NCBI GenBank assembly: GCA_902782125.1
Contig: CACZMA010000001.1
Span: 1 to 64,000, forward strand
Direction: 5' to 3'
Length of the DNA stretch: 64,000 bases
Source of the DNA: Oscillospiraceae bacterium
Lineage (GTDB): Bacteria > Bacillota > Clostridia > Saccharofermentanales > Saccharofermentanaceae
A program made the translations under genes and the position numbers. Under the pieces are notes generated by a model. That model was not told where the DNA came from and ran no database searches. It was given only the letters and a program-made list of their open reading frames with translations. Shown piece by piece: positions 1-64,000 of the stretch (positions are counted from its first letter, which is position 1; every line of letters begins with the position of its first letter).

Positions 1-90
1 CGGACGTCAGGCCAATTACTCCCCTAATTATAAGAAAAGTGCAACTGTCGGAGTTAATTACTCTCTAACAATTACACTTTCTATGGTACT

Positions 91-115
91 AAAAAGCCGC
101 ATCTAATGATGCGGC
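91..115 (-). terminator. Rho-independent terminator after rplT
   Basis: An 8-bp stem (96-103 with 108-115, sequence GCCGCATC on the coding strand), a 4-base loop and a run of five T on the minus strand follow the rplT stop codon. This ends the infC-rpmI-rplT transcript. Confidence 0.9.
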
Positions 116-141
116 CGTTATAGATTCGATTAAGATCTGAA

Positions 142-495
142 TTACAGAGCTGCCTTAGCCTTCTCAACGAGTGATGTGAAGCCAGCTGCATCTGTTACTG
201 CGATGTCAGCAAGAACCTTACGGTCGAGCTCAACGCCTGCCTTCTTGAGGCCGTTCATAAATCTTGAGTAGCTCATGTCGTTAAGACGGCAAGCTGCATT
301 GATCCTGATGATCCAAAGTCTTCTGAAGTCTCTCTTCTTGTTTCTTCTGTCTCTGTAAGCATAGTTACCGGACTTTAATACCTGCTGGTTAGCAACCTTG
401 AAGAGCTTGCTCTTGTGGCCCCAGTAACCCTTAGCCTGCTTGATGATCTTATGGTGACGCGCTCTTACGCGGATTCCTCTTTTAACTCTTGACAT
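142..495 (-). CDS. rplT: 50S ribosomal protein L20
   Basis: L20 binds 23S rRNA early in assembly of the large subunit and represses its own operon in many bacteria. The 117-residue product has the usual length and the family's basic N-terminal half ([17 protein letters not shown], then [13 protein letters not shown]). It is the last gene of infC-rpmI-rplT, 26 bases after rpmI. An AGGAGG site lies just before the ATG. Expression is probably controlled through the structured leader upstream of infC. Confidence 0.98.
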
Positions 496-521
496 ATCTT
501 TGTCCTCCTAATTCTCTCTAA

Positions 522-719
522 TTATGCGTAAGGGATCATCTTCTTGACGATCTTTGCATTCTGATCCGAGCATACCTGGCTGTGTCTTAAGTGTCTCATT
601 CTCTTAGTAGGTCTCTTGCTCAGGATGTGGCTTCTGAAGGACTGCTTATGAAGAACCTTACCGGTACCTGTTACTTTGAATCTCTTCTTTGATGAGCTGT
701 GTGTCTTCTGCTTAGGCAT
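522..719 (-). CDS. rpmI: 50S ribosomal protein L35
   Basis: This small basic protein of 65 residues is part of the large ribosomal subunit. It starts MPKQKTHSSSKKRFKVTGTG and has the conserved K-rich core and the HILSKRPTKRMRHLR segment of L35. It sits between infC and rplT in the standard order, with an AGGAGG ribosome site in the 22-base gap to infC. Confidence 0.97.
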   Translation of the reverse strand: MPKQKTHSSSKKRFKVTGTGKVLHKQSFRSHILSKRPTKRMRHLRHSQVCSDQNAKIVKKMIPYA

Positions 720-741
720 TTGTCTTATCCTCCTAATTAAT

Positions 742-1266
742 TTATTTCTTCTTTGCCGGTGACAGGTACATTACCATGTTCCTGCCCTCGATCTTGGGCG
801 GTCTGTCGACTGATCCGTACTCGCTGACGCCCTCAGCGAACTTCTCCATTACTTCGAAGCCTTTGTTCTGGAAAGCCATCTCACGACCTCTGAACCTGAT
901 GTTGACCTTGACCCTGTTGCCGTTCGAGAGGAACTTGACTACGGCCTTACGCTTTACTTCGATATCGTGGACATCAGTGTTGAGCTTTAAGCCGATCTCC
1001 TTGAGTTCAGTTTCCTTCTGATTCTTCTTGGCATCCTTCTCCCTCTTCTTCTTCTCGAAGATGAACTTGTTGTAGTCCATTACCCTGCAAACCGGGTTAT
1101 CGGGATTCGGAGAGATACATACGAGATCAAGACCTGCTTCTTCAGCCTTCTGTCTGGCCTCTTCGATAGGTACTACGCCTACCATCTCTCCATCTGCGTC
1201 AATAAGACGAACGCTGGCAAACTTAATAGCCTCGTTGATCATCTGGTTTTCAGTAGTCTTAGCGAT
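742..1266 (-). CDS. infC: Translation initiation factor IF-3, ATC start
   Basis: IF-3 binds the 30S subunit and checks the start codon and initiator tRNA. The sequence shows the N-domain (NEAIKFASVRLIDADGEMVG), a lysine-rich linker and the C-domain (FRGREMAFQNKGFEVM). The open frame extends to an ATG at 1320, but that ATG lies in the terminator hairpin of the leader. A perfect Shine-Dalgarno sequence (AAGGAGGTG, 1281-1273) stands six bases before an ATC codon, giving IAKTTENQMINEAI and a 174-residue protein of normal length. infC is known for non-AUG starts that make it self-regulating, so I place the start at ATC. Confidence 0.93.
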   Translation of the reverse strand: MAKTTENQMINEAIKFASVRLIDADGEMVGVVPIEEARQKAEEAGLDLVCISPNPDNPVCRVMDYNKFIFEKKKREKDAKKNQKETELKEIGLKLNTDVHDIEVKRKAVVKFLSNGNRVKVNIRFRGREMAFQNKGFEVMEKFAEGVSEYGSVDRPPKIEGRNMVMYLSPAKKK

Positions 1267-1281
1267 GGTGAACACCTCCTT
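1264..1281 (-). promoter_or_regulatory. Strong ribosome site and ATC start of infC
   Basis: AAGGAGGTG at 1281-1273 is followed by a six-base spacer and ATC at 1266-1264. No ATG, GTG or TTG is suitably placed in frame: the in-frame GTG overlaps the Shine-Dalgarno sequence itself. The site decides the start of infC and fits IF-3 autoregulation by poor start codons. Confidence 0.8.
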
Positions 1282-1428
1282 CAAGCAATAAAAAAGAACG
1301 GATAACATCCGTTCTCTCATAACAGCCCCGCCTTAAGATTAAGGCACCCTCTATATTAGGTTTAACTATTAACCTCTTCACAGGTCCGATGACCGCTGGA
1401 GGTGAGAACGTAATGTTTCTTCTTTTTT
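1267..1428 (-). ncRNA. Structured 5' leader of infC-rpmI-rplT (L20-leader-like)
   Basis: The minus-strand leader can form several hairpins before the attenuator: GGTC/GACC (1394-1383), AGGTT/AACCT (1375-1358) and a 7-bp GCCTTAA/TTAAGGC stem with a two-base loop (1345-1330). L20 leaders are known in Bacillota at this place. I infer the class from position and the terminator, not from a covariance match. A TTGACA at 1433-1428 has no convincing -10 partner, so the 5' end is not fixed. Confidence 0.55.
1290..1315 (-). terminator. Attenuator hairpin in the infC leader
   Basis: A perfect 9-bp stem (AGAACGGAT and ATCCGTTCT, three-base loop GTT) followed by six T lies 9 bases upstream of the infC Shine-Dalgarno sequence. 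A terminator inside the leader, before the first gene, is the arrangement of L20-controlled attenuation in Bacillota. Confidence 0.85.
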
Positions 1429-1476
1429 GTCAACTCGGTTATATTAAGCAAAACTGAGGCTAAAGTCAAGCATTTT

Positions 1477-2112
1477 CTAATGAATTACTTTGAGGAAGGA
1501 TCTTCTGTGTATCGGAGTGATGCCGTGCTCCCTTATCGCAGCATAGTGATCCTTCGTCCCGTAACCCTTGTGTTTGGCGAATCCGTAGCCCGGATACTCC
1601 TTGTCATAATCCATCATCATATGGTCTCTGGTGACCTTGGCAAGTATAGAAGCGGCAGCTATGGAATCCGACTTGGCATCACCCTTGATGATGGGTATCA
1701 CGGGAAGTCCCGTTCCTTCGAGCTTGACCGCGTCGATAAGAAGGATGTCCGGCTCGATTGATATCTCTTCCACGCAGCGCCTCATGGCCTTCTTGGTAGC
1801 TTCCAGGATGTTGATCTCATCTATCGTCTCCGGAGACTCCGCACAGACGGCATAAGCCAGGGCCTTCTCCTTGATCTGCACAAACAGTTCTTCCCTCTTC
1901 TTCTCCGTAAGCTTCTTCGAGTCGTCGAGACCCAGTATCTTCACATCAGGATCCAGAATGCAGCATGCGGCTACTACGGGACCTGCAAGAGGTCCTCTTC
2001 CGGCTTCGTCTATTCCGCCCGGGAATGAGTAACCGTCTTCACGTGCCTGCTTCTCATAGGCATACATCTCTTCGTACTTTGCTTCAAGCTGTTCCTGTGT
2101 AAGTCTGGCCAT
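1477..2112 (-). CDS. rnhB: Ribonuclease HII
   Basis: This enzyme cleaves the RNA strand at ribonucleotides embedded in DNA, for replication and repair. The 211-residue protein carries the family signature GIDEAGRGPLAGPVVAA with two catalytic acids (Asp and Glu), then LGLDDSKKLTEKKRE, a third acid in ILLIDAV and a fourth near TRDHMM. Its ATG overlaps the rbgA stop by one base (TAATG), so the two are translationally coupled, as in many Bacillota. Confidence 0.97.
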   Translation of the reverse strand: MARLTQEQLEAKYEEMYAYEKQAREDGYSFPGGIDEAGRGPLAGPVVAACCILDPDVKILGLDDSKKLTEKKREELFVQIKEKALAYAVCAESPETIDEINILEATKKAMRRCVEEISIEPDILLIDAVKLEGTGLPVIPIIKGDAKSDSIAAASILAKVTRDHMMMDYDKEYPGYGFAKHKGYGTKDHYAAIREHGITPIHRRSFLKVIH

Positions 2113-3011
2113 TATATGTCTCCTTCCGGCTTATCCGGCGACTCGAGCGTTATCCTTCCGATACGGCCTTCCCTGAAGTCGTTCAGAAGAAGCGCCGCGA
2201 AACGGTTCTCATCCACTCTTCCGCCGCTCATAACGCAGCCTCTCTTCTTGCCCATGGCCAGGAAAAGATCGTAATAAGGATCTGCGTAACCTTCATTGTC
2301 ACCCTGCTCTTCAAGGATATCGAGTGATACACCGTATCTGTCTTCCATGTACTTCGGATAGAGTTTGATAAGAAGCTTCATGGCCTCATACGCAGTCTCC
2401 ACGACATCGGTAACATCGTCTTTGACAGAGCCGCACATCTGAAGGCATACCGCGCTCCTGTGTGTTGCTATCTTAGGCCAGAGCACACCCGGCATATCCA
2501 TCATCTCGAGCCTGCCCGGAGTCTGTATCCACTTGAAGTCTCTCGTAACGCCGGGGCGGTCACCTGTGACGGCAGCCTTCTTGCCCGCAAGAGCATTGAT
2601 GAGAGTTGACTTGCCAGTGTTTGGCGCGCCTACTACCATTGCCCTGATCGGTCTTCCGATGCGGCCCTTGGCGGCTGCAGCATCGAGCTTGTCCTTCATT
2701 ATCTCCATCGTGATCTCATTCAGCTTGTCGAAGCCTTTCTTGTGAGCTGCTTCGATCGCGACTGCATGCGTAGTCTTGTCAAACTCAGCGATCCACCTGG
2801 ATGTCAGATTGGGATCAGCCAGATCTCTCTTATTGAGGATGATGATCCTCGGCTTGTCGCCTATTATCTTGTCCAGTTCCGGATTCCTGCTCGAGAACGG
2901 GATCCTGCAGTCGCAGGTCTCATATACGAGATCGACGAGCTTAAGCCTGTCCTTCGTCTCGTTGAGAGCTTTGCGCATATGTCCCGGAAACCAGTTGATG
3001 CTATTTGACAT
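2112..3011 (-). CDS. rbgA: Ribosome biogenesis GTPase RbgA (YlqF)
   Basis: RbgA is a GTPase needed for late assembly of the 50S subunit. The G motifs are circularly permuted: NKRD (G4) comes before GAPNTGKST (G1) and DMPG (G3). The N-terminal INWFPGHMRKAL is characteristic. An upstream in-frame ATG at 3047 exists, but GAGGTGG is spaced correctly for the ATG at 3011, giving 299 residues. It lies directly upstream of rnhB and diverges from the SDR gene at 3087. Confidence 0.95.
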   Translation of the reverse strand: MSNSINWFPGHMRKALNETKDRLKLVDLVYETCDCRIPFSSRNPELDKIIGDKPRIIILNKRDLADPNLTSRWIAEFDKTTHAVAIEAAHKKGFDKLNEITMEIMKDKLDAAAAKGRIGRPIRAMVVGAPNTGKSTLINALAGKKAAVTGDRPGVTRDFKWIQTPGRLEMMDMPGVLWPKIATHRSAVCLQMCGSVKDDVTDVVETAYEAMKLLIKLYPKYMEDRYGVSLDILEEQGDNEGYADPYYDLFLAMGKKRGCVMSGGRVDENRFAALLLNDFREGRIGRITLESPDKPEGDI

Positions 3012-3086
3012 AAACCACCTCAAATCTATAATTGATGATTTTACCATAATGTTAGGATGTTTATATTCGTATGCGGAGGTGTAATC

Positions 3087-3815
3087 ATGGTAGACGTTAA
3101 AGGAAGATGGGTATTGGTCACGGGCGCTTCAAGAGGCCTTGGAAGGCTGTGTGCGCTTTATATGGCAGATAAGGGGGCTAACCTTCTCCTGCAGGCAAGG
3201 ACCGAAGAGGCATTGGAAGAGGTTGCTTCTGAGGCAAGAGAGATGGGAGCTGATGTGAAGCTTTTCGCGTGCGACCTTGAAGATGATGCTCAGGTGAAGG
3301 TCATGCTGTCCGAGATAGACAAGACCGGAGTTCGCGTCGATATCGTCCTTAACAATGCCGGCATCCAGGTGACCTACAGGACGGATTACTACGTAACGCC
3401 TGCAGAAGATTTCGTTAAGAGCCTTCGTGTGAATACCATTGCCCCTGCTCTGATCTGCTATCACTTCCTGCCGAAGATGATCGAAGCGGGATTCGGAAGG
3501 ATCGTCAACACAACTTCCGGCATCGCGTTGGAGCCTCAGCAGGCCGCGTATTCAGCGAGCAAGGCGGCGCTCGATAAGATAACGGTCGACCTCGGTTCCA
3601 CCGTCGAAGGAACGGATGTCATTATTAGCCTTACCGATCCGGGCTGGTGCAGGACCGACCTCGGCGGACCTCAGGCGCCCAACGCCCCGGAGAGTGCGCT
3701 TCCAGGTCTTGTGGTCGGTGCTTTCGTTGATGACGGCAAGTCAGGCAGACTGTTCCGGGCACAGGAATTCACCGGAATGCCGATCGAAGAGGCTGTCGCC
3801 AAAGCAGAGAGATAA
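3087..3815 (+). CDS. Short-chain dehydrogenase/reductase
   Basis: This is an NAD(P)-dependent oxidoreductase of the classical SDR family. It has the Rossmann motif TGASRGLG near residue 14, NNAG for the central beta strand, a catalytic Ser in NTTSG and the YSASK catalytic pair, followed by the DPGWCRTDLGG stretch. The start at 3087 follows GGAGGTG by five bases; an ATG 30 bases earlier lacks such a site. It stands alone between rbgA and rplS, converging on rplS. The substrate cannot be told from the sequence. Confidence 0.9.
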   Translation: MVDVKGRWVLVTGASRGLGRLCALYMADKGANLLLQARTEEALEEVASEAREMGADVKLFACDLEDDAQVKVMLSEIDKTGVRVDIVLNNAGIQVTYRTDYYVTPAEDFVKSLRVNTIAPALICYHFLPKMIEAGFGRIVNTTSGIALEPQQAAYSASKAALDKITVDLGSTVEGTDVIISLTDPGWCRTDLGGPQAPNAPESALPGLVVGAFVDDGKSGRLFRAQEFTGMPIEEAVAKAER

Positions 3816-3817
3816 AC

Positions 3818-3850
3818 AAAAAAGAACCCGCCGGATAACCGACGGGTTCT
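3818..3850 (-). terminator. Terminator of the ylxM-rplS operon
   Basis: A 12-bp stem (3823-3834 with 3839-3850, one G-T pair) with a four-base loop is followed by six T on the minus strand. It ends the leftward rplS transcript and may also stop the converging SDR transcript. Confidence 0.88.
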
Positions 3851-3872
3851 GTGTTTCAAGAATAAATCAAGA

Positions 3873-4214
3873 TCAGATCTTCTGTGTGATCTTAGCTGCC
3901 TTACCCTGTCTTCCACGGAGGTAGTAGAGCTTAGCTCTTCTAACCTTACCCTTACGGATAACATCGATATGATCGATCTTGGGCGAATTTACAGGCAGGA
4001 TCCTCTCAACACCTACGCCATAAGAAACACGGCGGATGGTGATAGACTCTGAAAGACCTGAACCCTTACGAGCAATAACATATCCTTCGAAAACCTGGAT
4101 ACGCTCTTTATTTCCCTCTTTGATGAGCAGGTGAGCCTTTACGAAATCACCGATCTCAACTTCAGGATAGTTGTTCTTGATATTCTCGCTCTCAACAACT
4201 TTTACTAAATCCAT
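3873..4214 (-). CDS. rplS: 50S ribosomal protein L19
   Basis: L19 sits at the subunit interface of the ribosome. The 113-residue product has the family pattern: [36 protein letters not shown], then [14 protein letters not shown] and the C-terminal [13 protein letters not shown]. The ATG at 4214 is preceded by AGAGGAAA. An open frame runs upstream to 4316 but has no homology. The 76-base gap to trmD contains a small hairpin (GGTGG/CCAC) that could be part of an L19 leader, which I cannot confirm. Confidence 0.96.
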
Positions 4215-4290
4215 ATTGTTCGTTTCCTCTCTTTCCTGCAGATGTTCTTGCCTGGATGTGGCAGAGGACCACCCTGATAACTTGAAGAGT

Positions 4291-5028
4291 TTAGCACAAG
4301 CCTTTTTTGAAGGCAAGCATTTTCTTCCACTCTTCTTCCGTAATATCCAGCTGGTCGAGCATATCCGGGCGCTTGTCCCAGGTCTCGACCAGGGAGGCGA
4401 TGCGGTTATACTCGTTTATCGCTGCATCATTACCGTTCTTAAGCACTTCCGGCACCTCTTTGCCGTGCCATACCGGCGGCTTTGTATACTGAGGCGCCTC
4501 AAGCGTTCCCGATATGTGGGACTCGTTCATGTATGCCTCCTCATTGGGAAGCACACCGGGCACGAGCCTCGCGACTGCATCGATGACCACAATGGCCGCA
4601 GTCTCTCCGCCTGTCAGGATGTAATCTCCTATCGATATCTCCTCATCACAGATCTCATCGATCACCCTGGCGTCGATGCCTTCGTAGTGACCGCAAATGA
4701 CAACAAGGTCCTTATGCTTTGACAGCTCCACCGCCTTTTTCTCGTCGAAAACATGCCCCTTCGGAGACATATACACCACATAGGGCTTCGCTTCGAGCTT
4801 GTCCGCAATGCTCTTATACGCATCGTAGACGGGATCACAGTAGATAAGAAGTCCCGTACCTCCTCCGTACATCGTATCGTCGATCTTGCCGTAATGATTG
4901 TGGGCAAAATCCCTGATGTTGATGCAGTCAAGGCCGATGGCGCCGTTCTCGATGGCGCGGCCTGTCATACTCGTACGAAGGTAATCCGATACCTGGTCCG
5001 GGAAAAGCGTAATAACATGGAAATCCAT
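4291..5028 (-). CDS. trmD: tRNA (guanine-N1-)-methyltransferase
   Basis: TrmD methylates G37 of tRNAs that read CNN codons, preventing frameshifts. The 245-residue protein begins [13 protein letters not shown] and shows the trefoil-knot SAM-binding segments [11 protein letters not shown] and [11 protein letters not shown], the [14 protein letters not shown] loop and the [13 protein letters not shown] end. The open frame extends into rimM, but the ATG at 5028, one base after the rimM stop, matches the family start. It belongs to the rpsP-rimM-trmD-rplS run. Confidence 0.97.
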
Positions 5029-5029
5029 A

Positions 5030-5554
5030 TTACTCATATAGTTCGTACAGACCTTCCGGAAGACGGCACTTGATGTAGCCTTCTTCCACATTGACCTCAT
5101 AGCAGAACTGCTTAAGGAAAGGCAGGAGCAGGTTCTTGGGCTTGTCACGCTTGATCTCAAGTATGTAATTGGCGCCTGTCTCATAACAGTCGCACACCTT
5201 GCCCAGTGCTCCTCTCTCATCGTCAGATATATCAAGACCTATCAGGTCAGCAATATAGTAGCTGTCCTTCTTGAGGGGAACGGCATCGGCTCTGGATACG
5301 GCAATGTAAGTACCCTTGAGCGATTCTGCCTTGTCCCTGTCCTCAACGCCTTCGAGCTTGAGGAGGACATTGGTCTTGTCTATCCTGGCGGACTTTGCTT
5401 TGGCAGGAGTAAGGTTCTCGAGTTTAGGACCGCACAGGTAGCAGTCCTTCATCTTAAGAAAACGGCGCGCGTCATCCGTAAGAGGAACCACCTTGAGTTC
5501 CCCACGGATACCGTGCACGCCGATTATCCTGCCGTTGATTATGTAATCTTCCAT
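5030..5554 (-). CDS. rimM: 16S rRNA processing protein RimM
   Basis: RimM helps 30S maturation by binding S19. The 174-residue protein has an N-terminal RimM domain (GRIIGVHGIRGELKVVPLTDD) and a C-terminal PRC-barrel (YYIADLIGLDISDDERGALG, then LLLPFLKQFC). Its ATG overlaps the khpA stop by one base (TGATG), and trmD follows after one base, so the three are coupled. Confidence 0.95.
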   Translation of the reverse strand: MEDYIINGRIIGVHGIRGELKVVPLTDDARRFLKMKDCYLCGPKLENLTPAKAKSARIDKTNVLLKLEGVEDRDKAESLKGTYIAVSRADAVPLKKDSYYIADLIGLDISDDERGALGKVCDCYETGANYILEIKRDKPKNLLLPFLKQFCYEVNVEEGYIKCRLPEGLYELYE

Positions 5555-5784
5555 CAGCCTACGATATCTACAATAACGCGCTTACCGCTCTTGAGATACT
5601 TAGCCTTCATGATGGAACGGATGGCTTGAGCTCTCTTGCCATTCTTTCCGATAATCTTTCCTGTGTCTTCAGGAGCAACGGAAAGCTCGAAAATGACCGT
5701 GTTGCCACGCTCTGTTTTCTTGACGTTTACTTCGTCGGGATTGGAAACCAATTCCTTTGCAATATAAACTAATAAATCGTCCAT
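5554..5784 (-). CDS. khpA: KH-domain RNA-binding protein KhpA
   Basis: This 76-residue protein is a single KH domain with the GxxG loop in IIGKNGKRAQAIRSIM. KhpA (YlqC) in Bacillota partners with KhpB to bind RNA and affects cell division. It lies between rpsP and rimM as usual, with GGAAGGAG before the ATG. Confidence 0.93.
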   Translation of the reverse strand: MDDLLVYIAKELVSNPDEVNVKKTERGNTVIFELSVAPEDTGKIIGKNGKRAQAIRSIMKAKYLKSGKRVIVDIVG

Positions 5785-5836
5785 ATCACGTTCTCCTTCC
5801 TAAAAATTAGAGTAGTTCTATTACAGTCACAGACTA

Positions 5837-6079
5837 TCAGATAATACCCTGCTTCTTAAGAAGAGCTCTAACAGTGTCAGTAGGCTGAGCACCGTTGCCG
5901 ATCCACTTCTTAGCTGCTTCTGCATCGATCTTAACCTGATCCTCTTCTACGAGGGGATTATAAGTACCGATCTCCTCGATGAAGCGGCCGTCTCTGGGGT
6001 AACGTGAATCTGCTACGACTACACGATAGAAAGGTGCCTTCTTCTTACCCATTCTTCTTAAACGAATCTTTACTGCCAT
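5837..6079 (-). CDS. rpsP: 30S ribosomal protein S16
   Basis: This 80-residue small-subunit protein starts [20 protein letters not shown], followed by [20 protein letters not shown], both diagnostic of S16. CCGGAGG precedes the ATG. It follows ffh in the SRP/ribosome operon. Confidence 0.98.
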
Positions 6080-6156
6080 TTTCTTTTCCTCCGGAAAATA
6101 TTTATAGTTTTTATTATCATCGCATCTGCTTGTTCGCTTCTGCGGGATGAACCTGA

Positions 6157-7653
6157 TTATCTCTTGCCCTTGCGCTTCTTCTTGACGTCTCTTCTTCCTC
6201 TGGGCTGTCCGTCATATTCTTCGGTCTGCTTGGGCTTGCCGAATCCGCCGAGGCCGCCGAAGCCTCCCATGCCGCCCATTCCTCCCATGCCGCCGGCCGG
6301 GCCGAGACCCATTTTCGCGGCCTGCTTGGCAAAGCCCTTGGGCATCTTCATGCCGCCCTTGCCGTTGGAGAACTGTTTCATCATCTTGGCGGTCTGCTCG
6401 TACTGCGTGATAAGCTTGTTTACGTCGGATACCTCTACGCCTGCACCTGCCGCGATCCTCTTCCTGCGGCTCGCGTTCAGGATGGAAGGCATCTTCCTCT
6501 CCTTCTTGGTCATGGAGGAGATGATGGCCATCTGCCTGTCGACGATCCTGTCGTCTAAGTCTTCCTCATTGACCTTGCCGGCTGTACCGGGGATCATGCC
6601 CACCAGGTCCTTCAGAGAACCCATCTTCTTCATCTGCTCGAACTGAGAATAGAGGTCATCAAGGTTGTACGAAGAGCTCATCATGCGCTCCATCGTCTTT
6701 GCAGCCTCTTCTTCGTCTACCGCTACCGAAGCCTTCTCGATGAGAGATACGACATCGCCCATGCCGAGGATCCTGTCAGCCATACGCTGGGGATAGAACT
6801 GCTCGATGGCATCTACCTTCTCGCCTGTACAGATGTATTTGATCGGCCTGCCCGTAAGCTTCCTGATGGAGAGTGCGGCACCGCCTCTGGCATCACCGTC
6901 GAGCTTGGTCATGATGAAACCGTCCATGCCGATCGCCTCTTCGAAGGTCTTGGCAACATTAACGGCTTCCTGACCGATCATCGCATCGACTACAAGGAGC
7001 TTCTCGGTAGGGTTAACTTCACTGCTGATGCTCTTAAGCTCGTCCATGAGCTCGTCATCTACGACCGTACGGCCTGCAGTATCTATGATCAGGTAATTGC
7101 AGAGCATGTATCTCGCTCTGCCCTCACCGTCTCTGGCGATCTTAACGGCATCCTTCTCTTCGGGATCGATATAGGATTCGATCCCTGCGCCGTCTGCCAA
7201 TACCTTGAGCTGCTGGGCAGCCGCGGGTCTGTGCACGTCAACGGATACGACCATCGGCTTCTTGCCTGAAGCCTTGAGAAGCCTCGCAAGCTTTACTGCT
7301 GTCGTTGTCTTACCTGCACCCTGAAGACCGTAGAGGATTATCGTGGTAAAGCCGGAGTCGGATACTGCGATCTTCTCGTCGCCTTCCTCGCCTCCGAGGA
7401 GCTCCGTAAGAGAATCCCTGACGATTTTAACGATCTGCTGGCCCGGAGTAAAAGAGCCCTGGATATCAGCACCCTGGCACTTCTCCGTCATATCCTTCAC
7501 GAAATCCTTGACAACGCCGTACTCAACATCAGCTTCAAGGAGCGCCATTCTAATCTCGCGCATCATGTCCTTGATGTCAGACTCGGTTACACGGGCTTTG
7601 CCGCGCATCCTGGACGTTATATCAGCAAGTTTACTCTGTAGGCTCTCAAACAC
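6157..7653 (-). CDS. ffh: Signal recognition particle protein Ffh (SRP54)
   Basis: Ffh binds signal peptides and 4.5S RNA and delivers ribosomes to FtsY at the membrane. The 498-residue protein has the N domain, the G domain with [20 protein letters not shown] and [10 protein letters not shown], and the Met-rich M domain. The tail holds a low-complexity run of GGM and GGF repeats and a basic end. Translation starts at a GTG (7653) three bases after the ylxM stop, with GAGGAAAT upstream, so it is coupled to ylxM. Confidence 0.97.
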
Positions 7654-7656
7654 CTG

Positions 7657-7983
7657 TTACATTTCCTCTATAAGTTCTTCTAATTCATGCGCAGCCGATG
7701 TGCTGTCGCCGTTATTTATCATCTCAAGAGCTTTCTTTGCTCTCGCCTGCTGCTTCTCGAAAAGCTCCAGAAGCCCAAGTCTCTCTTCATACTCTTCGAG
7801 CTGCTTCTCGGCACGGTGTATCGTATCGTACACACCCTGTCTCGAGATGCCGGAAGACTCCGCGATCTCAGCCAGCGACAGATCTTCATTGTAATAACTC
7901 TCGCAGGCCTCGCGCATCTTGTCCGTAAGGAGATTCCCGTAGAAATCAAGTAAGATGCCTGTTCTGACCGATTTTTCCTTCAT
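7657..7983 (-). CDS. ylxM: YlxM family DNA-binding protein (UPF0122)
   Basis: YlxM is a small helix-turn-helix protein always found next to ffh and thought to modulate SRP GTPase activity. The 108 residues contain the sigma-region-4-like helix pair LSLAEIAESSGISRQGVYDT and a C-terminal coiled-coil tail rich in Glu. It is the first gene of the operon, with a consensus promoter just upstream. Confidence 0.93.
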   Translation of the reverse strand: MKEKSVRTGILLDFYGNLLTDKMREACESYYNEDLSLAEIAESSGISRQGVYDTIHRAEKQLEEYEERLGLLELFEKQQARAKKALEMINNGDSTSAAHELEELIEEM

Positions 7984-8018
7984 AAGGGCACAGTACTCCT
8001 TTGTTCAAGACCTTGAGG

Positions 8019-8047
8019 ATAATAACAGAAGGGGTGTCGGGTGTCAA
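8019..8047 (-). promoter_or_regulatory. Promoter of the ylxM-ffh-rpsP-rplS operon
   Basis: TTGACA (8047-8042), a 17-base spacer and TATTAT (8024-8019) form a near-consensus sigma-A promoter. The AAAGGAGT site and ylxM start follow within 60 bases. Confidence 0.85.
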
Positions 8048-8053
8048 GGTTTT

Positions 8054-8302
8054 TTACTTGGCAGGAGGTATATTCAGCATTCTATCTATTCCTATCCTGA
8101 GTTTTTGATTGAAGCCTGTTTTCCCCTTAATGAACTCAATTCCCATCGATATCAGCAGACTCACCGAAAAACAAAGACCAAAAGTAAGTATTGGGTTATT
8201 TATTCCTAGAACAGGAAAAACAGCATTATAAAAAATAGAATGAATATAGAATATATCCGCCGAATAAGACCCTAATGTTTTGTATCTGTTGAAAATAAAC
8301 AA
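8054..8302 (-). pseudogene. 3' remnant of an acyltransferase-3 family membrane protein
   Basis: The readable 82 residues look like the last two transmembrane helices of an acyltransferase-3 protein, the O-acetylase type that modifies surface glycans. LGSYSADIFYIHSIFYN matches the family's late S-x-x-IYLIH motif, and a second hydrophobic helix (residues 38-58) and a basic tail follow. Whole members have about 330-370 residues. The frame hits a stop near 8324, only a few bases beyond the end of the HAD gene, and only a TTG could start it. I read it as the 3' scar of a gene cut off when the island was assembled. Confidence 0.6.
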
Positions 8303-8326
8303 ACAAATCGTGTATTTATTTTGTCA

Positions 8327-8968
8327 TTACAGATACAACAGTTCTTCAGGACGGGAAATCAGATAATCAGCTCCGGCATTCAGAAGCTCATCAGAACTTC
8401 CGTAACCCCAAAGCACACCTGCACTTTTAAGGCCGTTTGTTTTCGCTCCGTTTATATCCTGAGCCCGGTCTCCGATCATTAAAACAAATTCCGTATTATC
8501 TGTCTCTATCTCATTGAGGAGATGCTTTATGACATCGCTCTTTCTGCTTATACTGCCATCCATCGTTGCAGCACCGATAAAATCGAAGCTGTCATACAGA
8601 TCAAAATGCCTGAGAATCCTCACCGAAAACTCGTAAGGTTTGGATGTTGCCAAAGCAACAGTAATACTCTTTTCTTTAAGGGAGCTTAACAGTTCAGGAA
8701 TTCCCGGGTAAACCGAGTTTTCGAATAGTCCGGTATCACGGTATCTTTCTCTATAGTACTCAATGGCCTTACGGCACTGCGATTCCGAAAAGCCGAAAAA
8801 ACGCTGGAATGACTCATCGAGCGGCGGTCCGATAAACGGATATAATTCACTTCTGTCTGATACATGAATATCGAATCTTTCCAGCGCATACATGACCGAA
8901 TTGGTTATACCGACACCTGGATCAGTAAGCGTACCATCCAAATCAAACAAATAATACTTATAAGTCAC
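8327..8968 (-). CDS. HAD-family hydrolase, phosphoglycolate-phosphatase-like
   Basis: This is a haloacid-dehalogenase-type phosphatase. It has motif I DLDGTLTD with the nucleophilic Asp, a helical cap with IGPPLDESF, motif II VALATSKP and motif IV MIGDRAQDINGAK. The open frame reaches an ATG at 9034 inside the upstream luxEC gene, but the HAD fold begins at the GTG at 8968 (VTYKYYLFDLDG), giving 213 residues with GGGTG upstream. It is the last intact gene of the island operon and could dephosphorylate a pathway intermediate. The substrate is unknown. Confidence 0.85.
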   Translation of the reverse strand: MTYKYYLFDLDGTLTDPGVGITNSVMYALERFDIHVSDRSELYPFIGPPLDESFQRFFGFSESQCRKAIEYYRERYRDTGLFENSVYPGIPELLSSLKEKSITVALATSKPYEFSVRILRHFDLYDSFDFIGAATMDGSISRKSDVIKHLLNEIETDNTEFVLMIGDRAQDINGAKTNGLKSAGVLWGYGSSDELLNAGADYLISRPEELLYL

Positions 8969-8990
8969 TAAGCTGCACCCGTAAAAACAC

Positions 8991-11306
8991 TTACTTAATG
9001 TCTGACGTGCTGACCGATCGCGTAAAACAGTCAACCAGGTTGTATCCGTCCCATATAAGACTGAAATCCATGGTGTGTCCTATGGAAGCAATCCTGTATA
9101 TTCCTTTTGTTCCGGCATTGATCAGCGGTTCCACTATGTCTTTACTGCCAAAAAGAGCAATAGTCTGACAGCCCGTATCATTGCAAAGATCAAACAAACT
9201 GCAAATATCATTGCAATCGTACTCATAAAAGTATCCGGCCGTTCCTCTGTAATCCAACAGTGCCGGATCAACTTTATCCGTCCTCACACGATATAAAAGG
9301 TTATCGCTGCCTTCTGACAGGCGGATATTATAATCTGTCCCTTCTGCAGCTGCACGGCAAAGCAGACTTAATTTATCTACACCGAAAATGGGCTGGACAT
9401 AATACTTATCATCTGCAAATCTTTTCAGATTCTTCCACAGGATCTCTTTTGCTTCTTCTTTCCTCTTGCCGGTCCATACAACGATCCTTGGACTTGTACA
9501 GGCATTCTGATCCGAAAGATAAGTGTCGTTATAAAAATCTGAGACAAACCGTTCTATGAAGCCTGCTTCTTTATTGCTTTCCACAAATGCATCAGAATCC
9601 ATCACTGCAAGAGAATACCTGTCTGCGAAAGTGACTTCAGTCGAACTTGCGGGAATTGGGGATTCTCTAAGAGAAGCTATGGTATTGTCACCGCCCCAGA
9701 TAACCCTGACGTTGCATAATGAAGAGAAATAATCATTGACTGCTTTACTTCTCTCGTATCTGACGACGGTAATATACTTTTTCATATCAGGATGATAATC
9801 CAAGACTTTAACCAGATAATCATTAATGATCTTAACCTGCGGGAAATCCCTGGACGGAACCCTTACTATATTTGCATTGCCGCACAGGAGTCCAGAAAAA
9901 AGCGAATAAGCATAATTGACCGCAACATTTGACGGGGCAATGTGAAAGATTACGCCTCTTCCGCATCTGATCACCCGGTCATCACTCAAATATGCATCTT
10001 TCATTTGAGTTACCGAAGATCTGCGCAGCCAGAATGCCAGTGACACAACATCGGGAAAATTCCTTGCATCGGCGCTCTTTAAAAGCTTCGAAGAAAAATC
10101 ACTGCAAAAATCGATTATCCGGTTATCAAAGGGAGTCAGAACAGGAGCTTTAACGGCAGCTTTTATGTTTTCCTCATCTCCGACCAGATAATTAACCTTC
10201 AGCGAATCATTCTTTTCCTCAACACCGGCTGCAAATGTATCACTGCAGCCTCTTATCTCCGCTTTCTTGATCCTTCCGATAACTTCAAAGTATTTGCCCT
10301 TTCTTCCGCAGGGACAATCATCTACACCAAGTATTCTTCCCTCATCCTCAGTTAACAGCGAGTGACCCGGATACGATTCGGGGATCGTCGAGACAACCTG
10401 AATCAGGCCCTTTTCTCCGGTCTCACACTCAGAAAAATCTTCATATCTTCTTACGATAACATCAGAAAAAATACTGGCATGAAGATGTCCGCATTCACAC
10501 TGCATGTAAATGCAGCCGGTCTGCTCAACCATCCCGTAATAATCATGCACTCTGCTTATCCTGCAGACACTGTTCAAAGCATTCTTGAACTCTGATGGAG
10601 AGACGGATTCATTTATCAGTTTTTTCCAGCCGCCTCCATGGATCAATATGCCGTCTGAAAGATCGAACTCTGTCCCTTCACTTTTAAGCCGGAGCAACTC
10701 CATATAAAAGTACTTCCATATCATAAAAGTAAAGCCGAATAACAGTATCTTCCTGCCTTTGTTCTCATTGATAAACGAAGACAGCGCATCAACATCAAGC
10801 GTCATGTCATCTTTTAATGCATATATTTTCTTTGATCCGAACATCGAAAAGCCGAGGATCCCGGCACCGCGCGCAGAAAAAAGATTCCTGTTCTTAATTA
10901 CCGACGGACAATCAATTATGATCATCGGCATTCTTTCCGCACCGGTAAAAGAGCTGACGATCTTAACCATCGTTTTCTGCTGATTGGAAGCAGTGATCCT
11001 GTCAAGGTATATTTTCGAGACCTTCTGACCGGAAGTACCTGATGAAGTCATTGTCTTGACGATCTGATCATCATCAACGCTCTTCAGATCCATATCTTTA
11101 AAAAGCCTGACCGGAAGGAAAGGAATATCCTTATACGATCTGACTCTGCTGTCGTCATAACCGATGGCTTTCAGGATATCGTCATATGCCCTGCACTTAG
11201 CCCGGTGCATGGAAGTAAGACCGGACAGTCTCGCGGTCAGCAGTTTTTCTTTTTCATCCTGATTCAAAGAATACGGTGAAATGTTGATTATATCGTCAAA
11301 CGTCAT
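8991..11306 (-). CDS. Fused LuxE-like acyl-protein synthetase and LuxC-like acyl reductase
   Basis: One 771-residue protein joins two enzymes of the fatty-acid-reductase type. Residues 1 to about 360 are LuxE-like: adenylation loop MTSSGTSGQKVSK, HYGMVEQTGCIY-type segment (here DYYGMVEQTGC), and a Cys near residue 354 in IRGCSDTF, placed like the acyl-accepting Cys of LuxE. Residues about 390-771 are LuxC-like: GRGVIFHIAPSNV, RVIWGGDNTIASLR and the catalytic Cys in SDQNACTSPR. Together they would activate a carboxylate and reduce it to an aldehyde with NADPH. The ATG at 11306 overlaps the AMP ligase end by 11 bases. A separate luxE-luxC pair lies 8 kb away. Confidence 0.88.
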   Translation of the reverse strand: MTFDDIINISPYSLNQDEKEKLLTARLSGLTSMHRAKCRAYDDILKAIGYDDSRVRSYKDIPFLPVRLFKDMDLKSVDDDQIVKTMTSSGTSGQKVSKIYLDRITASNQQKTMVKIVSSFTGAERMPMIIIDCPSVIKNRNLFSARGAGILGFSMFGSKKIYALKDDMTLDVDALSSFINENKGRKILLFGFTFMIWKYFYMELLRLKSEGTEFDLSDGILIHGGGWKKLINESVSPSEFKNALNSVCRISRVHDYYGMVEQTGCIYMQCECGHLHASIFSDVIVRRYEDFSECETGEKGLIQVVSTIPESYPGHSLLTEDEGRILGVDDCPCGRKGKYFEVIGRIKKAEIRGCSDTFAAGVEEKNDSLKVNYLVGDEENIKAAVKAPVLTPFDNRIIDFCSDFSSKLLKSADARNFPDVVSLAFWLRRSSVTQMKDAYLSDDRVIRCGRGVIFHIAPSNVAVNYAYSLFSGLLCGNANIVRVPSRDFPQVKIINDYLVKVLDYHPDMKKYITVVRYERSKAVNDYFSSLCNVRVIWGGDNTIASLRESPIPASSTEVTFADRYSLAVMDSDAFVESNKEAGFIERFVSDFYNDTYLSDQNACTSPRIVVWTGKRKEEAKEILWKNLKRFADDKYYVQPIFGVDKLSLLCRAAAEGTDYNIRLSEGSDNLLYRVRTDKVDPALLDYRGTAGYFYEYDCNDICSLFDLCNDTGCQTIALFGSKDIVEPLINAGTKGIYRIASIGHTMDFSLIWDGYNLVDCFTRSVSTSDIK

Positions 11307-12708
11307 AATACTTTTCCAATTCTTTGTATAATGTTTTACCTGCATCATTCTTCGGGATCGACTCTACCGTGACCACCTTAAATGCCGACTGGTTCAGACC
11401 GGTCTTCAATGAAATAAAAGACCTGATCTCTTCATTTATGGTCTCATTAACAGAGAAAATAAACATATGGTCATCAACGCCGGCGCAGGCTATCTCATTA
11501 CCGGGGAACCTGCTCTTTATCATTCTTTCAGTCTCATCAAGATTGACACGGTTGCCGAATATCTTAAGAAAACGCTTTTTCCGTCCGACTATATAGTAAA
11601 ATCCCTCATCATCGAATTCGGCAATGTCTCCGGTATGAAGCACCCCATGTCTTTCATCACCCAGAACAAGGTCATCACCTGTCAACGCATAACCTAATGT
11701 TACGTTGTCTCCTTCATATATGAGTTCTCCGGCAGAATGCGGTGTGCTGATCGTCTTTCCTTCAGTGTCGATCAGAGAAAGCTTTCCGCCGGGAATCGCA
11801 ATACCCATGGAGCCTATTTTCGAAGAAGCATATTCAGCAGGAAGATATCCCATTCTGGCTGTCGCTTCGCACTGGCCGTACATTACGATAAACTTCTTGT
11901 TGTGGGAATCGGCGTATTCAGCAAATTTGCGGTGCAGATCGGCAGATAGCTTACCGCCTGCCTGGGTCATATATCTGAGCGCCGGCAGATCCATCCTGTA
12001 AAAGCGGAGTTTATCCAGCATCTCATAAGTATATGGAACACCGCCAAATGATGTAGCCTCAGAGGTTTTTATAAACTGCCAGAATTCCTTCTGCATCAAT
12101 CCTTTATCAGTTACAAGGATCGTGGCTCCGACCATAAGATGGCTGTTAATGATCGATAAACCATATGTATAATTCATCGGCAATGTTGTGACAGGCCGTT
12201 CATCCGGACCGAGCTTCAGATAACCTGCTATCGAGCGTGCATTGGCTTCAACATTTTTGTAGCTCTGCCTTACGAATTTGGGACTTCCGGTAGAACCCGA
12301 CGTCGTAAGCAGCATGCAAAGATCCTCATATAGGAGATATTCCGAATCATAATCCGTCTTTACAAGTGAATAGCCCCACTCATCGAAAATACTTTCACCG
12401 CCATATGATTCAATCTTTTTATCTGAAGGCATCCAGATAAACGACGGCTTATATAATTCCAGCAATGATATCAGAAGAGACGGCTCCATGTCCGCACTGA
12501 GCATTACAGGTACAACTCTGTTATTTATAAAAGATGTGTATCCGATGATCGATCCGACAGAATTTGTGCATAACAAAAAGACAAGACATCTGCGACCGAT
12601 GTTCGCGTATAATCTGTCGCACCCTGCACTCAGACCGGCATAAGATAAACATTGACCATATTCATCCTGAAGTGCGATATTTTCTGCAAAACACTCAAGA
12701 TCCCACAT
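11296..12708 (-). CDS. AMP-dependent acyl-acid synthetase/ligase
   Basis: This 470-residue adenylate-forming enzyme activates a carboxylic acid with ATP and probably loads it on the neighbouring ACP. Visible motifs are the P-loop LLTTSGSTGSPK (residues 134-144), YGQCEATAR (A5), HTGDIAEFDDEGFYYIVGRKKR (A7-A8) and a terminal catalytic Lys in NDAGK. It is shorter than typical acyl-CoA synthetases. It starts 18 bases after the ACP stop with no clear ribosome site, and its end overlaps the LuxEC start, so it is probably coupled. The substrate is unknown. Confidence 0.85.
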   Translation of the reverse strand: MWDLECFAENIALQDEYGQCLSYAGLSAGCDRLYANIGRRCLVFLLCTNSVGSIIGYTSFINNRVVPVMLSADMEPSLLISLLELYKPSFIWMPSDKKIESYGGESIFDEWGYSLVKTDYDSEYLLYEDLCMLLTTSGSTGSPKFVRQSYKNVEANARSIAGYLKLGPDERPVTTLPMNYTYGLSIINSHLMVGATILVTDKGLMQKEFWQFIKTSEATSFGGVPYTYEMLDKLRFYRMDLPALRYMTQAGGKLSADLHRKFAEYADSHNKKFIVMYGQCEATARMGYLPAEYASSKIGSMGIAIPGGKLSLIDTEGKTISTPHSAGELIYEGDNVTLGYALTGDDLVLGDERHGVLHTGDIAEFDDEGFYYIVGRKKRFLKIFGNRVNLDETERMIKSRFPGNEIACAGVDDHMFIFSVNETINEEIRSFISLKTGLNQSAFKVVTVESIPKNDAGKTLYKELEKYYDV

Positions 12709-12726
12709 ACATGACGCAGTATACGG

Positions 12727-12969
12727 TCATTCGACCGTTATATCGTACTTCTTAAGTATCTCTATACCCTTTTTATATGAGCTGAAATCAATAATATCAT
12801 CTGTATCCATCATGATTCCAAAAGCATCTTCCAATGAAGCAATCAAAGCCATATGACCGACAGAATCCCACTGAGGGACGCCCTGATATTCCAAAGAATC
12901 GTTAACTTCTTCAGGGCTCATCTCGAGGCCCTCAACAAAAGCATTTCTGTATTTTTCCAAGTTTGTCAT
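12727..12969 (-). CDS. Acyl carrier protein
   Basis: This 80-residue carrier has the phosphopantetheine site Ser36 in WDSVGHM, followed by LIASLEDAFGIMMDTDDI, the acidic helix II/III pattern of ACPs. AAGGAG precedes the ATG by seven bases. No fatty-acid or polyketide synthase gene is nearby. Its neighbours are an AMP ligase and the LuxEC fusion, so it likely tethers the acid that is to be reduced. Confidence 0.92.
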   Translation of the reverse strand: MTNLEKYRNAFVEGLEMSPEEVNDSLEYQGVPQWDSVGHMALIASLEDAFGIMMDTDDIIDFSSYKKGIEILKKYDITVE

Positions 12970-12980
12970 AACTAGTCTCC

Positions 12981-14591
12981 TTATAAGTTATTTACATCAT
13001 AAGCACTTTTGGTAATAAATTCAACATTCATCGAATCGCCTATAGTTTTCTTAAAATCCACAAACATATCAAGTATCTCAGCATTTAATTTATTCCAGTC
13101 ACCGTCTGGATTAACTGTCGGCAGCGAAGGATCAGCATAGGTCTCGTTGTAGTGAGCCTTAAACTCATCAAAACCTGCAATAGCTACATTTTTAACATGA
13201 ACTATACTTAGGAGCCTCAAGCAATTTATAACAGCATTATCAAAGTAGTCCCACCCACGTTTAACAACTCGGTTGAAGTTTATGACTACATCATCCTTAC
13301 CACAATTAGCACCAATATTAGACAACAAAATCTTTTTCTTCGAGCTAAACAATTCAGGATAACTATTCTTTGAATAATCGTATCTACTGCTTGAAATCAG
13401 GAAAAGATAATCAGCTTCATATTCAGGGTTAATTGCATTAACTTCAATAACCACAGGATTCTTAGCTTTGATGTATTCCTTAATCTTATAAATCTCTGTA
13501 AGTGTCGATTTACCTGGCGCAATAAGAAGAACGATTCTGTCTTGAAAGGCATTTTCCAATGCTTCAATAGATGCCTTATCATCAATAACTCTGTTCTGAT
13601 TTTCTATATATTTCTCCTCAAGGAGATCATAATCATATTTTAAACGGTCCTGCGGATCTAGTGACTTGATGATCTCATTCATATCTCTTGCATTGGTTCT
13701 ATGATTCTTTAAAAGATAAGCAATATTATTTACATGGCAACAGTACATACCTGAAATAAAGTAAGGTGTTGAATAACCCCATGAATAATTGTTCTTGAAA
13801 TATTCCATATAGAGATCAATAGCATCAAGGATCTGATCCATCTCGTAATTGCAGTTGTATTTTCTGTTAAGAAAACTAGCTGCCAATTCAGTAGTAGTAT
13901 TTCCTGCGCCACGGCCCATACCGCACAAGCTTGCATCTACGATAACATCGCGTTCAGAATACTGTAAACGGTTAACGAAATACTGTGTAAGAGCAAATGA
14001 TAACTGCTGATTATTATGTGAATGAAAGCCTAGCTTTATTCTGGAATCAAGATGCTCATCCAGTTTTTCTATAATACGTTCTAAGTCCTCTTCATACATC
14101 GCCCCAAACGTATCTACAATTGACAAAGCTTCAGCGTTAATACCGTTAACACATCTGGCAAGCTCAACAAGTTCTTCATCTGAATATGCTAATGTATTGG
14201 CAGCCTGAAAGTAGACTTTGTATCCTTTTTCAAGAATCTGACGGCCTACCTCTATTCCCTCTTCGACCTTTCCTCTTGGGAAAACCACTCTGATTGCATC
14301 GAGAATACTGTTTTCGCTTTTGGGCAGATAATTGAGATCATATCTGTCCCAATCAATCATGGCAACAAAAACAGAATTGTCGCTCTTCTTGTTGACATAC
14401 ATAGAAATATCATCCGGAACATGAAAGAAAGTAGTGCCAATCTTGTGTTCCGAATTCTTCAGCCATCCGCATTCGATAATATCGATATTTGCATTTTGAA
14501 GCTTATCGATAATTCCCTTAATTGCAGAAGCACCAAACTCTGCATCAACAATATATGCGCCATCTCTAAGAGTACAATCCAGTAATTGCAT
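12981..14591 (-). CDS. HMGL-type aldolase with an extra C-terminal domain
   Basis: The N-terminal 300 or so residues form a pyruvate-type TIM-barrel lyase: LLDCTLRDGAYIVDAEFG at the start, GFHSHNNQQLS (metal-binding His-x-His-Asn) and CGMGRGAGN. Relatives include 4-hydroxy-2-oxovalerate aldolase and isopropylmalate synthase, which join or split a pyruvate or acetyl unit and an aldehyde or keto acid. Residues from about 330 to 536 form a second domain I do not recognise, with Rossmann-like strands (IVLLIAPGKS, NPVVIEVNAINPEYEADYLF). The ATG at 14591 follows AGGAG by seven bases. Proteins of this general kind occur in polysaccharide loci. Confidence 0.8.
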   Translation of the reverse strand: MQLLDCTLRDGAYIVDAEFGASAIKGIIDKLQNANIDIIECGWLKNSEHKIGTTFFHVPDDISMYVNKKSDNSVFVAMIDWDRYDLNYLPKSENSILDAIRVVFPRGKVEEGIEVGRQILEKGYKVYFQAANTLAYSDEELVELARCVNGINAEALSIVDTFGAMYEEDLERIIEKLDEHLDSRIKLGFHSHNNQQLSFALTQYFVNRLQYSERDVIVDASLCGMGRGAGNTTTELAASFLNRKYNCNYEMDQILDAIDLYMEYFKNNYSWGYSTPYFISGMYCCHVNNIAYLLKNHRTNARDMNEIIKSLDPQDRLKYDYDLLEEKYIENQNRVIDDKASIEALENAFQDRIVLLIAPGKSTLTEIYKIKEYIKAKNPVVIEVNAINPEYEADYLFLISSSRYDYSKNSYPELFSSKKKILLSNIGANCGKDDVVINFNRVVKRGWDYFDNAVINCLRLLSIVHVKNVAIAGFDEFKAHYNETYADPSLPTVNPDGDWNKLNAEILDMFVDFKKTIGDSMNVEFITKSAYDVNNL

Positions 14592-14601
14592 ATGTTTGCT
14601 C

Positions 14602-15321
14602 CTACATATTATGTTTAACAAAAACGTGATTAATATTGGTTACAGTATATCCATTCGCCAACAAAGCTTTACATTGATTCACATTATTTGATGATACATT
14701 TGTAGTAACTAGTTTACCGCCAAGCTTCTTTACAATTTCCTGCTCTTTTTGAACCATACCAAGTCCGGTCTTTCTGAATTTCTCATATCCGCCGCCAAGA
14801 ACAGAGTGGTAAACAATTCTATCTTTAGTTGTAAGAATGATAAATCCGGCAGGCTCTCCCTTATAGGACATTATATAAGGGATGGCTCCATTCTTTAGCA
14901 TTGAAGCGACCCAGTTTTTGTATCTTCTGGCAGATAGTTCAGGTGAAAAATATGGATCGTTTGAAATACGGTCACTATCAAACATTCCTTTATTGATTTC
15001 ATCATACAAAGTGTTTATATCATCTTCGTTCATTTCCCTGTAATCAAGAGAGTCATACAGTCTTTGAAGAATTCTGTTTCGTTTAACCTCATGAAGATCA
15101 TGCTCAACAGATATTATTTCTTCAACAAATCTATAGCCCATATCCTGAATAAGATTCATAATCCCAAGCTTACTGGCAGGGATCTTAACGACAATATACT
15201 GGTCGTTTATCGCAGATAATCCGTTCTCTACATCATCGATATTATCCTTCATATCGATGATCACTTCTTTGGAAGTAACTCCAAGGTTTTCTTTTTCCCA
15301 AACGCTATCAATTATTTTCAC
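14602..15321 (-). CDS. GNAT acyltransferase, WecD-like
   Basis: This 239-residue protein has a GNAT acetyltransferase fold in its C-terminal half (IPYIMSYKGEPAGFIILTT, then GLGMVQKEQEIVKKLG as the acyl-CoA pyrophosphate loop region, and CKALLANGYTVTNI). The stretch ISNDPYFSPELSARRYKNWV resembles the substrate segment of WecD, which N-acetylates a dTDP-4-amino-4,6-dideoxy sugar. A WecE-type aminotransferase is encoded at the head of the same operon, so N-acylation of its amino sugar is a reasonable inference. Confidence 0.75.
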   Translation of the reverse strand: MKIIDSVWEKENLGVTSKEVIIDMKDNIDDVENGLSAINDQYIVVKIPASKLGIMNLIQDMGYRFVEEIISVEHDLHEVKRNRILQRLYDSLDYREMNEDDINTLYDEINKGMFDSDRISNDPYFSPELSARRYKNWVASMLKNGAIPYIMSYKGEPAGFIILTTKDRIVYHSVLGGGYEKFRKTGLGMVQKEQEIVKKLGGKLVTTNVSSNNVNQCKALLANGYTVTNINHVFVKHNM

Positions 15322-15345
15322 AAATATAACCCCTTGATCAAAGTA

Positions 15346-16479
15346 TTATTCTGGAATCGCCCATAAAATTGTATGGTATCCTCCACGCAAAAAATATTTA
15401 TACTTCATACCTAAGCTCTCTAAATACAAAGGAATGTCAACAATATCATTTTTCCTATGATATAAGCATATTGCTAGAAACGGATGATATTTCTTTATGG
15501 TATTCATTGAACCTTTTAGGGCAGCGAGTTCCGAACCCTCAACATCCATTTTTATATATAGAGTTCCTTTTACATTCAAATCCAAATTGTCTATTGCCCT
15601 TATCTTCAACTTCCATGTCTCGGAACAATCTGATACACAGTCTTCAGAGATGAATCTTGCTCCGTCAAAAGTTGCGCTGTTTTCTACACCAAACAACTTT
15701 TCCTCATCATGTTCACCTACACCATAATCCAACGGGATAATCTCTTTACAATAATCAGCAAAAGAAGGATTATTAACAATCTGTTCCAAACTCTCTTTTA
15801 ATGGTTCGAACGCAAAGTAATACTTATTCTTTTGAGGAATTGCTTTACATATATCAATTATGCTATCTCCGATATATGCCCCACAATCAAATATAGTAGC
15901 ATCATCATCGATAGCGACTTGAAAAGAATAACTTTTCCAGTAGTCTTCGTCATAGAAATACAACTCTTCTATATCTGAATATCTAATCAATTCATAAGTG
16001 TCGTCATTTGATTCATAGGGCTTACTGGATAAAAGCGCATTCCAAATCTTTATTGAAAGATCATCTTTAAACAAATTTGCAACTATAGAATATCTTTCAT
16101 CTGAAAATGGTATACGTTTCTCTCCAGACAATTCATCATTAACCATGAAAAATCTCAATGAGGAGTATGGATTAACAACAAAAATATTATTAGCAGGCAC
16201 ATTGTACTTATGTAAAAAATCGCGAATAAAATAACAAACCTTGATATTACCAATAGCAAAAACTATTGCAGAATTTGCAAGGATACTATCATCGATTGAA
16301 TTTGGATTAACAATATCAATCCCATGAAAACTTTTTATCACTCGCTTTTCAGCAGGTAACATATCTGTGACTGCAACAAGAGAATCTCTTATAATTTCAT
16401 TTTGGGAGTAAAGACGCTCGGCTAATATTCCACCACCAAAAAGAATTACTTTATCATATTCTGAAAGGTAATCAGTCAT
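15346..16479 (-). CDS. FkbM-family methyltransferase
   Basis: This 377-residue SAM-dependent enzyme probably O-methylates a sugar or polyketide-like hydroxyl. The N-terminal 150 residues carry a Rossmann-like segment (KVILFGGGILAERLYSQ). The FkbM domain begins near residue 185: TIFDCGAYIGDSIIDIC (SAM motif I), FAFEPLKESLEQI and IKMDVEGSELAALKG. The ATG at 16479 overlaps the GT2 stop by eight bases (ATGACTGA), with AAGGAG seven bases upstream. Confidence 0.87.
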   Translation of the reverse strand: MTDYLSEYDKVILFGGGILAERLYSQNEIIRDSLVAVTDMLPAEKRVIKSFHGIDIVNPNSIDDSILANSAIVFAIGNIKVCYFIRDFLHKYNVPANNIFVVNPYSSLRFFMVNDELSGEKRIPFSDERYSIVANLFKDDLSIKIWNALLSSKPYESNDDTYELIRYSDIEELYFYDEDYWKSYSFQVAIDDDATIFDCGAYIGDSIIDICKAIPQKNKYYFAFEPLKESLEQIVNNPSFADYCKEIIPLDYGVGEHDEEKLFGVENSATFDGARFISEDCVSDCSETWKLKIRAIDNLDLNVKGTLYIKMDVEGSELAALKGSMNTIKKYHPFLAICLYHRKNDIVDIPLYLESLGMKYKYFLRGGYHTILWAIPE

Positions 16480-17428
16480 CTGTTTGCTCCTTTCTTTTCT
16501 CAACTCTTTCTTTTATAACAAATTGCGGTGAATCATTAATACAAATATATATTCTGCCAATATATTCACCTATCAATCCCAACATAATCATTATTATTCC
16601 ACCAATTACGAGCATAATAGAAATAATCGAGCTCCAGCCTGCCTCCATATCAGGAGCAATAAACAACTTGCGAATAACAGTAATAATCGCAAAAATGAAT
16701 CCTAACGCTGCAGTAATAAAACCTATGTAAGCACCTATTTCAAGTGGTTTAACAGAAAAAGCTGTAAAACCATTTAACCATAATTTAATTAGTGATTTTA
16801 TATTATAACCAGATCTTCCCTCTATTCGTTTCCGTTGTTCAATAGGAACAACCCCAAAATTCCTCGTTGATCTTAGTACAAGACCAACCATATACGGATA
16901 AGGATTCTTATAGTTAATAATCTCATTTATGAGGTACCGTTTTGCTACAAAATAGCTGCTCGCTTTTATATCATTTTTAATATCAAACATATAATCTGAC
17001 ATTTGTTTTGCGAACTTCGAACCCCATCTTCTAAACAAACTTTGCTTAACTTCAGGGTAAGTAGCATAAACAATGTCATAATCGGCTTCTTCAAGTTTAT
17101 CTACAAGTTTAAACACATCACAAGCTGGAGTTTGTCCGTCATCATCAAGAGATACGATTATATCTCCGCTGACATTGTTATAGCCTGCCATAAGAGCTGA
17201 ATGCTGTCCAAAGTTTTTTGACAGATTAATACCGATTACTTTATCATCGACCTTAGCACGATCACTTATAACTTTCCAAACATTATCTGGTGAACCATCA
17301 TTGACCAAAATGATTTCATAATCATATTCAGGGCGCTGAACAACAGTAGTCTCAATCTCTTCAACTACTTTCATAACAGTATTTTCTGATCTGTAACAAG
17401 GAATAACAAATGATAGTTTCTTACCCAT
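16472..17428 (-). CDS. Family 2 glycosyltransferase, GtrB/ArnC-like polyprenyl-phosphate type
   Basis: This 318-residue enzyme should move a sugar from a nucleotide donor to polyprenyl phosphate on the inner face of the membrane. It has the GT2 motifs VIPCYRSENT, ILVNDGSPDN, NFGQHSALMAGY and the metal site SLDDDGQTP, then two C-terminal transmembrane helices (about residues 228-255 and 268-292), the plan of GtrB, ArnC and DPM synthases. Two SMR-like proteins and two GT-C-like proteins in the island could serve as flippase and final transferase. Confidence 0.88.
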   Translation of the reverse strand: MGKKLSFVIPCYRSENTVMKVVEEIETTVVQRPEYDYEIILVNDGSPDNVWKVISDRAKVDDKVIGINLSKNFGQHSALMAGYNNVSGDIIVSLDDDGQTPACDVFKLVDKLEEADYDIVYATYPEVKQSLFRRWGSKFAKQMSDYMFDIKNDIKASSYFVAKRYLINEIINYKNPYPYMVGLVLRSTRNFGVVPIEQRKRIEGRSGYNIKSLIKLWLNGFTAFSVKPLEIGAYIGFITAALGFIFAIITVIRKLFIAPDMEAGWSSIISIMLVIGGIIMIMLGLIGEYIGRIYICINDSPQFVIKERVEKRKEQTDD

Positions 17429-17438
17429 TATTGCCTCT

Positions 17439-19238
17439 TTATACTGGTGTTCCGTAACTTGTATCCAATGGTTTAACTATCATCTCACTAAAGAAGAGAT
17501 CTCTATCTACATATGGAGCCTGATCCTCAATCGGTCTGAATCCATATTTCCTCTTTCCGTAAGTGACAAGACCATTGTGCAGATCAACTTGTTCAGGATC
17601 GCACATTACTTCAATAATTGCAGGATTTGAATCAGAAACAAGCTCATCCAAACCACTCTCAATCTCATTGTAATCATTTACTTTTATATATTTAATTCCG
17701 AATGCTGCAGCAAGCTTTCCATAATCAGGAAAATCAAGACCATTAGAAGGATCAGTACCATATGACTTGCCTCTGAAATGGGCTTTCTGTCCGTGTCTGA
17801 CACCGGAATAACCGTTATTGTTGATAATTACGATCTTAATATTGCAATTGTTTCTTACCACGGTCTGTAATTCCTGAAGATTCATCATAAAAGAACCATC
17901 TCCTGTAACAGAGAAAACAGAATCATCAGTCAGAAACGATGCACCGATGGCAGCAGGCAGAGAATAACCCATCTCGCCCTGTGCTAAAGACGATAATGCA
18001 CGATTGCCTTTGCCAATACTACAACTACCTGCGGTTACAGCTCCTGTTAATCCTGCATCTGCAGTAACAATGGAATTAGGGCCGAAACGCTCAGACATCT
18101 TATTCAGGAAGTATTTAACATCTATGAGTTTAGTCTTATCGATATCAGCTGGATATAAAGGAAATACTTCCTTCCAGTGACGGCATTTATTTATCCATTC
18201 AGTGAATTCTTTATCAGGCTTCAATTCAAGAAGTTTATCGATGAATTTCTTTGCATCGCCGTGAATAAATGTATCAATATGAACACCTTTTTTAGAATGT
18301 TCAACTTCATCAATATCAACAACGATCGTTTTTGCTTCTCTGGCAAACTGTTCTCTCTCAGGACCCGTAACCTCTATAGCCAGTCTGCACCCTATTGAAA
18401 TAACAAGATCAGCATTTTGAACAATGAAATTGGCAAAACGGTTAGCTCCGCCAGCACCGACAACACCGAAATGAAGATTGCTGTCAGTCGAAATTATGTC
18501 ATAAGCAAATCTGGAGAAAACAACCGGTATGCGATACTTTTCAGCTAATTCATTAAAAACAGATACTGCACCTGCATTTCTGACGCCCTGACCAATCAAA
18601 AAGACCGGTCTTTCCGCCTTGTTGATCGAATCGACAGTTTCTTTAATTAGCAAATCAGAAATAAAAAGACTGTTGTCTTCTGCTTCATATCTCTTAAGCT
18701 TATCTTCGTTAACCATTGAATTCTGAATATTCAATGGAACATCGATCCAGACAGGGCCTTTTCTACCATGCTTTGCAAGGAAGATTGCCTTATCAAGATG
18801 ATAAGCTATCTCTTCTGCATCAGAGACCGTAACAGCATATTTCGTTATAGGCTTTACAATTGTCTCGATATCGGCTTCCTGAATGCCAACCTGTCTTAAT
18901 GGAAGTCCGGATGCTTTGACAGTCTGATCATAAGGCTGCTGACCTGATACAACTATCATGGGGATGCTGTCCTGCCAAGCATGAAGGATTCCAGTAAGGG
19001 TATTAGTACCGGCACAGCCTGTAGTAACAATACAAGCTCCAAAGTCATTATTCTGCAAAGAATACGTCAAAGCGGCCATAGCACAAGCCTGTTCATGATG
19101 CATTCCGATTCCTGTGATCTCTTCACTTCTTCTTAATGCATCCATTAAGTATACACACTGTCCGCCAGGAACATAGAAGATGTGCTTCACACCCTCCTCT
19201 GCAATCCGCTTTAATATATAATCTGCAACTCTCTGCAT
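17439..19238 (-). CDS. Thiamine-pyrophosphate enzyme, acetolactate-synthase-like
   Basis: This 599-residue enzyme has the three domains of the acetolactate synthase/pyruvate decarboxylase family. The catalytic Glu49 is in HHEQACAMAALTYS, and the TPP-Mg motif runs from GDGSFMMN to NNNGYSG. Such enzymes decarboxylate pyruvate or another 2-keto acid and add the two-carbon unit to an aldehyde or ketone; YerE does this to a keto sugar in yersiniose synthesis. With LuxC aldehyde producers beside it, acyloin formation on a pathway aldehyde is plausible. It overlaps the SDR stop by one base. No regulatory subunit gene is seen, which argues against branched amino-acid synthesis. Confidence 0.85.
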   Translation of the reverse strand: MQRVADYILKRIAEEGVKHIFYVPGGQCVYLMDALRRSEEITGIGMHHEQACAMAALTYSLQNNDFGACIVTTGCAGTNTLTGILHAWQDSIPMIVVSGQQPYDQTVKASGLPLRQVGIQEADIETIVKPITKYAVTVSDAEEIAYHLDKAIFLAKHGRKGPVWIDVPLNIQNSMVNEDKLKRYEAEDNSLFISDLLIKETVDSINKAERPVFLIGQGVRNAGAVSVFNELAEKYRIPVVFSRFAYDIISTDSNLHFGVVGAGGANRFANFIVQNADLVISIGCRLAIEVTGPEREQFAREAKTIVVDIDEVEHSKKGVHIDTFIHGDAKKFIDKLLELKPDKEFTEWINKCRHWKEVFPLYPADIDKTKLIDVKYFLNKMSERFGPNSIVTADAGLTGAVTAGSCSIGKGNRALSSLAQGEMGYSLPAAIGASFLTDDSVFSVTGDGSFMMNLQELQTVVRNNCNIKIVIINNNGYSGVRHGQKAHFRGKSYGTDPSNGLDFPDYGKLAAAFGIKYIKVNDYNEIESGLDELVSDSNPAIIEVMCDPEQVDLHNGLVTYGKRKYGFRPIEDQAPYVDRDLFFSEMIVKPLDTSYGTPV

Positions 19239-19978
19239 TACCTTAACCCTCCATCAACTCTCAAAACCTGCGCTGTAATAAAAGATGCTTTGTCTGAACT
19301 TAAGAAAGCAACTGCATCAGCAATCTCACGAGGTTCGCCTTTTCTCTTCATTATATTCATTGTAAGTGCAATTTTCTCGTCTTCTTCATTCATACTGTTG
19401 CCCATATCAGTTGCCGTAAGGCCTGGAGCAACAGCATTTACTCTGATGTTGTAAGGGCCGTATTCCAAAGCCAGACGCTTTACCTCACCAAGTATTGCAG
19501 CCTTGCTGGCGCTGTATTCGATATTCGCACCTCCATCAAAAGCCGCGGAAGATGAAATATAGACTATGCTTCCCTTCTTCTGACGCATCATGTTTCTGAC
19601 TATCAGCTGTGTTAAGAGCATTTGTGAGAACAAATTGATCTCAAATACTTCCTTTATTGTTTCCATCTTTGTCATAGCAAGAGAACTTAACGGAAGACCA
19701 ACTCCGGCATTGCAAACAAGAATATCAATCGGTACCTTAGTTGCTAAAATCTGTTTTGCAGCTGCTTTTACGGCTTCTTCATCACTAAGATCAGCGTATA
19801 CAGGGGTGATGTTGACACCATACTTTTGGCTCAATTCATCTTTTATGGAATTAAACTTCTCGGATTCTTGTCTGACAACGGCATAGACATCAGCGCCGTT
19901 CTCAGCAAAATTCTCTAAAATCGCTTTGCCAATTCCTCTATTGCATCCTGTAATTACAGCTGTTTTTCCTTTTAACAT
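19238..19978 (-). CDS. Short-chain dehydrogenase/reductase (FabG-like)
   Basis: This 246-residue classical SDR has the cofactor motif TGCNRGIGKA, the NAG motif in LVCNAGVG, a catalytic Ser in YISSSA and YSASKAA with Tyr and Lys, and the C-terminal VLRVDGGLR. The start at 19978 follows AGGAGA by seven bases; an upstream in-frame ATG lies in luxC. It may reduce the carbonyl made by the adjacent TPP enzyme. A related SDR sits beside the transketolase genes. Confidence 0.9.
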   Translation of the reverse strand: MLKGKTAVITGCNRGIGKAILENFAENGADVYAVVRQESEKFNSIKDELSQKYGVNITPVYADLSDEEAVKAAAKQILATKVPIDILVCNAGVGLPLSSLAMTKMETIKEVFEINLFSQMLLTQLIVRNMMRQKKGSIVYISSSAAFDGGANIEYSASKAAILGEVKRLALEYGPYNIRVNAVAPGLTATDMGNSMNEEDEKIALTMNIMKRKGEPREIADAVAFLSSDKASFITAQVLRVDGGLR

Positions 19979-19995
19979 TGAACCGTCTCCTAAGT

Positions 19996-21225
19996 TTACT
20001 TCTCGTATATGTATACTATTCTGGACATGTTTTCTATCATCTTGAAACCGTCCCAAACAAATTCCAATCCCATCGTATCACCGATATCTACCACGCGGTC
20101 AATACCTCTGACACCTTTTCCCATCAGGAAAGAAACTACATCCTTCTTCTCTATTCCAAGCACCGCTATCGTCTGACAGGTCTTGTTAAATATAGGCAAA
20201 ATATCGTCCAAACAGGTTGCTGTATATTGATAGAAATATCCGCTGTTCATCTTATAATCCATTATCGTCTCTGAATCTAAAACCAAAGAAGGGATATCGA
20301 TTACCATAAGTCGGTTATCAGCAGATATATCTTCTCTGATCCTGACGCCTTCCATCTTCATGGAGATCTCAGTAAACGTGGACAGCTTATCAATAACCTG
20401 CACAGGCTGAATATCATATCTGCTCTTTACCTCTTCATTAAGTGCATTCCAAAAAGAAGTTTTAGCAACTTCATTCTCACCAAGCCAGATAACTATTCTA
20501 GGTGAACTGCAGGCATTTTGATCGGAGTAATATGTATCTGTATAGAACTTTTTAGCTATCTCGAAAGGATCTTCCTCAAGATATTTCTCAGAATCGATAA
20601 TTGCAACTGAATATCTGTCAGCGAAACACATCTCTATCGCTCTTGGAGGAATAGGATATTTTCTTATCTGGGCAATAGTATTGTTACCACCCCAGATTAT
20701 TCTTACATCACATATACTGGAAAGGAACGCCGTAATCTCATCACTATGCTCATATCTGATAATACAGATATAATCTCTCATTTTTGAGTAATCTTCCTTT
20801 GTGAGCACTCTGTTAATTGCATCGCAAATGATACTTACTTCAACAAACTCTTTGTTTGATACACGGATAATCGTTATATTTCCGGCAAGCAAAGATGATG
20901 TCATTGAAACAGCAAAATTAACAGGGACATTAGAAGGTGCAATATGGAAAGCGACTCCTCTTCCAAGTCTGAATTCATTAAGATTATATTTCTGCTTTTC
21001 CTTTTCGAGCGAAGCTTTACGTATCCAATATGCAAAAGACATTACGTCAACATGTTCTCTTATGTTAGGAATAAACAACAGTTCTTTAGAAAGTTCTGCA
21101 AGAAAACTGACAGCGATATCAGAAAACATCGGAAGAGCCGGAATCTCTCCAGACTTTTCAAGGATACTGACATCTCCTGTCAGATACTTAATTCTTTCTT
21201 TCAAGTTTATCTGCATATGTATCAC
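19996..21225 (-). CDS. LuxC-like acyl reductase, stand-alone
   Basis: This protein of up to 409 residues would reduce an enzyme-bound or CoA-bound acyl group to an aldehyde with NADPH. It shows GRGVAFHIAPSNV, VRIIWGGNNTIAQIR and the acyl-binding Cys239 in SDQNACSSPR, all as in LuxC. Two starts are possible: GTG at 21225 with AGAGG five bases before it, or ATG at 21216. Either start lies inside the end of luxE (29-38 bases overlap). It is paralogous to the C-terminal half of the fused protein at 8991-11306. Confidence 0.88.
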   Translation of the reverse strand: MIHMQINLKERIKYLTGDVSILEKSGEIPALPMFSDIAVSFLAELSKELLFIPNIREHVDVMSFAYWIRKASLEKEKQKYNLNEFRLGRGVAFHIAPSNVPVNFAVSMTSSLLAGNITIIRVSNKEFVEVSIICDAINRVLTKEDYSKMRDYICIIRYEHSDEITAFLSSICDVRIIWGGNNTIAQIRKYPIPPRAIEMCFADRYSVAIIDSEKYLEEDPFEIAKKFYTDTYYSDQNACSSPRIVIWLGENEVAKTSFWNALNEEVKSRYDIQPVQVIDKLSTFTEISMKMEGVRIREDISADNRLMVIDIPSLVLDSETIMDYKMNSGYFYQYTATCLDDILPIFNKTCQTIAVLGIEKKDVVSFLMGKGVRGIDRVVDIGDTMGLEFVWDGFKMIENMSRIVYIYEK

Positions 21226-22279
21226 TGCAACCTCTAATCTCTGCGCTCTTTATCCTGCCCAATATTTGAATATACTTTCCCTTTCTTCCGCACGGACAAT
21301 CGTCTTCTCCTAATACGACACCTTCATCTTCTGTCAGTAATGAATGGCCGGGATAGGAATGAGGTAAAACAGATACGACTTGTATGAGACCTTTCTCGCC
21401 GTTCTTCTTAACTGAAAAATCTATCGGATCTCTAATGATCACATCAGAATAAATGCTCGCATGAAGATGTCCGCACTCACATTCCGCATAGATACATCCG
21501 GTCTGTTCGACCATACCATAATGATCAAGAAAATGATTGATACCAAATATCTCTTTAATCTTCTGCTTGAATACCTCTTGCGAAACACTGTCTGATATCA
21601 GTTTTTTCCATCCGCCACCGGTCATAAGAAAAGCTTCTGAAAGATCATATTTTGAAAAGTCCAATGCTTTTGAATTCAAATACAGACTCTGCCATACAAT
21701 GAAAGTAAATCCAAAGATAATAAATCTCTGACCACTGTACTTTTCAAGAAATTCCTTAACTATATCAACATTAAGTGTCATATCATCGTTCAATGCATAT
21801 ATCATCTCACGGGCAACAACTTGAAGTCCGATGATTGCAGCACCTCTGGCAGAAAAAGAGTCTCTATTCCTAACTGTTGCTTTTGAATCTATTACAAGAA
21901 TCGGAAGTCTCTTCTTTCCCCAATAGTCACCAAGGATCTTTACCATCGCCTTTTGCTGGATCAATGCAGTCTCTTTATCTACAAAAATCTTGGAAACACG
22001 CTGACCAGTTGTTCCAGAAGAAGTCATCGTCTTAAACACCTCTTCTCTAGGAATGCTCAAAAGATCAATATCTTTAAAAGTTCTGACAGGGAAAAACGGA
22101 ATATCCTTCGGTGATTTAACTGCATCAGGATCGAAACTAACAGCATTCAGGAAATTCGAATAGCTTTTACATCTTCCCTTATGAAAAGACGTCAACTCCA
22201 ACAGTTCTTTCATAAGGAGCTTTCTTTTTTCTTCTTTACCCAATTCATATGGCTGTAACTCATAGAAACTTTCAATCAT
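21188..22279 (-). CDS. LuxE-like acyl-protein synthetase, stand-alone
   Basis: This 363-residue protein should adenylate a carboxylic acid and hold the acyl group as a thioester for LuxC. It has the adenylation loop MTSSGTTGQRVSK, LDHYGMVEQTGCIY and a cysteine-rich stretch (CECGHLH, CPCGRKG). Cys351 in IRGCSDTY lies twelve residues from the C-terminus, at the place of the acylated Cys in bacterial LuxE. The ATG at 22279 overlaps the transketolase stop by eight bases. It is closely similar to the N-terminal half of the fused LuxEC. Confidence 0.87.
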   Translation of the reverse strand: MIESFYELQPYELGKEEKRKLLMKELLELTSFHKGRCKSYSNFLNAVSFDPDAVKSPKDIPFFPVRTFKDIDLLSIPREEVFKTMTSSGTTGQRVSKIFVDKETALIQQKAMVKILGDYWGKKRLPILVIDSKATVRNRDSFSARGAAIIGLQVVAREMIYALNDDMTLNVDIVKEFLEKYSGQRFIIFGFTFIVWQSLYLNSKALDFSKYDLSEAFLMTGGGWKKLISDSVSQEVFKQKIKEIFGINHFLDHYGMVEQTGCIYAECECGHLHASIYSDVIIRDPIDFSVKKNGEKGLIQVVSVLPHSYPGHSLLTEDEGVVLGEDDCPCGRKGKYIQILGRIKSAEIRGCSDTYADKLERKN

Positions 22280-23273
22280 TGCATTCAACCATAATTCTGT
22301 CAGCAATCTTTTCCGGACTTAAGCCCGCTTCATCAAGAACAAAATTCTGGGAACCGGCAGGCAGGAATGTATCGTTAAATCCGATAAAAACCTGTCGCGG
22401 TGCTTTATTCTTAGTAGCCTTATATTCAGCAACAGCGCTGCCCATTCCGCCAATTATGTTATGCTCTTCAACCGTCACGACAAGATCATACTCGCTGAAA
22501 ATCTTATTAAGACCATCCTTATCTACAGGTTTGATCGTATGCATATTAAACACAGAAAACTCAGCATTAACAGATTCATCGCTCTCCAACATCTCAACTG
22601 CACTCATAGCACGGGAAACCATAAGACCGGTTGCTATTACAGCAACTTTCTTCTTGGAAGCGTCAGGCATACAATCTTTAAGACAAACCAATCTGCCGGG
22701 GATAAATTCATAATCTTCTTTATAAACCACAGGACAGTTCAAGCCTCCGCTTAAACGGATATACATCGGCTTATCGCAAGATGCTGCATATTCCGCTACT
22801 TTTATAGCTTCCAGACTATCCGCAGGAGAAAAGACCATAATGTTGGGCAAGGCTCTTGTAAATGCCAAATCTTCAGTTGCCCAATGGGAAACACCTGACT
22901 TTGCAGCAACAACGCCTGCCGCAGAACCTATGATCTTGATATTAAGTCCAAGGTGAGATAAGTGCTGTCTGACATGTTCCAAACTTCTTACAGCAATAAA
23001 CGAAGCATAAGTTGTGGCAAATACTATATCACCGTCCATAGCCAGACCCGCTGCAATGCCGATCATATTCTGTTCAGCTATTCCAACATTCAGAAATTTA
23101 TCCGGATGAGCCGCTCTGAATCTGTCCATTCCCGAAAGAAGCGCCAGATCAGCTGTAAGGAGTTTAAGATTATCATGGTCCTCTGCTATATCAGGCATGG
23201 CAATGGAAAAGAATGAACCTCTCTGTCCAAGTCTCGACCAAGTCTTTATGTTTATTGGTGTTACATTGATCAT
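22272..23273 (-). CDS. Transketolase, C-terminal subunit
   Basis: This 333-residue protein holds the pyrimidine-binding and C-terminal domains of a split transketolase. The catalytic Glu lies in NVGIAEQNMIGIAAGLA, followed by TYASFIAVRSLEHVRQ and the C-terminal ETVEEH-like segment VVTVEEHNIIGGMGSAV. It overlaps the N-terminal subunit gene by four bases (ATGA). Embedded between an SDR and luxE, it is more likely a pathway-specific ketol transferase than the pentose-phosphate enzyme. Confidence 0.9.
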   Translation of the reverse strand: MINVTPINIKTWSRLGQRGSFFSIAMPDIAEDHDNLKLLTADLALLSGMDRFRAAHPDKFLNVGIAEQNMIGIAAGLAMDGDIVFATTYASFIAVRSLEHVRQHLSHLGLNIKIIGSAAGVVAAKSGVSHWATEDLAFTRALPNIMVFSPADSLEAIKVAEYAASCDKPMYIRLSGGLNCPVVYKEDYEFIPGRLVCLKDCMPDASKKKVAVIATGLMVSRAMSAVEMLESDESVNAEFSVFNMHTIKPVDKDGLNKIFSEYDLVVTVEEHNIIGGMGSAVAEYKATKNKAPRQVFIGFNDTFLPAGSQNFVLDEAGLSPEKIADRIMVECND

Positions 23274-24106
23274 TGTTTCTCTCCCAACAATTCTGCTCTG
23301 GCCAATTCGTACTCAGCCTGAGACAACCTGTGATGATGCCATTCAGGTTTGTTTTCAATGAAAGAAACACCCTTGCCCTTCACTGTATCAGCAATGATTA
23401 CATGAGGTTTTCCCTTAGAATCCTCTGCAAATGCCTTAAGAAGATCCAGTGTATCATGTCCGTTGCATTCAGAGACGAACCAATTAAAACTATTGAATTT
23501 ATCTGCAAGATTCTCAATCGCCATTACAGATTCGGTATCACCGTCATATGACAAATGATTTCTGTCAATAATGGCTACAAGATTATCAAGCTTATAATGT
23601 GCACCGGACATCAAAGCTTCCCAAATAGAACCTTCGTTAAGCTCTCCGTCACCCATCAAGATATAAATCTTATTGCCTCTATTCTTTTCTTTAGAACTCA
23701 ATGCAAGACCAACTCCAACTGAAATAGCCATACCAAGACTTCCACCTGAATATTCAAGACCAATTTCCTGTCTTTGCGGATATCCAGTTAACCGTCCACC
23801 GTCTTTTTGAAATTCAAGAATCTCTTCATGCGAAATTAAACCTGCATGAGCCAAAGCAGGGATATGAGAAAGAACACAGTGATTCTTGCTGGGGATAAAC
23901 CTGTCGCGATCAGGATTCAAAGGATCATCAACATCAAGATGCAAAACCTCACCATATAATACTGACATTATCTCAACACAAGAGAGGCTGCCGCCCAAGT
24001 GAGATCCGTTATTTCCGGATGCAAGAGCCATATCCATTGCATCCAACCGGATACGCAAAGACATCTCAGCTAATCTCTTTGCATTTTCTTCAGATACATT
24101 AATCAT
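23270..24106 (-). CDS. Transketolase, N-terminal subunit
   Basis: This 278-residue protein carries the TPP-phosphate-binding domain of transketolase: GNNGSHLGGSLSCVEIM near the start and the motif from GDGELNEGSIWEAL to IIDRNHLSYDG. With the C-terminal subunit it would transfer two-carbon ketol groups between sugars or onto aldehydes. I chose the ATG at 24106 with AGAGG just before it; a TTG at 24124 overlapping the SDR stop is the alternative. Confidence 0.9.
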   Translation of the reverse strand: MINVSEENAKRLAEMSLRIRLDAMDMALASGNNGSHLGGSLSCVEIMSVLYGEVLHLDVDDPLNPDRDRFIPSKNHCVLSHIPALAHAGLISHEEILEFQKDGGRLTGYPQRQEIGLEYSGGSLGMAISVGVGLALSSKEKNRGNKIYILMGDGELNEGSIWEALMSGAHYKLDNLVAIIDRNHLSYDGDTESVMAIENLADKFNSFNWFVSECNGHDTLDLLKAFAEDSKGKPHVIIADTVKGKGVSFIENKPEWHHHRLSQAEYELARAELLGEKQ

Positions 24107-24120
24107 TCGCCTCTTATCGA

Positions 24121-24879
24121 TCAAACTCTGCCACCATCCAATATCAATATCTGACCCGTCATGTAAGCTGCATCATCAGACGCGATATATAACGCTGCTT
24201 TTGCGATTTCTTCAGTTTTTCCCATACGAGAAATACTCATTCTATTGAGGACTTTCTGAAGTTCCTCCTCAGATTTGTAATTTCCCATTTCTGTATCAAC
24301 CAGACCTGGCGCAATTCCATTGACTCTGATATTGTATTGCCCTAACTCTCTTGCCACCGACTTGGTTATCCAAATCAGCGACGCTTTACTGGAACCATAA
24401 GCCAGATAACCGGGAGATGTCTCGATCCCGCCAACGGAACACATATTTATTATGCAACCGGACTTCTGTCTCATCATTATCCTTGAAACAAGTTGCATTA
24501 TAAGTACAGGAGCAAATACATTAACCTGATAAACTTCTCTCATCTTGTCCGTAGAAGTCATTGTCATAAGAGCACCATATGCAATTCCGGCATTGTTGAC
24601 AAGAACATCTATCGGCTTTTTGTAATTTATTATCGTCTTTATACCCTTCTTAATCTCATCTTCACTCATCAGATCAAAATAGACAGGTATCAGTTCTGTA
24701 CCTGTAGATGAAGAAAGATTCTTAAGGAATGACTCAAATTCAGTATTCTCTGATCTGGCGCAGGCAAACACATCATATCCGGCAGTAGCAAATGCTTCTA
24801 CCATAGCTCTGCCGATACCTCTGTTAGCACCAGTAATAATCGCGGTTCCGGCTCTCTTGCTGATTCCGTCGTTATTCAT
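24121..24879 (-). CDS. Short-chain dehydrogenase/reductase (FabG-like)
   Basis: This 252-residue classical SDR has TGANRGIGRAMVEAF, LVNNAGIAYG, the catalytic Ser in NMCSVGG and YGSSKASL with the Tyr and Lys pair, ending in GQILILDGGRV. It resembles the SDR at 19238-19978 and precedes the transketolase pair just as that one precedes the TPP enzyme, suggesting that each thiamine enzyme has its own reductase. A GAAGG site lies rather far (12 bases) from the ATG. Confidence 0.9.
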   Translation of the reverse strand: MNNDGISKRAGTAIITGANRGIGRAMVEAFATAGYDVFACARSENTEFESFLKNLSSSTGTELIPVYFDLMSEDEIKKGIKTIINYKKPIDVLVNNAGIAYGALMTMTSTDKMREVYQVNVFAPVLIMQLVSRIMMRQKSGCIINMCSVGGIETSPGYLAYGSSKASLIWITKSVARELGQYNIRVNGIAPGLVDTEMGNYKSEEELQKVLNRMSISRMGKTEEIAKAALYIASDDAAYMTGQILILDGGRV

Positions 24880-24914
24880 CAATATAAATAACCTTCATAA
24901 GAATATTATTTAAA

Positions 24915-25250
24915 TCATAAATTATAGATAATTATACCACATACAATAAACAACGAACCAATGACCATCCTTGGTGTTATCTTCTCTTTAAGGAAAATGA
25001 AGCTTAAAACAGGTATATAAATATATCCGGCAGATTCCAAAAGTGTACCTAATGTGAGTGGAACACCTTTATAAGCGTACATCGTAAGCAAAGTTGAGAG
25101 AATGAATATAGAGTAAGCTCCGATAACTCTGACATTCAGATATTCCTTTATGACACTGTCGTATTTTTTTACAGCGCTCTTTTTAAGAATTATCTGAGCA
25201 ATGGAAGATATAAAAACAGAAATCAGAAAAATAAGGATGAACTTAAGCAT
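24915..25250 (-). CDS. SMR/EamA-type small membrane protein, second of pair
   Basis: This 111-residue protein has four predicted transmembrane helices (for example MLKFILIFLISVFISSIAQI and VIGAYSIFILSTLLTMYAY) and the PLTLGTLLES...FLKEKITPRM pattern of EamA/SMR transporters. It overlaps the preceding SMR gene by eight bases. Paired small proteins of this type act as ArnE/ArnF-like flippases for undecaprenyl-phosphate sugars, which fits the GT2 enzyme in the operon. An upstream ATG at 25298 lies inside the partner gene and is unlikely to be used. Confidence 0.78.
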   Translation of the reverse strand: MLKFILIFLISVFISSIAQIILKKSAVKKYDSVIKEYLNVRVIGAYSIFILSTLLTMYAYKGVPLTLGTLLESAGYIYIPVLSFIFLKEKITPRMVIGSLFIVCGIIIYNL

Positions 25251-25647
25251 GGTTTGCGTTCTCCTCATTCTTTGTCTTCTTACTCTCCTTGATCTCACCG
25301 AAAATAAAAATGTACACGCCGATAAGTACTAAAATAGCTCCGGTGACCATTTTCCAAGTGAGTTCTTCATTGAAGAAAGCCATTCCCCAAATTATTCCGT
25401 AAATGATACCTATTCCTTTACAGGCGTATGCAATAACAAGAGAAATTTTCTTCAAAACCTGCTGCCAAAGGATAGCATAGATAAAAAGGATAAGGATCAA
25501 AGCTCCGTAGAAGACAAAAAAATTAAACGATAAGAATTCCTGTCTTCCTGCCATTTTGGAACAAACTGCGCCAAAAGACACGATAAATAAAGCTACCTGA
25601 AGGAGAATAAAAGCTCCTAAACTGAATTTAATCTTATCTTCACTCAC
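25243..25647 (-). CDS. SMR/EamA-type small membrane protein, first of pair
   Basis: This 134-residue protein has four transmembrane helices (about residues 12-30, 42-62, 70-88 and 98-116) and a charged tail. VIAYACKGIGIIYGIIWG and FFNEELTWKMVTGAILVLIGV match the EamA/SMR pattern. With its overlapping partner it probably forms a heterodimer that flips a lipid-linked sugar. Drug efflux is possible for the fold but less likely in this context. Confidence 0.77.
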   Translation of the reverse strand: MSEDKIKFSLGAFILLQVALFIVSFGAVCSKMAGRQEFLSFNFFVFYGALILILFIYAILWQQVLKKISLVIAYACKGIGIIYGIIWGMAFFNEELTWKMVTGAILVLIGVYIFIFGEIKESKKTKNEENANHA

Positions 25648-25670
25648 AAAAAGACGCCCTCAAGACTAAC

Positions 25671-26816
25671 TCAAACAGATTTATAGAAAGTTTTAACCGC
25701 ATCACAGATTCTTTCAACATCAGACAGACTGAGATTATAATGCAACGGCAATCTTAAAAGTCTTTCGCTCTCTTTGGTCGTAAACTTATCTTCACCACTG
25801 AACCTGCCGTATTTTATTCCGGCATCCGCTGAATGCAGAGGCACATAATGAAAAACAGTATTCGCTCCATTAGCACGAAGATGAGCTATTAACCTGGACC
25901 TTTCATCAATATCTTTAGTCTTGATATAGAACATATGAGCATTATGTGTACACCCTTCAGGTATATAAGGCAGTTCAAGCCGTTCCTTGATAACATCACA
26001 GGAACTTAGTATTTCATAATAGTGGTTCCATTTGCTCATCCGGTCATTCAAAATATCATCAGCCACTTCTAACTGGGCCCAGAGATATGCCGCATTAAGC
26101 TCACTCGGCAGATAAGAACTGCCTTTATCAACCCATGTATACTTATCTATCTGACCCCTGAAAAACTTTGATCTGTTAGTGCCTTTTTCTCTGATTATTT
26201 CAGCGTGCTCTATGTCATCCGGATCTCTTAACAGGATTGCGCCTCCCTCACCCATGCAGTAATTCTTTGTCTCGTGAAAACTGAAACAACCGTAATCGCC
26301 GATCGAGCCTAAAGCATGACCCTTATAAGAAGCCTTAACTCCCTGGGCAGCATCCTCAATAACCTTAAGGTTATACTTCGCAGCTATAGCCATGATTTTA
26401 TCCATCTCGCAACCAACACCAGCATAATGAACAGGAACGATAGCCCTTGTCTTACTGGTTATCGCCTCTTCAATCAAATCCTCATTGATATTCATAGTAT
26501 CAGGTCTGATATCAACAAAGACCGCCTTAGCCCCTCTTAATACGAAAGCATCAGCAGTAGAGCAGAATGTATAGGAAGGCATTATGACCTCGTCACCTTC
26601 TTTTATGTCGCAGAGCATTGCGGCTATTTCAAGAGCATGAGTACACGATGTGGTAAGCATGGCTTTTGATGCTCCTGTATTTTCTTCAATCCACTTATCG
26701 CATTTGCGCGTATACTTACCATCTCCGCACAACTTATGCTCTACGGTAACTGCATCCTTTATATAATCCAGTTCTTTTCCAACTAATGTAGGCTCATTGA
26801 AATTAATCATAAACAT
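25671..26816 (-). CDS. DegT/DnrJ sugar aminotransferase, WecE/RffA-like
   Basis: This 381-residue PLP enzyme should convert an NDP-4-keto-6-deoxy sugar to the 4-amino sugar using glutamate. The N-terminus INFNEPTLVGKELDYI, PSYTFCSTADAFVLRGA, EDAAQG and the PLP Lys184 in SFHETKNYCMGEGGA match WecE (RffA). ArnB is a more distant relative. Two in-frame ATGs (26816 and 26810) compete; the nearest AAGGA is 13 bases away. It heads the island operon. No nucleotidyltransferase or 4,6-dehydratase gene is in the window, so the substrate must come from elsewhere. Confidence 0.88.
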   Translation of the reverse strand: MFMINFNEPTLVGKELDYIKDAVTVEHKLCGDGKYTRKCDKWIEENTGASKAMLTTSCTHALEIAAMLCDIKEGDEVIMPSYTFCSTADAFVLRGAKAVFVDIRPDTMNINEDLIEEAITSKTRAIVPVHYAGVGCEMDKIMAIAAKYNLKVIEDAAQGVKASYKGHALGSIGDYGCFSFHETKNYCMGEGGAILLRDPDDIEHAEIIREKGTNRSKFFRGQIDKYTWVDKGSSYLPSELNAAYLWAQLEVADDILNDRMSKWNHYYEILSSCDVIKERLELPYIPEGCTHNAHMFYIKTKDIDERSRLIAHLRANGANTVFHYVPLHSADAGIKYGRFSGEDKFTTKESERLLRLPLHYNLSLSDVERICDAVKTFYKSV

Positions 26817-26841
26817 CGTGGTTATCTAATCCTTCTTAGTC

Positions 26842-26847
26842 ATTATA
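26842..26847 (-). promoter_or_regulatory. Possible -10 box of the island operon
   Basis: TATAAT stands 26 bases upstream of the aminotransferase ATG on the minus strand. The -35 region (CATTTT at 17 bases) is weak. Transcription may also read in from the GT-C-like gene upstream. Confidence 0.4.
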
Positions 26848-26887
26848 CTCTATCTTATTAACTGAAAATGTATAAATCAAAAATTAA

Positions 26888-27085
26888 TTAACCTCCACTA
26901 CGAATCCAGTCTACTGAAATATCATGAACTCCAGTGTTATCTCGAGCTTTAATGAAATCAGGAGCTAACTGTGGGAACATACCGGATGCATGCTGCTTTT
27001 CAATTCGTACAAAACCACCAGCCGCAGCCACACTCGCTCGACGTTGATTAAGTTGACTGATACCGTTTGCCCATCTCTGATCCAT
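26888..27085 (-). CDS. Small protein of unknown function
   Basis: This open frame encodes 65 residues (MDQRWANGISQL ... DISVDWIRSGG). GGAGGG lies seven bases before the ATG, which supports translation; a TTG 33 bases upstream extends the frame. I recognise no family, signal peptide or membrane segment. The base composition is less AT-rich than its neighbours, and CGT and CGA arginine codons are used in place of the AGA/AGG favoured nearby, so it may have come from elsewhere or be the end of a broken gene. It sits between a GT-C-like gene and the aminotransferase, in the same direction as both. Confidence 0.5.
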   Translation of the reverse strand: MDQRWANGISQLNQRRASVAAAGGFVRIEKQHASGMFPQLAPDFIKARDNTGVHDISVDWIRSGG

Positions 27086-27154
27086 CCTGAAACCCTCCAA
27101 CATATAATCAAAAGCCAATCCGTGATTCTGTAAAACTACAGCTCAATTTTGCTA

Positions 27155-29014
27155 TCAAACATAAATATTCCAAATCGGATATCCATCAACAACATCATAT
27201 AATTCTATCTTTGCATCTGGATAGTAATAGCGGATAATATATTCAAGCTTATACTCATATCCCCACCCATCAATCAATAATACATTATCATTAACCAGGC
27301 TTTTAAAAGGATTGTATGGATCACATTCATTGTAATTCAGGGCATAAATCTCACCAGGATGACGCATCGTAACGCCACCAAAAAACGCATAATCATTACA
27401 GAACATGCCCTGCTCAGGTCGAATCCACGGATCATAATTAAAATATAGCGTTTGGATTCCTGTACCAAAATCGACATAATAGAAGTGTTCTGTATCTTCT
27501 TTCATATAGTTTATCAGGTTCATACACGGCTTGCGTGTAACCGTCGGACAACTCAATTTATTAGGTATATATTCACCTGAATACAACATAGTATCGACAA
27601 AATACTTGTAGTATTCTTTGTCTGAACTGTTTAAGTAAGACTTACTCATATAAGCTCTTGGCAATCTAACAACAAGAAGTTCAACGGTCAAAATTAATAC
27701 TATTACTGAGATTAATCGGATATTCTTTCCTAATACATTAGTTTTCAGTTTTGAGAAGATGTTATCTTCACTATAGTCAAAGCAAGATACAAGGCTAGAA
27801 GCAGCGCAAAATAGAATGCTCCATTCAACTCGATAGACATTTCTTCCCCAAAACACAAAACCCGCTATAAAAGATAATGAAATAAATACTAATATCGGTG
27901 AATAGTAATGCTTTTTTTCCAATACAAATGCAAATAAAGCAAGTATATAAATTGCGATCGTAGCCGGATAGGTAAAAACACGACGTTCCGACATTATCCT
28001 TAATACATCATATGCATATGTGGGGTTATTATCCTTAGCACTTTGGTGAATCTCAGCTACTCTTTGAAGAACCTCATCAGAGTATATACTTCGATCATCA
28101 AAACTCCAAGAATTCAACATAACAAAATCAAGATAGTCTAAGCCCAGCTCATCATACTCTTGCTCAACATCTTTATAAGTTGGAGTTGCAACATCTGTAA
28201 TGTGGTAACGAAGATAACTATAATCGTTAAACTCTTTATGCCCCTCATTAAGATTACTTAGCCAATTTCCTAAATATTCCAAGATAAACAATATTCCAAT
28301 AATTAATACACACACAAGGAAACGTTTAAGTAATAATAGAATATCATCTCTGTTCAAATGTGCGTTTTTCTTGGTGGTTTCGTTCTGATTATATATATAT
28401 CTAAAGCAGTAGCAGATAAAAACAAAAACCAAAAAAGCAGCAAAAATATATATAACTGAAAACCGAACCATAGTACCCAAGATCATTAATACTAATCCAG
28501 CAATTATGTAGGTATATCTATGAGACTTAGCTTCCCATAGACTATATAGAATCAATAGGCCACCTGCTATACCAGAAGCTGTTGCAACTTTAGTAAACTG
28601 AATCAATGTAAACAGATCATCTGTATAAAAATCAACGAAAACCAAAGACATGCAAATTGTGACAAAATTGATCTTCTTCTTAAAAAGGAGAAAAACGATA
28701 GACGTACTTGATATAAAACCAAGAACTAATAATAAGACAAAATAAAAACTGATGGTAGGTATAAGCTTATACAGTAAAACCAACAAGTATCCTAGTATTA
28801 TATTGCCAAATAAGAGATCCGGATCATAACCGTTACCAAAAGCACCAGAAAGAACGGCATCGGTAATATAATCATCAGAAACCTCATATTTAACATCAAA
28901 GACTAATAATCGGATTATTAGAGCAAATAGGTTTAGTAGAAAAGCAAGAATCAACGGATGCTTTTTAATATTCGTATAAATGTGAGAATACTTACTAATC
29001 AAAGGTTTTTCCAT
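27155..29014 (-). CDS. Multi-pass membrane protein, GT-C glycosyltransferase-like
   Basis: This 619-residue protein has about ten transmembrane helices in its first 440 residues and a soluble C-terminal domain of about 170 residues. An acidic EVSDDY motif follows the first helix, where GT-C enzymes place their catalytic or metal-binding acids. It is related to the divergently encoded protein at 29102-30769: shared features include QFTK-x-A after helix five, MxR-x-SV, and EFN-x-YxYxR in the central loop. Together with the GT2 and SMR genes this suggests a transferase using a polyprenyl-phosphate sugar outside the membrane. GAAGGGA precedes the ATG by seven bases. Confidence 0.7.
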   Translation of the reverse strand: MEKPLISKYSHIYTNIKKHPLILAFLLNLFALIIRLLVFDVKYEVSDDYITDAVLSGAFGNGYDPDLLFGNIILGYLLVLLYKLIPTISFYFVLLLVLGFISSTSIVFLLFKKKINFVTICMSLVFVDFYTDDLFTLIQFTKVATASGIAGGLLILYSLWEAKSHRYTYIIAGLVLMILGTMVRFSVIYIFAAFLVFVFICYCFRYIYNQNETTKKNAHLNRDDILLLLKRFLVCVLIIGILFILEYLGNWLSNLNEGHKEFNDYSYLRYHITDVATPTYKDVEQEYDELGLDYLDFVMLNSWSFDDRSIYSDEVLQRVAEIHQSAKDNNPTYAYDVLRIMSERRVFTYPATIAIYILALFAFVLEKKHYYSPILVFISLSFIAGFVFWGRNVYRVEWSILFCAASSLVSCFDYSEDNIFSKLKTNVLGKNIRLISVIVLILTVELLVVRLPRAYMSKSYLNSSDKEYYKYFVDTMLYSGEYIPNKLSCPTVTRKPCMNLINYMKEDTEHFYYVDFGTGIQTLYFNYDPWIRPEQGMFCNDYAFFGGVTMRHPGEIYALNYNECDPYNPFKSLVNDNVLLIDGWGYEYKLEYIIRYYYPDAKIELYDVVDGYPIWNIYV

Positions 29015-29101
29015 ATTTAAATCCCTTCAAGCAATAATTTTATGATATTATATAATATAATTTATATTATAGTTAGAAGCAGATTGTTTTCTTATGACAG
29101 T

Positions 29102-30769
29102 ATGAATATTACATATATAAAGGCTTTTATTACAAGGCACCACAGTTCGTTTATTTCTTTCTTATTATGCTTAGTTGCTCTTGCCTTTGCTTTATTTGTG
29201 CATCCTATATATGAGACCAACGATGATCCAGGTATGGAATCACTATTGTTTGGTATTAATGGTGATGGAGGAACTTCTTTCCTTGTATTTATAAACAGGA
29301 TTCTCGGAATAATTCTATATCAATTAGTATCTGTTTTCCCGTTTGTAAATTGGTACTTTATTATGCACTATAGTATTTGCCTTCTATCAATTTTCATTCT
29401 TATATACGTATTTAGCGACAAATATAAGAATGTCAGTTTGGCGGTTGGAATAATCGTATTATCTGTTATTATTGAACCTCTATTTCTGGTTCAATTTACA
29501 AAGACCGCCGCGCTTGCATTATTATCTGGTGGAATCGGTCTAATCTACTCACTCAAGAATAAAAAGTGCCTTGCATTATCTATTGCTTGCATCATTCTTT
29601 TGGTTTTAGCTAGTATGCTAAGGGAGAGTGTTTTGTTTTCTACATGTCCCTTTCTATTAATTGTATATCTCTTCGAATTGCTTGATATTCGAAAAGACAA
29701 CTTTATTGTCTTCAAAAACAGCTTGATTACTATACTTATTGCTGCATCCTTGATAATTCTAAGCTTTACTATAGGTGATTATATAAATGCTAATACCCCT
29801 GGAATAGATGAATTTAATCAATACAATTACTATAGGTCAAACATTCAAGATTATGATTTTAACCCGGAGACTATAGCTAGCGCTGACTCTGAAGTCTATA
29901 TGGTCGCTAATTGGATGAATAATGATCCCGAAGTATTCACATCAGAGAAACTAGAAACCTTAAGCAATGCATACAGTTCAACTCAACAGGTTCCAAACAT
30001 CCATAATATACTGATAAGATTTTTAAATCACATAGTTGATATGTTATTACATCAGCATGTTTTAATTGCTTCTATATTATTTGCTGCATATGTGTTAGTC
30101 TTTGGCTCAAGCAAAAAATGGTATCCAATCTCTTTGATTTCTATATTTATGATATTGGAACTATATCTTGTCTTTAAAGGCCGATACAATATTCACAGAG
30201 TAGATTTTGGAATTCTGCTATCATTGTTCATTTCGATAATCTATTTAAGCAATGTAAAGATTCCTAGCTTCTTGAAATTGAGCAAAGGTAGTTTTAAAAG
30301 TATCTCTTTTCTATTTTGTTTGGCAAGCGTTATATTCTTGATAGTTCCTTCAATTTCTCTACATGCAGGATACTTGTATTATTATACGTCGCTACAATCA
30401 TCATTCATTGATGCTTGCAATGAAGAAAACACATACTATTACATCCATCCTCTTGCCTACGATGTTGATGCTAAACGTAATATATATGATATTCCTGAAC
30501 AAATACTAGATAGTAATTATAGTTTTATGGGGGGGTGGGGTTCTGGTATTCGTATACCGGGGCAGGATAATCTCGAGAATTCCGAACAAAATTTATGGGA
30601 ACAGTGCATTGATAACGAGAACATCAAATTAGTATTACCTTCAAATGCAAGCACAGTATACATCGATACTATTGAATGGTATATAGAGGAGCATTACAAA
30701 AGCAATGTTGAAAGCATACTCGTATATGAAAATGAGAGTATTTCTGTTTTTCGAATAATATCAGCGTAG
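29102..30769 (+). CDS. Multi-pass membrane protein, GT-C-like paralogue
   Basis: This protein of about 555 residues has some ten transmembrane helices, an ETNDDPG motif after the first helix, and the same QFTK and EFNQYNYYR landmarks as the divergent paralogue. I chose the ATG at 29102 because the hydrophobic pattern begins just after it; the frame is open to 29042 and no start has a clear ribosome site. A run of seven G (30529-30535) falls in the coding region within FMGGWGSG, unusual in such AT-rich DNA. It converges on pfp. Function as a surface glycosyltransferase is inferred from context. Confidence 0.68.
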   Translation: MNITYIKAFITRHHSSFISFLLCLVALAFALFVHPIYETNDDPGMESLLFGINGDGGTSFLVFINRILGIILYQLVSVFPFVNWYFIMHYSICLLSIFILIYVFSDKYKNVSLAVGIIVLSVIIEPLFLVQFTKTAALALLSGGIGLIYSLKNKKCLALSIACIILLVLASMLRESVLFSTCPFLLIVYLFELLDIRKDNFIVFKNSLITILIAASLIILSFTIGDYINANTPGIDEFNQYNYYRSNIQDYDFNPETIASADSEVYMVANWMNNDPEVFTSEKLETLSNAYSSTQQVPNIHNILIRFLNHIVDMLLHQHVLIASILFAAYVLVFGSSKKWYPISLISIFMILELYLVFKGRYNIHRVDFGILLSLFISIIYLSNVKIPSFLKLSKGSFKSISFLFCLASVIFLIVPSISLHAGYLYYYTSLQSSFIDACNEENTYYYIHPLAYDVDAKRNIYDIPEQILDSNYSFMGGWGSGIRIPGQDNLENSEQNLWEQCIDNENIKLVLPSNASTVYIDTIEWYIEEHYKSNVESILVYENESISVFRIISA

Positions 30770-30807
30770 TTCTCTGTGTTCAGATTAAAATAAGTCATTT
30801 AGCAAGC

Positions 30808-30830
30808 ATAATAATAATAATAATAATAAT
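30808..30830. repeat. ATA trinucleotide microsatellite
   Basis: Over seven ATA units in a row lie between the converging GT-C-like gene and pfp, directly before the palindrome. Confidence 0.9.
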
Positions 30831-30835
30831 ATTAT

Positions 30836-30867
30836 AATAGCCGGTTCGATATATCGAACCGGCTATT
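30836..30867. terminator. Perfect 32-base palindrome, likely bidirectional terminator
   Basis: Arms 30836-30851 and 30852-30867 are exactly complementary (16 bp). It lies between two converging genes. On the minus strand it is followed by an AT-rich tract rather than a clean T run, so termination there is likely but not certain. Confidence 0.6.
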
Positions 30868-30889
30868 GAAAAGACCATATACAAACAGC

Positions 30890-32548
30890 TCAGGACTTCT
30901 CGAGAGCGAGAGTTACCGTAGTTCTGTCGCACACTTCAGAAGGTCCGAAGTACTGGATAGCACCGGGGAATGTGAAGCATGTCTCAACAGCCCACTTCTC
31001 TCTGTTAGCTTCGAAGAACTTGAAGGGCTTGCCGTCGAGCTCTACGAGGGCCTTACGGATAACCGGCTTATCCTCGCCGTTTCTTCTCTCCATGTTCATC
31101 ATCTTTGTGATAGGCATACCGCCTGCAACCCACTCATCAGCAGGCTTGCTGATGTTGGATACCTTTGACAGATAACCTGTGTATCCGTACTGGATGAGCA
31201 TGAATGCATTGTAGCCGAGTGAGTAGCAGTAATCTGCATCGAAGTTGGACGGGAATGCGCAACGGCCTTCATAGCCGAAGAAGTGATGCTGAGCAGCGAA
31301 CTTGCCCTTGTATGTACCAGCTTCCTTTCTCTTTGCCAGCTCGTTCTTGACCATCTCGGAGAAGAGCTTCTCAGACTCGATGAGGGATACCTGAACGTTA
31401 CCGTGAGGATCTCTCTCGAGGAAGAGCTGCTGCTGGATGCCCTGAGGCAGGATATCGAATACCTTGAATGCATCAGCAGAGAGGCCTGCCTTGATGAAGT
31501 CATACTTTGCGTTCCAGTCAGGAAGTGCATTGAAAGCTGCTGTCTTCTCGCCTGCGAGGAGCTCGTTGATCTCAGCGATGAGAGCGGAGAACTCAGGAAC
31601 GAACTCTACGATACCCTCAGGGATGATCGCAACACCGAAGTTGTTGCCGTTAGCTGCTCTCTTCTCAACAGAGTCAGCGATCTGGTTTGTGATGTCAGCA
31701 AGAGACATCTTCTTAGCTGCAACTTCCTCACCGATGAGGCAGATGTTAGGCTGTGTCTCAAGAGCACACTCGAGAGCAACGTGGGAAGCGCTGCGTCCCA
31801 TAACCTTGATGAAGTGCCAATACTTCTTTGCAGAGTTGGCATCTCTCTCGATATTGCCGATGAGCTCGGAATATGTCTTCGTAGCTGTATCGAAACCGAA
31901 AGAAGCCTCGATGTCCTCGTTCTTAAGGTCACCATCGATCGTCTTAGGGCAGCCGATAACCTGGATGCCTGTGTTATTAGCAGCCATGTACTCAGCGAGT
32001 GTTGCAGCATTTGTATTGGAGTCGTCACCGCCGATGATGACGATAGCTGTGAGGCCGTTCTCCTTAGCATAGTTTGCAACAGTCTGGAACTGTTCAACTG
32101 TCTCGAGCTTTGTTCTGCCAGAACCGATAATATCGAATCCGCCTGTGTTCCTGTATGCGTCGATGAACTTATCGTCGAACTCTACATAATCATTCTTAAG
32201 AAGTCCGTCCGGACCGCCCTTGAATCCGAGAAGAACGTTCTCGGGATTTGTAGCCTTAAGTGCGTCATAAAGACCGGAGATGACATTGTGTCCGCCCGGA
32301 GCCTGTCCGCCGGAGAGGATAACGCCGACAACCTGCTTCTTAGCAGCAGATGTGTTCTGGCCCTTATCAAATGTGATCTCGGGCTTACCGTATGTATTGG
32401 GGAAAAGTGCCTGGATCTTCTCCTGATCTGCAACACTCTGTGTAGCAGCGCCTTCCTTTACGCAGATGTCTGCAATGCCGTTCCTGAGCATACCCGGAAG
32501 CTTGGGCTGATACTCATATCTTGCTTTCTGAAGTGGTGAAATATCCAT
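30890..32548 (-). CDS. pfp: Diphosphate-fructose-6-phosphate 1-phosphotransferase
   Basis: This is a PPi-dependent phosphofructokinase of the long form (552 residues), the reversible glycolytic step that saves ATP. Visible are [27 protein letters not shown] with the Asp that marks PPi rather than ATP use, the catalytic [10 protein letters not shown] and the VMGRSASH loop. AAGGAG stands seven bases before the ATG. It is last in a run from the solute-binding lipoprotein gene but has its own likely promoter. Confidence 0.96.
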
Positions 32549-32581
32549 ATTCGTACTCCTTTGTAGAAAATTGACCTATAA

Positions 32582-32610
32582 ATAATAAATAATTTAGTCC
32601 TAAAAGTAAA
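32582..32610 (-). promoter_or_regulatory. Likely promoter of pfp
   Basis: TTTACT (32610-32605), 17 bases and TATTAT (32587-32582) on the minus strand, in the AT-rich gap between the NUDIX gene and pfp. Confidence 0.55.
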
Positions 32611-32626
32611 TGTTATTCTTTAATAA

Positions 32627-33187
32627 TCAACTTTTGCACCAGAAGTAGCAATAAGCCTGTGTTCTGGCTGCAAAATTGGTATCTGCAAGCATCTCGCGCA
32701 CCTGGTCTTTGGTATACCAATCAGCTGATATCTCTTCTTCATCTGAAGTGCTGGGGGTGAATTCGCCTGTCGCAGTACCGATCACGCAGCAGCTGCGCTC
32801 ATTGGTGATGCCGACGCCGGAATAGCTCGAAGGCAGTATCTGTTCGATACTCTCCAGCTTAAGTCCCGTCTCTTCCCAAAGCTCTCTTGCAGCAGCGGTC
32901 TCGGGAGTCTCTCCCGGATCGATGAGACCGGCAGGAAAATTCACCGCTATCCCTCCTACTGCCATCCTGAATTCATGGTTAAGAAGTATCTTCGAGTGAT
33001 CAGGCGAATGGATTATGAGTACTACGGCATCGCATTTGTCCGAACGGATATCTTCGATACCTTTGATATTTCCGTTACGGGAGATCATCTCATATACCTT
33101 CTCGTTGCCCAGCGCAGTCTTATATCTCGCGTTGTAGTAGTGGATGAACTTACCGCTGAATTTCTTCTCTATGCTCTCGAATTCCAT
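32627..33187 (-). CDS. NUDIX hydrolase, ADP-ribose-pyrophosphatase-like
   Basis: The 186-residue protein has a full NUDIX box, GLIDPGETPETAAARELWEE followed by TG, with the REx-x-EE metal ligands. The N-terminal sheet (FIHYYNARYKTALGNEKVYEMISR) resembles ADP-ribose pyrophosphatases, which hydrolyse ADP-ribose or similar nucleoside diphosphates. It begins three bases after the flavin reductase stop. Exact substrate unknown. Confidence 0.87.
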   Translation of the reverse strand: MEFESIEKKFSGKFIHYYNARYKTALGNEKVYEMISRNGNIKGIEDIRSDKCDAVVLIIHSPDHSKILLNHEFRMAVGGIAVNFPAGLIDPGETPETAAARELWEETGLKLESIEQILPSSYSGVGITNERSCCVIGTATGEFTPSTSDEEEISADWYTKDQVREMLADTNFAARTQAYCYFWCKS

Positions 33188-33190
33188 TTG

Positions 33191-33808
33191 TTACTTTCCC
33201 ATTCTCTTTTTTATTATGTCGGGAGAAGCTACTGAATACCCGAAGAATCCCATCTTCTCTCCCAACAGAAAATACTCGCCGTGGTTATAAGCCACCAGTC
33301 TCGCGTTGTCAAGACAAAGTCTTCCGCTCTCATCAAGAAGATACGAATCGGCAGTGACAGCTTCTATCTGTCCGATGAACATATCGTGAGAGCCGAGCTC
33401 CTGGACTGCCTTTACCGTACAGGATATCGATACAGGCGCTTCCTTGATCGCATAAGCATACTTCATGCCGTCTGCCTTCACGGGTGTTATCGAACACGCC
33501 TTGAACTTGTCCTCGTCAGCGCCGGATCTTACACCGCAGTAATCGCATGCCTTGCAAAGTGACTTGGATACAAGGTTCACGACGAATTCCCCCGTCTCGG
33601 AGATGAGCTTATGCGAGTGTCTTGATTTACGTATGCTGACAGATATCATCGGAGGTTCGGAATTGACCGTTCCTGCCCATGCGACAGTCATGATGTTCGG
33701 GCGTTCGCCCTCTTTCGACGGATCCTTGCCTGCGCAGGATACCATGACGACAGGTACGGGGTTAAGGATCGTAGATACCCCTATGCTGGTCTTATCGTGT
33801 TTTGCCAA
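33191..33808 (-). CDS. Flavin reductase / flavoredoxin family protein
   Basis: This 205-residue FMN-binding protein has the family features NPVPVVMVSCAG, PNIMTVAWAGTVNSEPPMISVSI and FVVNLVS. Members reduce or carry flavin, or act as small electron carriers. The start is a TTG with AAGGAGG six bases before it, which overlaps the end of the upstream Ogt gene region, so translation is probably coupled. Confidence 0.88.
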   Translation of the reverse strand: MAKHDKTSIGVSTILNPVPVVMVSCAGKDPSKEGERPNIMTVAWAGTVNSEPPMISVSIRKSRHSHKLISETGEFVVNLVSKSLCKACDYCGVRSGADEDKFKACSITPVKADGMKYAYAIKEAPVSISCTVKAVQELGSHDMFIGQIEAVTADSYLLDESGRLCLDNARLVAYNHGEYFLLGEKMGFFGYSVASPDIIKKRMGK

Positions 33809-33809
33809 A

Positions 33810-34886
33810 TCATGCCTCCTTGGAGATAAGCGGTGTTACTGCGAAGAACGACTCGTGAAGGAGCAGATAATCCTTGATATCAAGGCCTGCGGAGTATCCC
33901 ACGAGATTGCCGTCCTTGCCTATGACCCTGTGGCAGGGTACCACTATCGATATCGGGTTGTCGGAACATGCAGCACCGACTGCCCTTGTTATCTTCCTTG
34001 CCTCAAAACGGTTGCCGCCGGACAGAGCCAGGGCTATGTCCTCATAGCTTGCAGTCGTGCCGTAAGAAATGGAGCAGAGCTGTTTCCAGACCTTGAGCTG
34101 GAACTCAGTGCCCCTCATGAACCTGTATCTTATGTCGAACGTAGCCCTCTTATTTGCAAAATACTCGGTAAGCTCCACATAAGCCTTTGCAAGTTCGGAA
34201 GGCAGCATGTCAAGCTGCTCTTCGTCCATATCATAGATGCCGCCATCTGCAGCCTTGATGCATCCTCCCCTACCGAGAAGTCCGAGGCTTCCCGCCACAT
34301 TGAGAATGAACGGATCTTCGATGTGCGAACCTGGATGAAGGAGCCTTATCTCATCGACATAGTCCTTACCGCCCGTGATAACTGCAATTCCGCGTTCGAA
34401 AGGAACAAAGCAGACATTGTATTCCGTATAGCAGGCGGCGGTAAGTGCAAACAAACCGGCATCTTCGAATCCTGTATCAGTCCTGATCTCATCCCTTAAC
34501 ACCGCTTCCTGCATGAATCCGTGAGATACGAGCAGCTCTTCGGTCACGGCATCTTCCGCCCTGCATATCGCGATGACCTTATTGTAGTACTCAGTGAGGA
34601 AACAATACTTCAGCGTAGCTTCCATGATCTCGGACTTGGTGTCCATATCGGCATCTTCCGTGTAAACGAATTCGAGCTGCACGGCGCTCATCTTCCTGTC
34701 GCGGCGGAAGAGCTTAACAACGGCACGGATACTCTCATCCTGTGCGATCAGGACATCAGTCATCCGGCTCGCAACAAACCCTCTGATATCAGTTTCGACC
34801 ACAGAGAGCGTGCCCGACATCAGGCCGCAGGCGCGAAGCTTTGAACTGTCACCTATCTTGATCTTACGAAGATTAATTCCCGCCAT
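33810..34886 (-). CDS. GNAT acetyltransferase fused to O6-alkylguanine-DNA methyltransferase
   Basis: The C-terminal 180 residues are a DNA-repair methyltransferase that takes alkyl groups from O6-alkylguanine onto Cys318 in VPCHRVIG, with the GTEFQLKVWKQLCSISYGTTASYEDIA helix-turn-helix entry and YSAGLDIK. The N-terminal 150 or so residues look like a GNAT-type domain (RKIKIGDSSKL, then YYNKVIAICRAED and ELLVSHGFMQEAVLRDEI). The ATG at 34886 has GGAGG six bases before it and overlaps the lipoprotein gene by 14 bases. I know of Ogt fused to AdaA-like domains, but not commonly to GNAT. Confidence 0.82.
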   Translation of the reverse strand: MAGINLRKIKIGDSSKLRACGLMSGTLSVVETDIRGFVASRMTDVLIAQDESIRAVVKLFRRDRKMSAVQLEFVYTEDADMDTKSEIMEATLKYCFLTEYYNKVIAICRAEDAVTEELLVSHGFMQEAVLRDEIRTDTGFEDAGLFALTAACYTEYNVCFVPFERGIAVITGGKDYVDEIRLLHPGSHIEDPFILNVAGSLGLLGRGGCIKAADGGIYDMDEEQLDMLPSELAKAYVELTEYFANKRATFDIRYRFMRGTEFQLKVWKQLCSISYGTTASYEDIALALSGGNRFEARKITRAVGAACSDNPISIVVPCHRVIGKDGNLVGYSAGLDIKDYLLLHESFFAVTPLISKEA

Positions 34887-36249
34887 AGCATGCCTCCGGA
34901 TCAAAATCCTCATCAAGGGTGAAGAATTCGGCAAGATACTCACCCGAATTCCTGTACAGCGGGTTATCGTATCCCGCAGGACAATAGACCGCGTTGTCCA
35001 TTATCTGGCTGTATATGTAAGCCTCTGTCCCGAAGAACTCATCCGCACAGACTTCGTCCCAAAGGCCCTGATCTCTTATAACGGGCAGATATCCGGACAT
35101 GTCTTCTGTCCTGTATATCAGAAGCTGTGCATCAACGTCATATGTAATAAACTCCGCGAACTCAGCAGCAAATTCCTTATCGCCGCAGTTCTCCGATACG
35201 CACAGGCTGTACGGTTCAAGGTAAGGAACACCCGGATTTGCCGTATCGGCACAAGGCAGCCTAAGAACATACAGCTTGCCGGGGAAGTACTCAGACCATA
35301 GCCCGATACTATCCGACGTCTCGAGCCATAACGCAGCATTACGCGCGAAAACAGGATCCGCGCCGCTCGCATCCGTGTTGGAAGCAAGACCGCCCTCATA
35401 GAGACCTCTTATATAGCCGATATCCTCCGCGAGAACTTCTGAAGCGCCCTCACTGTCATTCTTATACTCGTTATACATCATGAACGAATATGCCTTATCG
35501 CCGTCAAAACTGCCGGCAATGTACGGAGCAAGCTTATATGCAGAAGCAAATGGCACCACACTGCCCTCTGCATTCTCTGATGCTATGTCTTCAAGATACG
35601 TAAGGAGTTCATCTGTTGTGAACTTGGAAGACAATATACCCGAATCAGGTATGTAGTCGCTGTTGCCGAGAAGGACTATCGCGGAAGAATAATGCGGGAT
35701 ACCATAATAGACACCGTCTTCTGACGCTGCCTGCAGAGCACCAACATATATCTGGGACATGTCTATGTATTCGGAGTCCGAGATATACTCATTGAGTTCC
35801 GTGCAATACCCTCCCGAATATACGGAAGCGCAATCCTGAGCGAGGAAAACATCAGGCATGTATCCGTTGTCATCCCAGGATTTGACAGATATGAGGTCTG
35901 CACCATTGGAAGGAACTTCACTGTTAGTGATGACAAAGTCCGTAGACACCTCATCCAAAGAAGCAAGATCGATATCTGCTCCGGTATACATGTCATCCCA
36001 GGTTCCGCTGCGTTTCATATAGAACATGGCGGAAAGATATCTGACGGTGTCATCAGAATAAGGGAGCGCCACGGACAGCATCTTAATGGTCTTGGAATCA
36101 CTTGCTGAAGTCTCGGTCTCTTCAGCCGGAGCAGATGCTTCAGGCTCTCCCGGCAGCTCAGGGAAAACGTTCTCTTCGCGTTTGCAGGCGGATACGCAGA
36201 ACGCCAGGCACAAAAATGCCGCTGTAAGAGCTATTCTCTTTGAATACAC
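34873..36249 (-). CDS. Extracellular solute-binding lipoprotein
   Basis: This is a family-1 type ABC substrate-binding protein of about 458 residues. It has a signal peptide ending in a lipobox (CVSAC), an acidic Ser/Glu/Thr-rich linker and a domain with YYGIPHYSSAIVLLGNSDYI and PYSLCVSENCGDKEFAAEF typical of sugar or oligosaccharide binders. An ATG at 36276 overlaps the -10 box of the likely promoter, so I prefer the GTG at 36249, 11 bases after AGGAGG. No permease or ATPase gene is near, so it is an orphan. Confidence 0.82.
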   Translation of the reverse strand: MYSKRIALTAAFLCLAFCVSACKREENVFPELPGEPEASAPAEETETSASDSKTIKMLSVALPYSDDTVRYLSAMFYMKRSGTWDDMYTGADIDLASLDEVSTDFVITNSEVPSNGADLISVKSWDDNGYMPDVFLAQDCASVYSGGYCTELNEYISDSEYIDMSQIYVGALQAASEDGVYYGIPHYSSAIVLLGNSDYIPDSGILSSKFTTDELLTYLEDIASENAEGSVVPFASAYKLAPYIAGSFDGDKAYSFMMYNEYKNDSEGASEVLAEDIGYIRGLYEGGLASNTDASGADPVFARNAALWLETSDSIGLWSEYFPGKLYVLRLPCADTANPGVPYLEPYSLCVSENCGDKEFAAEFAEFITYDVDAQLLIYRTEDMSGYLPVIRDQGLWDEVCADEFFGTEAYIYSQIMDNAVYCPAGYDNPLYRNSGEYLAEFFTLDEDFDPEACYGGN

Positions 36250-36274
36250 TTTCCCGTTTACCTCCTGCCATTTC

Positions 36275-36301
36275 ATTATATCATTACTTGTCTTCCGGCA
36301 A
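36275..36301 (-). promoter_or_regulatory. Likely promoter of the solute-binding lipoprotein operon
   Basis: TATAAT (36280-36275) with TTGCCG (36301-36296) at a short 15-base spacing on the minus strand. Its place argues that translation begins at the GTG at 36249. Confidence 0.5.
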
Positions 36302-36312
36302 CCCCTTCCGAC

Positions 36313-36341
36313 TTGACATTAAGGCCTCTAATGAGTATATT
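36313..36341 (+). promoter_or_regulatory. Promoter of tRNA-Thr
   Basis: TTGACA (36313-36318), 17 bases, then TATATT (36336-36341), ten bases before the tRNA 5' end. Confidence 0.85.
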
Positions 36342-36351
36342 TTTATGGCAC

Positions 36352-36426
36352 GCCAATGTGGCTCAGGGGTAGAGCAATTCACTCGTAATGAATAGGTCGT
36401 GGGTTCGATTCCCACCATTGGCTCCA
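36352..36426 (+). tRNA. tRNA-Thr (anticodon CGT)
   Basis: The 75-base sequence folds as a full cloverleaf: acceptor GCCAATG/CATTGGC, D stem GCTC/GAGC, anticodon stem ATTCA/TGAAT with loop CTCGTAA, T stem GTGGG/CCCAC with TTCGATT, and encoded CCA. The anticodon CGT reads ACG (threonine). A consensus promoter precedes it and a long hairpin follows. Confidence 0.96.
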
Positions 36427-36432
36427 AAACTC

Positions 36433-36501
36433 ACAAACCCCTTCGTTTGCTTAGGTCCTCCGCGCTTCGCTTGTGCGGAAAACGCAAACAAAGGGGTTTG
36501 T
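36433..36501 (+). repeat. Dispersed 3' hairpin element, copy 1
   Basis: Outer arms 36433-36443 and 36491-36501 (11 bp), then GTTTGC/GCAAAC, enclose a core (TTAGGTCCTCCGCGCTTCGC and on to GTGCGGAAA). The same core occurs at 37272-37334 in the opposite orientation with different but again self-complementary arms. It lies directly 3' of tRNA-Thr and may act as its terminator. Confidence 0.75.
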
Positions 36502-36517
36502 TCGTTACAGGAGTTAT

Positions 36518-37216
36518 ATGTTAGGTTTAGTTTTTGATATAGACGACACTCTCTACTGCAGGCAGGATATGCTCGTTAAGGCAGCAGAGACGGTGCTCGG
36601 AACACGCGTTGATGATCCTCTTCACTTCATCAAGATCTTCTACGATAAGAGCGATATCAACATGAAGGATCTCGAATCCGGCAGGATTACGACCAGAGAG
36701 ATAAACGGTTGGCGATACGAAGAGACATTCAAAGCGCTGTCTCTGCCCTACAAAAACGGCGACGGAGTCTTATCAGCCGATGCTTATCTCGAACTGCAGA
36801 GCCACATGGCGCTCAGCGACGATATGATCAGAACTCTGGACGCCCTTGCTACCAATCCTGAGATCAGACTTGCCGTGCTTACTGCCGGTGAATCAGAACA
36901 TCAGCGGCACAAAGTCGACATGCTCGGACTGGACAGATGGTTCGACCGTGAGAATGTGATTGTCTCCGGCGAGACAGGCTTCTCGAAGCCCGATATCAGA
37001 TTGTGCCGGACAGTCGAAGAGAAGCTTGGTCTTAAGCCTGCCGAACTCTGGATGATCGGCGACTCCTATAAGCACGACATCACGGGTGCAATGGACAGTG
37101 GCTGGCATACAATATGGATCAACAGAAGCTCTTTACCGAAGCCGGACAGACTCCCCGACTTTGAAGTCACAACTGACCAAGAACTGACTTCACTTCTAAG
37201 AACACAATTCACTTAA
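36518..37216 (+). CDS. HAD-family hydrolase, YjjG-like
   Basis: This 232-residue HAD phosphatase has motif I FDIDDTLY, a helical cap, motif II LTAGES, the Lys of motif III in GFSKPDIRLC and motif IV WMIGDSYKHDITGA. YjjG-like members act on nucleoside monophosphates and similar small phosphates. The ATG at 36518 has AGGAG four bases before it; an earlier ATG lies inside the hairpin element. The gene is bracketed by the two inverted copies of the dispersed hairpin element. Confidence 0.85.
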   Translation: MLGLVFDIDDTLYCRQDMLVKAAETVLGTRVDDPLHFIKIFYDKSDINMKDLESGRITTREINGWRYEETFKALSLPYKNGDGVLSADAYLELQSHMALSDDMIRTLDALATNPEIRLAVLTAGESEHQRHKVDMLGLDRWFDRENVIVSGETGFSKPDIRLCRTVEEKLGLKPAELWMIGDSYKHDITGAMDSGWHTIWINRSSLPKPDRLPDFEVTTDQELTSLLRTQFT

Positions 37217-37221
37217 AGCAA

Positions 37222-37249
37222 AAGGGCTGCGAACAACTTCGCAGCCCTT
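37222..37249. terminator. Hairpin terminator between converging HAD and purH genes
   Basis: A perfect 12-bp stem (37222-37233 with 37238-37249), loop of four. The minus strand continues TTTTGCTTT, so it serves the purine operon best, and possibly both directions. Confidence 0.8.
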
Positions 37250-37271
37250 GAGCATTACTGTTCCTGAGTGA

Positions 37272-37334
37272 GGCTGTTTTGCGAGCGATTTCCGCAAAAG
37301 CGTAGCGCGGAGGACCTAAGCGAGCAAAACAACC
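37272..37334 (-). repeat. Dispersed 3' hairpin element, copy 2
   Basis: Arms 37272-37282 and 37324-37334 pair over 11 bp with one mismatch and enclose the same core as copy 1, read on the minus strand. It lies directly 3' of purH, so both copies follow the end of a transcribed gene in the same sense. Confidence 0.75.
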
Positions 37335-37342
37335 GAACGAAA

Positions 37343-38521
37343 TCAGTGATGGAATAAGCGAATTCCCGTGAATGCCATCGCCATGTTGTACTTGTTGCAT
37401 GTCATGATGACATGGTCGTCGCGGATGGATCCGCCGGGTTCGGCAATGTACTTAACACCGCTCTTGTAAGCACGCTCGATGTTATCGCCGAACGGGAAGA
37501 ATGCATCTGAACCGAGTGCAACATCAGTGTTCTTTGCAAGCCATGCTTTCTTCTCCTCGATCGTAAGGGGCTCCGGCTTCTCCTTGAACAGAGTCTGCCA
37601 TACGCCGTCGCGGAGTACATCCTCATATTCGTCAGACATATAGACATCGATGGTGTTGTCTCTGTCAGGACGGCCGATACCGTCAACGAACTTAAGGCCC
37701 ATGACCTTCGGGTTCTGTCTCATCCACCAGTTGTCAGCCTTGGAACCTGCAAGTCTTGTGCAGTGGATCCTAGACTGCTGGCCGGCACCGATACCGATTG
37801 CCTGTCCGTCCTTAACATAGCAGACGGAGTTACTCTGAGTGTACTTGAGAGTGATCAGAGAGATGAGAAGGTCGATCTTCTTGTCATCAGGGATGTCCTT
37901 GTTGTCTGTAACGATGTTGGAGAGAAGGTCGTTGTTGATAGCGAGCTCATTCCTTCCCTGCTCGAATGTGACACCGAATACCTGCTTTGTCTCGATGGGA
38001 TCGGGTATATAATCAGGATCGATCTTGATGACATTGTATGTGCCCTTACGCTTGGACTTCAGGATCTCGAGAGCATCATCGGTATAACCGGGAGCGATGA
38101 TACCGTCGGATACTTCTCTCTTGAGCATTGTAGCTGTGATCGCATCGCAAGTATCGGAAAGGGCAACAAAGTCACCGTAAGAAGACATTCTGTCAGCGCC
38201 TCTTGCTCTGGCATAAGCGCATGCGATCGGTGAGAGTTCGCCGAGGTCATCAACGAAGTAGATCTTTGCTTCTGTCTCGGACAGGGGCTTGCCTACTGCA
38301 GCGCCTGCAGGAGATACATGCTTGAATGAAGTAGCAGACGGAAGGCCTGTAGCAATCTTGAGTTCTCTTACGAGCTGCCAGCCGTTGAAAGCATCAAGCA
38401 GATTGATATATCCGGGCTTTCCGTTCAGCACTTCGATCGGAAGGTCGGATCCGTTGTTCATAAAAACCCTGGAAGGCTTCTGGTTGGGGTTGCAGCCGTA
38501 CTTAAGGGCCATCTCGTTCAT
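37343..38521 (-). CDS. purH: AICAR transformylase (stand-alone PurH C-terminal type)
   Basis: This 392-residue enzyme formylates AICAR to FAICAR with 10-formyl-tetrahydrofolate, the ninth step of IMP synthesis. It begins MALKYGCNPNQKPSR after three extra residues and has SFKHVSPAGAAVG with the catalytic Lys-His pair, NSVCYVKDGQAIGIGAGQQSR and SDAFFPFGDNIERA. The IMP cyclohydrolase domain usual in PurH is absent; a separate PurO gene lies directly upstream. GGAGG precedes the ATG. Confidence 0.93.
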   Translation of the reverse strand: MNEMALKYGCNPNQKPSRVFMNNGSDLPIEVLNGKPGYINLLDAFNGWQLVRELKIATGLPSATSFKHVSPAGAAVGKPLSETEAKIYFVDDLGELSPIACAYARARGADRMSSYGDFVALSDTCDAITATMLKREVSDGIIAPGYTDDALEILKSKRKGTYNVIKIDPDYIPDPIETKQVFGVTFEQGRNELAINNDLLSNIVTDNKDIPDDKKIDLLISLITLKYTQSNSVCYVKDGQAIGIGAGQQSRIHCTRLAGSKADNWWMRQNPKVMGLKFVDGIGRPDRDNTIDVYMSDEYEDVLRDGVWQTLFKEKPEPLTIEEKKAWLAKNTDVALGSDAFFPFGDNIERAYKSGVKYIAEPGGSIRDDHVIMTCNKYNMAMAFTGIRLFHH

Positions 38522-38546
38522 AGTTTTATTCCTCCGCGGTTAATAA

Positions 38547-39260
38547 TTATACGTTCTTGTTTACGATTCTCGTGTCAGCCTTGCCTGTAGCGATATCGAT
38601 GTATCTTACAAAGAGTGATACCTTGTTGTCATCGTTCAGAGACTCCCACACATTGGCAGTGAACTCGTCGATATCCCCCTTGATCTCAACCTTCTCAGGC
38701 TCACCTTCGAAAGAAGGAAGCGGGTTGCCGTCACCCATGTATGTGTGCAGGAATCTGCCGATGCCGGCCTTGGGGTTGGTATATGTGAATGTGTGGCGCT
38801 CACATGAAGACGGATCGCCGTCAGCACTCTTCAGGATGGACATTGCATAGTTGTATGTACCACCCTCAACGTGCATGATACCGGATATTCTCGGAGTATA
38901 GTTCGGAGCATCATCCTCGAACTCTCTGCATCTTAATGACTGCTCGAAAGTCATCTGCTTATCCATGCCGTCGTAGATCGTATCAGTCTGGTCACCGTTG
39001 GTAACGATGGTCTTGTTGCCGAGTACTCTTACGGGAGAATAGATGATGAGGTGCGGATCCGTAAGCTTGGAAGGATCAAAAGCCTCTGTCTTGATTCCGT
39101 CCTCTGTTGCCGTGAACACACGGTTACGGGAATTAACACTCCTGCCCATGATGAAGTAAGCTGTTACAGCCTTGCTTCCGTCTTCTGATCTTCCGATCAC
39201 GATTCCTCTTCCGGGATATGAATTCTCCTTAAGAAGCTTACCCAAATCTGCTGTTTCCAT
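38547..39260 (-). CDS. purO: IMP cyclohydrolase, PurO type
   Basis: This 237-residue protein resembles archaeal-type IMP cyclohydrolase, which closes FAICAR to IMP. Features are YPGRGIVIGRSEDG, AYFIMGRSVNSRNRVF, NYTPRISGIMH and ERHTFTY with GIGRFLHTYMGDGNPLPSF. It pairs with the cyclohydrolase-free transformylase downstream and so completes the pathway. AGGAGG precedes the ATG. Confidence 0.9.
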   Translation of the reverse strand: METADLGKLLKENSYPGRGIVIGRSEDGSKAVTAYFIMGRSVNSRNRVFTATEDGIKTEAFDPSKLTDPHLIIYSPVRVLGNKTIVTNGDQTDTIYDGMDKQMTFEQSLRCREFEDDAPNYTPRISGIMHVEGGTYNYAMSILKSADGDPSSCERHTFTYTNPKAGIGRFLHTYMGDGNPLPSFEGEPEKVEIKGDIDEFTANVWESLNDDNKVSLFVRYIDIATGKADTRIVNKNV

Positions 39261-39279
39261 TGACGGATCCTCCTGTATT

Positions 39280-39903
39280 TTATTCTCTTACGTATGCAAT
39301 GTTGTTATCGATCTCCACCTTGCCGTCTGCTATAAGCCTTATAGCCTTCGGAAGGATCTCCCACTCGCATTCCTTCATGATGCGCTTCTGCAGTGTCTCG
39401 GGAGTATCATCGGGCAGGACATCCACTGACTTCTGCAGCAGTATCGGGCCCTCATCATAATTCTCGTTCACGAAATGCACCGTGGCACCGCTGACCTTTA
39501 CGCCTCTCGCAAGGGCTGCCCTGTGAGGCTTGATGCCGTACATGCCGGCACCGCAGAAAGACGGAATGAGCGCGGGATGTATGTTGATTATACGATTGGA
39601 ATACTCGCTGACGATCTTCGGTCCGAGGAGTGAGAGATATCCTGCAAGGACCACCAGTTCGGCACCGGAAGCCTTAACCTCCTCTACGACCTTCTGATCC
39701 CATTCAGCCTTGTCTGCAAAATCAGCAGAACGGAGTACGACAGACTTTATGCCGTTATCCGCAGCACGTGTAAGTGCATAAGCATCGGGAGAAGACGACA
39801 GCACAAGGACTATCTCGATATCCTGAAGGATACCTGTCTTCGTATTATCGATTATCGCCTGAAGGTTAGTACCGCCTCCGGAGACAAATACTGCTATCTT
39901 CAT
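39280..39903 (-). CDS. purN: Phosphoribosylglycinamide formyltransferase
   Basis: GAR transformylase adds the first formyl group from 10-formyl-tetrahydrofolate. The 207-residue protein has VSGGGTNLQAIID, VLAGYLSLLGPKIV, the catalytic Asn-His in INIHPALIPSF and the Asp in NYDEGPILLQ. It lies 12 bases after purF in the purine operon. Confidence 0.95.
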   Translation of the reverse strand: MKIAVFVSGGGTNLQAIIDNTKTGILQDIEIVLVLSSSPDAYALTRAADNGIKSVVLRSADFADKAEWDQKVVEEVKASGAELVVLAGYLSLLGPKIVSEYSNRIINIHPALIPSFCGAGMYGIKPHRAALARGVKVSGATVHFVNENYDEGPILLQKSVDVLPDDTPETLQKRIMKECEWEILPKAIRLIADGKVEIDNNIAYVRE

Positions 39904-39915
39904 CCGTTACTCCTC

Positions 39916-41301
39916 TTAAAACTCAGTATCTTCAGGTCTGCCTGCGACGAAGTTGCCGTCAAAGCAAGCAGCACAAACATCGCATTCGATCGTGTTGAGA
40001 CACTCCTTGAGCTTGTCCAGGCTGATGTATCCGAGAGAATCTGCGCCGATCATCTGTCTGATGTCTTCAACAGACTTGGTAGCGGCAGGAAGTTCTGTCT
40101 CGGAAGAAGCGTTTGCTCCGTAGCAGCAGCCGAACTTTACCGGAGGAGAAGCGAGTCTTACGTGTACTTCCTTGGCACCGTTCTCTCTGAGGAAGCTGAT
40201 GATGTGCTTTGTTGTGGTACCTCTTACGAGGGAGTCATCAACGATCGCGATCCTCTTGTCCTTGATGGCTGTCTTAAGAGCAGCAAACTTCATCTTGACC
40301 GCGAGTTCACGCTGTGTCTGCGTGCTCTTGATGAACGTTCTGCCGACATAGCGGTTCTTGAGAAGACCTGCGCCGTAAGGAACGCCGAGACCTGCCGCAA
40401 AACCTTCAGCAGCGGCATTACCGGAGTCAGGCGCACCGATTACGAGGTCGACATCACAGGGATGAAGCTCAGCCAAAGCCTTACCTGCTCTGTATCTGGA
40501 ATCAAAAACACTCATACCGTCGATGACGGAATCAGGTCTTGCAATATATACATACTCAAAGATGCACACCTTGCCGTCCTGTCTGTTCGTGGGACTCTCT
40601 TTGTAGAATGTAGATTTAACGCCCTCCGAAGAGATAGAGATGATCTCGCCCGGCTCGATGTCTCTTATGAATTCAGCGCCGATAGCATCGAGCGCACAAT
40701 TCTCGGAAGACAGGAAATATGTATCGCCGATCCTACCGAGAACGAGCGGTCTGATTCCGTAAGGATCTCTTACGCCGATGAGCTTGTTGTCTGTCATGAA
40801 GATCATGGAATATACACCATGGATCTCTTTCATCGTCTCGAGGATAGCCGGCTCGCACTCGTCAGTCTTGATGCGGTTCCTGGAGAACAGCGAGAGGATG
40901 AGCTCCGCATCGATGTTTGTCTGGAAGATCGCACCCTGGTTAACGAGCTCTTCCTTGATGGCGGAAGCATTCATTACGACAGAGTCGCATGTAAGTCCGA
41001 TGTTGCCTACTCTTGACTTGATGATGATAGGCTGGATGGCTTCGGTGCCTGACTCTCTGGGCGAACCGCCTCTCGCGTGGCCGATGGCGGAGAATCCGGT
41101 AAGAGCCGAGATGGTAACTTCATCGAATACGTCGGTTACCAGGCCGGGATTCTTGTGGATCAGGAATGAACCGCCGTTATTGACTGCAATACCTGCGGAC
41201 TCCTGTCCTCTGTGCTGAAGTGAGAAGATTCCGTAATAACAGGATCTTGTCACATCCTCCGTGTTGCCCTTGATGTTGAAAGCACCGAAAATACCACTCA
41301 T
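39916..41301 (-). CDS. purF: Amidophosphoribosyltransferase with degenerate glutaminase domain
   Basis: PurF makes phosphoribosylamine from PRPP and glutamine. The phosphoribosyltransferase half of this 461-residue protein is intact: IVDDSLVRGTTTKHI binds PRPP, LLKNRYVGRTFI is conserved, and Cys residues for the iron-sulfur cluster remain (KVCIFEYVY, FGCCYG, CDVCAACF). The glutaminase half is not. It starts MSGIFGAF, so Ser replaces the nucleophilic Cys; the HNGN oxyanion motif is TCDSV; RYxTxG is RGGSPRESG. It may use ammonia, work with another glutaminase, or be a paralogue of a normal PurF elsewhere. Confidence 0.93.
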   Translation of the reverse strand: MSGIFGAFNIKGNTEDVTRSCYYGIFSLQHRGQESAGIAVNNGGSFLIHKNPGLVTDVFDEVTISALTGFSAIGHARGGSPRESGTEAIQPIIIKSRVGNIGLTCDSVVMNASAIKEELVNQGAIFQTNIDAELILSLFSRNRIKTDECEPAILETMKEIHGVYSMIFMTDNKLIGVRDPYGIRPLVLGRIGDTYFLSSENCALDAIGAEFIRDIEPGEIISISSEGVKSTFYKESPTNRQDGKVCIFEYVYIARPDSVIDGMSVFDSRYRAGKALAELHPCDVDLVIGAPDSGNAAAEGFAAGLGVPYGAGLLKNRYVGRTFIKSTQTQRELAVKMKFAALKTAIKDKRIAIVDDSLVRGTTTKHIISFLRENGAKEVHVRLASPPVKFGCCYGANASSETELPAATKSVEDIRQMIGADSLGYISLDKLKECLNTIECDVCAACFDGNFVAGRPEDTEF

Positions 41302-41322
41302 TTGAGTCTTGCTCCTTAACCT

Positions 41323-41826
41323 TTAGATATTCGCTATTTTCTCCTTCAGAGCCGCATCCTTGGCGTCTACTGAAGATTTGAGTTCTTCTTTGTATTCAGC
41401 GAGCTTTGCTCTCAGCTCGCCGTCTCTTATCGCTATCATCTGGCAGGCCAGGATAGCTGCATTGGCTGCGCCGTCAATGGCAACAGTCGCTACCGGTATG
41501 CCCGTAGGCATCTGTACTGTGGCATAAAGCGCATCAACGCCGTTAAGAGCGCCTCCCTTGCAGGGAACTCCGATAACGGGGAGCGTCGTATGTGCAGCAA
41601 GAACACCGGCAAGGTGAGCCGCGAGGCCTGCAGCCGCGATTATTACATCATATCCTTCTGATTCTGCTTCACTTGCAAGCTTGGCAGCACGCTCGGGAGT
41701 CCTGTGGGCAGAAGCCACTGTGGCATCATAAGCCACATCGAACTTGGAGAGCATCTTAAAACATTTTTCCATTACGGGGAAATCGGAATCCGAACCCATT
41801 ACAACAAGAACTTTACCGTTTGACAT
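41323..41826 (-). CDS. purE: N5-carboxyaminoimidazole ribonucleotide mutase
   Basis: This class I PurE (167 residues) moves the carboxyl group to make CAIR. It has MGSDSDFPVM, the catalytic SAHRTPER, AAAGLAAHLAGVLAAHT and QMPTGIPVATVAI. The ATG at 41826 has AAAGG upstream; the frame is open further but into the capA end. It begins only 22 bases after the capA stop, so the purine genes may be read from the capA promoter. Confidence 0.96.
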   Translation of the reverse strand: MSNGKVLVVMGSDSDFPVMEKCFKMLSKFDVAYDATVASAHRTPERAAKLASEAESEGYDVIIAAAGLAAHLAGVLAAHTTLPVIGVPCKGGALNGVDALYATVQMPTGIPVATVAIDGAANAAILACQMIAIRDGELRAKLAEYKEELKSSVDAKDAALKEKIANI

Positions 41827-41848
41827 AATATCAGCCTTTCTCAAAAAA

Positions 41849-42958
41849 TTATTCGTCCTCATTGGACCAGCCGAGCTTAGAAAGAACGCGATAGTACTCT
41901 TCGGTTCCCCATTCATACGGCGCCGGACAGAAGTCATTACCGGGTCTCGTCGAGGTCTGAGAATAAGGAATTACGCTCAGTTTATAGTCTACGCAACTTT
42001 GGCCTTCACTGTCCATTATAAATGTGCATTGAATTATACAGGAATCGGGGTCGCTCAATATGTTATTTCCACCAAAACAAAAATTGGACAGGCTGTAGCA
42101 TATGTATTTGCCGTTGTACTCCTCTATGGGCTGGAGCCTGTGCGGGTGAGTTCCTATGACGATATCGGCACCGTAATCTATCAGGCCGTATGCCAGGGAG
42201 ATCTGGTCATTATTGGGGGTATACATCTTCTCCACTCCCCAGTGACATGAAGCAATGATTATGTTGGCACCCATCTCCTTGAGTTCATCGATGCAGGCCT
42301 TGCCCTGATCCAGGGTTCCGCTGTTGCCAATGCCGAACATGCCGATCTTGATCCCGTCCGGGGTCTCGTATATGGCGACATTGTCCGCATCACTCCAGAT
42401 AATGCCGTATTCGTCGAGGTTATCTCTTGTATCTTCAAGTCCCTCGAGCTTAAAGTCCTTCGTGTGGTTATTGGCTATGTTGACAGCCTCGATGCCTGCT
42501 ATCTGGAGCATCTCGAGTGCTTCGGGCTTCATCTTGAAGACGAATTCCTTCTGGGCATAGCTCGTGAGGTCAGTAACGGCATTCTCGAGATTGCCGAGTG
42601 TCAGATCGTCAGCAAGGAAGATATCCTTGCAGTTCTGGAAGCAGTATTCGTAATCGTCACCTACGACGGCATTGAAGCCTATGGAGCTGGAAGATCTGGC
42701 ATCCTCGGTCAGGGTAAGATCCCCGACAAAAGACACTGTAACCTGCTTGGGTTCCATGGCTGCGATCTCTTCAGCAGGAGGCAGAGGAGTCGGCGTGGGG
42801 GTAGGCGTCGGTGACGGCAGTGTGGTCTCTCCTACAGTATCCAGGATCATCGTCGTCTGGGCCGTATCGGGAGCAAATCCATCTTCAGACGAAGAACAGG
42901 CGGATATGCCAAGCACAGCCGCCAGGATAAGGACCGGGATAAAAGGATAAGATTTCAT
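41849..42958 (-). CDS. CapA family lipoprotein (PGA-synthesis-like metallophosphatase fold)
   Basis: This 369-residue protein has a lipoprotein signal ending in LGISAC, a PTPTPTPTP linker and a CapA domain of the calcineurin-like phosphoesterase fold: VSFVGDLTLTEDA, LGNLENAVTD, NIANNHTKD, CHWGVE and IGTHPHRLQPIE. Family members act in polyglutamate capsule synthesis or as cell-surface enzymes of unknown substrate. No capB or capC genes are near, so a capsule role is not supported. The TATAAT box ends six bases before the ATG and no ribosome site is visible. Confidence 0.88.
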   Translation of the reverse strand: MKSYPFIPVLILAAVLGISACSSSEDGFAPDTAQTTMILDTVGETTLPSPTPTPTPTPLPPAEEIAAMEPKQVTVSFVGDLTLTEDARSSSSIGFNAVVGDDYEYCFQNCKDIFLADDLTLGNLENAVTDLTSYAQKEFVFKMKPEALEMLQIAGIEAVNIANNHTKDFKLEGLEDTRDNLDEYGIIWSDADNVAIYETPDGIKIGMFGIGNSGTLDQGKACIDELKEMGANIIIASCHWGVEKMYTPNNDQISLAYGLIDYGADIVIGTHPHRLQPIEEYNGKYICYSLSNFCFGGNNILSDPDSCIIQCTFIMDSEGQSCVDYKLSVIPYSQTSTRPGNDFCPAPYEWGTEEYYRVLSKLGWSNEDE

Positions 42959-42964
42959 AGAGTC

Positions 42965-42970
42965 ATTATA
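42965..42970 (-). promoter_or_regulatory. -10 box of capA, predicting a leaderless mRNA
   Basis: TATAAT at 42970-42965 ends six bases before the capA ATG. Transcription would start at or next to the start codon. The -35 region is weak. Confidence 0.5.
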
Positions 42971-43013
42971 TCAATCTTTGGCAAAATCAATCCCGCATCT
43001 CCACTATTTTATT

Positions 43014-43039
43014 AAAAATGCGGAACCTTCCCTTCCGCA
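43014..43039 (-). terminator. Terminator-like hairpin between capA and queA
   Basis: TGCGGAA/TTCCGCA (43019-43025 with 43033-43039), 7-base loop, five T on the minus strand. It would stop leftward transcripts antisense to queA before they enter capA. Confidence 0.55.
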
Positions 43040-43099
43040 AAGCAAAATGCCCTCTGATGTGATAAACTCTTTCGGATAACAAACAAGAAGAAGGACATC

Positions 43100-44137
43100 A
43101 TGAAGACTGAAGATTTTTATTACGATCTGCCTGAAGAACTTATTGCCCAGGTTCCTATCAAGGACCGAACGGCATCGAGACTGCTCGTGCTGGACAAGAA
43201 GACCGGCAGGACTATCGACAAACACTTCTACGATATCAAGGATTACCTTAAGAAGGGTGATGTGCTCGTCATCAACAACACCCGAGTAATCCCCGCGAGA
43301 CTTCTGGGCGTCAGGTCTGACACGCAGAGCCCCGTTGAGCTCCTTCTCCTCAAGAGGATCGATGACAACCACTGGGAGACCCTGGCAAGACCCGGCAAGA
43401 AGGTCCGCGAAGGCCGCCGCATGACATTTATCCCCGGCGAGCTCGAAGCAGAGTGCGAGCAGGTCCTCGAAGGCGGCAACCGCATTATCCGTTTCGATTT
43501 CGATGGCGTGTGGGAAGAAGTGCTGGACAAGGCCGGCACGGTACCGCTCCCCCCTTACATACACGAGAAGCTCGATGACCCCGAGCGTTACCAGACCGTC
43601 TACAGCAAGGATCCCGGTTCTGCCGCTGCCCCTACCGCAGGTCTTCACTTTACCAAAGAGCTCCTCGAAGAGCTTCGCGGCATGGGAGTCGAGATCGCAG
43701 AGCTCACGCTCCATGTAGGTCTCGGAACATTCAGACCGGTCAAGGCTGACAATATCGAAGAACACGAGATGCATTCCGAATGGTACGACTTCCCGCAGGA
43801 AGCCTCCGACATCATCCGCAGGGCAAAGGCCGAAGGCAGGAGGATAATCTCCGTCGGAACCACTTCGACCAGGACTCTCGAATCCGTCGCATCCGTCGAT
43901 CCTGAGATGATGCCCCGCTCCGGATACACGAACATCTTTATATATCCCGGATACGAGTTCAAGTGCATCGACTCGCTCATAACGAATTTCCATCTTCCGG
44001 AATCAACACTTATAATGCTGGTATCGGCACTTGCCGGAAGAGAGAACGTACTCAATGCATATAAGCATGCCGTCGATGAGAGATACAGGTTCTTCTCTTT
44101 CGGCGATGCAATGTTCATAACAGACCTGGAGGATTAA
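43100..44137 (+). CDS. queA: S-adenosylmethionine:tRNA ribosyltransferase-isomerase
   Basis: QueA builds epoxyqueuosine in tRNA from preQ1 and SAM. The 345-residue protein has [59 protein letters not shown] and [16 protein letters not shown], all typical. AAGAAGGA precedes the ATG. tgt follows with no gap. Confidence 0.97.
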
Positions 44138-45818
<1,681 letters not shown>

Positions 45819-45831
<13 letters not shown>

Positions 45832-46721
45832 CTCTCCATCTTTACGATTATTCCGGTGTAGTTATCCTGACGCTTGTTCTTTTTGGCCCTTACCGCATAC
45901 TTGAGCCTCTCGGCGGAGGTCCTCGCACTCAGCTGGGGCGATACGTATTTCGAGAGCCTTCCGAGATTAACGGTATCCGTTACGCCGTCAGATGTAACAA
46001 GGATAACATCCTCCTCGAAAAGCCTTATCGGGCTGCTGGTCCTGATGACCTTGCATTCGTGGTTGCCCATGAAGTCCGTCAGTGCTCTCGCTCGGTTGTT
46101 GGTATAGGCATCGTGCGTCGTAATCCCGCCTTCCGCCATCTTCTTGACGAGATAGGAAACATAGTTCTGGCGCTGGTTAAGGAGCGTCGTCTTATCGCCT
46201 CTCATCAGGATGATGTTGCTGTCGCCGGAAGAATAGAAATTCATGAAGTTATCCTTGATGTGGATCATGACGATGGTCGCGCCGCTGCTGAGCTTATACT
46301 TCTCATAGATCTCATCGGATATCTGCCTGAGGATCGCTGCCACCTCGGCCGTGTCATCAAAATTGAATGGATAGGACTCCTTGAGCCTGCTAATGATGTA
46401 GCTCGATACATCCTCGCCGTTGGCAAGACCTCCCATTCCGTCCGATACGGCTGCGATAAGGCCGTTATCAGGCATCTCGGTCATGGGTGATATATAGAAT
46501 GAATCCTCCTGCGCATCGCGCTTGCCCCTCTCGATGAAGTAAGCCACATCACAGATGAGGTAGTCGTCATTTTTATCTGCTATCTTCTTCTTGTATTTGA
46601 ACACATTGATGAGTATCGTGAGCATGATGTAGGCAAATGCCCCGAGCGCGATGAAAAACAGCACGCCTCCGACCTGCATGAGTTCGACGACCCTGTCCGA
46701 GAGGAGAGTAAAATCAAGCAT
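45819..46721 (-). CDS. Membrane-anchored PP2C-family protein phosphatase
   Basis: This 300-residue protein has one N-terminal transmembrane helix (about residues 15-42) and a cytoplasmic PP2C domain that removes phosphate from Ser/Thr. Metal-binding acids are in GKRDAQEDSFY, VSDGMGGLANGE, VTSDGVTDTV and QDNYTGI. The ATG at 46721 has GAGGAGG six bases before it and overlaps the upstream membrane-protein gene by eight bases. No kinase gene is in the window. Confidence 0.85.
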
Positions 46722-47622
46722 CGCTATCCTCCTCACCTTCACGCATATAGCGCGCGATCAGACTGTCGGCATAAGCGGTATTGAGATAGTGCATTACCGA
46801 AGCCAGGACAAACAGATAGAGGAAGAAGCATACGCCCACAGACACGATCTGCGAGCTCATTATAAGTGCGAACGGGATCACCGCGAGCACGATGATGTTG
46901 AGCAAAGCAATGCCAATGCTCGGGAACAATCTGAGCAGCATCATGAACAGTGCATTCTTGTATATCTTGAAGAGCCCGAGGTCGCTAGTCACCATTATGC
47001 GGTAGACCAGGTTCTGCATAAGAGAGAACACTACGAGTATCACGGTAAACAGTGCCGCCAGAGGTGTCAGGCCGAATCCGAGATAGAAGCTTACTGCAAG
47101 AAGGCAGATAAAGGTGACCGCGATGGATATGAGCATGGCAGGAATCGACTGCCTGAGACTGCCCTTTACGCCTGCAAGGAAAACTTTGACGGAAGATTCG
47201 CTCCCCGTTCTGGCAATGCTGCCGTAAACCTTGGCAAGGCCTGCCTGGATAGGCCCCACGCACACAAGAAGACTCGATACCAGAAGCATGACGCAGAAGA
47301 TCAGAAGAAGGCTGTATATGCTGAGTGCCGCCTCCTGACCGGTAATATCGTTGGAGCGGTTAGTCTGTCCGTGCAAACCCAGAGCTATAAGGGTATCGAC
47401 AAAAGTCTCCGGCATAAGAGACGAACTCATCTTCGGAAGGATGTATGCCGCCAGAAGGAAGGCTACAGCCATTGCCGGAATATTGAATATTACAAACACC
47501 ACATTGCAGCACATGAGCTTGATAAGATTGGTGCCGAGACTCCCGATGACCGCAGTTACGCCGCCGCGGTCTGTACCCGCGAGAACGGTCCTGTCTTCCT
47601 GCCTGTCTTCTGTAACGCTCAT
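46714..47622 (-). CDS. DUF624/YesL-like membrane protein
   Basis: This 302-residue protein has about six transmembrane helices. VCVGPIQAGLAKVYGSIARTGSESSVKVFLAGVK-type spacing (GP-x-AGL, then a soluble loop and a second helix set) resembles the YesL/DUF624 family, whose members often sit beside sugar transport genes and have no proven function. Here it is coupled to a PP2C phosphatase gene. The family call is tentative. Confidence 0.6.
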   Translation of the reverse strand: MSVTEDRQEDRTVLAGTDRGGVTAVIGSLGTNLIKLMCCNVVFVIFNIPAMAVAFLLAAYILPKMSSSLMPETFVDTLIALGLHGQTNRSNDITGQEAALSIYSLLLIFCVMLLVSSLLVCVGPIQAGLAKVYGSIARTGSESSVKVFLAGVKGSLRQSIPAMLISIAVTFICLLAVSFYLGFGLTPLAALFTVILVVFSLMQNLVYRIMVTSDLGLFKIYKNALFMMLLRLFPSIGIALLNIIVLAVIPFALIMSSQIVSVGVCFFLYLFVLASVMHYLNTAYADSLIARYMREGEEDSDA

Positions 47623-47629
47623 TTTCCTA

Positions 47630-48976
47630 CTACCCGTGAAGCTTTCTGATCTCCTCTATTGTAACCGCAAATCGGTCGATCTGCTCAAGTGCTCTCGCGG
47701 CAATCGCAGAATTCTTATCCTTCTTTGCCGTCTTGCCGCGGAATTTACCGGGTATGGGATTGACCAGACCGAAGTTCGCATTCATCGGAACGAACTTCTT
47801 AACATTCGGATCTGACACATACAAGGCCATGGAACCGATAACGGTATCGGCATCAGGCATCATAGGGCTGTCGATCCCGAGAGCTTCAATCGCTGCATAG
47901 AATCCGGCAAGAAGTCCAGACGCGGTGGATTCGATGTAACCTTCCACGCCGGTTATCTGTCCTGCAAAATGGATGCTCGGAAGCTTCCTCAGGCTGTACC
48001 TGGGAGTAAGATTCTCCGGCGAATTGATATATGTGTTGCGATGCATTACACCCATGCGGTAGTACTCGGCATTCTCGAGGCCCGGTATCATTCCAAACAC
48101 TCTCTTCTGCTCGCCGAACTTAAGTCTCGTCTGGAAACCTACGAGGTTATACATCGTCTTTGCCCTGTTGTCCTGTCTGAGCTGAAGGCAGGCATAGGGC
48201 TCCTCGCCGGTAGCGGGGTCTATCAATCCCACTGGCTTCAGAGGACCATACCTCATGGTATCCTCTCCTCTCGAAGCCATCGTCTCGATGGGCATGCATC
48301 CCTCGAAAACAACTTCCTTATCGAAATTCTTAACATCCGCCCTCTCTGCCGTAACGAGCGCATTCCTGAAAGCGATGTATTCATCCTTATTCATCGGGCA
48401 GTTGATGTAATCATCTCCGCCCTTACCGTATCTGGAGGCTCTGAAAGCCTTGGTCATATCGATGGAATCAAGTGTAACGATGGGGGCAGCCGCATCGAAG
48501 AAATGAAGATCAGAACCGGTAAGGCTCCTGATGTCCTCATAGAGCTCACCGTCCGTAAGCGGACCCGTGGCGACCACAACGATGCCCTCTCTGGGTATCT
48601 TGGTGACCTCTTCGGATACGACCGTGATAAGAGGATTATTCCTTATCTTCTCAGTTATGTAAGATGAGAACTCGTCGCGGTCGACAGCCAGCGCGCCGCC
48701 TGCAGGTACCTGAGCCCTGTCGGCAGATTCCATTATAAGCGAACCGAGCCTTCTAAGTTCTTCCTTCAGAAGACCTATAGCATTCTCAAGAGCAGCCGCT
48801 CTTAAGGAGTTGCTGCATACGAGCTCGGCATATCCGTCGCTGTGATGAGCAGGAGATTTACGGACAGGCTTCATCTCGAAGAGCCTGACCTTCACGCCAA
48901 GTGAAGCGATCATATTTGCTGCTTCACAACCGGCGAGTCCTGCTCCTATGACAGTTACTTCAACGGATTCACTCAT
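47630..48976 (-). CDS. trmFO: Methylenetetrahydrofolate-tRNA-(uracil-5-)-methyltransferase
   Basis: TrmFO makes ribothymidine at tRNA position 54 with a folate methylene group and FAD. The 448-residue protein has the FAD motif [54 protein letters not shown] and [13 protein letters not shown]. It overlaps topA by eight bases. Confidence 0.97.
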
Positions 48977-51119
48977 CCTTATCAGAACCCGAAGACTTCT
49001 TCTTTCTGGAGTTTGACGGGCAGTCCTTGTTGGAACACTTAGGATATGCCTTCTTGCCGTAGTGCTTCAGCACCATGTATGAACCGCACTCGGGGCATGT
49101 CTTGCCGTCGATGGGAAGGTTCCATGAGATGAAGTCACAGTCAGGGTTGGAGCCCTTCTTATCGCATGTATAGAAGAGCTTGCCTCTGTACTTCTTGGAG
49201 TGATGCGCGAGAAGTCCTGAACCGCACTGAGGGCACTTACCCTTCGCCTGTATCTCGATGTTCTTCGTATAATCACACTGAGGGAAGTTAGAGCATGCAA
49301 CGAACTTACCGTATCTGCCTTCCTTGTAGACGAGCTCGCTGCCGCACTTGGGGCACTTCTCGCCTGTCTTCTCGGGAACGATCTCGATCTTCTCGATGGA
49401 GTTCTGTGCGCTCTTGACCTGCTCGGCAAACTCAGGGTAGAAATCACTTAAGACCTTCTCCCACTTAACGCTGCCTTCTTCGACTTTATCGAGATTGCTC
49501 TCCATGTCGGCAGTAAAGCTTACGTCTACGATCTCGGAGAAATTCTCAGAGAGCATATTGGTTACGAGCTTACCGAGTTCTGTAATAAGAAGTGATCTTC
49601 CTTCCTTCTCGATATACTGTCTGTCAAGGATCGTGGAGATGGTAGGAGCATAAGTTGAAGGTCTGCCGATACCGTATTCCTCGAGTGCCTTGATAAGAGT
49701 AGCTTCAGTAAAGTGCTGCGGAGGTGTGGTGAACTTCTGTATGCCGGATACATCGAGGTTCTTCAGCTCAATGCCTTCCTCAAGCGCAGGAAGCCTTGCC
49801 TTGGAGTTCTCCTCGTCGTCATCCTTCTTATCCTCTGCAACATCAGCATAGAGAACAAGGAATCCCTTGAATGTTATCGTCTCGCCGGATGTCCTGAAGA
49901 CATGCTCGCCGCAGGAAGCTTCCACAGAGAGAGTATCAAGCTTTGCAGGTGCCATCTGTGTTGCAAGGAATCTGTCCCAGATGAGCGAATAGAGCTTGAA
50001 CTGATCTGATGTAAGAGAAGCTCTGATGGAAGCGGGATCCATGTCAAAATGCGTAGGTCTTATCGCCTCGTGAGCATCCTGAGCGGAATTCTTGTTCTTA
50101 TACTTTCTTCTGTAGCCGGACAGATACTCTTTGCCGAAGCAGTCGACAATGAGCTTCTTGGCAGCTTCATAAGCCTCATCCGATATTCGTACGGAGTCTG
50201 TTCTGATATAGGATACGAGAGCTGTCTGGCCGGCACCCTTGATATCGATACCTTCGTAGAGCTGCTGGGCTACGGACATCGTCTTCTTCGATGAGAAGCC
50301 GAGTCTTCTCGAAGCCTCCTGCTGCAGAGTAGAAGTCGTAAACGGCGGATAAGGATTACGCTCCCTTGAGCCGTGCTTGACTGAAGTAAGCTTAAAGGGA
50401 ACGCCCTTTGTATCGTTCAGGACTTTGTTTGCTTCTTCCTCGCAGGTAAGCTTTACGTGCGATGTCTTGCCGTCCTTGTTAACGCCGTAATAGCTCATGA
50501 GGAACTTGTCAGATGCCTTGCCCGGAGTTACGAGCGCCTTGACGAGCCAGTACTCTTCGGGTTTGAATGCATCGATCTCAGCATCCCTGTCCATTACGAT
50601 CTTGGTAGCTACAGACTGAACTCTTCCTGCAGACAGACCCTTACGGATCTTCTTCCAGAGAAGAGGGCTTAACTCATAACCTACGAGACGGTCAAGGATC
50701 CTTCGAGCCTGCTGTGCATCGGCAAGGTTCATATCGATCGCACGGGGGTTGCTTATGGCTTCCTGTACGGCCTTCTTGGTGATCTCGTTGAATGTGATCC
50801 TGCAGTTTGAATCAGGATCGATCTTAAGTACTTTGGCAAGATGCCATGCGATTGCTTCTCCCTCGCGGTCAGGGTCCGTCGCGAGCAGGACTTCATCACA
50901 GCCGGCTGCAAGAGTCTTGAGTTCTCTTACCACCTTCTCTTTTCCCTTCATTGTGATGTATATAGGCTTGAAGTTGTTCTTAACGTCAACACCGAGGTTA
51001 CCGGAAGGCAGATCCCTGATATGACCGAGCGAAGCCGTTATCTGAAAGTCGGGTCCCAGGTATCTTCCGATAGTCTTGGACTTAGCCGGAGACTCGACGA
51101 TTACTAACTTTTTTCCCAT
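48969..51119 (-). CDS. topA: DNA topoisomerase I
   Basis: This 716-residue type IA enzyme relaxes negative supercoils. It has the TOPRIM domain ([35 protein letters not shown]), the active-site Tyr in [11 protein letters not shown] and the [10 protein letters not shown] segment. Three C-terminal zinc ribbons follow (CPKCG, CPQCG and CPECG). A consensus-like promoter lies in the end of dprA. It is followed by trmFO, a common order in Bacillota. Confidence 0.98.
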
Positions 51120-51152
51120 GCTTTGAATCCTTTAAAATTTTAGTCGCATATA

Positions 51153-51181
51153 TATATAATTCATCATTAACGAATTGTCAA
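51153..51181 (-). promoter_or_regulatory. Promoter of topA inside the dprA 3' end
   Basis: TTGACA (51181-51176) encodes part of the last dprA codons. A 17-base spacer and TATATA (51158-51153) follow. This gives topA its own promoter while dprA can still read through. Confidence 0.65.
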
Positions 51182-52408
51182 AGAAAACTTTCCGCACTGG
51201 TCAGTGACCCATCCGACAAGCTTCATCTCGATGATCAGCTGTGATATGCGGTAGAAAGGCAGGACCAGCGCCCGGCACAATTCATCAATGTTCTTGGGGC
51301 CTGAAGAGAGTTCGTCGCTTATGAGGAGCTTCCATTCATCGTCATCCAACTCCTCCGGTGCGGCCTCTGCTCTCTTGCGCAATTGATATATATCCGCCTT
51401 GAATTCCTGCTCGATCTCCTCTTCATTTGCCATGGTTTCACCCAGGTACTCAAAGTAATAGGGATCCCCGATCCTTTTGAAAAACTGGGCCTGCGAGACG
51501 CTGTCGATGACGCTGTCCGTGTTCAGAAGGACGTTGCCGCCGTCTTCGAGCAGCTTCATCCCGCCTTTGGCATTCTCAAAATAGATGCTGTTCGGGAGCA
51601 CAAAGACTTCTTTTCCCTGTGCAGCCGTAAAAGAGGCTGTGTGCAGTGTCCCTGACACCTCCCCTGCCTCCATGATCAAGGTGCAGTCGCCGAGGCCTGC
51701 GATAAGACGGTTCCTGGCAGGGAAATACTGCTTTAAGACGTTCTGTCCAGGCGGCATCTCAGAGATCACCAGACCTTCACATACTATCTGCTCATAGATG
51801 TCCCTGTTCTCGCGCGGATAGATCCGTTCAGGACCGCCCGGAACGACGGCTACGGTGCTGCCTTTATGCCTTACGGCAGAAGAATGTGCCGCTCTGTCCA
51901 CTCCCGATGCCATTCCCGACACAACGACTATGCCTTTATTGCTCAGTTCCGTCGCGAAGCTCTCTGTTGCAAACAGGGCATATTTGCTTGCTTCCCTGGA
52001 TCCTACGATCGCTACGGCTCCGTTGATGACCATTCTCCTCAGCATCTCTTTCCTGCCCCTGCAGTAGATTACTTTGGGCATGCCGCTAAGTCCCCGCCAG
52101 TTATACGGATAGTGCTCACTGTCGAGGACGGATATGGCGAATATATTGTTCTTCTTCGCTATCTCGCAGTATTCATCAGCCGTCTTAAGGACCATGTCCC
52201 AACTGCCTATCACTCCGTCGAGTTTCCTGCATGTACTCTCGCTCAATTCGGACCTGTCCATCTCCTTGAGGCGGTCAAGAACGGTAAGATCCCTGTAGTT
52301 CCTGATCTTCTGAAGGTTCTCAAGTTCATTTATGGCCTTGAAGTCCAGCTTCGTTACCATCCTTATCGCCGAATATCTGTAATCTGCACCATCATCTCTT
52401 AGACACAT
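51167..52408 (-). CDS. dprA: DNA-processing protein DprA
   Basis: DprA loads RecA on incoming single-stranded DNA in natural transformation. The 413-residue protein has the Rossmann-like DprA core: AIVGSREASKYAL, VVSGMASGVDRAAH, VVPGGPERIYPRENRDIYEQI, QYFPARNRLIAGLGD and VFVLPNS. A C-terminal winged helix follows. It lies ten bases after comM, which also has a role in transformation, and upstream of topA. Confidence 0.94.
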   Translation of the reverse strand: MCLRDDGADYRYSAIRMVTKLDFKAINELENLQKIRNYRDLTVLDRLKEMDRSELSESTCRKLDGVIGSWDMVLKTADEYCEIAKKNNIFAISVLDSEHYPYNWRGLSGMPKVIYCRGRKEMLRRMVINGAVAIVGSREASKYALFATESFATELSNKGIVVVSGMASGVDRAAHSSAVRHKGSTVAVVPGGPERIYPRENRDIYEQIVCEGLVISEMPPGQNVLKQYFPARNRLIAGLGDCTLIMEAGEVSGTLHTASFTAAQGKEVFVLPNSIYFENAKGGMKLLEDGGNVLLNTDSVIDSVSQAQFFKRIGDPYYFEYLGETMANEEEIEQEFKADIYQLRKRAEAAPEELDDDEWKLLISDELSSGPKNIDELCRALVLPFYRISQLIIEMKLVGWVTDQCGKFSLTIR

Positions 52409-52417
52409 ACTCTCACC

Positions 52418-53941
52418 TCACTCAAACAGTTTTGTTCTGTATATCGCAGCCTCCGACACATCTCCTTCATCGACATCGTCCCGCAAGTCAAGATCTGCGA
52501 TAGTCCTTGCCACTCTTAATACTCCGGTAAATCCTCTTGCCGAGAAGAACCCCTTCTCTGACAGATCCGATGCAAATTCCACCACCTTCTCCGGTATCCG
52601 CATGACTTCAGCCGGATTCTCTGATCTGACGGTCGCATTAAGAAGCCTCCTGCCCAGCGCCTTGTATCTGTCATGCTGCCTGGACCAGCACTCGGCCACA
52701 ACGTCCCTTAACCTGTCGGATTCATCGTGGGAAGTTCGCTCGCATATCGATGCCATGTCAGCTCCTGATATCGAAGTCATCTCGCTTACGATGTCTATCC
52801 TGTCCAGGAGCGGTCCGGACAGCTTGCTCATGTATCTCTTCCTTGCCCCGGGGGTACACCTGCACTTCCTCCCGGGTTCCAGATACATTCCGCATTTACA
52901 CGGGTTTGCCGTCCCGGCGAAAATAAAACTCGCAGGATACACAAAGGTCCTTCCGCTCTTCGTAAGCCTCACCTCTCGGTCTTCCAAAGGCTGGCGCAGA
53001 GCCTCGATCACTTCGTTCTTGTATTCGCATAATTCATCCGCCAGCAGGATCCCGTGATTTGCCATGGCAAGTTCGCCCGGCGAGAGCGTCATACTGCTTC
53101 CCATAAGACCGCTTACGGATATCGCGGGTCCGGCGTATCTGCATGGCCTCGTGTTGACAGGACCTGCTCCGCCGCCTTCAACGGCTTCGGTCAGGGCATA
53201 GACCTCGGCGATCTCCTCGGGATACAGAGGCGGCATCAGTCCGGTCAGTATCTTGCCTGCCATGGTCTTGCCCGACCCCGGACTTCCCACAAGAAGTATG
53301 TTGTGGAATCCTGCAGCACTGAGAAGGATCGCCCTCTTGGCCTTCTCCTGCCCCTTGAGAAGAGAGATGTCCACAATATCTTCTTCTACTTCTGACTGAG
53401 CGCTGAACGCAAGCGTCTCTTCGTTATAGCCTTCTAACCCGAATACAGCTCTGGCATCGTTAAGGCTCGATACCAGGGCCCCGCTGAAGCCCGCACATTC
53501 GCCGCTGCTGCGTTCTTCTTCCGGTATTATCCTGATATCGAAATCTTCATCCCTGATGCTCACAAGCCGCATCACGGCTCCGGGAGTAGCCTTTACCTCA
53601 CCTCGTAACGAGAGTTCTCCTTCGGCATAGACTTTCTTTCCCGGAGGTTCCGGGAGCTGGCTTGAAGCAAACAGTATCCCCAAAGCCATCGGAAGATCGA
53701 AGCCTGAGCCCGACTTCTTCATATAGGCTGGGCTGATACTGACCGTAACGTGACCCTTCGGCATCTTGAATCCCGATACGGCAAGAGCCGAATGCAGCCT
53801 TCCCTGTGCTTCCCTTATCGACGAATCACAGAGACCCAACACCGAGAATGTCGGAATGCCGGGAGTCACGGAGACTTCTATCTCCGAGAGCACCACTCCG
53901 GTTCCGTCGTTAAAACACGAATAGACTTTTGATACAAGCAT
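52418..53941 (-). CDS. comM: YifB/ComM family Mg-chelatase-like AAA ATPase
   Basis: ComM is a helicase that aids branch migration of heterologous DNA during transformation. The 507-residue protein has an N-terminal Lon-protease-like domain (GIPTFSVLGLCDSSIREAQGR, then FDLPMALGIL), Walker A LVGSPGSGKTMAGK, the ANHGILLADE-type Walker B region and GTANPCKCG. AAGGAGGTGA stands five bases before the ATG at 53941; the open frame runs further upstream without a site. Confidence 0.93.
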   Translation of the reverse strand: MLVSKVYSCFNDGTGVVLSEIEVSVTPGIPTFSVLGLCDSSIREAQGRLHSALAVSGFKMPKGHVTVSISPAYMKKSGSGFDLPMALGILFASSQLPEPPGKKVYAEGELSLRGEVKATPGAVMRLVSIRDEDFDIRIIPEEERSSGECAGFSGALVSSLNDARAVFGLEGYNEETLAFSAQSEVEEDIVDISLLKGQEKAKRAILLSAAGFHNILLVGSPGSGKTMAGKILTGLMPPLYPEEIAEVYALTEAVEGGGAGPVNTRPCRYAGPAISVSGLMGSSMTLSPGELAMANHGILLADELCEYKNEVIEALRQPLEDREVRLTKSGRTFVYPASFIFAGTANPCKCGMYLEPGRKCRCTPGARKRYMSKLSGPLLDRIDIVSEMTSISGADMASICERTSHDESDRLRDVVAECWSRQHDRYKALGRRLLNATVRSENPAEVMRIPEKVVEFASDLSEKGFFSARGFTGVLRVARTIADLDLRDDVDEGDVSEAAIYRTKLFE

Positions 53942-53990
53942 CAAAATCACCTCCTTACCAAAAGCATACAGAGAAAAAAGGCCGAAAAAC

Positions 53991-54020
53991 CCGACAAAAA
54001 CCGACAAAAACCGACAAAAT
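53991..54020. repeat. Three 10-bp direct repeats with phased A-tracts
   Basis: The 10-mer CCGACAAAAA occurs at 53991 and 54001 exactly and at 54011 with a final T; a looser copy precedes at 53982. The period equals one helical turn, so A-tracts lie on one DNA face, just upstream of the ychF -10 box. Confidence 0.8.
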
Positions 54021-54040
54021 CCTGGGGATAAGTGTATAAT
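54011..54040 (+). promoter_or_regulatory. Promoter of ychF
   Basis: TATAAT at 54035-54040 with CCGACA (54011-54016, a TTGACA variant supplied by the third repeat) at 18 bases. Confidence 0.65.
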
Positions 54041-54082
54041 GCAATAGCTTAAATACAGTAAATAAAAAGAGGTAGTAATAAA

Positions 54083-55174
54083 ATGAAACTCGGTATCGTA
54101 GGTCTCCCCAATGTAGGCAAGAGCACACTCTTCAACGCGATCACAAAAGCAGGCGCAGAATCAGCTAACTATCCGTTCTGCACGATCGAACCGAATGTGG
54201 GAGTCGTATCCGTCCCTGATGAGAGACTCGACAAGCTTGCCGAGATGTATAACCCTGAGAAGTACACCCCCGCAGTTGTTGAGTTCGTAGATATCGCCGG
54301 CCTCGTTAAGGGCGCGAGCAAGGGTGAAGGTCTCGGCAATAAGTTCCTGTCCAACATCCGCGAGTGCGATGCCATAGTCCATGTGGTAAGGTGTTTCGAT
54401 GATCCCGATGTAGTACATGTAAACGGTCATGCCGACCCCAAGTCGGATATCGAGACCATCGACATAGAGCTGATCCTGTCTGACCTCGAGATAATGGAGA
54501 AGAGGATCGACCGTACCAAGAAGCTCATGAAGGGCGGCGATAAGACTTATGCCGCTGAGCTCGCATGTTTCGAGAAGATATACAACTGCCTGGCAGAAGA
54601 GAAGGCTGCAAGAACAATTGAATTTACTGAAGATGAGCTCGAGTTCACGAGAGATCTTCAGCTGATCTCCATGAAGCCTGTCCTCTACTGTGCAAACATC
54701 GCAGAAGATGACATCAAGAATCCGGACATTCCCTATGTTCAGATCGTTAAGGATATCGCTTCCAAGGAGAATGCTGCCGTAGTCGTCATCTCTGCAAAGA
54801 TCGAAGACGAGTTGGGACAGTTAGATCCCGAAGACCGCCAGATGTTCCTTGATGACCTCGGCATCGAGAGCGCAGGCCTTGATAAGATGATCCAGGCTTC
54901 CTATAAGCTCCTGGGACTCATCTCTTATCTTACTGCAGGTCCCAAGGAAGTCCGCGCATGGACGATCCCCAACGGCACAAAGGCTCCGCAGGCTGCAGGC
55001 AAGATCCATTCTGACTTCGAGAGAGGCTTCATCAGAGCCGAAGTCGTATCTTACGATGATCTTATGAACTGCGGTTCTTACAACGCTGCCAAGGAGAAGG
55101 GTCTCGTAAGATCAGAGGGCAAGGAATATGTCATGAAGGACGGCGACGTCGTCCTGTTCAGATTCAACGTCTGA
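54083..55174 (+). CDS. ychF: Redox-regulated ATPase YchF
   Basis: YchF (OLA1 family) is a translation-factor-type P-loop protein that binds ribosomes and prefers ATP. The 363-residue product has [15 protein letters not shown] (P-loop), [23 protein letters not shown] in place of NKxD (hence ATP use) and the C-terminal TGS domain. AGAGGT precedes the ATG. Its stop is two bases from the stop of the converging DUF308 gene. Confidence 0.97.
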
Positions 55175-55176
55175 TA

Positions 55177-55725
55177 TCATTTTCCCTTAAGGCTTAAGAT
55201 AACTGTCTCGATTCCGCTCGCTATGAATGTGATGCCGGAGAATATTATTATGCCCCTTGTTCCGCTGAACGGGTCGATGATGCACGCGATGCCTGCGGCA
55301 AATATCCCCAGTGACAGCACGAGCATGATCCACCAGAAGAAGCTCCTGAACTGAGGCACCAGTGTTGCTTCACGTAACTTGACTACTCCGTCTATGAGGA
55401 AGAATATGCCTACTGTGAGAGCCAGGATATTAAGTACAAAATCAGGCCTGATCAGGAAGATTATTCCAAGGCTCATGACGATCACCGAATATACAAGGAC
55501 GATCTCTGCCCCGACAGACTTTCCGTATCCCGCTGCCTTGAATTCCTTGATGGATATGATGTAATCGACCGCTCCGGTTATGCCCAGGACTATGAGGATT
55601 ATGGCAAAGAGTATTCCTATGACATTCGATACCGCATCAGGGAATATGATGAACACGATACCGGCAAGTATCGTAAAGAATCCCTTGATGTACGCAGGGA
55701 GCCCCTTTGTGTTTATCCTTCTCAT
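55177..55725 (-). CDS. DUF308/HdeD-like membrane protein
   Basis: This 182-residue protein has six short hydrophobic helices in three similar pairs, a pattern of the HdeD/DUF308 family (FFTILAGIVFIIFPDAVSNVIG, then a similar SLGIIFLIRPDFVLNILAL). Its function is not known in Bacillota. The ATG overlaps the upstream stop by one base (TGATG). Confidence 0.8.
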   Translation of the reverse strand: MRRINTKGLPAYIKGFFTILAGIVFIIFPDAVSNVIGILFAIILIVLGITGAVDYIISIKEFKAAGYGKSVGAEIVLVYSVIVMSLGIIFLIRPDFVLNILALTVGIFFLIDGVVKLREATLVPQFRSFFWWIMLVLSLGIFAAGIACIIDPFSGTRGIIIFSGITFIASGIETVILSLKGK

Positions 55726-56435
55726 CAATAGTAATCCGTCCGGGTAACGCTGCCGTCACCGCTGATATCATAGACATTTCCGTTAGGCTCGGCAGCAGTC
55801 TTGCAAAGGGTCTGGACAAAGTCCTTTACCATCGCCAGGCTCTCACGCAGGTAATTGTGAGGCGCTACCACATATCCTGAATTTACAGCTTTTACACCGA
55901 TCGCGTCAATGCCCAATCCGCAGGCAATGTATGTTGAACGGTAGATGTGATATCCCTGGGTCACTATCACTGCAGATCTTACTCCGTAATAGTTATAAGC
56001 CCTGTACATCGTCTCATATGTGGAATAACCGTAGACATCGAGGAATATGTCTTCAGGATCGACTCCGCAGCTGATGCAGTAATCATACATCGCACCGACT
56101 TCATCGTATTCTTCCGCATCGTCCTTGTCGCCGCTCAGAAGGATCTTGTCTGCCACGCCCTCGTTATACAGACAGACCGCCGTAGCGAGCCTGTCCTTAA
56201 GGAAAGAACTCGGTGTCTTGTCCTTGTGCACGGCACAGCCGAGGACTATGACACAGTCGTACTTTTGGTCGGACTCGAATGATTCAAGCGAAGACACTCT
56301 TCCGTTCACGGAGAGTACCACGATAAGATCTGCCGCCAGTATGACAGCCACAACGCCGGCAACAAGGATCGTCGCGATCTTAATTATCGTCTTCGGGATC
56401 TTCAGACTCTTCTTTGTCTTTGAATCTTTGCTCAA
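55725..56435 (-). CDS. YdcF/SanA-like DUF218 membrane-anchored protein
   Basis: This 236-residue protein has one N-terminal transmembrane helix (about residues 16-42) and an extracytoplasmic DUF218 domain: CVIVLGCAVH, LLSGDKDDAEEYDEV, STYETMYRAYNY and VIVTQGYHIYRSTYIA. Members such as SanA and ElyC affect envelope integrity. The start is a TTG with GAGGAAG six bases before it, inside the end of the upstream gene (56 bases overlap). Confidence 0.82.
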   Translation of the reverse strand: MSKDSKTKKSLKIPKTIIKIATILVAGVVAVILAADLIVVLSVNGRVSSLESFESDQKYDCVIVLGCAVHKDKTPSSFLKDRLATAVCLYNEGVADKILLSGDKDDAEEYDEVGAMYDYCISCGVDPEDIFLDVYGYSTYETMYRAYNYYGVRSAVIVTQGYHIYRSTYIACGLGIDAIGVKAVNSGYVVAPHNYLRESLAMVKDFVQTLCKTAAEPNGNVYDISGDGSVTRTDYY

Positions 56436-56787
56436 ATGCTTCTTCCTCTCTTGCTACCTGTTCGGAAGATCGGACCCTGCCGTCGTCAATGTCTTTTTGA
56501 ATGCTCTCCAGCTGCATGACGATACGGTAGAGCAGATATGTGGAAAAGCCGAATACTATCGTTACCATTATCTCGGCTATGACAATGAACTCTGTGGGAA
56601 GTCCCGGAAGTGTCAGAGACAGTACCAGGAACAGAATAAGCGCCGACAGATATACTCCGGCAGATGCACGGTAATAGTTCTTCGCACGGCCTGAGGACAG
56701 CTCGCTTCTGCCGAACAGGAAGAACAGGAATACGCCTGTTCCCAATACTGCGAAGACCGCAGATATCACTACTGCTGCGGGATTCAT
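56380..56787 (-). CDS. Small membrane protein of unknown function
   Basis: This 135-residue protein has three predicted transmembrane helices (about 5-25, 42-62 and 66-90) and a charged C-terminal tail rich in Glu and Asp that is likely a cytoplasmic helix. I do not recognise a family. It overlaps the coaE end by four bases and the next gene by 56 bases, so all are coupled. Confidence 0.7.
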   Translation of the reverse strand: MNPAAVVISAVFAVLGTGVFLFFLFGRSELSSGRAKNYYRASAGVYLSALILFLVLSLTLPGLPTEFIVIAEIMVTIVFGFSTYLLYRIVMQLESIQKDIDDGRVRSSEQVAREEEAFEQRFKDKEESEDPEDDN

Positions 56788-57389
56788 ATCCTGATGCCTC
56801 TTGCATGAAGCTGTTCGCTGATGAGCTTATCTACCTTCTCATTCAGGGCTTCCAGATCCCAGGAATTATCAATGGAATAATCGCCTAATTCACAGTACTC
56901 GTCATCAGACATCTGCATGGCGATCCTGCGCTTTGCTTCTTCCGGATCAAGGCCTCTCTTGGCAAGCCTTGCCAGCCTGACTTCCTCGTCGCATGTCACT
57001 ACCCAGATCTGGTTGCACATCTGAGTGAACTTGGATACCGGGATGGGAACATCGAGCACTATGCACTTTGTCCCCTTCTCACGCTCTTTCTCCGCACGCG
57101 CTTCCATCTCTTCGAAAACATACGCATGTATAAGGGAACTGAGCAGATCGAGCTTTGCCTTATCGTTAAAGACAAGGGACGACATGTACTTCCTGTTCAT
57201 CGCGCCGGAAGAAGTTACTGCGCGGGGACCGAACACCTCGGATATCTTGGGCATTGCCCTTCCGCCGGCTTCCGTTACGTCTCTGGATATCTCATCGGCA
57301 TCAAGGACAAGGAGTCCCCTGTCTCTTAAGATACCGCTGACCGTGCTCTTGCCGCTTCCTATTCCGCCTGTGATGCCTAATATGAACAT
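56784..57389 (-). CDS. coaE: Dephospho-CoA kinase
   Basis: CoaE adds the 3' phosphate in the last step of coenzyme A synthesis. The 201-residue protein has the P-loop GITGGIGSGKSTVSG, LDADEISRDVTEAGG and VLDVPIPVSKF. It follows polA by one base, the usual polA-coaE pair of Bacillota. Confidence 0.95.
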   Translation of the reverse strand: MFILGITGGIGSGKSTVSGILRDRGLLVLDADEISRDVTEAGGRAMPKISEVFGPRAVTSSGAMNRKYMSSLVFNDKAKLDLLSSLIHAYVFEEMEARAEKEREKGTKCIVLDVPIPVSKFTQMCNQIWVVTCDEEVRLARLAKRGLDPEEAKRRIAMQMSDDEYCELGDYSIDNSWDLEALNEKVDKLISEQLHARGIRI

Positions 57390-57390
57390 A

Positions 57391-60090
57391 TTACTTTGCC
57401 CTCAGCCAGTCCTTTCCTGTATGTACGTCAGCTACGAGAGGCACCTTGAATTCAGCCGCAGCTTCCATCTCGCGCTTAAGTATCTCAGATGCCTTTGCCG
57501 CATCCTTCTCGTCGCATTCAACAATCAGTTCGTCATGAACCTGCATAACGAGAAGACTGTCGGGAAGTTCTTCTCTCAACGCCCTGTAAGCCCTGTTCAT
57601 CGCTATCTTGATGACGTCTGCAGCCGTACCCTGGATCGGAGTATTCATCGCCGCCCTGAGGCCGAAGTTCCTGAGGTTCCTGTTCTGGCTCTTAAGCTCG
57701 GTTAGGTTCCTTCTCCTGCCGTAGTATGTCTCGGCGTAACCTTTGGACATGCCTTCTTCTTTGAGTCTGTCCAGATAGTTCATGATGCCCGGGAACTGGT
57801 TGCCGTACTCTTTGATGAGATTGCCCGCATCCTTGATCCCGATATCAAGATCGTTCGACAGACCGTAATCCGAGATTCCGTAGATGATGCTGAAGTTTAC
57901 GGTCTTCGCCTGCGCTCTCATCTTCGGGGTAACCTCGGATTCATCCACTCCGAAAACCTTTGCTGCAGTCCTTCTGTGGATGTCCTCGCCCTTCATGAAC
58001 GCATCGCACATGATCGGGTCTTCCGACAGGGCCGCAAGAAGCCTGAGTTCGATCTGCGAATAATCGGCATCGACGAGCACGCGTCCTTCGGGTGCCGTAA
58101 ATGCCTCGCGAAGCCTTGATCCTTCGACGCTCCTTACGGGAATGTTCTGAAGGTTCGGTTCAGCGGAAGACAGTCTTCCTGTATTGGTCATGGCCTGTGT
58201 AAATCTCGTATGGATCCTGCCGTCATCGGCAATTGCTTTAACGAGACCTACGGCATATGTGGAATCGAGCTTGCTGAGCTCTCTGTATTCGATGATGTAC
58301 TTGATGACCGGATGCATGTACTTGAGCCTGTTGAGCTCATCTATGTCAGTGGAATACACGCCGGTCTTGTTCTTCTTTCCGTGAGGCAGCGCCAGCTTAT
58401 CTTCAGCAAAGAGTACATCGGCAAGCTGCTTCGGCGAATTGATGTTGAACTCGAAGCCCGAGAGATCGTAGATCCTCGCGCATGTGTCTTCGAGCCTTCT
58501 GGAATACTCTTCGTGAAGTCTGTTAAGCCTCTCCCATGAGACGTTCATTCCGCAGCGCTCGATGGAATCCAGGGTTATTACGAGCGGGAATTCGATATCG
58601 TAGAGGAGCTTCTTAATCTGTTCGTCCTTATCTATATCTCTTTTGAGCACCTTGGCGATGACCATGTTCGCATAGAGCTTAAGCGCAGCCGTGACAACGG
58701 CCTTGCCTTCGTCTTCAGAGGGCTCGTCAAACAGCGACAGCTGCTTTGCTTCCTGCTGCTCTTCTATCGGATATGCAAGCGATGTCACGCTCACATACAG
58801 TCTCTCAAAATCAGCCTTGCCTTCGATCTTGTTGCACACATAACCTGCTATCATCGTATCGAAAACAGCCTTCACAGACCTTAATGCTCTCGGGCAGACC
58901 TTCGAAGCATCCTTGTAGCCGTATGCGGCAAGGAATACATCTTCGTCCTTATCGAACAGGATGCACGCATCCTGAACCGACATCTGATAGAAGACTGATG
59001 CTGCAAGATCGAGCAAGAGCACATAAGACCTGGAATTAACACTTACAAAGCCGATGCCGACGTTAAGATCTTCAGCATTGGCGCCTTCCGGGACAGCCGA
59101 AGGGATTTCCTGCTTGATTACCGGTCCGTCTGCTATGAGCTTTTCCAGCTTTGCCTGCAGTTCAGATACGAACGGATCTTCCGTCGTGGATGCCACAGTA
59201 GGCTTTACACTCTCGAGATCGAGCTTCTTGGTCAGCTGTTTAAGTGCAAGCTGCGACAGCCTGTCGGCAAGCGCCTGGCTGTCAGATATCTGTCCCGTGT
59301 AACCGGTCTTATCAACTCCGTAAGGCACGGGTGCGTCTCTTACGATGGTGCAGAGCTTCAGGTTCATGTCGAGGAGTTCTTTGGATTCCGATATCTTCGT
59401 CTTGAGAGCAGGTGACAGTTCACCGGCATGCTCATAGACGCCGTCAGTAGTCTCATACTGGGCAATGAGTTTGAATGCCGTCTTCTCACCTACTTTATCA
59501 ACACCCTTGATATTGTCGGAATTATCTCCCATCAGTGCTTTGACATGGACAAAGAGTTCAGGCTTAACTCCGTATGTGGTCTCGAATCTCTCGCGGTCAA
59601 AGAGCACTCTGGGCTCCTTGCCTTTGCCTGACTGCGGCATAACGACTGATACCTTATCTGATATGAGCTGGAAGTCGTCGTGATCTCCGCTGAATATAAA
59701 GACATCCATGCCGGCATCCTCGCCCTGCTTGGAGAGCGTGCCGATGAGATCGTCCGCTTCGAATCCGGCAAGTTCCATCCTCGGCATGCCGAGAAGATCG
59801 CAGAGCTCTTTTACGACGGGCATCTGCGCTGCAAGATCGTCAGGCATCCCGTGGCGGTTTGCCTTGTATTCGGCACTCATCTTATGACGGAAAGTAGGCT
59901 CTCTCCTGTCAAAAAGGATACACAGATGATCGGGCTCATACTCCTTCATTACTCCGAGAACGGAGTTGAAGAAACCGTTTACCGCACCTGTGGGTGTACC
60001 GTCGGGCGCGGTCATCGGCGCTCTTCCTATGACAGCATAGTAAGCGCGGTTGATAATAGAGTTACCGTCAACTAGTAATAGCCTTCCCAT
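57391..60090 (-). CDS. polA: DNA polymerase I
   Basis: The 899-residue protein has a 5' nuclease domain (LLVDGNSIINRAYYAV, FSGDHDDFQLI, MGDNSDNIKG), a middle 3'-5' exonuclease-like domain and a family A polymerase domain with DYSQIELRLLAALS (motif A), AKTVNFSIIYGIS (motif B) and MQVHDELIVE (motif C). I see no FDxET-type exonuclease motif, so proofreading is probably lost, as in Bacillus Pol I. It fills gaps in repair and Okazaki fragments. Confidence 0.97.
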   Translation of the reverse strand: MGRLLLVDGNSIINRAYYAVIGRAPMTAPDGTPTGAVNGFFNSVLGVMKEYEPDHLCILFDRREPTFRHKMSAEYKANRHGMPDDLAAQMPVVKELCDLLGMPRMELAGFEADDLIGTLSKQGEDAGMDVFIFSGDHDDFQLISDKVSVVMPQSGKGKEPRVLFDRERFETTYGVKPELFVHVKALMGDNSDNIKGVDKVGEKTAFKLIAQYETTDGVYEHAGELSPALKTKISESKELLDMNLKLCTIVRDAPVPYGVDKTGYTGQISDSQALADRLSQLALKQLTKKLDLESVKPTVASTTEDPFVSELQAKLEKLIADGPVIKQEIPSAVPEGANAEDLNVGIGFVSVNSRSYVLLLDLAASVFYQMSVQDACILFDKDEDVFLAAYGYKDASKVCPRALRSVKAVFDTMIAGYVCNKIEGKADFERLYVSVTSLAYPIEEQQEAKQLSLFDEPSEDEGKAVVTAALKLYANMVIAKVLKRDIDKDEQIKKLLYDIEFPLVITLDSIERCGMNVSWERLNRLHEEYSRRLEDTCARIYDLSGFEFNINSPKQLADVLFAEDKLALPHGKKNKTGVYSTDIDELNRLKYMHPVIKYIIEYRELSKLDSTYAVGLVKAIADDGRIHTRFTQAMTNTGRLSSAEPNLQNIPVRSVEGSRLREAFTAPEGRVLVDADYSQIELRLLAALSEDPIMCDAFMKGEDIHRRTAAKVFGVDESEVTPKMRAQAKTVNFSIIYGISDYGLSNDLDIGIKDAGNLIKEYGNQFPGIMNYLDRLKEEGMSKGYAETYYGRRRNLTELKSQNRNLRNFGLRAAMNTPIQGTAADVIKIAMNRAYRALREELPDSLLVMQVHDELIVECDEKDAAKASEILKREMEAAAEFKVPLVADVHTGKDWLRAK

Positions 60091-60091
60091 A

Positions 60092-63000
60092 TCAGTTATC
60101 TCCGGCCGTATTGCCTTCCTTCTCGATCTCCATGTTCCTGACAGTATGTGCAGTGGAGATCATGAGCTTGATCCTGTTGAGCTGATTTGCTTCAGAAGCA
60201 CCCGGATCGTAGTCGATCGGGATGATGTTCGAGTTAGGATACTGACGTCTAAGTTCCTTGATCATACCCTTACCGGTCACATGGTTAGGCAGACATGCAA
60301 ACGGCTGTGCGCAGATGATGTTCGGAACACCGTCCTGGATGAGCTCGATCATCTCAGCCGTGAGGAACCAGCCCTCGCCGCAGGAGTTGCCGCATGACAG
60401 GACTGAAGATGATTTCTCTGCGAGTTCCTGTATCCTCTCGGTAAGCATGAACTTGCCGCCGGTCTTCCTGAATTCTTTGTTTATCGGATTCCTGAGAAGC
60501 TCCATGAACCTGATTCCCTGTGTCATCAGATATGCGGTCTGCTTGCTCCTTCCGAGGTTCTGGGCCTGCCAGATCGGGTTATAAGCGCAGTATAAGAAGA
60601 AGTCGAGAACGCCGGGAAGAACGCCTTCACAGCCTTCTGCTTCGATAACATCGATGGCGTTGTTGTTCGCATCAGGCTGGAACTTAACGAGGATCTCTCC
60701 GACGAGACCGACACGCGGCTTTCTCGGAATATCCTGAAGCGGAAGCTTATCGAACTTCTCTACTGCGAACTTAATAAACTGCTTGTATCTCTTGATGACA
60801 GGCGGATTGTCGATATCAACGCCAATGGACTCGAGGACTTCCCTGATAGCCTTCTGCTCTTCTTCCGTCTTGGAGTAATAGCTGTTGGGCATCATCACAT
60901 CGTATCTCTCGGTAAGATCATCTGATAATTCCTTGGGATTCAGCATCTTCCTTCCGATCCTGTTGATGTATGAATACAGCGCATTGGCTGCTCCGGGGAC
61001 AGTCTCATAAGGTCTGGTCCTGAGCAGGAGCGTTGTGAGCATATCGCCCAACGACAGTGCCTCGATGGCATCGAGGAGGAATCCTGCAGTGTATTCGAAT
61101 CCCTCGTTCTTCTCGAATCTCTGAGCCGAGATAGTGATTACGGGGATCTGCGGATAACCTGCCTCCTTCAGTGCCTTCCTGAGGAATGCGACATAGTTGG
61201 TGGCACGGCATCCGCCGCCTGTCTGAGTGATCGCCAGCGTCGTGTTGTCCGGGTCGAGTTCGCCCTTCAGCACCGCGTTGATCATCTGACCTACGACTAT
61301 GATCGTCGGGAAACATGCATCGTTATTAACGTACTTGAGTCCGCACTCGATATCTTCTCTCGTAGCCTGCTTAAGGAGCTTGAGCTTATATCCGTGCTTG
61401 TGGAATACAGCCTCGACGAACTCGAACTGGATCGGAGCCATCTGAGGAGCAAGGATCGTGTGATTCTTCTTGTTCTCCTTGGTGAACTCGACTCTGTGAA
61501 GAGCATAAGGAGCATCTTCATCCTTCTTAGACTCTTCCTGCTTCGGTGCGTTCTTCTCCATATCGGCTCTCTCGTTCATTGCAACCACGAGAGATCTCAT
61601 CCTTATCCTGGCAGCACCCAGATTGGATACCTCATCGATCTTGAGGAGCGTATAGAGCTTGCCGGAAGATTCAAGTATCTCCTGAACCTGATCTGATGTA
61701 ACGGCATCAAGACCGCAGCCGAAGCTCGTGAGCTGAACGAGCTCGAGGTCAGGTCTGGTAATGACGAACGCAGCAGCCTCATAGAGTCTCGTGTGGTACA
61801 TCCACTGGTCGATGACTCTGATAGGTCTCATGAGCATACCGGCTCTTGCCACGGAGTCTTCAGTGAGAACGGCAAGGCCGAGAGAATTGATCATCTCAGG
61901 TATGCCGTGATTGATCTCAGGATCGATGTGATAAGGTCTGCCGGCAAGGACTACACCCTTGATGCCCTTCTCCTTCATCTCCTTGAGGACTCTGTCGCCT
62001 TCTGCCCTGATATCTTCCTTGTACTTGCCGTATTCGGCAGCTCCTGCCTCGACCGCAGCTTTCGCTTCCTCGTAGGATACTGCAGTATAGTCGAAGCACT
62101 TGACGAGATTCCTTGCCACAGCCTCGAGATTATCAAGAGGCATGAACGGATTGATGTAGTTGATGTCTAACTCTCTCAGGTTCTCCACGTTGTTGCGGAT
62201 GACCTCAGGATACGAGCATACGATCGGGCAGTTGTAATGGTTGTTCGAACCGCTGTTCTCGACGTTCTCATACGGAACATCAGGATAGAAGATCGTCGTG
62301 ATGCCGCGCGAGATGAGGTTCTCGATATGACCGTGCGCGAGCTTTGCAGGATAGCATACAGACTCCGACGGGATCGTCTCCATTCCGCTCTCATAGAGCT
62401 TGTGGGAAGATCTTGCAGATACGAGGACTCTGAATCCGAGCTTGGTAAGTACGGTGAACCAGAACGGATAGTTCTCATACTGGTTCAGTACACGCGGGAT
62501 TCCGATCTCTCCTCTCGGAGCATCTTCAGCCTTAAGCGGCTTATAGTCGAATGTCCTCTTATACTTGTATTCGAATATGTTCGGAAGCTTCTCCTTATCC
62601 TTAACGGTCTCCCTGTCGAGTGCGATGTCTTCGCCTCTCTCGCATCTGTTTCCCGATACGAATCTCTGACCGTTGGAGAATTTCGCGATGGTGATACGGC
62701 AGTGGTTGGTACATCCCGGGCACTGTGCGTTCTCGGTCTCCATGGAGAATGAATCAAGATCGTCCCTGCCGAGTACCGCGGAGCTTCCCTCATCACCGTT
62801 CTTTGCACGCTTCCTGGCGATAAGAGCGGCACCGAAAGCACCCATGAGGCCTGCAACATTAGGCCTTATTACATCACGGTGCGATACGAGCTCGAAGCAA
62901 CGTAAGATGGCGTCATTCAGGAATGTTCCGCCCTGAACCACGACGTTCTTGCCGAGTTGTTCGGTATCTCTGATCTTGATGACCTTATAGAGAGCATTAC

Positions 63001-64000
63001 GGACGACAGAATAAGACAGACCTGCGGAGATATCACCTACGGATGCGCCTTCCTTCTGCGCCTGCTTTACCTTGGAATTCATGAATACCGTGCATCTTGT
63101 ACCGAGATCGACAGGCTTCTTGGAAGACAGCGCTGCCGCAGCGAATTCAGGTGTCGTGAGGTTAAGCGTCTCGGCAAAGGTCTGAATGAATGAACCGCAT
63201 CCGGAAGAGCACGCTTCGTTAAGCATGATGGAATCGATGACACCGTTCCTGATCTTCATGCACTTCATGTCCTGACCGCCGATGTCGATGATGAAGTCGA
63301 CGTCCGGGCAGAAGAATTTGGCAGACTGGAAATGTGCCATCGTCTCGATCTCGCCCTCGTCGATTCCGAGAGCAGCCTTGATGATGTTCTCACCGTAACC
63401 TGTTACGCAGGAATAAGCGATATGGCAGTCGGAAGGCATCTTGGAGTAGATGTCCTTCATGATGGTGACCGCACTCATTACGGGGTTACCCTTGTTGGAT
63501 GCGTAATATGTGTATACCAGGTCACCCTTGGCATTGATGAGGACTGCCTTTGTCGTGGTGGAACCTGCATCGATACCGAGATAAAGCGCGCCCTTCTGTT
63601 CGGTCAGATCGAGCACCGGGATCTTATCCTTTGCATGTCTCTCGTCAAAGGCCTTCTTGTCAGCCTCATCCGTGAAGATGGGGTCGATCCTGATGATATC
63701 AGGGACAAAGCCTTCCCTGTTCTTGAGCTTTACGCACAGATCAGACAGCTTGGCAGGAGCCGTGCCGTCAGCAGAGAGCGCGGCACCGAGACCGACGTAG
63801 ATCTGGGCATCTTCAGGCATCCAGAAGGAATCGACCTTCTCTGCAAGCGTTCTCTCGAAAGCATTGCGCAGCTCTGAGTTGAAGAACAGCGGACCTCCGA
63901 GGAAAGCCACGTTGCCCTTGATGGGACGGCCGCAGGCAAGACCCGAGATCGTCTGGTTGACTACCGACTGATATATGGATGCGGCAAGGTCCTCCTTTGC
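60092..64000 (-). CDS. Acyl-CoA dehydratase activase-related protein (5' truncated)
   Basis: This very large protein (over 1300 residues here) belongs to the BadF/BcrA/HgdC group. Its frame stays open to the window edge, so the start lies outside. The end of one ASKHA ATPase domain (FLGGPLFFNSELRNAF) is followed by a second complete one (YLGIDAGSTTTKAVLIN, DIGGQDMKCMKI, Cys-rich NEACSSGCGSFI, VVQGGTF), a DUF2229-like part (IPRVLNQYENYPFW) and a dehydratase-like end (TQTGGGCRATNYV). Such activases use ATP to inject an electron into 2-hydroxyacyl-CoA dehydratases. The dehydratase partner is not visible here. Confidence 0.88.
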   Translation of the reverse strand, partial: AKEDLAASIYQSVVNQTISGLACGRPIKGNVAFLGGPLFFNSELRNAFERTLAEKVDSFWMPEDAQIYVGLGAALSADGTAPAKLSDLCVKLKNREGFVPDIIRIDPIFTDEADKKAFDERHAKDKIPVLDLTEQKGALYLGIDAGSTTTKAVLINAKGDLVYTYYASNKGNPVMSAVTIMKDIYSKMPSDCHIAYSCVTGYGENIIKAALGIDEGEIETMAHFQSAKFFCPDVDFIIDIGGQDMKCMKIRNGVIDSIMLNEACSSGCGSFIQTFAETLNLTTPEFAAAALSSKKPVDLGTRCTVFMNSKVKQAQKEGASVGDISAGLSYSVVRNALYKVIKIRDTEQLGKNVVVQGGTFLNDAILRCFELVSHRDVIRPNVAGLMGAFGAALIARKRAKNGDEGSSAVLGRDDLDSFSMETENAQCPGCTNHCRITIAKFSNGQRFVSGNRCERGEDIALDRETVKDKEKLPNIFEYKYKRTFDYKPLKAEDAPRGEIGIPRVLNQYENYPFWFTVLTKLGFRVLVSARSSHKLYESGMETIPSESVCYPAKLAHGHIENLISRGITTIFYPDVPYENVENSGSNNHYNCPIVCSYPEVIRNNVENLRELDINYINPFMPLDNLEAVARNLVKCFDYTAVSYEEAKAAVEAGAAEYGKYKEDIRAEGDRVLKEMKEKGIKGVVLAGRPYHIDPEINHGIPEMINSLGLAVLTEDSVARAGMLMRPIRVIDQWMYHTRLYEAAAFVITRPDLELVQLTSFGCGLDAVTSDQVQEILESSGKLYTLLKIDEVSNLGAARIRMRSLVVAMNERADMEKNAPKQEESKKDEDAPYALHRVEFTKENKKNHTILAPQMAPIQFEFVEAVFHKHGYKLKLLKQATREDIECGLKYVNNDACFPTIIVVGQMINAVLKGELDPDNTTLAITQTGGGCRATNYVAFLRKALKEAGYPQIPVITISAQRFEKNEGFEYTAGFLLDAIEALSLGDMLTTLLLRTRPYETVPGAANALYSYINRIGRKMLNPKELSDDLTERYDVMMPNSYYSKTEEEQKAIREVLESIGVDIDNPPVIKRYKQFIKFAVEKFDKLPLQDIPRKPRVGLVGEILVKFQPDANNNAIDVIEAEGCEGVLPGVLDFFLYCAYNPIWQAQNLGRSKQTAYLMTQGIRFMELLRNPINKEFRKTGGKFMLTERIQELAEKSSSVLSCGNSCGEGWFLTAEMIELIQDGVPNIICAQPFACLPNHVTGKGMIKELRRQYPNSNIIPIDYDPGASEANQLNRIKLMISTAHTVRNMEIEKEGNTAGDN

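Follow-up and report, generated by a model that had tools for sequence, protein, structure and literature searches.

A purine-operon PurF that has lost its glutaminase residues and probably uses ammonia

The PurF encoded in the purine operon of the window (the whole stretch of 64,000 nucleotides that was analysed) has lost its glutaminase site, as sequence comparison strongly supports, and is probably a phosphoribosylamine synthase with free ammonia as the nitrogen donor, because its glutamine-handling parts are lost and the rest of the enzyme is intact. The first committed step of purine synthesis is taught as glutamine-dependent.

The gene occupies an open reading frame of the minus strand (39916–41301) that encodes a full-length PurF, scoring 438.6 bits against TIGR01134 (cut-off 350). 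The operon has the order capA-purE-purF-purN-purO-purH, with purN beginning 12 nt past purF, and comprises the following features:

37343–38521, minus strand: monofunctional AICAR formyltransferase (NF005492, 728.8 bits)
38547–39260, minus strand: purO-like IMP cyclohydrolase (52 bits, under the 150-bit cut-off)
39280–39903, minus strand: purN (TIGR00639)
39916–41301, minus strand: putatively glutaminase-dead PurF, 461 aa (TIGR01134, above cut-off)
40213–40245, minus strand: residues 353–363, PRPP loop IVDDSLVRGTT, intact
40288–40359, minus strand: residues 315–338, flexible loop and ammonia-channel residues KNRYVGRTFI...KMK, intact
40909–40911, minus strand: Asp131, equivalent to the glutamine-binding Asp127 of E. 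coli, retained
40969–40995, minus strand: residues 103–111, LTCDSVVMN, formerly the oxyanion HNGN, with Asn-Gly replaced by Asp-Ser
41062–41082, minus strand: residues 74–80, GHARGGS, formerly HVRYxTx, with Arg retained and Tyr and Thr gone
41296–41298, minus strand: Ser2 codon AGT at the position of the nucleophilic Cys (Ser in 62/62 of the clade, Cys in every operon orthologue from outside the genus)
41312–41317, minus strand: ribosome-binding site AAGGAG, 10 nt 5' of the ATG
41323–41826, minus strand: purE (TIGR01162); the mechanical open reading frame extends to 41937, but translation probably starts at the ATG at 41826
41849–42958, minus strand: CapA-like lipoprotein gene, found 5' of purE family-wide

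The purE, purN, purO and purH neighbours bear out the earlier note, which had placed the gene in a purine operon, and the membership purE-purF-purN-purO-purH is retained genus-wide. The two genes at 37343–39260, the purO-like cyclohydrolase and the monofunctional AICAR formyltransferase, replace the bifunctional purH of the sister genera, and this split is found in the same lineage as the loss of the PurF glutaminase. A search for a riboswitch 5' of the operon gave no Rfam match; downstream of the operon lies a tRNA-Thr(CGT) gene (36352–36426, plus strand). An antisense open reading frame of 284 codons (40162–41016, plus strand) overlaps purF and shows no sign of being a gene. The PurM of the same genome (contig 4; L151, L152) is divergent, reaching at most 61 bits against TIGR00878, whose cut-off is 236.

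The protein begins with MSGIFG, and its Ser2 aligns with the nucleophilic Cys of the sister-genus orthologues. The alignment comprised 62 distinct same-genus orthologues, their counterparts from sister genera and families, and the intact paralogue discussed below. Because Ser occupies this position in all 62 same-genus sequences, and the sister genera keep Cys and Asn-Gly at the same locus, the Ser is not a sequencing error; this explanation, together with that of a wrongly assigned start, is ruled out by the 62/62 conservation, the ribosome-binding site and the absence of any in-frame Cys codon 5' of the ATG.

The replacement of the oxyanion HNGN by TCDSV is equally general, the Asn being Asp in 59 of the 62 sequences and the Gly retained in none, so that the Asn-Gly pair occurs in 0/62. 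The gate Tyr is likewise retained in 0/62, with Gly in its place in 59. Both Cys and Asn-Gly are found in all operon orthologues from outside the genus (23/23) and in all intact paralogues (40/40). The changes of nucleophile and oxyanion site claimed in the earlier note are therefore real and shared across the same-genus clade; its statement that the RYxTxG motif is gone holds for Tyr and Thr but not for Arg (IGHVRYSTSG has become IGHARGGSPR), this residue (R73 in E. coli) being Arg in 56 sequences and Lys in the other 6. The glutamine-binding Asp (D127 in E. coli) is present in 60/62. In terms of the traits of a glutamine-dependent PurF, a class II amidotransferase, the N-terminal Cys and the oxyanion Asn-Gly are thus absent from the window's protein, and the glutamine-binding Arg and Asp are found in its clade. 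The PRPP loop VDDSLVRGTT and the flexible channel loop KNRYVGRTFI are invariant (62/62), as are the channel residues F254, Y258, K326, Y329, R332, F334 and I335 (E. coli numbering, after the solved structures). The four Fe-S cysteines are present in every sequence that reaches them, and the claim that the PRPP site and the cluster cysteines are kept was correct.

A graded series of intermediates lies outside the genus. In two other families of the order, the operon-type orthologue carries Cys, HVRYP and NG; the copy at this operon position in the sister genera g3, g4 and g5 still has Cys and NG, and its gate Tyr gives way to Phe and then to Thr; in the genus of the window, Cys, Tyr and NG are all absent. 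In a tree built by a quick method without bootstrap, and without archaeal PurF' sequences, the Cys-less clade is monophyletic (SH-aLRT 100) and nested in the operon PurF clade (100), its sister being g5, followed by g4 and g3. The simplest reading is one glutaminase loss, in the ancestor of the genus. The named relatives are rumen and gut bacteria of the Saccharofermentans/Mageeibacillus type, including the isolate YRB3002, which has one Cys-less and one intact PurF.

The ratio of amino-acid distances between the glutaminase and PRTase halves is 1.78 in the Cys-less clade vs 1.18–1.47 in the Cys-bearing clades. Omega is 0.083 for the glutaminase half and 0.057 for the PRTase half, the corresponding values for the intact paralogue being 0.048 and 0.037. 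Both domains are under purifying selection, which is strong on the PRTase half, the glutaminase half being modestly relaxed yet clearly maintained. In an AF2 model (pLDDT 86), the overall PurF fold is kept, with TM scores of 0.89–0.90 to 1ao0, 1gph and 6lbp. One genome (G056; L005, L251) encodes two PurF of the glutaminase-dead type, 85% and 76% identical to that of the window, and one intact PurF.

The search for a second purF with intact Cys, which the earlier note had proposed, was positive: the window's genome carries one on contig 17, 44% identical to the operon copy. The Cys-less purF is found in 77/85 genomes of the genus, its open frame being full-length in nearly all of them. Among the 37 genomes at least 94% complete, 32 have both genes, two (G048 and G050) lack the Cys-less operon purF and have another dead PurF-like paralogue, and three (G030, G049 and G072) have no intact PurF. 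About 1.0 such absence was expected from incompleteness, and since the Poisson probability of three or more is about 0.08, the copy number of the intact PurF alone is only suggestive.

Synteny is stronger evidence than copy number that the intact PurF has been lost. Its ancestral site, read from the flanks of the intact PurF in G040, a close relative of G030, is contiguous in G030 (94% complete; c1-[177 bp]-radical SAM) and contains no PurF; this genome has the Cys-less purF as well as purD, purE, purN, purO and purH. The site is likewise empty (110 bp) in G086, which is only 69% complete and keeps the Cys-less purF, and also in G092 of genus g5, whose sole copy is the Cys-bearing operon PurF. 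Five further genomes (G049, G072, G026, G028 and G069) were left out as sole-copy cases, the flank being at a contig end or missing. The intact PurF looks dispensable. That of G030 may have been relocated into the missing 6% of the draft genome, since in the window's genome the ancestral, radical SAM-adjacent site is empty and the intact PurF lies elsewhere (L127, L173), which implies at least one move in the genus. In its present location it is near a gene for a 1513-aa glutamate-synthase-like protein and a TrpB-like gene. The location varies, and the neighbourhoods of the intact PurF gave no consistent link to nitrogen-assimilation genes.

A glutaminase-less sole PurF in a purine operon is also seen in a distantly related bacterium. 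The isolate Neofamilia massiliensis SIT13 has a single PurF match in its genome (L122:7986-9272), which starts TTG-AGC-GGA (MSGHIGIFG) with no N-terminal Cys, has SIDGN at the oxyanion site, lacks the Asp region and keeps the PRPP loop intact. It lies within purC-purE-purF-purM-purN-purH (gene names from reading the translations). Like the PurF of the window, it combines the absence of Cys with a degenerate glutaminase site and a purine operon; unlike it, it belongs to an independent lineage, has no Asp region and is the sole PurF of its genome. De novo purine synthesis might be entered only through free ammonia, by way of a sole glutaminase-less PurF that evolved at least twice (in this genus and in Neofamilia), the emptied pocket possibly having been turned into an amino-acid sensor; we put this wider proposal forward tentatively, as a serious possibility somewhat short of probable.

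What the substitution found here does to the enzyme is known from the biochemistry of a relative: exchanging Cys1 of E. coli PurF for Ser or Ala abolishes the glutamine activity and leaves the ammonia activity in place (PMC3261824, its reference 22). In the preferred reading, that of an ammonia-dependent synthase, ammonia would pass directly into the PRTase site, the channel residues of that half remaining, while the Ntn domain would persist in a structural or allosteric role; as the entry enzyme of the operon, this PurF would feed PurD. The unlinked intact PurF of most species would provide glutamine-dependent synthesis, presumably under ammonia scarcity, and some species appear to have lost it. 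We infer a supply of ammonia to these bacteria from their rumen and gut origin. Plain ammonia use leaves unexplained the constrained glutaminase half and the kept Arg, Asp and Ser; moreover, the presence of an intact PurF in most genomes counts against ammonia use in those genomes, where a subunit or regulatory role is possible.

The earlier note had offered two functions, an ammonia-dependent synthase and a subunit paired with another glutaminase. The former appears better supported, because genomes can lose the intact PurF and retain the Cys-less one, and because the sole PurF of N. massiliensis is glutaminase-less; pairing is possible beside an intact PurF, but could not be obligatory in genomes lacking one. 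The two proteins might form a mixed oligomer in which the intact PurF hydrolyses glutamine and the dead chain gives extra PRTase capacity or regulation. PurF enzymes are oligomeric, as is known from B. subtilis and E. coli, and the two proteins co-occur in most of the genus; however, a PurF channel does not cross between chains, as is known from E. coli, the two genes are never adjacent in the loci read and their products are only 44% identical, and G030 and G086 keep the Cys-less copy with no intact PurF at the empty ancestral site. We therefore consider a mixed oligomer unlikely, although it is the least unlikely of the alternatives.

Somewhat less probable still is a regulatory protein, whose emptied pocket would detect glutamine or glutamate and control purine flux, whether or not PRTase activity is retained. 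Such a role would suit the persistence of Arg (or Lys) and Asp despite the loss of nucleophile and oxyanion hole, as well as the purifying selection on the glutaminase half, but a pure sensor has no need of a PRTase active site, which is fully kept and is the most constrained part of the protein, and a genome with the Cys-less PurF only and the rest of the pathway would be left unexplained. An active synthase might also have such a sensing function.

It is very improbable that Ser2, N-terminal after removal of Met, is the nucleophile of a PurF that is still a glutaminase: Ser-type Ntn hydrolases exist and the MSG start is invariant (62/62), but the oxyanion Asn-Gly and the gate Tyr are lost in all 62 sequences. 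In addition, glutamine activity is undetectable in the C1S variant of E. coli PurF (PMC3261824). Equally improbable is that the gene is redundant and in the process of being lost; this is rejected on omega values below 0.1 and on the presence of the gene, mostly full-length, in 77/85 genomes, in spite of the relaxed glutaminase half and of an orthologue split into two open reading frames in the g5 genome G111 (contig 102:15851-17210, part in L058). That genome retains an intact second PurF, and its split copy is a possible pseudogene or assembly error.

Glutaminase-less PurF is uncommon, with a precedent in archaea for which ammonia use has been proposed; no characterised bacterial example was found in the literature searched, which leaves out most subscription journals and yielded only the archaeal review PMC3261824. 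If ammonia use is true, it would have consequences for how nitrogen is budgeted in the rumen and other ammonia-rich habitats. There is also an issue of annotation, as glutaminase-dead purF genes score as ordinary PurF.

The protein of the window shares with PurF (TIGR01134, EC 2.4.2.14) its length, fold, PRPP site, channel loop, Fe-S cysteines and operon context, but lacks the nucleophilic Cys, the oxyanion Asn-Gly and the gate Tyr, so that glutamine-dependent activity is not expected. A PurF-like family of the MGGFFG type (L136-L138, L260-L267) also lacks the nucleophilic Cys and keeps the PRPP loop, but it is only about 28–30% identical, reaches 186 bits against TIGR01134 (cut-off 350), forms a separate long branch and shows no operon link in three loci read. 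This family (MGGFFG...SHLGTRRGG) occurs in 17/300 sampled genomes of the phylum, and four genomes of this bacterial family that have no match to the Cys-less operon PurF contain a member. Mlab_0150 of Methanocorpusculum labreanum (PMC3261824) is a recent duplication in one archaeal species, whereas the state described here is genus-wide.

The closest parallel is the PurF' of Crenarchaeota, which is nucleophile-less, has purine genes nearby and occurs together with an intact PurF; its dependence on ammonia has only been proposed (PMC3261824). The PurF of the window is similarly a Cys-less second PurF, linked to purine genes, with an intact PurF alongside; it differs in being bacterial rather than archaeal, and in having Ser where PurF' often has Ala or Val, with the whole oxyanion site replaced. 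In a tree without archaeal PurF', it descends from the Cys-bearing operon PurF of its own family, which argues for convergence between the two. It also goes beyond PurF' in that its stepwise relatives are known and the intact partner is sometimes lost, and this series of intermediates, together with the lone glutaminase-less copies, makes the idea of ammonia use by archaeal PurF' directly testable.
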